Source: an uncultured Candidatus Udaeobacter sp. (GTDB taxonomy: Bacteria; Verrucomicrobiota; Verrucomicrobiia; Chthoniobacterales; UBA10450). Taken from it: 12,848 nucleotides of DNA. Every line of letters starts with the position of its first letter. Position 1 is the stretch's first letter. Below, one piece after another: positions 1-12,848 of the stretch. The stretch covers positions 1-12,848 of the forward strand of contig CATPBS010000261.1 of NCBI GenBank assembly GCA_955652715.1, read 5' to 3'. A program made the translations under genes and the position numbers. The notes beneath the pieces are model-generated. The model was not told the DNA's origin. It did not search any database and saw only the letters and a program-made list of their open reading frames with translations.

Positions 1-438
1 ATTGACGGCGAGTTTTCTGTCGAGTTGATCCTGACCATCTTTCATCCAAAGGCCGCATTGCACGACGGCGGAGTGATCATTCGCAACGGACGAATTGCAG
101 CAGCGGCATGCATTTTCCCTGTGAGTCAGCGGGAAACATTGGACCGCAGCCTGGGATTACGTCATCGCGCAGGGCTCGGGATAACCGAGGAATCGGACGC
201 CGTGGCAGTGGTCGTCTCCGAAGAGACGGGCGGCATTTCCATTTGTCACCGGCGGCGAATCGAGCGCAATTTCACGCCTGAAACGTTCCGTCAACGGATC
301 GCGGAAATTCTGTTACACAGCAAATATGAAGAGACTGATTCTGAACAATTGGCGCGCGAAGTTGATCTCCCTCCTGCTCGCGACAACGCTCTGGTACCTC
401 ATCAAAAAGAACGTAGCGACGACGCCGTCGCCGTCTGA
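1..438 (+). CDS. cdaA: Diadenylate cyclase CdaA (DacA), C-terminal part; 5' end outside the window
   Basis: CdaA condenses two ATP into the second messenger cyclic di-AMP at the inner face of the cytoplasmic membrane. The reading frame is open from base 1, so the N-terminal membrane helices and the start of the cyclase domain lie upstream of the window. What remains is the catalytic core of the DisA_N/DAC domain: an LHDGG motif (usual form DGA), followed by IAAAACIFPVS, the RHR motif within GLRHRAGLGI, and the family-typical VVVSEETGGIS stretch. The last roughly 40 residues are hydrophilic, resemble nothing in the family, and lie where a second ORF (326-475) overlaps in another frame, so this tail may be shaped by that overlap. 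The stop is TGA at 436-438. In Firmicutes cdaA is followed by cdaR and glmM; here no glmM follows. Family assignment is firm; the DGA-to-DGG change keeps a small residue and probably preserves activity (inference). Confidence 0.93.
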   Translation: MDGEFSVELILTIFHPKAALHDGGVIIRNGRIAAAACIFPVSQRETLDRSLGLRHRAGLGITEESDAVAVVVSEETGGISICHRRRIERNFTPETFRQRIAEILLHSKYEETDSEQLAREVDLPPARDNALVPHQKERSDDAVAV

Positions 439-475
439 AAGGCCGTCGCCGACGCCAGTCACCGAAACGCGCTAA
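326..475 (+). CDS. Small membrane protein resembling the N-terminal anchor of CdaR/YbbR, overlapping cdaA
   Basis: This 49-residue ORF starts at ATG 326, inside cdaA and in a different frame, and ends at TAA 473-475, overlapping cdaA by 113 bases. Its N-terminus is NNWRAKLISLLLATTLWYLI followed by KKN, which is the layout of the CdaR/YbbR anchor: a short N-terminus, an N-W-x-x-K pattern, then one hydrophobic helix ending in aromatic residues before the extracytoplasmic part. The remainder is a Pro/Ser/Thr-rich tail (TTPSPSERPSPTPVTETR) and there are no YbbR repeats. CdaR is the membrane regulator of CdaA and is encoded just downstream of it in Firmicutes; finding the anchor at that same place supports a real gene. 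Against it: it is short, no clear Shine-Dalgarno sequence precedes the ATG, and the overlap is long. The function, a minimal CdaA partner, is inference. Confidence 0.62.
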   Translation: MKRLILNNWRAKLISLLLATTLWYLIKKNVATTPSPSERPSPTPVTETR

Positions 476-484
476 AGGTGCGAT

Positions 485-946
485 TTAGCGCAAGAAACGC
501 GACAGATTCTCGTCTTCCCAGCGTCGCGCTCGCCGGTAATGAGGAAATTCGCGCTCTCGCCGGTTGAATTCGTCGGTGTGAACTCGCCGGCGGTTCGCCG
601 ACAACCTTTGATCCGGCACGACCGAATGCAGCATCTCGTGATAAAGCACGTAACGCAAAAACCAGAGGGGCACGAACGGCTGGTCAAGCGCATGATTGAT
701 CCGAATGACCCGATCTTCCTCCTGGATTGTGCCAAAAATGAAATGCTCTCTTGGGCGGTGCTTTCGTCGGCGCCCCCAGATGACGTTGTACCCGCGAAGA
801 CGTCCACGAAAATATCGTTCGTTCAAGTCATCAAAGATGGCCCGCAGATCGAAATGCGTTCCTTCGTGACGCAAATTCAACTGGCGCTGCATCGGTAGCT
901 TTGGATGAGCAAGCTTCCGTTTCGTCTTTTTCTTCTTGTTGGCCAT
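485..946 (-). CDS. SprT-like zinc metalloprotein
   Basis: A 153-residue protein of the SprT-like family (related to bacterial SprT and the protease core of eukaryotic Spartan). The zinc-binding HExxH is HEMLH at residues 103-107, and a third ligand is likely H123 in RVHTDEF. Upstream is the family pattern of an N-terminal helix (FDDLNERYF, residues 38-46) and a strand containing GTIQEEDRVIRIN before the helix that carries HEMLH. The extreme N-terminus is very basic (KKKKTKRK), which could help bind nucleic acid. The start ATG (944-946) has GGAG eight bases upstream (complement of 955-958). The gene converges on the cdaA side with 9 bases between stops and diverges from rodA. The protease activity and substrate of short bacterial members are not established; family membership is clear. 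Confidence 0.88.
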   Translation of the reverse strand: MANKKKKTKRKLAHPKLPMQRQLNLRHEGTHFDLRAIFDDLNERYFRGRLRGYNVIWGRRRKHRPREHFIFGTIQEEDRVIRINHALDQPFVPLWFLRYVLYHEMLHSVVPDQRLSANRRRVHTDEFNRREREFPHYRRARRWEDENLSRFLR

Positions 947-981
947 GGGAGACGCTCCAAAAACGAGAAAAGTGAGAGACT

Positions 982-1009
982 ACTTTAGTGCCTCCAAATC
1001 TGGTGACAA
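982..1009 (-). promoter_or_regulatory. Candidate sigma-70-type promoter for the SprT-like gene
   Basis: On the minus strand TTGTCA (-35, complement of 1004-1009) and TAAAGT (-10, complement of 982-987) are separated by 16 bases, about 36 bases upstream of the SprT-like start codon. The -35 matches the consensus at 5 of 6 positions and the -10 at 4 of 6. Sequence match only. Confidence 0.35.
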
Positions 1010-1154
1010 GCGAAGGGGAGCTCTTTGTTCGAAAATTGTTCTAAGCTACTTATCTACAGCTAATTAGCCGCTACCGAGAAATGCCACGTGTTCAACGTGA
1101 GCACAGACCAAATCAAGCTGGTCGCAACTGTTTGGAAATTGGGCGTTGGACGTT

Positions 1155-1181
1155 TTGCCAGGATCGCAACTTGCGTATAAT
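1155..1181 (+). promoter_or_regulatory. Candidate promoter for rodA
   Basis: A perfect TATAAT (1176-1181) lies 48 bases before the rodA start codon. The best -35 candidate is TTGCCA (1155-1160), with a slightly short 15-base spacer. The expected transcript start is near 1188. The two palindromes at 1059-1068 and 1085-1099 lie upstream of it and could be operators (inference). Confidence 0.45.
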
Positions 1182-1229
1182 TGTTCTGGTTCCTGATGAA
1201 GGCACCGGACGTTAAATAGATCGCACGGG

Positions 1230-2342
1230 ATGACGCCTTTTCTGCGAAAATTGCTCGGCCAAAACTGGCTTCTGCTGGTGACGATGCTCACGCTCGCCAT
1301 TTTTGGCGTCGTAGCGATCTACAGCGCGACTTCCAGTCGCACCGATCCGTACGCAGCGGATTTCTGGCGAAAGCAGGCGAATTGGATAGTTGTCGGTGTC
1401 TTTGCGTTTATGGTCACGAGTTTGATGCACTACCGGTGGGTCCGCTGGGGCGCGTTGCCGATGTATCTAGCCGGCATCGTCTTTCTGATCCTGACGAGGT
1501 TTATTGGGACCAAAGTTTATGGGGCGCGTAGCTGGCTGCATTTGGGTCCGATCAATTTTCAACCCGCGCAGCTTGCGGTTGTCGCCGGGATCATGGTTTT
1601 GGCGCTATTCTTAACTCAATTTCGCGAAATGCATCCCATGCTACGGTTGCTACTCTCGGGAGCGATTGCGGGAGCACCCTGCCTGCATATCCTGATGCAA
1701 CCGGATCTGGGCGAGGTTATCATTTGGATTCCGGTGCTCTTAGCGCTCTGGTTCGTCGGGGGACTGCCGCTACGCTATTTAATTTGCATCATTCTCATCG
1801 GAATTGCTTTTGTCCCGATCGCGATCAATTTCGGACTTAAGCCGTATCAGCAACAGCGGATCACCGCCTTTACCCACCCCGACATCGACAAACAGGGGTC
1901 CGCGTGGGCAATTAATCAATCTCTGATTGCTATCGGCTCAGGCGGTTGGTCGGGAAAGGGATTCAAAGCGCCAAACACGCAGATCGAGCTTGGCTTTCTC
2001 CCCGCTACTGCAGTGCACAATGACTACATTTTCGCCGCCGTCGGGGAGCAATGGGGCTTTGTCGGTGGAGTACTTCTCATCTGTGGGTTTGCCTTGCTCC
2101 TGATGACGTGTCTTTTTGTCGCCTTTTTTGCCGGCGATCAATTGGGTCTGCTTCTGGTCGTGGGGATTACGGCCCTCATCTTCACACACATTTTTCAAAA
2201 CATGGGAATGACAATAGCGATGCTGCCAATCACCGGTGTGCCGTTGCCCTTGATCAGTTACAGTGGTTCTTTCGTGTTAATGATCATGTTTGGCCTCGGA
2301 CTCGTGAACAGCGTTTGGATCCATCGAAAAATTCCCGCGTAA
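1230..2342 (+). CDS. rodA: Peptidoglycan glycosyltransferase RodA (SEDS family)
   Basis: RodA polymerises lipid II into glycan strands for lateral wall growth, in a complex with a class B penicillin-binding protein and the MreBCD scaffold. The 370-residue length equals that of E. coli RodA. About ten hydrophobic helices are visible. Family motifs in order: GARSWLHLGPINFQPAQLA (residues 98-116), QPDLG (157-161), the PYQQQRITAF segment (205-214), GSGGWSGKG (236-244), the catalytic loop ending HNDYIF with the likely catalytic Asp265, and the C-terminal PITGVPLPLISYSGS (333-347). The loop reads LPATAVHNDYIF rather than the common LPEQHTDFIF, a divergent form that keeps the Asp. There is no strong Shine-Dalgarno sequence before ATG 1230, only a GGG immediately before it. 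No PBP2 or mre genes lie in the window; scpA follows after 101 bases. Confidence 0.93.
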   Translation: MTPFLRKLLGQNWLLLVTMLTLAIFGVVAIYSATSSRTDPYAADFWRKQANWIVVGVFAFMVTSLMHYRWVRWGALPMYLAGIVFLILTRFIGTKVYGARSWLHLGPINFQPAQLAVVAGIMVLALFLTQFREMHPMLRLLLSGAIAGAPCLHILMQPDLGEVIIWIPVLLALWFVGGLPLRYLICIILIGIAFVPIAINFGLKPYQQQRITAFTHPDIDKQGSAWAINQSLIAIGSGGWSGKGFKAPNTQIELGFLPATAVHNDYIFAAVGEQWGFVGGVLLICGFALLLMTCLFVAFFAGDQLGLLLVVGITALIFTHIFQNMGMTIAMLPITGVPLPLISYSGSFVLMIMFGLGLVNSVWIHRKIPA

Positions 2343-2395
2343 CCAGACTCATGGGGCGCGCGCCGGAAGCGCCGCGCACTGGCGACTGGGTCTGG
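2343..2395 (+). other. GC-rich stem-loop directly after the rodA stop codon
   Basis: An outer stem pairs CCAGACTC (2343-2350) with GGGTCTGG (2388-2395), with one G-T pair. Inside it GCGCGCGC (2356-2363) pairs with GCGC-C-GCGC (2369-2377, one bulged C) around a CGGAA loop. The structure starts on the base after the rodA stop and occupies half of the rodA-scpA gap. There is no T-run immediately after it, only ATTTACTTTAA at about 2402-2412. It could be a weak terminator or attenuator, an mRNA 3'-end stabiliser or a repeat remnant; the sequence does not decide. Confidence 0.45.
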
Positions 2396-2443
2396 CCGCA
2401 CGATTTACTTTAACCTGCGGCTGTCTAAACTCGGGCGCGACAG

Positions 2444-3169
2444 ATGGAAGCCGATTACAAGGTAAAACTGGAGGTTTTCGAGGGACCGCTCGATCTGCTC
2501 CTTTACCTGATCAAACGGGATGAGATCGATATCTACGACATCTCGCTTGAACGCATTACCAGCCAGTACCTTGAGTATCTTCAAGCATTCAAAGAACTGG
2601 ACATCGAGTTAGCCGGTGAATTTGTTGTGATGGCGGCAAACCTGATTTACCTGAAAAGCCGCAGCCTTTTGCCCGTCGACCAGCAGCCGCCAGAAGAAGA
2701 TGCCGGGGAGGATGATCCCCGCTGGGAGTTAATCCGGCAACTGATCGAGTATAAGAAGTTCAAAGAAGCGGCAGCCGAATTGCAGCTGCGGGAGTTGGAA
2801 CAAGAGAGGATCTTCGCGCGCGAAGGTGCATCGCCTTCAACCCTGCGGGAGCCGCTGCGCCTGGGCGAAGTCGGAATTTTTCAACTCATCAACGCCTTCC
2901 AAACGGTAATAAGGAGGATCGAGGCGCGAGAGGATGTGCAGGAAATTTTTGGCGAGCGTTTTAGCGTTTCGGAGAAGATCGACGCGATTTTGCAGCGCGT
3001 TGCGACTGGAACTCCGCTTCGTTTTTCCGACTTGTTTGGAGCTGTTGTGTCGCGCGTCGAAGTAGTGGTGACATTTCTCGCTCTTCTGGAGCTAATTCGC
3101 CTCAAACAAGTCCGCGCCGTCCAGAAAAACATCTTTGAAGAAATTGAAATTGGGGCCGCGGCAACCTGA
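2444..3169 (+). CDS. scpA: Segregation and condensation protein A (ScpA, kleisin)
   Basis: ScpA is the kleisin that bridges the two heads of an SMC dimer and recruits ScpB, forming the condensin that compacts and segregates the chromosome. The 241-residue protein has the diagnostic N-terminus KLEVFEGPLDLLLYLIKRDEIDIYDI (about residues 7-32) followed by ITSQYLEYLQ and the AANLIYLKSRSLLP helix that contacts the SMC neck. A short acidic linker (PPEEDAGEDD) comes next, then a helical middle, and the C-terminal winged-helix domain that binds the SMC cap (from about FSVSEKIDAIL to the ELIRLKQVRAVQ segment). Length is normal. No good Shine-Dalgarno precedes ATG 2444. It sits 101 bases after rodA and 12 bases before the epimerase gene, so it probably shares a transcript with the latter. 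scpB, its usual neighbour, is not in the window. Confidence 0.95.
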   Translation: MEADYKVKLEVFEGPLDLLLYLIKRDEIDIYDISLERITSQYLEYLQAFKELDIELAGEFVVMAANLIYLKSRSLLPVDQQPPEEDAGEDDPRWELIRQLIEYKKFKEAAAELQLRELEQERIFAREGASPSTLREPLRLGEVGIFQLINAFQTVIRRIEAREDVQEIFGERFSVSEKIDAILQRVATGTPLRFSDLFGAVVSRVEVVVTFLALLELIRLKQVRAVQKNIFEEIEIGAAAT

Positions 3170-3181
3170 GCGTCTGAAGCC

Positions 3182-4030
3182 ATGCCGCGAGTTTTGATCG
3201 CTGGGTGTGGTTATGTTGGGCAAGCGGCGGCCGATTTATTCCATGCGGCCGGCTGGACGGTAGAAGGCTGGACACGTTCTGCGGAATCCGCAGCGAGGCT
3301 GTCAACGAAGCCGTATGCCGTACGCGAAGTCGATATCTCGCAACACGCTCAGGTCGCTCAACACGCTGGAATGTTCGATGCAGTGATCCATTGCGCCAGT
3401 TCCAGCGGCGGGGACTCCGAAATGTATCGTCAAGTTTACCTCGACGGCGCACGCAATCTCCTCGAAATCCTTCCCAAATCGAAAACGCTGTTCACGAGCA
3501 GCACCAGCGTTTACGCGCAACGTGATGGCTTGTGGGTCACGGAAGAAAGCGAGACAAAACCAATACGCGAGACAAGCCGCCTACTGCTTGAAGCGGAAAG
3601 GGCGGTGCTTGGCCGCGGAGGCACCGTCGCGCGGCTCGCTGGAATCTATGGACCGGGACGGTCTGCTTTATTGAGCAAGTTCCTTGCAGAGACGGCGATC
3701 CTTGATCCGGAAAACGATCGTTTCGTTAATCAGGTGCATCGACATGATATAGCATCCGCACTGTTCATTCTATTGAGTCGAGAAACGGAGGACGCGAAGA
3801 TTTACAACGTGGTGGACGATCAGCCGATTTTGCAAAGCGAGTGCTACCATTGGCTCGTGCAGAGGCTGAATCGGCCACTGCCGCCCATCGGGAGATCAAC
3901 GCAACAACGTAAACGCGGCGACAGCAACAAACGCGTGAGCAACGCACAGCTACATAGCCTCGGGTGGACGCCGCAATATCCAACATTTGCTGAGGCGATG
4001 GAGAAAAGTATCCTGGCGAGCTTTCTATAG
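3182..4030 (+). CDS. YeeZ-like NAD(P)-dependent epimerase/dehydratase (extended SDR)
   Basis: A 282-residue Rossmann-fold protein of the extended short-chain dehydrogenase class, closest in pattern to E. coli YeeZ. The dinucleotide-binding loop is GCGYVG (residues 8-13) after the first strand VLIA. Later landmarks are the TSSTSVY segment (105-111), LAGIYGPGR (152-160) and NQVHRHDIASA (183-193). The classical YxxxK catalytic pair is not evident: where it is expected the sequence is RETSRLLLEAERAV, without the Tyr, so the enzyme may bind NAD(P) without standard SDR chemistry. Substrate unknown. The gene lies 12 bases after scpA and is probably cotranscribed with it. It ends just before a small hairpin and converges on the ABC ATPase gene. 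Confidence 0.85.
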   Translation: MPRVLIAGCGYVGQAAADLFHAAGWTVEGWTRSAESAARLSTKPYAVREVDISQHAQVAQHAGMFDAVIHCASSSGGDSEMYRQVYLDGARNLLEILPKSKTLFTSSTSVYAQRDGLWVTEESETKPIRETSRLLLEAERAVLGRGGTVARLAGIYGPGRSALLSKFLAETAILDPENDRFVNQVHRHDIASALFILLSRETEDAKIYNVVDDQPILQSECYHWLVQRLNRPLPPIGRSTQQRKRGDSNKRVSNAQLHSLGWTPQYPTFAEAMEKSILASFL

Positions 4031-4031
4031 C

Positions 4032-4050
4032 GGGAAGTTGACAGCTTCCC
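4032..4050. terminator. Small hairpin between two convergent genes, possible bidirectional terminator
   Basis: GGGAAG (4032-4037) and CTTCCC (4045-4050) form a perfect 6-bp stem around a 7-base loop, filling most of the 32-base gap between the epimerase stop and the ABC ATPase stop. The position suits a bidirectional terminator, but neither side has a T-run. It may instead be a short dispersed repeat. Confidence 0.35.
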
Positions 4051-4062
4051 CTACATGATCGT

Positions 4063-5088
4063 CTAGCTAGCTTGCGCAGCTTCCGCGGTGACGAGACTGC
4101 CGGCGCGATAATCCTCGCGTCGTTCGCCGAAAAGCTGACGGATCACCTCTTCCACAGGCACTTCCTGGACGTTGATATCGCTAACATCGCAAGCTTCCAG
4201 GAGTCGCCGGCAGGTTTCGGTGACTTTTGCGCGCGGAACTTTTAGCTGGACCGAAACAGGGGTTTGTTCAGTGATTTCACCGAAGCCAGAAAGATCCCGT
4301 GTCGCTTCTTTTTCAAAAGTAAGACTCAGAATCTTATAGCTTGAAAAACGATCGACGATCTCCGCCAGCGGACCGTCGAAAAAGATTTTGCCATGATCGA
4401 TTACTAGAACCCGATGGCACAACTCTTCGATATCCTGCATGTAATGGCTGGTTAGCAATGTGACGATGTGATGTTCCTCATTGTAGATACGCAAAAACTC
4501 GCGAACCCGTTTTTGACTGACCACATCCAATCCGATTGTCGGTTCGTCGAGAAAAAGTACACGCGGCTCATGAATGAGCGCAGCAATCAATTCCATTTTC
4601 ATTCGCTCGCCCAACGAGAGTTCGCGCACCATCACGTTCATTTTGTCTCGCACTTCCAAAAGTTCCGACAACCCATCCACCACCTTTTCGAAGCGGCGGC
4701 GGTCGATCCCGTAGATTGCGCGATTGAGCTCAAGCGATTCCTGTGCGGGCAGGTCCCACCACAGCGCATTCTTTTGTCCCATAAGCAAACTGAACTGGCG
4801 CTTCATCTCGTTGCGCCTTTCCCAGGGAACGAAGCCGAGCACGCGTGCGTCCCCCGAAGTTGGGTTCAGCAACCCGGATAGCATTTTGAGCACAGTAGTT
4901 TTCCCGGCGCCGTTTGGACCTAGAAACCCGACAAACTCGCCTGGCTCGATTTGAAACGAGACCTGGTCTGCCGCGCGCGTTTCATCGTACCGCCGCCTTA
5001 CCAGGCCTTTGATCGAACCCCAGAGCCCGCGCTCTTTGCGGTAAGTGCGATAGACCTTGGTCAGTTTTGAAGCTTCAATTACTGGCAT
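4063..5088 (-). CDS. ABC-2 type exporter ATP-binding protein
   Basis: A 341-residue ATPase subunit of an ABC-2 (NatA/DrrA-like) export system that would power a separate membrane permease. All nucleotide-binding motifs are present: Walker A GPNGAGKT (57-64), Q-loop Q105, signature LSLGE (157-161, a variant of LSGGQ), Walker B VLFLDEP (177-183), D-loop GLD (186-188) and switch His215 in LLTSHY. An insertion near the N-terminus (about residues 15-38, rich in Arg/Lys, GLWGSIKGLVRRRY) and a roughly 100-residue C-terminal extension after the core are typical of the ABC-2 subgroup whose permeases have six helices. The start ATG has GAGG five bases upstream (complement of 5093-5096). No permease gene adjoins: both flanking genes are unrelated, so the ATPase is an orphan here. 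Substrate unknown. Confidence 0.92.
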   Translation of the reverse strand: MPVIEASKLTKVYRTYRKERGLWGSIKGLVRRRYDETRAADQVSFQIEPGEFVGFLGPNGAGKTTVLKMLSGLLNPTSGDARVLGFVPWERRNEMKRQFSLLMGQKNALWWDLPAQESLELNRAIYGIDRRRFEKVVDGLSELLEVRDKMNVMVRELSLGERMKMELIAALIHEPRVLFLDEPTIGLDVVSQKRVREFLRIYNEEHHIVTLLTSHYMQDIEELCHRVLVIDHGKIFFDGPLAEIVDRFSSYKILSLTFEKEATRDLSGFGEITEQTPVSVQLKVPRAKVTETCRRLLEACDVSDINVQEVPVEEVIRQLFGERREDYRAGSLVTAEAAQAS

Positions 5089-5129
5089 AAAGCCTCAATG
5101 AAGCTACGTGGTGATGCTGCGTGAGCAAA

Positions 5130-5175
5130 ATGACCGCCTCATCATCGGCTGGTATTCTTGTGCCTCGGCGGTCAT
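5130..5175. repeat. 9-bp inverted repeat in the leader of the ABC ATPase gene
   Basis: ATGACCGCC (5130-5138) and GGCGGTCAT (5167-5175) are perfect inverted repeats separated by 28 bases. They lie 42 bases upstream of the ABC ATPase start codon, between it and the triple-hairpin repeat. The pair could fold as a stem-loop in the 5' leader, act as a regulator-binding site, or be the outer part of the neighbouring repeat complex. The core CGGCGGTC recurs on the far side of that complex on the opposite strand (5396-5404). Confidence 0.6.
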
Positions 5176-5186
5176 GTGTCTGGTTG

Positions 5187-5376
5187 GCGCCAAAGGCGCT
5201 GTCTCACCCTAGCCTGGGGCATCGCCCCAGGGATTCATGGTTCCCAAGACAGCAGCGCTGAAAGCGCGAGTCATTTCCGGTGCCTTGAAACGCGCTTTCA
5301 GCGCTTGTTTACTCGACGAATTTGAATTCCTGGGGCGATGCCCCAGGCTGCCGGTGAAATGCTGCGCCTTTGGCGC
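5187..5376. repeat. REP/BIME-like mirror-image repeat: two inverted copies of a three-hairpin unit
   Basis: The left copy holds three small palindromes with 3-base loops: GCGCC-aaa-GGCGC (5187-5199), CCTGGGGC-atc-GCCCCAGG (5213-5231) and GCGCT-gaa-AGCGC (5255-5267). The right copy holds the same three in reverse order and orientation: 5292-5304, 5329-5347 and 5364-5376, with loops exactly complementary. A 24-base centre (5268-5291) separates the copies, and the spacers between hairpins have drifted much more than the hairpins. Together with the inverted repeat at 5130-5175 and the palindrome at 5387-5403, this fills most of the 316-base gene-free gap at 5089-5404; I see no gene there. The layout resembles bacterial interspersed mosaic elements made of REP palindromes. 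No transposase is present nearby. Confidence 0.8.
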
Positions 5377-5386
5377 TAAACGCATA

Positions 5387-5403
5387 GGCAGTCTTAGACC
5401 GCC
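5387..5403. repeat. Imperfect 17-bp palindrome abutting the aminotransferase stop codon
   Basis: GGCAGTCT-t-AGACCGCC is palindromic apart from one position (A against C). It starts two bases after the aminotransferase stop (complement of 5405-5407). With a 1-base centre it is more likely a repeat module or DNA-binding site than an RNA hairpin. Confidence 0.45.
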
Positions 5404-5404
5404 G

Positions 5405-6475
5405 CTACATGACGTCGTCGATGCAGGCGAGCAAATGCGAAACGGTTTCTTCCGTTTCATCTCCCATATTTGAGAGGCGAAAAGTTTGACCTCGAATCTT
5501 CCCGTAACCGGGATCAATCACCAAATGATGTTTCTCCCGAAGTTTCCTTGCGAACTCCAGCACGTCGATGCCCTTATTGTTCTTGACGCAAGTGAGCGTT
5601 TTCGAGCGGAATCCTTCCTCGGCGAAGAAATCGAACCCGGCGCTGTGCACCCAATCGTGGACGAGCGCATTGGTATGCGCGTGTCGAGCAAAGCGCGCGT
5701 CCAAACCTTCTTCGAAAATCTCCTCAAGCTTTGATTGCAACGCGTGTATGTGCGCAATGCTGGGCGTGCTCGGCGTCATCCAGTTAGCCTGCTCTTTCTT
5801 GAACTCCAGGAAATCGAAATAAAATCCGCGATTGCGAATTCCTTTAGCGCGCTCGAATCCTTTTTCCGAAACGGAAAACAAAGAAAAACCCGGCGGAAGC
5901 GCGAGCGCTTTTTGCACGCCGGTGAGCATCACGTCGATGCCGAGCGCATCCACTTCGATTTTCACAGCGGAGAATGACGAAACGGTATCGACCACGAGTG
6001 CAACATCAGGGTACTTCGTCAGAACGGAGCAGATTTCCTCGAGCGGATTCATCACGCCCGTGGAGGTTTCGTTGTGGATTAGAGTGACCGTATCGAATTT
6101 CCCGGTGGCCAATTGTCTATCCACAGCCGCTGGATCGATATGTTGTCCCCAATCAACCTGGAGCGGCTCGGCCTCTTTTCCACAGCGCTTTGCAACATCG
6201 AACCATTTGTCTGAGAACGCGCCGCACATACAGCAAAGCACGCCGCGATCGGCCAGGTTCCTGATTGAAGCTTCCATCACGCCCCATGCCGAGGAAGTCG
6301 AAAGAAACACCGGCTGCTTTGTTCCAAACAGTGTCTGAAGCCTTGGGTGAATCGCGCGATAAAGATTCTTAAAATCTTCGCCGCGATGGCCGATCATCGG
6401 ACGCGAAAACGCCGCCCACGTTTTCTCCGATACTTCAACAGGGCCAGGAATGAAAAGCTTATCGTGCGGAGTCAC
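5405..6475 (-). CDS. Class V PLP-dependent aminotransferase, alanine/serine-glyoxylate type
   Basis: A 356-residue fold-type I aminotransferase. It opens with KLFIPGPVEVS (residues 6-16) and GHRGEDF (29-35), hallmarks of the alanine-glyoxylate / serine-glyoxylate group. LSTSSAWGVMEA (58-69) forms the phosphate-binding loop, D163 in VVDTVSS contacts the pyridine ring, and K189 in TGVQKALALPPG is the Schiff-base lysine. The substrate-carboxylate Arg is probably R333 in FRLSNMGD. Members transfer amino groups between alanine, serine or aspartate and glyoxylate or pyruvate; some serve serine or glycine metabolism, and the exact donor cannot be read here. The start is GTG (6473-6475): an in-frame TGA lies four codons upstream (complement of 6485-6487), with no other start between. 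No Shine-Dalgarno is evident. The gene stands alone, divergent from the YVTN gene. Confidence 0.92.
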   Translation of the reverse strand: MTPHDKLFIPGPVEVSEKTWAAFSRPMIGHRGEDFKNLYRAIHPRLQTLFGTKQPVFLSTSSAWGVMEASIRNLADRGVLCCMCGAFSDKWFDVAKRCGKEAEPLQVDWGQHIDPAAVDRQLATGKFDTVTLIHNETSTGVMNPLEEICSVLTKYPDVALVVDTVSSFSAVKIEVDALGIDVMLTGVQKALALPPGFSLFSVSEKGFERAKGIRNRGFYFDFLEFKKEQANWMTPSTPSIAHIHALQSKLEEIFEEGLDARFARHAHTNALVHDWVHSAGFDFFAEEGFRSKTLTCVKNNKGIDVLEFARKLREKHHLVIDPGYGKIRGQTFRLSNMGDETEETVSHLLACIDDVM

Positions 6476-6483
6476 GGCAAACC

Positions 6484-6518
6484 GTCAACGGTGAACGCTC
6501 AACATTCAACGTTCAAAA
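6484..6518. repeat. Degenerate 7-bp tandem repeat, five units
   Basis: GTCAACG, GTGAACG, CTCAACA, TTCAACG and TTCAAAA follow each other without gaps (consensus NTCAACG; TTGARCG on the other strand). The tract lies in the 75-base gap between the divergent aminotransferase and YVTN genes, starting only 9 bases from the aminotransferase start codon. Two similar units, TTGGGCG and TTGGACG, stand side by side at 1139-1152 upstream of rodA. Confidence 0.6.
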
Positions 6519-6550
6519 ATTGTGCTCGGCTTGATCGCGATAGCATTGAG

Positions 6551-7582
6551 ATGTACGCGTCATGTGTGCGTGGGCTATTTGTTCTTTGTGCGCTTATCGC
6601 AGGCGCAATTCTGACGCGTGCCGAATCGCCGAGCTACTTTGTATTTGTCAGTAATGAACGATCGGGCGACGTCACAGTGATTGACGGGATAACGGACGCC
6701 GTAGTTACGAGTTTTCCAGTGGGCAAGCGTCCCCGTGGCATCCACGCAGCACCGGATGGGACGCGAGTTTTTGTTACATTGAGCGGTTCGCCTCGAATGG
6801 CGCCCGGCGTAGATGAGAATCGCGCGCCTGCGGACAAAACTGCGGATGGACTTGGTGTGATCAATCCGGTGGCAAGCAAGTTGATCGATCGCTGGCATAT
6901 CGGCTCGGACCCTGAGCAATTCGCAATAAGCAAAGATGGCAAATTCGCGTTCATCGCAAATGAAGACGATGCCAGCGCCTCGATTGTCGATCTCAGTTCC
7001 GGGCAAGCTCACGGGAAAATAAAAGTTTCGGATGAGCCGGAAGGCGTTGGCGTCAACCCGGCAAACGGCGAAGTGTACGTGACCTGTGAAGACAAAGGCG
7101 AGGTGTTCGTGATCGATCCCGACCAACAGCGCGTGATCGCAAAAATCGATGCCGGAGGGCGTCCCCGTTCCGTTGCATTTCTGGCGGATGGCTCGCGTGC
7201 TTATGTCGCTTGCGAGAACGGCGGATACATCGCCGTTATCGATGGAAGATCGCGGAAACTACTGTCGAGAGTCCAATTGCCAACGGGCTCGCTGCCGATG
7301 GGCACCGCCATCTCCAACGATGGAAAGGAGCTTTACGTCTCAACCGGTCGCGGAAACGCCGTTGCAGTTATCGATACGGACAAAAATGAAGTAGCCACCA
7401 TGATTCCCGTCGGAAATCGCGCCTGGGGAATCGCGTTCGATCCGAGCGGCTCGAAACTTTACACCGCCAACGGCGCATCAAATGATGTCTCGGTTGTCGA
7501 TGTAAAATCGCGCAAAGAATTGCGCCGGATCAAAGTTGGCGATGGACCGTGGGGGATTGCAATTGTAAACGCCGCGAAATAA
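6551..7582 (+). CDS. Secreted YVTN-type beta-propeller protein
   Basis: A 343-residue exported protein made of YVTN-like blades. I place the start at ATG 6551, because it begins a good signal peptide (MYASCVRGLFVLCALIAGAI, probable cleavage after LTRA near residue 24); the frame is open upstream to ATG 6347, but that stretch lies antisense to the aminotransferase start and encodes unrelated basic sequence. The mature part repeats a roughly 42-residue pattern about seven times, with elements such as NERSGDVTVID, VGKRPRGIHAAPDG, EGVGVNPANGEVYVTCED, RPRSVAFLADGSRAYVACENG and GIAFDPSGSKLYTANG, so a closed seven-bladed propeller is likely. The first blades resemble the PQQ-dependent catabolism-associated propeller family (TIGR03866), but no PQQ or alcohol dehydrogenase genes are near. 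Role unknown; binding or scaffold function in the periplasm or at the surface is inferred. Confidence 0.88.
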   Translation: MYASCVRGLFVLCALIAGAILTRAESPSYFVFVSNERSGDVTVIDGITDAVVTSFPVGKRPRGIHAAPDGTRVFVTLSGSPRMAPGVDENRAPADKTADGLGVINPVASKLIDRWHIGSDPEQFAISKDGKFAFIANEDDASASIVDLSSGQAHGKIKVSDEPEGVGVNPANGEVYVTCEDKGEVFVIDPDQQRVIAKIDAGGRPRSVAFLADGSRAYVACENGGYIAVIDGRSRKLLSRVQLPTGSLPMGTAISNDGKELYVSTGRGNAVAVIDTDKNEVATMIPVGNRAWGIAFDPSGSKLYTANGASNDVSVVDVKSRKELRRIKVGDGPWGIAIVNAAK

Positions 7583-7590
7583 CGACGAGG

Positions 7591-7602
7591 CTGCGGCCGC
7601 AG
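7591..7602. repeat. Perfect 12-bp palindrome in a convergent gene junction
   Basis: CTGCGGCCGCAG lies in the 39-base gap between the YVTN stop and the TPR gene stop. It is followed by GACA-gcga-TGTC (7607-7618), a 4-bp stem with a GNRA-type loop. These could help end transcription from both sides, but there is no T-run. The adjoining GTTGACAGC (7604-7612) also occurs at 4037-4045 in the other convergent junction. Confidence 0.35.
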
Positions 7603-7621
7603 GGTTGACAGCGATGTCGAT

Positions 7622-10090
7622 CTACCCGCCGGCGTAATTCGGGTAACGCTCGTGTAGCTCCCGCGAAAGCTGGTCTGCTTCCTCAATTTTGCCAGCTTGC
7701 CGATATGCTCCGGCAGCTTTATCCAGTGCGCGAGGAGTGATGGCCGGATCATCATAGAGCAAGGCGACTCCCTTAAAGGCTTTGCCGGCGTCATCGAAAT
7801 TTCCGCGCTCCAGCTGAACTTCGCCTGCGAGCAAACGCGCTTCGGCATTCACGCGCCCCTCCGGTTGCAGTGCCATGATTTGTTCGGCAATCTTCTGAGC
7901 CTCGTCTGGTTTATGAGCGTTGATCTTGACTGCGCCCAGCGCGAGTAACACCTTCGCCTTTCCCGCCGGGTCTTTGGCAGTTAGCAGATACTTGGCGAAC
8001 GCGTCCTCCGCTTCAGCCAGGTTTTTCAGCTTCGTGGCCGCGTCTCCCAGGTAAAACAAGAAATCGGGTTTAACGCTGCTGGGATTGTCGATTTTACGAA
8101 GCGCGCTGAGGTATTTTTCCGCGGCTTGGAAATTTTTCTCGTTGTAGTATTCAATTCCCAGCCACTCCAGGACCTCAGGCGGCACGTTCACGCTGGGGCT
8201 GTTGGCCGTAAAACTATTCACCTCTTTGGTGAGCGCGGGCCGATCTTTCAAATAGAACTGGCAGAGAATGATCCTCAGCGACGCGAGATTGTAGTATTGG
8301 GCCTTGTTGAGTTGGCGGGCAGCATTCAGCGCGGCCAATGCTGTTTTATAATCTTTTGCCTCGAATGCAGCCTTGCCGATGTAGTATTGCGCCTGCGCCG
8401 CAACAGAGCTCTTCGGGAACTCTTTGAGCAGCTGACGAAACGTTTCCACCTTGCCCTTGGTATTTTCCTGTTGTCCCAGGATCAGAGCCTTTAATTGCAA
8501 GGTCGCTTCCCGCTCGCGCGCTTTGGGATATTTGGTGAGCATCGTGTTTAAATCTGTAAGCGCGCCGGTGTAGTTTTTGCTTTGTTCGTATGCCAAAGCT
8601 CGCTGACCCAGGGCCGCGGGCACTTCAGGACTATCGGGGAACGTCTGCACGTAATAGGTGAAAGCTTCGATAACGCCGGGAACATTCTTCGTCTGCATGT
8701 GGCACAACCCCAGTTTGTAGGCAGCTTCGGCGCGCAACCTTGCAGAAAGCTGTGACACGCGTAATTCGCCGTAGATTAACGCTGCTTCGGTATAATTCTG
8801 CTGTTTGTAGAGCGCTTCGGCTTTCAACAGCTTCGCCTGGTCGGCACGCTCGTTTGTAGGATTGGTTGCCAGGAATTCGTCCACTGCGGCGACCAGTGTC
8901 GACGGATCGGAATTATAAACGTTGATCAGCCGCTGGTAAGCAGCGTCCTTTGCTTCCTCTCGGTCCGGATAGTTCGCGATAATCTGCCGATACAGCGTTT
9001 CAGCTTCCTTTGAATGCCCGAGTTGTCGCTCGCTGTTTGCTGCGAGCAACAATACCTCGGCTTGGGCAGCCTCGGGTAGTTTCTCCAAGTCCTTTTTATA
9101 GTCGGCGAGCAACTGTGCGTATTGACCGGTCTGATATTGCAACTTGCGCAAACCCACTTGTGCGATCGCCCGGAACTTTCCAGCCTCGGGAAGAGTGCGG
9201 CCCTTTTGCAACAAGGCAGTGGCTCGATCGGTCATCCCCTTGTCAATTTTGCCTTTGTCAGCCTGGACAAGTTCGAGCGCGATCATGCCGCCTCGCACAG
9301 CCGACTCCGCTTTTAAAGCCGGTTTTTGGGATTCATTAGCGAGCGCTTCGTATTGTTTCAGCGCATCGATTTTCTTTCCGCGAGCGGCGAGAATGGATGC
9401 TGCCGTCCATCGCGCGTCTTCGCGATATGGATTTGGATTTCCGGCCTCGGCGACCTGCACATAAATATCAGCAGCTTCTTCCTTGCGCCCGGTCGCTTCG
9501 AGACAGCGCGCTTCGAAATAGCGTGCGGAAAGCGTTACCGCCGGTTCTTTTGATTTCGCAGCGGAACGATGAAAAAGCGGAAGCGCCGCGGCATAATCTT
9601 TTTCGGTAAATGCCATCTCGGCGAGCGCGTACGCCGCGGGGCCGGCGAACTCGCTGTCGCCGTAGTCGTTGAGCACTCTCTGGAAATTCGTGCGAGCGCT
9701 GGAGACGCGATTGAGATTTCGATAGCATTCGCCAAGCGAGAAGTAAGCATTTGCCCGACCAGCGCGTCCCGGATAATCATCCAAATATTTTTGATATTCC
9801 GGGATCGCCAGATCGTACAGCTTGCGAGTGAACAAGGCGTTGGCGTAATCGAGCTGACGACGGTCGGAAGCCTCGCTTTCGCGCGCCGGCAGCTTGGAAA
9901 GGAGGTCTTCTACCTCATCGTGAGGCGTTCTGGCGGGTGGTTCTTCCGCGGGCACAGCGCGTGCGACCGGCGGCTCGTCTATCGGCCGCGCACGACGCAC
10001 TTCGGGCTGCCACTGAGCGTGGGCGACGCTCGCGACCCAAAGCAGCATCGCCAGCCCCAGAAGACCGGCTGGGCTGCGCCTGGTTTTCAT
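7622..10090 (-). CDS. Large periplasmic tetratricopeptide-repeat protein linked to ExbB/ExbD
   Basis: An 822-residue protein. The chosen start, ATG 10088-10090, overlaps the exbD stop as ATGA, the usual sign of translational coupling, and gives a clean signal peptide (MKTRRSPAGLLGLAMLLWVA, cleavage near VAHAQ, residue 25). An in-frame ATG 15 codons upstream lies inside exbD and would spoil the signal. After a Pro/Arg-rich linker (about residues 26-55) nearly the whole chain is TPR-like helical pairs, for example YDLAIPEYQKYLDDYPG, ANAYFSLGECYRNLNRV, KEAETLYRQIIANYPD, AAYKLGLCHMQTKNV, AEAALIYGEL-type segments and FQAAEKYLSALRKI. TPRs mediate protein contacts. As the third gene of an exbB-exbD operon it probably works with that motor in the periplasm, much as CpoB (YbgF) accompanies Tol-Pal; this role is inferred from context. 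Confidence 0.9.
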   Translation of the reverse strand: MKTRRSPAGLLGLAMLLWVASVAHAQWQPEVRRARPIDEPPVARAVPAEEPPARTPHDEVEDLLSKLPARESEASDRRQLDYANALFTRKLYDLAIPEYQKYLDDYPGRAGRANAYFSLGECYRNLNRVSSARTNFQRVLNDYGDSEFAGPAAYALAEMAFTEKDYAAALPLFHRSAAKSKEPAVTLSARYFEARCLEATGRKEEAADIYVQVAEAGNPNPYREDARWTAASILAARGKKIDALKQYEALANESQKPALKAESAVRGGMIALELVQADKGKIDKGMTDRATALLQKGRTLPEAGKFRAIAQVGLRKLQYQTGQYAQLLADYKKDLEKLPEAAQAEVLLLAANSERQLGHSKEAETLYRQIIANYPDREEAKDAAYQRLINVYNSDPSTLVAAVDEFLATNPTNERADQAKLLKAEALYKQQNYTEAALIYGELRVSQLSARLRAEAAYKLGLCHMQTKNVPGVIEAFTYYVQTFPDSPEVPAALGQRALAYEQSKNYTGALTDLNTMLTKYPKAREREATLQLKALILGQQENTKGKVETFRQLLKEFPKSSVAAQAQYYIGKAAFEAKDYKTALAALNAARQLNKAQYYNLASLRIILCQFYLKDRPALTKEVNSFTANSPSVNVPPEVLEWLGIEYYNEKNFQAAEKYLSALRKIDNPSSVKPDFLFYLGDAATKLKNLAEAEDAFAKYLLTAKDPAGKAKVLLALGAVKINAHKPDEAQKIAEQIMALQPEGRVNAEARLLAGEVQLERGNFDDAGKAFKGVALLYDDPAITPRALDKAAGAYRQAGKIEEADQLSRELHERYPNYAGG

Positions 10091-10494
10091 CTCGCTGTCG
10101 CGAAAGCGACGTTGGTTATCCCTGCTTCCGTGCAAATATTTAATACGCCGATGATATTTTTGTAGGCGCCCGCTTCATCGCCGCGGATCACTACAGCTTG
10201 CTCGGAATTCAATTGAACCAGGCTCTTTAGCAACTCAGTCAGTTCGGGGCCGCTCAATGTGCGGCGGTTTACAACCACATTGCCGTCTGCCTTTACGTTG
10301 ACCACAACGTCTCCTATTGGAGCCGCCTTCTCCCTAGCAGCCGACGCTTTGGGCACTTTCACATCAAGCTCGTTCTCGGTTCGCGCCGCGTTCCACGTCA
10401 GCAGGAAAAAAATCAATAGTAACAAGAGGACATCGACCAAGGGCGCCAGTTGGATGCCCGGATGATGCAAGGGTGCGTGACCACGCAGATTCAT
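10087..10494 (-). CDS. exbD: Biopolymer transport protein ExbD/TolR
   Basis: A 135-residue ExbD/TolR-family protein, the proton-motive-force stator partner of ExbB/TolQ. It has a short cytoplasmic N-terminus, one membrane helix LAPLVDVLLLLLIFFLLT (residues 16-33) with the essential proton-relay Asp21, and a periplasmic domain (about 40-135) with the family strands DVVVNVKADGNVVVNRR and QAVVIRGDEAGAYKNIIGVL. I chose ATG 10492-10494, which gives the usual MNLR start. A TTG at 10504-10506, two bases after the exbB stop, would add four residues and cannot be excluded; neither site has a convincing Shine-Dalgarno. The gene is between exbB and the TPR gene, overlapping the latter by four bases. Confidence 0.92.
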   Translation of the reverse strand: MNLRGHAPLHHPGIQLAPLVDVLLLLLIFFLLTWNAARTENELDVKVPKASAAREKAAPIGDVVVNVKADGNVVVNRRTLSGPELTELLKSLVQLNSEQAVVIRGDEAGAYKNIIGVLNICTEAGITNVAFATAR

Positions 10495-10508
10495 TCTGTT
10501 GAGCAATC

Positions 10509-11273
10509 TTAGAGTTCGTCCTCGATGAGCACAGGCGTTCGTTCCGCGCGCTTGCCGTACTGCAACGAAAGCAAAGCCAGGACGTGCGTCGAAGCAGATT
10601 CCAATTCTGAGATCAGCTTTTGCGCTCTGCCGCGGAAGAAGGCGTAAAACATCATTGCTGGAATACCGATCGCCAGCCCGGCGGCGGTGTTCACCAGCGC
10701 CTCGCTGATTCCGCGCGAAAGCGCCACGTAGCGCGCCGATCCGACGTCGGCGCCCAGTGCACCAAAGGAATGGATAATGCCAAAGACCGTGCCGAGCAGC
10801 CCCAGCAACGGCGCGATCATACCGATGTCGGCGAGGTAAATGACGCGGTTGTTCAGACTGGCCGCAACGCGTATGCCTTCCGTCTCTGCGATTTCGCGGA
10901 CTAGCTGGAAATCTGCGTGTGGATTCTTGGTGGTGAAGTCGAGCATTTTTTGCACGACGCGCGCGATGGCTTCTCCATGCCGATTCGATACAGCGAGTAA
11001 TCCCAGGTAATCCCGTTTACGCAACAGCGCGTCCGCCGTGGCCATGTAACCGCTCGAAACGACGGCCCCACGGCGGATTGTCATCAAGTAAACGACCACG
11101 AGCGCCACGAAAAAGATCGACAACAAAAAGAGCGGGATCATTACCGGCCCGGCTTTGATCAGTGTTTCCATAATGCTCGGCGAGTGCTCGGGCACGAGAG
11201 GCGGGGTGGGCTCCTGTGCAACCAGAGGAGACGCGCTCGCCAGCGCGGCAAACAACGGAACCCAAATCTTCAT
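10509..11273 (-). CDS. exbB: MotA/TolQ/ExbB family proton channel protein
   Basis: A 254-residue ExbB/TolQ homologue that, with ExbD, forms the inner-membrane proton channel energising outer-membrane processes. A signal peptide-like N-terminus (MKIWVPLFAALASASPLVAQ, residues 1-20) and a proline-rich spacer precede the usual three helices: about 45-64 (IPLFLLSIFFVALVVVYLM), 146-170 (IYLADIGMIAPLLGLLGTVF) and 191-213 (EALVNTAAGLAIGIPAMMFY). The LGLLGTVFGIIHSF and the GISEALVNTAAGLAIGIPA segments are the conserved pore-lining motifs of the family. A cleavable N-terminal extension is seen in many TonB-type ExbB proteins. It starts the exbB-exbD-TPR operon; no tonB or energy-dependent receptor gene is in the window. 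Confidence 0.93.
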   Translation of the reverse strand: MKIWVPLFAALASASPLVAQEPTPPLVPEHSPSIMETLIKAGPVMIPLFLLSIFFVALVVVYLMTIRRGAVVSSGYMATADALLRKRDYLGLLAVSNRHGEAIARVVQKMLDFTTKNPHADFQLVREIAETEGIRVAASLNNRVIYLADIGMIAPLLGLLGTVFGIIHSFGALGADVGSARYVALSRGISEALVNTAAGLAIGIPAMMFYAFFRGRAQKLISELESASTHVLALLSLQYGKRAERTPVLIEDEL

Positions 11274-11288
11274 GCCAGAAATTTGGTA

Positions 11289-11317
11289 ATGATATGCGGA
11301 GCGATCAGCGGATGCAA
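11289..11317 (-). promoter_or_regulatory. Candidate promoter for the exbB-exbD-TPR operon
   Basis: On the minus strand TTGCAT (complement of 11312-11317) and TATCAT (complement of 11289-11294) are spaced by 17 bases. Transcription would start near 11282, giving a leader of only about 10 bases before the exbB start codon, with little room for a Shine-Dalgarno sequence. The gap to glgE is 133 bases, so exbB may also receive transcripts from upstream. Confidence 0.35.
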
Positions 11318-11406
11318 ATGCGCTACTGGCAAATCAAACACAGAACGCCTCGCTGAGTTGCTGGAAAACAATTTCGTAGTGCCACCGCGACAACGCCGAC
11401 CCGAGC

Positions 11407-12848
11407 TCAGCGGCGCACCAAAAATATGTGCGCCGGTTGAATCTCTGGGTCGAGTTCCACGTAATTCCGGCGTCCGCGCCATGTGTAACGCGCGTCGTTT
11501 AACAGATCGTGCACCTGATACTCGTTGCTTTCCATCTGGCCAAACTGGTCAACCGGAACATCGACAAACGAATTCTGTTTCCGATGCGGATCAAGGTTCA
11601 CCACCACGAGAATGATGTTGTCGCCTGCGGCGGTCATCTTGCCGTAAAATAGAATGGCGTCATTCTCGGCGTAATAGAACCGCAAATTCGTGTAAAGCTG
11701 GAGGGCGCGATTTTGCTTCCGGATTTTGTTTAATCGCGTGATCCAGTCCTTGATGTTTCCGGGCGCATTCCAATCGCGTTCCTTGAACTGATATTTTTCG
11801 GAATCGAGATACTCCTCGCGACCCGGCAATGCTTCATTCTCGCACAGCTCGTATCCGCTGTAGATGCCGTAGAGAGGTGAAAGCGTCGCCGCCAGAAGAA
11901 CACGAATCATGAAAGCCGTCCGCCCGCCATCCTGAAGAACAAATGGCAGAATGTCTGGCGTATTTGGCCAGAGATTCGGGCGAAAATATTCATTCATTTC
12001 GGTCTGTGTGAGTTCAGTAAAATATTCGATCAGCTCGTGCTTCGAATTTCGCCACGTGAAATAGGTGTAGCTTTGGTTAAAACCGGCTTTGGCCAGAGCC
12101 TTCATCATCTTTGGCGTTGTGAACGCTTCGGATAGAAAAATCGTATCGGGATACTGCTCGCGAACGCCTTTGATTAAATACTCCCAAAAGGCGACCGGCT
12201 TTGTATGGGGATTGTCCACGCGAAAGATGCGCACCCCGTGCTCGGCCCAAAACAGCACAATGCTCTTCATCTCGGCCCACAGTTCGCGCCAGTTTTCACA
12301 TCGAAAATTCAAGGGATAAATGTCTTCATATTTTTTCGGCGGATTCTCCGCGTACTTGATCGTGCCGTCTGGCCGTTTGTAGAACCAATCGGGGTGCTCT
12401 TTGACGTACGGGTGATCGGGCGAGCAATTGATTGCGAAATCGAGCGCAATCTCCATTCCGCGTTTCCGCACCTCCTTTTGAAGCCAATCGAAATCGGCCA
12501 GCGTTCCGAGCGAAGGCTCGACCGCCTTGTGTCCGCCGGCCTCGCTGCCGATCGCCCACGGCACGCCCGGATCGTCCGGCTCGCTGGAGATGGCGTTATT
12601 ACGGCCCTTGCGGTTGGTGTGACCGATGGGATGAATCGGCGGAAAATAGATCACGTCGAAGCCCATCGCCTTTGCGTCGTCCACTCGCGGCAAACAATCG
12701 CGGAAAGTCGAGCCGCGATCAGCGCGCCCTTCTGCAGATCGGGGAAAAAATTCATACCACGCTCCGAACAACGCCGCGGGTCGATCGACGACGACGCGAG
12801 GAGCGGAAACATATTCCGTCGCGGCGGAGCGATCCGGATACGTCGCCA
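11407..12848 (-). CDS. glgE: Alpha-1,4-glucan:maltose-1-phosphate maltosyltransferase GlgE; 5' end outside the window
   Basis: GlgE (GH13 subfamily 3) transfers maltosyl units from maltose-1-phosphate to a growing alpha-1,4-glucan, in the TreS-Pep2-GlgE-GlgB route from trehalose. The frame stays open to the window edge, and the residues before the internal TTG at 12771 (VVVDRPAALFGAWYEFF) match the GlgE linker into the catalytic barrel, so the N-terminal domains lie beyond. About 480 residues are visible. Landmarks: PPIHPIGHTNRKGRNN, DFAINCSPDHPYVKEHPDWF, PPKKYEDIYPLNF, the nucleophile Asp in FRVDNPHTKP (codon 12214-12216), the acid/base Glu in FLSEAFT, the third Asp in NTPDILP, and EYLDSEKYQ. 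The C-terminal beta-sandwich (ILVVVNLDP onward) ends normally at TGA 11407-11409. No other glycogen or trehalose genes are in view. Confidence 0.96.
   Translation of the reverse strand, partial: ATYPDRSAATEYVSAPRVVVDRPAALFGAWYEFFPRSAEGRADRGSTFRDCLPRVDDAKAMGFDVIYFPPIHPIGHTNRKGRNNAISSEPDDPGVPWAIGSEAGGHKAVEPSLGTLADFDWLQKEVRKRGMEIALDFAINCSPDHPYVKEHPDWFYKRPDGTIKYAENPPKKYEDIYPLNFRCENWRELWAEMKSIVLFWAEHGVRIFRVDNPHTKPVAFWEYLIKGVREQYPDTIFLSEAFTTPKMMKALAKAGFNQSYTYFTWRNSKHELIEYFTELTQTEMNEYFRPNLWPNTPDILPFVLQDGGRTAFMIRVLLAATLSPLYGIYSGYELCENEALPGREEYLDSEKYQFKERDWNAPGNIKDWITRLNKIRKQNRALQLYTNLRFYYAENDAILFYGKMTAAGDNIILVVVNLDPHRKQNSFVDVPVDQFGQMESNEYQVHDLLNDARYTWRGRRNYVELDPEIQPAHIFLVRR

What the first reader, a model, noticed from the sequence alone, without database searches (positions are those of the whole stretch)
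326..475. Overlapping mini-CdaR: a 49-codon anchor ORF inside the 3' end of cdaA
The ORF sits exactly where cdaR is found in other bacteria and begins with a YbbR/CdaR-like anchor (NNWRAKLISLLLATTLWYLI), yet it lacks every YbbR domain and ends in a Pro/Ser/Thr tail. It overlaps cdaA by 113 bases in another frame. If real, it is a minimal regulator or membrane partner for the c-di-AMP synthase, created or kept by overprinting. It would be missed by gene callers that limit overlap or length.
Basis: partly seen in the sequence, partly recalled or inferred. Interest (0 to 1): 0.7.

Follow-up and report, generated by a model that had tools for sequence, protein, structure and literature searches.

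The report
Anchor-only CdaR overlapping cdaA
A 49-residue membrane peptide encoded inside the end of a c-di-AMP synthase gene is a strongly conserved remnant of the known regulator CdaR that has kept only its membrane anchor, which suggests that the anchor alone does something useful for the synthase.

Summary
Window 326-475 (+) is a 49-codon ATG ORF, +1 frame to cdaA, overlapping it by 113 nt. An anchor ORF is present in 80 of 81 loci compared. In 67 gapless loci cdaA third-position diversity falls from 0.52 upstream to 0.09 in the overlap. A stub profile matches residues 4-43 of full-length CdaR (hhalign E 3e-11); glmM follows in several relatives. In the phylum sample 52 of 52 own-class genomes with CdaA-type cyclase have the anchor, some fused to CdaA; 0 of 39 with a weaker DAC match have one. 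Other lineages keep one, two or more YbbR domains. Conservation follows one helix face (p 0.001-0.002). Best reading: a YbbR-less CdaR acting as a trans-supplied TM helix of CdaA; the stub frame is the older layer of the overlap. Translation, contact and effect on activity are untested. Orthologues are already called by annotators, many as 'YbbR domain-containing protein'.

The parts
326..475 (+). anchor-only CdaR (CdaR stub), 49 codons plus stop
347..361 (+). conserved N8-W9-x-x-K12 motif at the N-terminal end of the anchor
   Evidence: alignments A1 and A2; helix-face conservation
362..403 (+). hydrophobic helix, residues 13-26 (L16, A19, W23, I26 on the conserved face); predicted single TM segment
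   Evidence: hydropathy; conservation; the matching part of a CdaA-anchor fusion is helical in the model
416..472 (+). Pro/Ser/Thr-rich tail, residues 31-49; hardly conserved beyond the cdaA stop
   Evidence: diversity 0.73 for residues 39-49; 49% P/S/T on average over 77 loci
1..438 (+). 3' part of cdaA (DAC domain plus C-terminal tail); the 5' part lies off the contig
   Evidence: Pfam DAC E 2e-29; TIGR00159 CdaA 121.7 bits (partial gene, under the cut-off of 188.8)
326..438 (+). dual-coded overlap: third-position diversity of cdaA drops to 0.09, and the stub wobble is reduced too

Best explanation
The ORF is a true orthologue of CdaR reduced to its N-terminal membrane anchor. It is inferred to be made from its own start codon inside cdaA, to insert N-in/C-out as a single-pass helix, and to pack with one conserved face (W9, K12, L16, A19, W23, I26) against the transmembrane part of CdaA, acting as an extra TM helix supplied in trans (in some relatives in cis, as a CdaA C-terminal fusion) that sets the assembly or activity of the cyclase. 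The YbbR domains, held to be the sensing part, are gone, so any input must come through the membrane, CdaA itself or GlmM. Shown here: homology to the CdaR N-terminus, selection on the frame, link to CdaA, absence of YbbR, fusions, one-sided helix conservation. Inferred: translation, topology, contact with CdaA, effect on c-di-AMP synthesis.
For: Profile match of 28 class stubs to residues 4-43 of full-length CdaR, hhalign 97% and E 3.3e-11. The 18-row stub model hits 76 of 288 phylum genomes; of these I fetched 40, and all 40 have a DAC gene upstream or in the same frame (38, L133, L137; in L128 the stub starts 744 nt behind cdaA). 52 of 52 own-class genomes in that sample with CdaA-type DAC (E up to 1.2e-29) have the anchor: 48 by the model, 4 read by eye; 0 of 39 with the weaker DAC match (E 6e-24 to 9e-17) have a model match. 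Synonymous constraint. Fusions: 18 of the 120 listed homologues of a Verrucomicrobium spinosum-like CdaA end in the anchor motif; also G096, and with a YbbR-like part G223. Helix-face conservation peaking at 100 degrees, p 0.0009 (A2) and 0.0024 (A1). glmM downstream in several relatives. Literature: CdaR and CdaA interact through their TM domains (review PMC10243994, passages; PMC8573169, passages); two ybbR-deletion suppressors carry a change in the predicted TM3 of DacA (PMC5207132, passages).
Against: No direct evidence of translation or contact. No Shine-Dalgarno-like signal: mean duplex energy -1.2 kcal/mol at 77 stub starts against -2.5 at 1155 control ATGs; of six gene starts tested in this window only one is below -5. 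Two order members (G350, G372) have CdaA and no stub that I could find, so the stub can be lost. One locus (L068) carries a deletion of the anchor, with an intact copy on another contig of the same MAG, L045. W9 is missing in L073 and L075 and in three f7 rows of A2. L18, off the stripe, is also well conserved in A2. The fusion model has pTM 0.50 and shows no usable packing.
Confidence: 0.72

Rival explanations
1. The stub is a real membrane peptide derived from CdaR, but its conserved face serves another membrane or wall-synthesis partner (or recruits GlmM), and it no longer acts on CdaA.
For: The YbbR part is gone; in the window and in L044, L065 and L067 no glmM frame was seen behind the stub, so the old operon order is loosened there.
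Against: Anchor presence tracks CdaA-type DAC and no match is seen with the other DAC type; anchor fused to CdaA in several lineages; cdaA upstream or fused in all 40 fetched hits.
Confidence: 0.17
2. The ORF matters in cis: its translation or the RNA there tunes cdaA expression, and the peptide is a by-product.
For: Long overlap within cdaA; no Shine-Dalgarno signal.
Against: Conservation is at the amino-acid level in the stub frame (stub positions 1 and 2 diversity 0.09, position 3 0.29) and the anchor persists in genomes where it is a separate gene or fused.
Confidence: 0.04
3. Spurious ORF kept open by the coding needs of the cdaA tail.
For: The two frames share the DNA; the stub past the cdaA stop is hardly conserved.
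Against: cdaA third positions freeze in the overlap while first positions loosen; the stub is more conserved than the CdaA tail (amino-acid diversity 0.16 against 0.32); homology to CdaR; stubs without overlap elsewhere.
Confidence: 0.01
4. A programmed frameshift joins CdaA and the anchor into one chain, as in relatives with natural fusions.
For: Natural in-frame CdaA-anchor fusions exist.
Against: ATG at the stub start in 79 of 81 loci and GTG in one more; non-overlapping stub genes in other genomes. I looked for no slippery site.
Confidence: 0.03

Closest known systems
CdaR / YbbR regulator of the cdaA-cdaR-glmM operon (PF07949 repeats behind an N-terminal TM anchor)
   Same: Position behind cdaA, N-W-x-x-K anchor helix, profile match over residues 4-43, glmM behind it in several relatives
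   Different: No YbbR domain; 49 aa here (31 to 111 aa among the fetched class loci with a separate stub) in place of 303-356 aa in the six full-length ones printed; long out-of-frame overlap with cdaA in this clade
CdaA-CdaR fusion proteins (streptococcal strains, told in PMC10243994, passage)
   Same: Anchor joined to CdaA, as in the Verrucomicrobium spinosum-like and G096 proteins found here
   Different: There the fused proteins are described as CdaA plus CdaR; here the fused part is the anchor only, and in the window the two are separate overlapping genes
Overlapping genes under purifying selection (OLGenie, PMC7531306; search listing and start of abstract only)
   Same: Selection in an overlapping frame perturbs synonymous change in the other
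   Different: Here one partner is a reduced old gene with homologues outside the overlap, not a de novo gene

Membership tests
CdaR (YbbR) | N-terminal TM anchor homologous to CdaR | tested here: met
   hhalign E 3.3e-11 to residues 4-43 with six full-length CdaR; the stub model hits N-termini of CdaR frames
CdaR (YbbR) | gene directly behind or overlapping cdaA | tested here: met
CdaR (YbbR) | one or more extracytoplasmic YbbR domains (PF07949) | tested here: not met
   no Pfam or NCBIfam match up to E 1; the 81-position domain does not fit in 49 aa. So it is filed as a CdaR-derived anchor-only form, not as a full CdaR
CdaR (YbbR) | glmM next in the operon (usual in Firmicutes, not strictly defining) | tested here: not met
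   window: a convergent SprT-like frame follows; met in L070, L073, L075-L080 and in 9 of 40 fetched loci
CdaR (YbbR) | physical contact with CdaA through the TM domains | not testable with these tools
   only one-sided helix conservation and fusions
CdaR (YbbR) | changes c-di-AMP synthesis | not testable with these tools
   needs bench work
Dual-coding overlapping gene | reduced synonymous change of each frame over the overlap | tested here: met
   cdaA third positions 0.52 to 0.09; stub wobble at residues of four-fold type 0.29 against 0.56 upstream in cdaA. No formal codon model was run

The most novel reading that the evidence does not exclude
A large part of the class (Udaeobacter-, Akkermansia- and Verrucomicrobium-like genomes by source names, and others without names) runs CdaA with a small TM subunit left over from CdaR: the sensor domains are dispensable, the anchor is nearly not. 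This would mean that the core job of CdaR everywhere is intramembrane, as a helper helix of the cyclase, and that the YbbR domains are an optional input.
Probability: 0.5. Interest if true: 0.78.

Novelty: new variant of a known kind. Interest (0 to 1): 0.62.

Why it matters
How CdaR acts on CdaA is described as unclear (PMC8573169, passages). An anchor-only form that evolution kept while the YbbR domains went separates the two halves of CdaR naturally: it suggests that the membrane helix has a job of its own and gives a 49-residue test object. It is also a clear case of same-strand dual coding where the direction can be read: an old reduced gene overprinted by the growing tail of its neighbour.

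Tried and rejected
Spurious ORF and de novo overprinting were rejected. A Shine-Dalgarno signal was sought and not found. One search had no YbbR match in any own-class genome of its sample, which suggested that the class has none; the wider class sample found YbbR in 30 of 286 genomes, so that claim was dropped and replaced by a graded picture. PDB sequence searches with a CdaR, a CdaR profile and a stub profile found isolated YbbR domains (5hqh, 2kxy, 2l3u) and what look like chance hits, and no CdaA-CdaR complex in the rows shown; 9g69 is a CdaA DAC-GlmM complex by title. The fusion model has pTM 0.50 and was not used for packing. Searches for a printed report of an anchor-only CdaR, or of CdaR in Verrucomicrobiota, listed none that I recognised from titles and abstract starts; only the best 20, 15 and 10 papers were listed. 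Subscription papers and preprints are not held; Gibhardt 2020 and Rismondo 2016 were seen only as cited.

The CdaA tail motif R-D-x-x-L-V-P looked conserved at first, but it is what the +1-shifted codons of the stub helix spell, so I read it as mainly a shadow of the stub (my reading, no separate test).

Limits: the tree has 69 CdaA rows; L137 (full-length CdaR) was dropped because my pattern found no DAC frame, and L184 and L187 were not put in because the script showed no CdaR frame behind their cdaA. L147 and L162 are long branches that join. Stub rows form one large clade plus L162, so two losses of YbbR are likely, not proven. Sixteen of the 48 model-positive class genomes were not looked at locus by locus. 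Frame lengths are stop-to-stop, not protein lengths. One 60-aa frame hit (G279, another class) was not fetched and may be a stub outside the class. Counts were made by hand from the printed rows.

Full report
What is there. Window 326-475 on the + strand reads as an ATG ORF of 49 codons in the +1 frame relative to cdaA, whose stop is at 436-438; the overlap is 113 nt. The upstream frame is the DAC part of CdaA (Pfam DAC E 2e-29; NCBIfam TIGR00159 121.7 bits, under its cut-off of 188.8, as expected for a gene whose 5' part lies off the contig). The ORF itself matches no Pfam or NCBIfam family up to E 1. The held genome (1.98 Mb, 69% complete) has no YbbR match and one DAC match.

Conservation. 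Eighty genome-contig loci with a close cdaA were fetched; their record titles name Verrucomicrobia, Chthoniobacterales, Spartobacteria, Udaeobacter or Chthoniobacter (391 stretches matched, the best 80 were kept). Including the window, an anchor ORF is present in 80 of 81: 77 found by pattern with ATG, two more with ATG but without W9 (L073, L075) and one with a GTG start (L076); L068 lacks it through a deletion, while a second contig of the same MAG (L045) is intact. In three loci (L057, L059, L063) the pattern picked an inner ATG (104 nt); the outer one lies nine bases upstream. Overlaps among the 77: 113 nt in 67, 104 in 3, 122 in 2, 116 in 1, 35 in 3, none in 1; L073 116, L075 110, L076 4 nt.

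Selection. In 67 gapless loci the mean pairwise diversity at cdaA codon positions 1, 2, 3 is 0.12, 0.04, 0.53 in window 1-240 and 0.29, 0.09, 0.09 in the overlap. In 30-base blocks the third-position value is 0.565 at 271-300, 0.427 at 301-330 (which holds the ATG) and 0.104 at 331-360. No upstream window of equal length goes below 0.498, and thinning to 32 sequences changes little. Seen from the stub frame, positions 1 and 2 are nearly frozen and the wobble position is freer, as for a coding gene. The stub wobble, 0.29 at residues of four-fold type, is still below the 0.56 of such codons upstream in cdaA, and the cdaA stop is kept in place by different codons (TGA 62, TAA 3, TAG 2), so the cdaA frame is constrained too, more weakly. 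Random synonymous recoding of either frame breaks the other in most sequences (15.6 of 67 stubs and 20.7 of 67 cdaA tails left intact on average). Shared ancestry inflates the observed side of these recoding tests, but not the within-gene comparison of codon positions. Past the cdaA stop the stub is almost free to vary (0.73).

Homology to CdaR. A model of 18 stubs searched over 288 genomes of the phylum matched 76. In the own class the matches lie in short frames, besides the fusions G096, G217 and G223; outside it nearly all lie at the start of long frames (320 aa and more), the exception being a 60-aa frame in G279. I fetched 40 of the 76: all have a DAC gene upstream or in the same frame (38; L133 is a fusion; L137), in L128 at a distance of 744 nt. 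A profile of 28 class stubs aligns with residues 4-43 of CdaR, six full-length sequences, at hhalign E 3.3e-11. glmM lies behind the stub in L070, L073 and L075-L080 and in 9 of the 40 fetched loci; L044, L065 and L067 showed none. cdaA-cdaR-glmM is the classical order (PMC8573169, passages). In the window a convergent SprT-like frame follows instead.

Distribution. In the phylum sample 52 own-class genomes have a CdaA-type DAC match (E up to 1.2e-29); 48 have a stub-model match and the other four (G005, G051, G105, G237) have an anchor frame that I read by eye; a later model that includes three of these four matches all four. Of 39 own-class genomes with a weaker DAC match (E 6e-24 to 9e-17) none has a stub match; the 12 of them that I looked at have 450-469-aa frames, and two proteins of this type scanned are PTS_EIIA_2 + DacZ_P + DAC. 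In a class sample of 286 genomes the anchor model matches 175 and YbbR 30; 21 genomes are in both lists by my count, so 154 have an anchor match without a detectable YbbR, an upper bound for stubs because weak YbbR domains are missed. In the own order 46 of 50 have the anchor match and none of 50 a YbbR match; of the four without, G350 and G372 have CdaA but no stub beside it, G257 and G416 have no DAC match.

History. Own-class genomes with YbbR carry CdaR frames of mostly 133-190 aa with one YbbR match, or 235-255 aa with two (G291, G300, G319, G331), with a few longer one-match frames (loci). A tree of 69 CdaA rows puts the stub rows in one clade (43 rows with two fusions and two apparent losses, 100/95) and one separate row, L162. 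The root is not fixed, so a stepwise path full-two-one-none is plausible, not shown. Because full-length cdaR overlaps cdaA by at most 14 nt in the eight measured loci, and stub loci with no or short overlap exist, the long overlap is most likely derived and the cdaA tail the newer layer.

Fusions. The Verrucomicrobium spinosum CdaA (P0121, source name; sequence) carries the anchor at its C-terminus; 18 of the 120 listed homologues show the motif there. G096 has another fusion and G223 a CdaA with anchor plus a YbbR-like part that Pfam does not see. A review reports CdaA-CdaR fusions in streptococci and contact of the two proteins through their TM domains (PMC10243994, passages).

Mechanism. 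Conservation along residues 7-27 has a helical moment peaking at 100 degrees (permutation p 0.0009 for A2, 0.0024 for A1): W9, K12, L16, A19, W23, I26 form one stripe, though L18 off it is also well kept. A plain membrane tether would not need this. With little else conserved in the peptide, the likeliest partner is the TM part of CdaA. The sign of the effect cannot be told: CdaR is reported as activator and repressor (PMC8573169, passages). No Shine-Dalgarno signal was seen, so how the ORF is started is open.

Verdict. Real in the sense of selected and homologous, an anchor-only variant of a known regulator; interesting because it isolates the part of CdaR whose role is unknown.

Noticed in passing
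L156:565-1917 (+), L166:568-1935 (+): Genomes without CdaA-type DAC carry a ~455-aa cyclase; the two scanned are PTS_EIIA_2, DacZ_P and DAC domains in one chain (Pfam), which may link c-di-AMP to a PTS-like input.
   Followed up: partly
P0001, P0004, P0012, P0020, P0029: 66- to 68-aa stub variants of Udaeobacter-like sequences hold a second copy of the N-W-x-A-x-L-I-S-like motif before the anchor.
   Followed up: no
L143-L146, downstream of the stub: A frame with ITGTDTxxGKTY follows the stub closely in four f7 genomes; it looks like bioD (name recalled, not scanned).
   Followed up: no
L165:1162-2613 (-): A 484-aa frame in G290 (f70) joins DAC, a hydrophobic segment and a YbbR-like region; another CdaA-CdaR fusion by eye.
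   Followed up: no
L068 and L045: Two contigs of one MAG: L068 has a deletion that removes the anchor, L045 is intact; mixed strains or misassembly.
   Followed up: no
L163, L164: G350 and G372 keep CdaA but show no stub beside it: apparent secondary loss.
   Followed up: partly
L128:844-1587 (+): In G042 the stub and glmM lie 744 nt behind cdaA with no long frame seen between; in its relative G072 (L130) the gap is 136 nt.
   Followed up: no
window 485-946 (-): SprT-like metallopeptidase frame, convergent to the stub, ten bases past its stop (just under the Pfam cut-off).
   Followed up: no
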